A stretch of DNA of 7,537 bases from Candidatus Absconditabacterales bacterium (lineage in GTDB: Bacteria > Patescibacteria > JAEDAM01 > Absconditabacterales > Absconditicoccaceae): the NCBI GenBank assembly GCA_938010495.1, contig CALLUT010000171.1, positions 1-7,537 of the forward strand, written 5' to 3'. The position numbers and the translations under genes are program-made. The notes beneath the pieces were generated by a model, which was given only the letters and a program-made list of their open reading frames with translations, was not told the origin of the DNA and did no database searches. Below, one piece after another: positions 1 through 7,537 of the stretch; position 1 is the stretch's first letter; the number at the start of each line of letters is the position of its first letter.

Positions 1-328
1 CATCGATTATTCTCATTTCGATAGTAGATATTGGTGCTACATCTTTTGTGAATTCACTTTCTTGAATTTCACCGATAAGAGTTTGGAATTGTTTTTCATT
101 AAACCATTGGTTTGAACTAATAAGTCCTATGATATATCCTACTACTAACAGAATAGGTAATATCGATAAATAACCTTTGGTTTCTTCCCACCATATTCCG
201 GCTATGCAGGCCGTAACAAGAATTCCGGTAATCCACATGGAATCCATATCTAATCTCATAGTAGGCATGAAAATGTAAAAGCCCACGTATAGAATAAATA
301 AACAAGCAATAAATTTTAGTAATTTCAT
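1..328 (-). CDS. Hypothetical membrane protein, N-terminal part (runs off window)
   Basis: This is the first 109 codons of a gene whose 3' end lies beyond position 1. I do not recognise the family. The N-terminus MKLLKFIACLF opens a first hydrophobic segment (about residues 3-22). Two more follow at about 32-46 and 54-71, and then a soluble stretch that includes APISTIEMRIID. The arrangement suggests a small membrane anchor followed by a domain whose bulk is outside the window. I chose the ATG at 328. The ATG at 335 is in another frame, which gives a Tyr/His/Arg-rich, non-hydrophobic product. The gene is odd in its codons: all seven glycines are GGA, GGT or GGC and none is TGA, whereas its neighbours use TGA for most glycines. 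A promoter and a palindrome lie just upstream. No ribosome binding site is evident. The open frame and hydrophobic pattern make it a confident gene of unknown function. Confidence 0.72.
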   Translation of the reverse strand, partial: MKLLKFIACLFILYVGFYIFMPTMRLDMDSMWITGILVTACIAGIWWEETKGYLSILPILLVVGYIIGLISSNQWFNEKQFQTLIGEIQESEFTKDVAPISTIEMRIID

Positions 329-351
329 ACTTCATTTTGTTTTTGAATTAG

Positions 352-369
352 TGTTACAATATTGCAACA
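352..369. promoter_or_regulatory. Near-perfect 18-bp palindrome, putative operator
   Basis: TGTTACAATATTGCAACA is self-complementary except for one base pair (356 against 365). It lies at the predicted transcription start of the leftmost gene, between its -10 box and its ATG at 328, which is where a repressor dimer would block transcription. It has no poly-T tail and no loop, so it is not a terminator. I cannot assign it to a known regulator family. Confidence 0.45.
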
Positions 370-374
370 ATTAA

Positions 375-402
375 TATTTACATATATTTTGTTAAATGTC
401 AA
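375..402 (-). promoter_or_regulatory. Sigma70-type promoter for the leftmost gene
   Basis: On the minus strand a consensus -35 box TTGACA (402-397) is followed after 16 bases by TAAATA (380-375). With a 17-base spacer the -10 reads AAATAT with an upstream TG. Transcription would start near 367 and reach the ATG at 328 after a leader of about 40 bases. The -35 is perfect and the -10 only moderate. Confidence 0.5.
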
Positions 403-412
403 TAGAAACTGT

Positions 413-455
413 TTTTTTGTTATGCTTGTTGAATATTATTTTTACTAACAAAAAA
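413..455. repeat. 10-bp inverted repeat with a 23-base loop
   Basis: TTTTTTGTTA (413-422) and TAACAAAAAA (446-455) are exact inverted copies. The right arm overlaps the T-tract of the tRNA terminator. The stem is all A/T but for one pair and the loop is long, so it may be chance in AT-rich DNA. It could also help stop transcription in the other direction. Confidence 0.25.
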
Positions 456-473
456 TCACTACAAACGTAGTGA
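450..473 (-). terminator. Intrinsic terminator after tRNA-Lys
   Basis: Read on the minus strand, TCACTAC and GTAGTGA form a perfect 7-bp stem around a GTTT loop. Six T residues follow directly. It lies about 21 bases beyond the 3' end of the tRNA and separates the tRNA from the promoter of the next gene. Its geometry is that of a classical Rho-independent terminator. Confidence 0.85.
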
Positions 474-494
474 ATATAAGTGTTTTATGAATTT

Positions 495-567
495 GGGTCA
501 CCAGGGATTCGAACCCTGGACCTTGGGCTTAAGAGGCCCCTGCTCTAACCAACTGAGCTAGTGACCC
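495..567 (-). tRNA. tRNA-Lys (anticodon CTT)
   Basis: The 73-base cloverleaf reads, on the minus strand: acceptor GGGTCAC/GTGACCC (7 pairs), TA, D-stem GCTC/GAGC with loop AGTTGGTTA, A26, anticodon stem GGGGC/GCCCA with loop CTCTTAA, variable AGGTC, and T-stem CAGGG/CCCTG around TTCGAAT. Position 34-36 is CTT, which reads the lysine codon AAG. The base after the acceptor stem is A (discriminator), and CCA is not encoded, so it must be added after transcription. One oddity is a G-A mismatch at the base of the anticodon stem (27-43). The other four pairs are sound. It has its own promoter and terminator and lies 45 bases after the DUF4012 gene. Confidence 0.95.
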
Positions 568-582
568 AGAGCAATAGGGGAT

Positions 583-610
583 TTTATAGCAATGTTGTTG
601 AGTAATTCAA
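583..610 (-). promoter_or_regulatory. Promoter of tRNA-Lys with extended -10
   Basis: On the minus strand TTGAAT (610-605) is followed after 16 bases by TATAAA (588-583), with TGC directly upstream as an extended -10. Transcription should start near 576, about nine bases before the mature tRNA. The -35 box sits within three bases of the stop codon of the DUF4012 gene, so the tRNA can be transcribed apart from the operon upstream. The element shares the 13 bases ACATTGCTATAAA with the ndk promoter. Confidence 0.65.
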
Positions 611-612
611 GG

Positions 613-2106
613 TTAGTTGTTGATTTCGTTAACTCTAAATCTCACAAAGACGTTAGCTGATCATCAATTATATTGGATAAGTGATTTGTACATCAAAGCA
701 TTTGAGAAGGGAGTTTCAAAAAATTCTGATTCGTACGTGTCTCATGTTATTTGGAAGATATCAATATTTTTGGGAAAGTGCACTACTCCTCTTCAATCTC
801 GTGCTGGGTTAAGTCAGAGAATATGAAGTTCTCTTCATCATAGTTTTATTCAGTATTGTGTTTCCAGTGATTGGATATAATCCGTGTATTGCTCATCAAC
901 AAAGAGTGTGTATTTGATTTTACAAGTTCGCTCTCCTGGAGTAAGTGCTAAGAGAGAAATTATATCTTTATTGAGTTCATTGATGAAGACTTTTTCTTTT
1001 TCATCAAAACAAGTTACTTCTTTGTCTATAAACTGGTCAATTTTGTTAAAAGAGATGTTGCTGTCCCAGAAGTATGCTGTTTCTTGTTCAAATCTTGTGG
1101 TGAGATTATTCCTACGTAAGTATCAGTGTAATGGACCACTTATGTCTATAAGATAGAAGTTGATTCGATGTTTTTCTAACAGTTGTGGAAGTTGTTCAAG
1201 GAAGTTCTTAGCAAGGAGGGTTTTATTTTGCTCAAAGAAGGCTTGTGAACTTTTGAGGTATGTTTCTTTTTTTCACCATCTATCTTCTCATCTAATCAAA
1301 TCTACAGCAGCATTTGCAAATTGTCGTTCTCGGAGTTGTTTTTCAAAATCAGGTAAGAGTTGTTTAAACATATCTGTTCTTAGAAACACCACTCATCTAA
1401 TTTTTTGTCATGGATAAGACTTTTCGTATAACGTCTTTATATGTGCTCAGTCATGGTAGGTAAATCATACTTTATTTGCTCAAACAAAGTGAATTGTACG
1501 ATCAGGTAAGAACTCGTTGAACCATTCTGGTCAAGTGATTGTTGTGTTTGGTTTATCATATCAAGGTAAGTAACTATCGACGATTTCTAAGTGAGTGACT
1601 TGTCCACGATCAATTTTTACCAACGCAAATGATCAAAAAAATCATCAATTTGGTCTTTTTTCACTCGTGTTTTGAAGTACTACCAGATATCTTTGTTCTC
1701 CTTCAAATCAAAGCAGTGAATAAAAATCTTCACCAAATCCTTCTACTCATGCTAGTAAATACGTGAGATGAGAAAATTCGCTTGGCATATATCTATTTAA
1801 TGTTCCTCACGCTATCAATCAAAAAAGTTTTGAAAATTCATCTTTACTCAAACTACTTGGTCACTTTTCGAGCATTTTTCATACAAGCAATCATGCATGA
1901 CCAGTATTTTTTGCAATTCAAGAAACACTTACTGAAGCAACTTCTAATGGACGAAGGATTGTTTCAAATGAAGCTCCTGTTACTCATCTCCAAAACATTG
2001 CTGTCTTTATCAAAAACAACACAAGAAAAAATCCAAGCAATCCAAAGAGTACTTTTTTTTGAAAAAGTGGATAATTTTTTTCTGTCTTTTTAAATCAAAA
2101 TCACAT
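613..2106 (-). CDS. DUF4012-family membrane-anchored protein
   Basis: The 497-residue protein is read with 32 TGA codons as glycine. A short Lys-rich cytoplasmic start is followed by one transmembrane segment at about residues 18-38, and the rest is probably outside the membrane. Residues 139-160 run RYLVVLQNTSEKRPNGGFFG, then SF. This matches the hallmark of the DUF4012 family, usually YLvlfqN..ElRptGGFigs. DUF4012 proteins are common in CPR bacteria and Actinobacteria and have no settled function. An envelope or surface-polymer role is often guessed from their context. The sequence after the motif (VDSYLPG, then PNTTITGPEWFNEFLPD) also fits the family. I chose the ATG at 2106 because the frame is closed by TAA a few codons upstream. 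It starts 15 bases after the zinc ribbon gene and is probably the third gene of the rel operon. No Shine-Dalgarno sequence is visible. The C-terminal 150 residues show no motif I know. Confidence 0.78.
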
Positions 2107-2121
2107 GGATCAAAAAACGGT

Positions 2122-2535
2122 TTAAGACAAAACTTTTGAACGAGGTGCTCAACAATAAGGACAATACAAATATCATACAGGAATTTGGTGGTCACATCAA
2201 ACACATCCTACAGTAACCTTATCTCAACATCATGTACAAAATTCATGCGTTGGATCATTTGCTTCTCCACATGTCTTACAAGCTATCGATGGTTCTGTTT
2301 CATTAGGTTCTACATCAAAACGTTGTACTGGTCTCATAAGGAAGTACATTGGAAGCCCTATCAATGGGGTCGTAAACGCAATCATAACAATTGAAAGTAC
2401 CTGAAAGCGCAATGATTTAGTCCTCCATGAGATATCTTTTGCTACCCATAATAATGAATATATCCAAAAAATTATAAACAGAATACCCAAGAAAAGGAAC
2501 AAGTTATATGACTCTCATGGAAACACTTCATTCAT
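2122..2535 (-). CDS. Small membrane protein with C-terminal double zinc ribbon
   Basis: The protein has 137 residues with six TGA codons read as glycine. Two transmembrane segments (about 12-32 and 45-66) are followed by an acidic linker. Two zinc-binding knuckle pairs end the protein: C86-x2-C89 with C100-x2-C103, and C111-x2-C114 with C125-x2-C128. This is the double zinc ribbon pattern, and five of its knuckle residues or neighbours are TGA-coded glycines (for example CTGCG and CVGCD). In the standard code the protein would end inside the first ribbon. It could tether a protein or nucleic acid binding module to the inner face of the membrane, but this is inference. The start ATG at 2535 lies two bases after the rel stop codon, so translation is likely coupled. 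The stop is TAA at 2122. I cannot name a specific orthologue. Confidence 0.8.
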
Positions 2536-2537
2536 AG

Positions 2538-4754
2538 TTACGATATTGTTGTTTGTAAAATTTTTACGGTGGTTTTAATTGCTTTTAGTTCATCAAGCAA
2601 GAATCACATTTTAGACGGATGATCAAATCACATAGTCAAAATTATTTCTGTTCTATTTTCTATTTCTCAAGGATTTGTCGTGATTGAAAGTACATTAATT
2701 CATAAGAATTCTACTAATTTTAAGATTTTAAGCAAGACTCATGGTTTATCTCTTCATGAAAGGACAACTTCTAGGTTATACTTATTGCGATTATCATTTT
2801 CTCGATGGGTTTCTACAAGTTTTTTGTATGAAACAGTATCTAATGCAGTGCATAGCAAAGTATGTATTTTGATTCAATCCTTTCCAGATCTTCAAATAAT
2901 CTTTTCTCAACGTTTTGGTGTACATTCAGGACAACGAATTATTTCACTTATTTTATTTCAATCTACAACTACAGGGATAACTCAATCTTTGGTAAGCACC
3001 GCTGATGTTTCTTGTTTCTTTTGTGAAACAGTTGCCTTAGTTTTTTCTTCAATTTCAATTTCTGGATAGGTATCCTTAATAAGTCTTGTGATAGTAAATT
3101 GTCTATCATGGAGTTTAAACATAAGGCTTTCAAAAGCATCTCATTGATGAGTCTTCCCAATCATATCATTTTTCCCACCAAGAAGAGGGAGATTATAAAA
3201 CTTCAATTTCTTGTTAATTTTTTCTGTCATGTATTTGAACAGCTCTTCTTTTTCAGAGTTTCTCAAAAATCTAGTAAGTTTTGTTTTTGCTGTTGGTGTA
3301 TGCAAGAAACGCGTCCAGGAAGAATTAGCTGTGTATTTATTTTTAAAAGTCTTGATCGAAACTATGTCTCAAGTTTTGATCTTATAATCTATAGGAACTA
3401 TTCTCCCATTTATAAATCCGTTTTTAAACTTCAAACCGATATCAGTATGCACTCTAAATGCAAAATCTAATACGGTACTTCATTGAGGAAGCTCAATAAT
3501 ATCTCATTTTGGAGTATAAACAAAAATGTTATTTTGAAGGATCTCAATGTCTAATTCATTTTTGAAGGACTCTTTGTCTGGAGCTTCTTGATACTTTTTA
3601 ACAATATCTTGAAGTTTCTTGATCCATTCAGATTGAGCTGCTGATACACCAATAGGTTTTCAAGCATCTGAGTATGCATAATGAGCTGCTACTCAATAAT
3701 TAGCAATACTATCCATTTTTTCTGTTCTTACTTGTATCTCCACAGGAAGTTCAAACATTCACAGTACCGTAGTATGAAGACTTTTATACCCGTTTGGTTT
3801 TGGTAAAGCTATATAGTCTTTCATTTTAGAAAAAATTGGTGTGTAGTGCTTATGAATCAATCATAATACCGTATAACAATCACTTACTGTTTCAGTAATT
3901 ATTCTAAATGCCAATACGTCCATAATTTTTGTGATATCATTATTATATTTTCATAACTTCTTGTAAATCCTATAAGGACTTTTTAATCTTCATACAATAC
4001 TCTCATAAGAAACTTTTTCTTCAGCACATAATAATTGTAAACGTTGGATTCAAGAATTTTTGAATGCTTCCACGTTCCCGTATTGTTTTACTACATATTT
4101 ATATATTCTTTTGTATTCTCTTGGTTTTAACTGGTTAAAAGCTCAATTTTCCAGATACCCTTGATACACATACAATCATAATCTCTTTGCAATTGGAACA
4201 TATACCTTAAGTGTTTCCTCAGCAATTCTTGTTCTCTTTTCTTTTTTTGGATGATAATGTAGTGTTTGAATATTGTGTACACGATCTGCTATTTTAATAA
4301 TAATTACTCTCAGATCTTTCCCCATTGCAAGAAATGTCTTCTTTAGTGTTTCAAGTTGTCTGTCCTCTCCTCTATATCTTACCTTCGATACTTTCACCAA
4401 TCAGTCACATAATACTGCAACTTCTTCTCAAAATATGTCATAAATATCTTCATAGGTTACTTCAGTATCTTCAATAAGGTCATGGAGAAGTGCTGCCTTC
4501 ATTGATGGAATGTCTGGTTTTACTGACATCAGAAATCATAATACTCTCACTGGATGAATAATATACGGTTCACCTGACAGTCTTTTTACGTTTTTATGAT
4601 ATGTACGGGTGTATTCATATGCTTGAATAACTTCTATTCTTTGTTCAGCAGTTATATAATCTGCTTGATCCAAAATACTTTCCAATTCATTTATTGGGTT
4701 TTCATCGAGCATTGGCTCATAGTTCATATATTGACTAATTTTTAGAATATCCAT
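2538..4754 (-). CDS. rel: Bifunctional (p)ppGpp synthetase/hydrolase, RelA/SpoT family
   Basis: This enzyme makes and degrades the stringent-response alarmones ppGpp and pppGpp from GTP or GDP and ATP. It has 738 residues, the usual full length, with 27 TGA codons read as glycine. The HD hydrolase domain has R58, H67 (IIHPV), H91-D92 and E95-D96 (LLHDLIEDT), and D157 and N161 (ADRVHN), so its Mn-dependent catalytic set looks intact. The synthetase domain has R256, K266, D279, Y323 in PNGYKSLHT and E339 in EIQVRT, also intact. A TGS domain follows at about 408-468 (VYTPKGDIIELPQG). Next comes a zinc-finger/RIS-like region around 606-640, with C608-x2-C611, H631 and C635. A C-terminal ACT domain fills about 660-735 (GRDKPGVLLKIL). 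Both active sites being complete argues for a bifunctional Rel rather than a RelA synthetase. It heads the minus-strand operon. The ATG at 4754 has no Shine-Dalgarno sequence. Confidence 0.95.
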
Positions 4755-4762
4755 AGGTTGGG

Positions 4763-4790
4763 TTGCACTTTATTAGAGAAATACTATATA
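4763..4790 (+). promoter_or_regulatory. Promoter in the divergent rel / membrane protein intergenic region
   Basis: TTGCAC (4763-4768) is followed after 16 bases by TATATA (4785-4790), giving a start near 4797, about 43 bases before the ATG at 4840. The 85-base region 4755-4839 must also carry the rel promoter. On the minus strand the same AT-rich core offers a -10-like TATAGT (near 4785), but I see no good -35 for it. Confidence 0.45.
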
Positions 4791-4839
4791 TAGACCATAT
4801 ACAAATGTAGTGATAGTCGTTTTACTTGCAAGTAAGAGC

Positions 4840-5478
4840 ATGGAGTCTTATTTACATACCGCCATAATAGCAATAGCATGAATGATAGCAATGCTTTCAC
4901 TCATACTATGACTAGAAAGAATGATAAGAATCATAATGGCCAATTATCTTATAGCCAGTATTTTATTATGACTATGAAATTTCATAGAACTAATAAGTAA
5001 TCGCTTACTTATAGGACAAGCTGAAAGACGAGTTGATTGACTACAAATGTGGTTATGAAAATTACTCGTTGCTTGAAAACCAACATTGTTATTAACAGTG
5101 TATTTTGTTCTTCTCCTCTTCATCGTAACAAAATCTCAAATTTGATTGTGAAAAGTTAAAAACGATGCAATGAAATTTATACTAACTATAGTATTCCTAC
5201 CTTGTACAATAATAAGCATTTTGTTGAGTATGGCACTGGCTATATTTGGTAATCAAGTAATGAACATGACAGACTTACAAATACTGGCAAATTATGTAGT
5301 AGGATATCCCTATGCTTATAACTTTATAATGTTAACTCCATTATGGGTTATATTACCTTGATTAGTGACTATTTTGGTAGCATGATTTGTTCTAAGAAAA
5401 AGAGATGAAATCATTAAAAAGGAATTTGTTTTGGATTTCGATAAAGAAGACAGAGAAGAACTCAAAATTGAATTGTAA
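4840..5478 (+). CDS. Multi-pass membrane protein of unknown function
   Basis: The 212-residue protein is read with 11 TGA codons as glycine. I see about five hydrophobic segments: residues 8-26, 29-50, 82-97, 113-136 and 162-185. A charged tail follows (RKRDEIIKKEF, then DFDKEDREELKIEL). The loop at 53-74 is rich in Arg and Lys. No catalytic motif or family signature is recognisable, so no function is assigned. The frame is open from a TAG at 4774. ATG 4840 is the first ATG, with a weak purine run (AAGTAAGAG) upstream. GTG at 4810 would add ten residues and cannot be excluded. The gene diverges from rel and ends at a TAA that overlaps the -35 box of the ndk promoter, so it probably has its own transcript. 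No terminator is visible after it. Confidence 0.72.
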
Positions 5479-5500
5479 TACGACTAAACATTGCTATAAA
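5473..5500 (+). promoter_or_regulatory. Promoter of ndk with extended -10
   Basis: TTGTAA (5473-5478) and TATAAA (5495-5500) are 16 bases apart, and TGC lies directly before the -10. The predicted start near 5507 gives a leader of about 25 bases to the ndk ATG. The -35 box overlaps the stop codon of the gene upstream. The 13 bases ACATTGCTATAAA also occur in the tRNA-Lys promoter on the other strand. Confidence 0.65.
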
Positions 5501-5531
5501 TACGAACGTTTTAGATTTTTGTGATAAAAAA

Positions 5532-5933
5532 ATGGCTGAAAAAACATTGGTAATCCTTAAACCTGATTGTGTAAAAAGAGGACTTATGGGAGAAGTAATC
5601 AGGAGATATGAAAATATGTGACTACAATTAGTATCATGTAAAATGGAAAATCTTTCAGAAGCAATTCTAAAAGATCACTACAGTCATATTGCTGACAAAC
5701 CTTTCTTTCCTAAAGTTGCTGAATATATGCAATCAGGACCTGTAATGATCCAAATTTGGGAATGAGAAAATGCTGTAGCGGCAGTGAGAAAAAACAACTG
5801 ACCTACAAACCCAGCTGAAGCACCAGCAGGAACAATTAGATGAGATTTTGCTCTTTCGATCGATCATAATATCGTGCATGCATCAGAAGATACTGACGCA
5901 GCATCAGATGAGATCACAAGATTCTTCTCATAA
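5532..5933 (+). CDS. ndk: Nucleoside diphosphate kinase
   Basis: NDK moves the gamma phosphate from ATP to nucleoside diphosphates through a phosphohistidine and so balances NTP and dNTP pools in the cytoplasm. The protein has 133 residues, close to the bacterial norm of about 140. Family marks are TLVILKPDCVKRGLMGEVI at the N-terminus with K10, the motif RKNNGPTNPAEAPAGTIRGD at 86-105, and NIVHASED with the catalytic H116. The C-terminus (SDEITRFFS) is normal. Four glycines (30, 78, 90 and 104) are TGA. Those at 90 and 104 are strongly conserved in the family and so support the recoding. The ATG at 5532 follows an A-rich stretch without a Shine-Dalgarno sequence. The next gene, rpmE, starts 33 bases after the TAA, probably in the same transcript. 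Confidence 0.96.
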
Positions 5934-5966
5934 TATTACGTTTATTATTTTGAATTAATTATACTA

Positions 5967-6197
5967 ATGGCAAAGACTTGAATACACCCAACGTATCACG
6001 ATGATACACAAGTAGTATGTATCTGTGGACACAAATTTAACGTGGCTGCAGCAGTAGAAGGACCAGTAAAAATTGAAAGTTGTCCAAACTGTCACCCTAC
6101 ATATACTTGAAAGAAAGAAACAAAAGTTGTTAAGGGTAGAATGGAAAAATTCCTTGAAAAACAAAAAAGAATGGACGCTCTCAAGAAATCTGCTTAG
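5967..6197 (+). CDS. rpmE: 50S ribosomal protein bL31 (zinc-binding form)
   Basis: bL31 bridges the large and small ribosomal subunits. The 76-residue protein starts MAKTGIHPTYHDDTQVVCIC and keeps the family landmarks: IHP, C18-x-C20-G, C39-x2-C42-HP and YTGK at 46-49. The four cysteines mark the zinc-containing form rather than the cysteine-free paralogue that replaces it under zinc starvation. The glycines at 5 (before IHP) and 48 (in YTGK) are TGA, both highly conserved positions. The Lys-rich C-terminal tail (KFLEKQKRMDALKKSA) is typical. The stop is TAG at 6195. In the standard code this gene would be cut to four residues and lost. It lies between ndk and the PH-domain gene, with gaps of 33 and 21 bases. 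Confidence 0.95.
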
Positions 6198-6218
6198 TTT
6201 TATCGTTGATAATCTTCA

Positions 6219-6851
6219 ATGGAGATCAGAGAATCACTTATCAAATCTTACCTCCAAGATGAGGAAGTATATGAGGTGATATGACATGATATCACAGTCT
6301 TCCTAAGAATTGCGATATGATATCTTCTCTTACTTATTGTAGTTCGAGCTCTATGGTTTGTTTTACATAATTCCATTTGAGATAGTCAAATTCTTAGACG
6401 ATCAGCAACTGTTGTTTGACTTTGAATCTATCTTAAAGGGACATTGGATCTTCTTGATAGCTATCTTGATGCATTGCTTATTACAAATAGATGATTGCTA
6501 TTGTTTACTTGGGACTGACTCTTTAAACAGACAGTAACAAATCTCCAATGGGTTTCTACAGAAACAATTATGTATGAGCAAAATTCATTCTGGGATACAC
6601 TTTTCAAAAAATGAGATATTAGAATTTCTGTTGAGGACATGAAATATCTCTTTAAAGAAGTGTGAAATCCAGCTGAAAAAGTTACACAGATAGTATCATG
6701 GAAAGAAAAAATCCTTTGAAGATTCCATTACACTGAAAATGAAAATGAAACAGAATCAACAGAAAAAGACAAATATGAACTCCTTGTGGAAGCATTGTGA
6801 GAAGTAGTTACAGAGTATGTTGATAAGAAAAACTGAAGAATCCAATATTAG
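6219..6851 (+). CDS. Membrane protein with bacterial PH-like (bPH) domain
   Basis: The 210-residue protein is read with 12 TGA codons as glycine, against only one GGN. One transmembrane segment lies at about residues 25-49. Residues 80-160 resemble the bacterial pleckstrin-homology-like fold found in many CPR membrane proteins. An ALLITNRGLLLF strand is followed by a GLF turn, a Gln/Trp-Val-Ser-Thr stretch, FKKGDIRIS, and GNPAEKVTQIVSWKEKI, which corresponds to the family's usual closing helix. A Glu/Asn/Thr-rich linker (about 168-180) and a short acidic helix end the protein. The biochemical role of these proteins is unsettled; lipid or membrane-protein contact is plausible. The ATG at 6219 lies 21 bases after rpmE and has no Shine-Dalgarno sequence. 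The stop is TAG at 6849, 29 bases before atpD. The family call rests on pattern only. Confidence 0.68.
6276..6295. repeat. 7-bp inverted repeat inside the PH-domain gene
   Basis: GTGATAT and ATATCAC flank six bases (GACATG) near the start of the coding region. It could be a small mRNA hairpin about 20 codons after the start. There is no T-tract, and chance is a fair explanation in AT-rich DNA. Confidence 0.25.
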
Positions 6852-6880
6852 AAACATTTATATCACTATATAGTTAAAGA

Positions 6881-7537
6881 ATGACACAAGGTACAATTAG
6901 TTCAATTAGAGGTATTGTTGTTGATATCAAATTTGATGACACTTTACCAGGTATTTATGATGCGGTTCGTGTTACAACGAATAACGCAAATGGAGATGAA
7001 GTAGTAATTGAAATTCTACAACAATTGGAAGATTGATATGTAAGAGGTATTGCTATGACTACGACAGATGGTCTAAAAAGATGAGATGCTGTTGAGTTAA
7101 CATGAGGACCTATTACTGTTCCTGTAGGACCACAAGTATTAGGACACATCTTCGATGTATTAGGAAATACTATTGATGAAACAGGACCACTTAAGTCAGA
7201 AGACAGATGGCCTATTCACCGTAAAGCTCCTGCTTTTGAAGAACTATCAACAAAAGCTGAAACTCTTGTTACAGGGATTAAAGTGATTGATCTTCTTGCT
7301 CCAGTACTAAAATGATGAAAAGTATGACTTTTTGGATGAGCATGAGTATGAAAAACTGTTATTATTCAAGAGTTGATTAATAATATTGCTAACGCTCACT
7401 GATGAGTATCAGTATTTTGTGGGGTATGAGAAAGAACGAGAGAAGGGAATGATCTCTATCACGAAATGATGGAAGCTTGAGTAATGGACAAAACTGCCAT
7501 GGTGTTTGGTCAAATGAGCGAACCTCCTGGACCAAGA
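6881..7537 (+). CDS. atpD: F1F0 ATP synthase subunit beta, N-terminal part (runs off window)
   Basis: The catalytic beta subunit of F1 makes ATP from ADP and phosphate, driven by rotation of the gamma subunit. The first 219 codons are present, a little under half of the usual 460-480. Visible marks are the beta-barrel domain ([15 protein letters not shown]), the phrase [13 protein letters not shown], the P-loop GGAGVGKT at residues 152-159, and GERTREGND at 183-191. In [10 protein letters not shown]184 matches the catalytic glutamate (E. coli E181). [11 protein letters not shown] ends the window. Thirteen glycines are TGA, including three of the four in the P-loop. The ATG at 6881 follows TATAGTTAAAGA: no strong Shine-Dalgarno sequence, and possibly a -10-like box very close to the start. 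Upstream is a PH-domain gene, not atpG as in a classical atp operon. Confidence 0.97.

Follow-up and report, generated by a model that had tools for sequence, protein, structure and literature searches.

The window analysed here, i.e. the whole stretch of 7,537 nucleotides, raises the question of which genetic code its genes are written in, and in particular of how the codons UGA and CGA are read. The explanation that can, as a whole, be given with high confidence is that the window stems from the chromosome of an uncultivated bacterium which, within the UGA-glycine group, belongs on the side of the Absconditabacteria (SR1), and in which a dedicated tRNA-Gly with the anticodon UCA would decode UGA as glycine, and release factor 2 would have been lost, with UAA and UAG as the sole stops, read by RF1. 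CGA would be decoded as tryptophan, putatively by a Trp-type tRNA(UCG), and arginine would be written AGA, AGG, CGU and CGC.

That UGA is a sense codon in the window is seen from its reading frames (Table 1), eight of which contain 107 in-frame TGA codons in total and no internal TAA or TAG. TGA makes up 107 of the 165 glycine codons (65%) of these eight genes, and the seven complete genes terminate in TAA (five) or TAG (two), none in TGA. The longest frames with TGA read as sense span 738 and 497 codons, against a median of 136 and a maximum of 255 codons for the longest such frame in each of 200 dinucleotide shuffles of the window; under table 11 no frame, of whatever kind, exceeds 129 aa, and within the 739 codons of rel no stretch free of TGA is longer than 75 codons. 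On recount, the per-gene TGA numbers of the first-pass annotation were exact for all eight genes, and its stop codon usage and its estimate of about 65% TGA among glycines were confirmed as well, whereas its statement that every gene uses TGA holds for eight of the nine frames, the exception being the partial ninth frame. Its claim that table 11 shatters the genes is borne out by the short longest frame, but counting short ORFs does not discriminate between the tables, table 11 giving 45 and table 25 giving 72 of 40 aa or more; ORF length and homology do. The ninth frame had no match among plasmids and phages (limit E 1e-5) or in the protein collection, Pfam and NCBIfam (limit 0.001), and gave weak matches in 3 of 22 genomes (E 0.0056 to 0.089). 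Searches of Pfam and NCBIfam likewise gave no match for the products of the five-TM and PH genes, the latter of which was matched in all 15 relatives searched.

Table 1. Genes of the window and the codons found in relatives at its CGA sites (names in quotation marks are those of the first-pass annotation)
Feature	Position	Strand	Details
Ninth frame, partial ORF	2-328	-	7 Gly, all GGN; TGA 0
DUF4012 protein gene	613..2106	-	497 aa; 32 TGA, 5 CGA; stop TAA; Pfam PF13196, E 3.1e-12
CGA, DUF4012 residue 436, no clear signal	799..801	-	14 relatives: ATG 5, CGA 3, CGT 2, GTT/GAG/TTT/AAT 1 each
CGA, DUF4012 residue 393	928..930	-	15 relatives: Tyr 13, TGG 1, ACA 1
CGA, DUF4012 residue 314	1165..1167	-	15 relatives: Tyr 5, Phe 4, CGA 1, Ala 2, Leu/Ser/Asp 1 each; ordinary Arg codon 0, TGG 0
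CGA, DUF4012 residue 261	1324..1326	-	15 relatives: TGG 7, CGA 6, CGG 2
CGA, DUF4012 residue 259	1330..1332	-	15 relatives: TGG 6, CGA 6, CAA 2, AGG 1
Double zinc ribbon protein gene	2122..2535	-	137 aa; 6 TGA; stop TAA; PF12773
rel, RelA/SpoT family (p)ppGpp enzyme	2538..4754	-	738 aa; 27 TGA, 1 CGA; stop TAA; PF04607/PF13328/PF02824, TIGR00691 above cut-off
CGA, rel residue 651, read as Trp	2802..2804	-	14 relatives: TGG 8, CGA 5, AAG 1
'Five-TM' gene	4810..5478	+	222 aa; GTG start; 11 TGA, 1 CGA; stop TAA
CGA, five-TM gene residue 74	5029..5031	+	5 relatives: TTT 3, CGA 1, ACT 1
ndk, nucleoside diphosphate kinase	5532..5933	+	133 aa; 4 TGA; stop TAA; PF00334, PDB alignments with TGA=X
rpmE, ribosomal protein bL31	5967..6197	+	76 aa; 2 TGA; stop TAG; PF01197, PDB alignments with TGA=X
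'PH' gene	6219..6851	+	210 aa; 12 TGA, 2 CGA; stop TAG
CGA, PH gene residue 43	6345..6347	+	12 relatives: Tyr 8, GTT/TTG/ATA/TGA 1 each
CGA, PH gene residue 61	6399..6401	+	12 relatives: TGG 6, CGA 1, TAC/ACT/GTT/CCG/TTT 1 each
atpD (F1 beta), first 219 codons	6881..7537	+	13 TGA; open at window end; PF00006/PF02874, PDB alignments with TGA=X

The reading of UGA as glycine is well known for this group, for which published peptides exist: among the peptides of a BD1-5 bacterium that fit one reading alone, 97 did so for Gly, 3 for Trp and 0 for stop (PMC4032931). In the window itself the UGA codons lie in glycine columns. In a blind column test, in which TGA was written as X and standard-code relatives (29 for atpD, 14 for rel) were used, Gly was modal in 25 of the 40 TGA columns of the two genes, and its pooled share was 0.69 for TGA and 0.72, 0.68 and 0.65 for GGA, GGG and GGT, respectively. 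In this comparison with orthologues, which the first-pass annotation had proposed as a check, the TGA columns of atpD and rel match Gly no less well than those of GGN codons, and they do not match Trp. It has to be noted that 14 of the 27 TGA columns of rel lack a modal Gly (one of these being a tie), most of them being variable, and that at residue 204, a TGA column, all 14 standard-code orthologues carry Leu. The PDB alignments with TGA written as X, five listed per protein, are consistent with Gly. At the level of DNA, the TGA sites of the window are occupied in 15 relatives by GGN in 260, TGA in 242 and TGG in 2 of 969 cells, cells from related genomes not being independent, and in a comparison of the relative G171 with the standard-code genome G139, TGA stands opposite Gly in 917 of 1579 cases.

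The tRNAs and the missing release factor 2 were observed in relatives of the window. Of 15 relatives from its branch, 14 have a tRNA(UCA), the sole exception being G002, in which it was looked for and not found, and all 14 bear the Gly identity elements G1:C72, C2:G71, G3:C70 and U73. None of the 26 class members whose best rel match contains TGA had prfB over the cut-off, compared with 67 of the 73 whose best match lacks it (Fisher P 1.8e-18, shared ancestry being ignored), and the gene was not over the cut-off in G001, G002 and G003 either; according to PMC6851277, it was undetected in a BD1-5 genome and in the others accessible to those authors. We infer that the window's own genome would carry the same tRNAs and lack prfB, and that the residues actually inserted would be those given above. 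Together with the blind test, the Gly-type tRNA(UCA) and the distribution of prfB strongly support both the glycine reading and the link to SR1 and Gracilibacteria that the first-pass annotation had drawn.

Two other readings of UGA have to be weighed at this point. That UGA is still a stop, with the genes being pseudogenes, frameshifted, badly assembled or locally recoded for selenocysteine, is extremely improbable: ARAGORN does label the tRNA(UCA) of the relatives as tRNA-SeC, but its acceptor stem is an ordinary 7-bp one of the Gly type, and the abundance of TGA in otherwise open frames, none of which it terminates, the glycine columns and the absence of prfB over the cut-off from all 26 comparable genomes speak against a stop. 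The second reading, UGA as Trp in the manner of table 4 of the mycoplasmas, is hardly credible either, even though the protein collection appears to favour it, since its copy of the window's rel (P0001) shows W for every one of the 27 TGA, and W fills 444 of 1200 cells in ten conserved-Gly columns of the rel matches (120 relatives listed, 96 of which have at least two W there). These W look like table-4 translations, because the window itself is what P0001 represents, and P0003 lies at zero distance from the rel of G171, the DNA of which contains 25 in-frame TGA. With many matches looking like such translations, the rel search of predicted proteins was rejected as evidence for the residue; anyone searching naively for homologues would wrongly take glycine to be refuted, and on such proteins the refutation test of the first-pass annotation, in which TGA columns aligning to Trp were to count against Gly, gives a false result. 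Misannotation, which it had expected to take the form of shattering, does so in part, and in part yields whole proteins translated with table 4, as with the window's rel. Against Trp stand the Gly columns of the standard-code orthologues and the Gly identity elements of the relatives' tRNA(UCA), and the Trp, selenocysteine and pseudogene readings were all rejected on the counts, prfB, the column test, the codons of the relatives and tRNA identity.

CGA accounts for 9 of the 2341 sense codons of the window and for 9 of its 31 UGG and CGA codons, and it stands there mostly in Trp or aromatic columns, exchanging with UGG. Eight of the nine sites look like Trp or aromatic, and one (DUF4012 436) has no clear signal; TGG occurs in any relative at only five of the nine, the remaining sites being Tyr/Phe-like. 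At rel 651, standard-code orthologues have W 8, F 4 and D 1 (n=13) and, in a second comparison, W 8 and F 6 (n=14). Tallied over 15 relatives, each genome being counted once at every site, the CGA sites of the window hold TGG 28, CGA/CGG 25, Tyr 27, Phe 9 and ordinary Arg codons 3 of 117 cells, its TGG sites hold TGG 74, CGA/CGG 53 and Arg codons 0 of 184, and its AGA sites hold Arg codons 278 and TGG 0 of 621. Conversely, 63 of the relatives' 98 CGA cells fall on TGG or CGA sites of the window, 2 on Arg sites and 21 on other residues. In G171 versus G139, CGA is opposite W in 28 and R in 8 of 127 cases (AGA is opposite R in 570 of 957), with a W share of 22% for CGA versus 37% for TGG. For CGG, a reading as Trp is suggested by the relatives: 15 of the 23 CGG in the 15 relatives lie on Trp sites of the window and 1 on an Arg site, and genome-wide in G171 versus G139, CGG is opposite F 7, W 6 and R 3 times of 23. 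Among four tRNA(UCG) of relatives, the Trp identity (G73, no A20, A/G1:U72) fits in G171 and G002 and, once the register is moved manually by one base, in G003, the G001 copy being cut at a contig end; four of five tRNA(CCG) fit it, and one in G003 is of the Arg type. A tRNA inventory of three genomes collapsed identical sequences, and genes missing from its lists were not counted as absent. A rel-only codon comparison (CGA: W 0.29, R 0.25) was set aside, as it mixed two branches in which CGA differs in meaning, and one locus of G002 (L002, L128) entered it twice.

Since the CGA sites look like Trp, the code is UGA=Gly with CGA=Trp, and not the plain table 25 to which the first-pass annotation had assigned the window, correctly for UGA but not for CGA. 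That plain table 25, with CGA as Arg, should nevertheless apply is unlikely. Another UGA-Gly branch (G110, G172 and G159; rel only) appears to use it, as CGA there falls on Arg sites of the window in 6 and on Trp sites in 0 of 19 cases, some of them on invariant Arg columns of rel; in the window's branch, however, CGA occupies Trp sites, with TGG as its exchange partner, and both the ordinary Arg codons at these sites and the R opposite CGA in G171 are few. In a one-gene rel tree, the window is found in a 28-row, 100/100 group with three SR1-named proteins, and the branch of the window and G171 lies outside the sub-branch of SR1-named sequences. The CGA-labelled group needs 5 changes on this tree, which was not designed to test a single origin of CGA=Trp and in which rows without CGA in rel are unlabelled.

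The combination of CGA=Trp with UGA=Gly is already predicted for Absconditabacteria, and what it does here is to correct the choice of table: table 25 is wrong for the window's branch, in which it would put Arg in place of Trp at about 40 of every 10,000 codons. As the protein collection reads many such genes with UGA=Trp, inference of the code from predicted proteins becomes circular. One lineage shows two code changes, and with CGA still resembling an Arg codon in a related UGA-Gly branch, the order of events becomes testable. It may tentatively be suggested, at somewhat less than even confidence, that the UGA-glycine bacteria have two codes, UGA=Gly having come first and CGA/CGG=Trp having been added later in the window's branch, where the change would now be far along, with CGG perhaps still ambiguous in some members because G003 has a tRNA(CCG) of the Trp type as well as one of the Arg type. 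If so, the branch would display, in nature, the successive stages by which a sense codon is taken over.

With respect to the known systems, NCBI code 4 (mycoplasmas and others) likewise has UGA as a sense codon, but as Trp and not Gly, a reading not found in the window although code 4 agrees with the collection's translation of its rel. NCBI code 25 (SR1 and Gracilibacteria) is alike in UGA being sense and not stop and lying on conserved Gly columns, and in the stops UAA/UAG, and, going by the relatives, probably also in the tRNA-Gly(UCA) and the loss of RF2; it keeps CGA as Arg and all other codons standard, in which the window's branch, with CGA=Trp, differs. The Absconditabacteria code (UGA=Gly, CGA/CGG=Trp) is presumably NCBI table 37; a literature search for a printed 'code 37' found no mention. 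As proposed by Shulgina and Eddy in 2021, that code has UGA=Gly, CGA and CGG=Trp and Arg mainly AGA (PMC8629427), and the same code is also stated for Absconditabacterales in PMC13092985. It includes CGG=Trp, whereas the window is without any CGG, and the CGA frequency in the G171 frames with matches, 44 per 10,000 codons or about one-third of the Trp codons there, stands against less than 37 in the species of PMC8629427, the denominators being different. The likeness to this code consists in UGA=Gly, in CGA=Trp at eight of the nine window sites, in Arg being mainly AGA and in the Trp-type tRNA(UCG) and tRNA(CCG) of the relatives (PMC8629427).

When UGA is read as a sense codon, the longest frames of the window reach 738 and 497 codons, against a median of 136 and a maximum of 255 codons for the longest such frame in 200 dinucleotide shuffles, and the nine frames found with translation table 25 together take up 93.5% of the window; under table 11 no frame of any kind exceeds 129 aa. 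The first-pass annotation's counts of in-frame TGA were reproduced exactly, namely 32 in the DUF4012 gene, 27 in rel, 6 in the zinc ribbon gene, 11 in the five-TM gene, 4 in ndk, 2 in rpmE, 12 in the PH gene and 13 in the atpD part, as was the restriction of stops to TAA (five) and TAG (two) in the seven complete genes. TGA makes up 107 of the 165 glycine codons (65%) summed over these eight frames. The statement that every gene uses TGA holds for eight of the nine frames and fails for the partial one, whose lack of the codon has a probability of 0.0007 at the other frames' rate; this frame has no homologue at the limits used (3 of 22 genomes give weak matches, E 0.0056 to 0.089) and may be newly acquired or of unusual codon use.

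Coordinates of individual features of the window
Feature	Position	Strand	Remark
Partial ninth frame	2-328	minus	7 Gly codons, 0 TGA
tRNA-Lys(CUU)	493-568	minus	Adjoins DUF4012 gene
Gene	4810-5478		No Pfam or NCBIfam match
Gene	6219-6851		No Pfam or NCBIfam match; counterpart in each of the 15 relatives searched

The DUF4012 gene, rel, the PH gene and tRNA-Lys(CUU) also lie together on one 20-kb piece (locus L154, G171:C2:40001-60000) of G171, the nearest genome found (rel identity 64%), and the neighbourhood is therefore kept in that genome.

The residue at UGA was examined by masking TGA as X and comparing the products with orthologues taken as standard-code, from the same phylum for atpD and the same class for rel, without a stop inside the match; these comprised 29 of the 30 loci fetched for atpD (L102 was dropped for an in-frame TAG) and 14 fetched loci without in-frame stops for rel. 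Glycine is modal at 25 of 40 TGA columns (12 of 13 in atpD, 13 of 27 in rel), and its pooled share there, 0.69, compares with 0.72 at GGA, 0.68 at GGG and 0.65 at GGT, while tryptophan is absent from the residues listed (up to six per column) at every TGA column of both proteins. At the three TGA-encoded Walker A glycines of atpD (residues 153, 155 and 157), glycine is found in 29 of 29 orthologues, and PDB alignments for rel, atpD, ndk and rpmE (five shown per protein) agree with glycine at TGA. In the DNA of the relatives, the window's TGA sites are occupied by GGN in 260, TGA in 242 and TGG in 2 of 969 cells, which, as in all such counts below, are non-independent, the genomes being related to one another. 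When 411,571 bases of G171 were compared with the standard-code genome G139 (119 frames with hits), TGA stood opposite glycine in 917 of 1579 cases; for TGA in conserved context the figure was 289 of 355. Aligned with orthologues in these ways, UGA thus corresponds to glycine and not to tryptophan, as the first-pass annotation had proposed.

The same question put to deposited proteins could wrongly return tryptophan. The window's own rel in the protein collection (P0001), in which the codons behind W are known to be TGA, carries W at 27 of 27 TGA positions, and a second entry (P0003) lies at zero distance from the rel of G171, which has 25 TGA. At ten TGA columns with glycine in standard orthologues, 96 of the 120 rel hits listed have at least two W, 11 have one and 13 none, the 1200 cells holding W in 444 and G in 692.

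A tRNA(UCA) was detected in 14 of 15 genomes of the window's branch, that is in G001, G003 and 12 of 12 further genomes including G171 (96% identity to the query), and was not found in G002. All 14 have G1:C72, C2:G71, G3:C70 and U73, the glycine-acceptor rule of Shulgina & Eddy (PMC8629427); ARAGORN labels them SeC. At BLAST sensitivity, none was matched in three genomes from another UGA-Gly branch, two standard-code members of the class or the firmicute G004. Loss of prfB has been reported for the UGA-Gly group (PMC6851277). Among 99 genomes drawn from the class, prfB exceeds the curated cut-off in 0 of the 26 whose best rel match contains in-frame TGA vs 67 of the 73 others, the six exceptions (G122, G149, G163, G166, G169, G187) being possibly incomplete; G163 has prfB as a fragment only, and in G122 one secondary rel fragment contains both a TGA and a TAA. 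In G001, G002 and G003 no prfB exceeds the cut-off, and the sole full-length release factor gene, with 5 to 15 in-frame TGA, scores best as prfA (above the prfA cut-off in G002, slightly below it in the other two).

Regarding CGA, the single such codon of rel (residue 651) faces W in 8, F in 4 and D in 1 of the orthologues in the masked test. Across the 15 relatives, the nine CGA sites of the window hold TGG in 28, CGA/CGG in 25, Tyr in 27, Phe in 9 and ordinary Arg codons in 3 of 117 cells; its TGG sites hold TGG in 74, CGA/CGG in 53 and Arg codons in 0 of 184, and its AGA sites Arg codons in 278, CGA/CGG in 2 and TGG in 0 of 621. Conversely, the relatives' CGA falls on window TGG/CGA 63, Tyr/Phe 10, Arg 2, Lys 2 and other sites 21 times (n = 98), and their CGG on TGG/CGA 15 times and Arg once (n = 23). 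Between G171 and G139, CGA stands opposite W 28, Y 10 and R 8 times (n = 127) and CGG opposite F 7, W 6 and R 3 times (n = 23), with TGG opposite W in 95 of 257 and AGA opposite R in 570 of 957. From these alignments, the lineage very probably reads UGA as glycine together with CGA as tryptophan. Plain table 25, with UGA as glycine and CGA as arginine, is highly improbable. DUF4012 residue 436, the one unclear CGA site of nine, slightly lowers confidence in the combined reading and slightly raises that in plain table 25; the other eight look Trp-like or aromatic, with TGG in at least one relative at five.

The tryptophan-acceptor rule (G73, A/G1:U72, no A20; PMC8629427) describes tRNA(UCG) and tRNA(CCG) of G171 (G73, A1:U72, no A20), tRNA-Trp(CCA) of G001, G002 and G003, the UCG (with G1:U72) and CCG tRNAs of G002, the CCG tRNA of G001 and one of G003, while A20 is present in the listed Arg tRNAs (GCG) and (UCU), position 20 being assigned simply as the base 3' of the D-loop GG. 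The tRNA(UCG) of G003 follows the rule after manual one-base register correction, and that of G001 is interrupted by a contig end. Of the two tRNA(CCG) genes of G003 (loci L077 and L078), one carries identity elements of Trp type and the other those of Arg type (G1:C72 and A20); the reading of CGG could be ambiguous in this genome, or one of the two genes could stem from contamination.

In a single-gene rel tree, rooted at the midpoint only and with some database rows carrying table-4 artefacts and flagged for composition, the window belongs to a group of 28 rows (100/100) that also contains three SR1-named proteins, one Gracilibacteria-named protein and L003, a locus of a 'Candidatus Gracilibacteria' genome; its sub-branch of eight rows, with G171, the locus L001 and database proteins, lies outside the SR1-named one. 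Genomes with CGA as arginine fall outside the 28-row group. In rel of the other UGA-Gly branch (G110, G172, G159), CGA occupies Arg sites 6 times and Trp sites 0 times (n = 19), some in invariant Arg columns. Because CGA lies on Trp sites in the window's branch and on Arg sites in these three genomes, two codes appear to exist side by side among UGA-Gly bacteria.

UGA as glycine is established for SR1/Absconditabacteria and Gracilibacteria, with 97 peptides unique to Gly, 3 to Trp and 0 to stop (PMC4032931), and both code-25 and non-code-25 phages of the group have been described (PMC10746230). In 2021, CGA and CGG were predicted to encode tryptophan in Absconditabacteria, CGG being variable among Gracilibacteria (PMC8629427), and a paper of 2026 states this reassignment for Absconditabacterales (PMC13092985); the portions of the literature searched make no mention of the window's particular branch. 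The glycine part of the first-pass annotation thus stands and was already known, whereas table 25 is probably incomplete for this lineage; that incompleteness is the more useful result, and CGA should be read as tryptophan here. The combined code, with UGA as glycine and CGA and CGG as tryptophan, is presumably what is now NCBI table 37.
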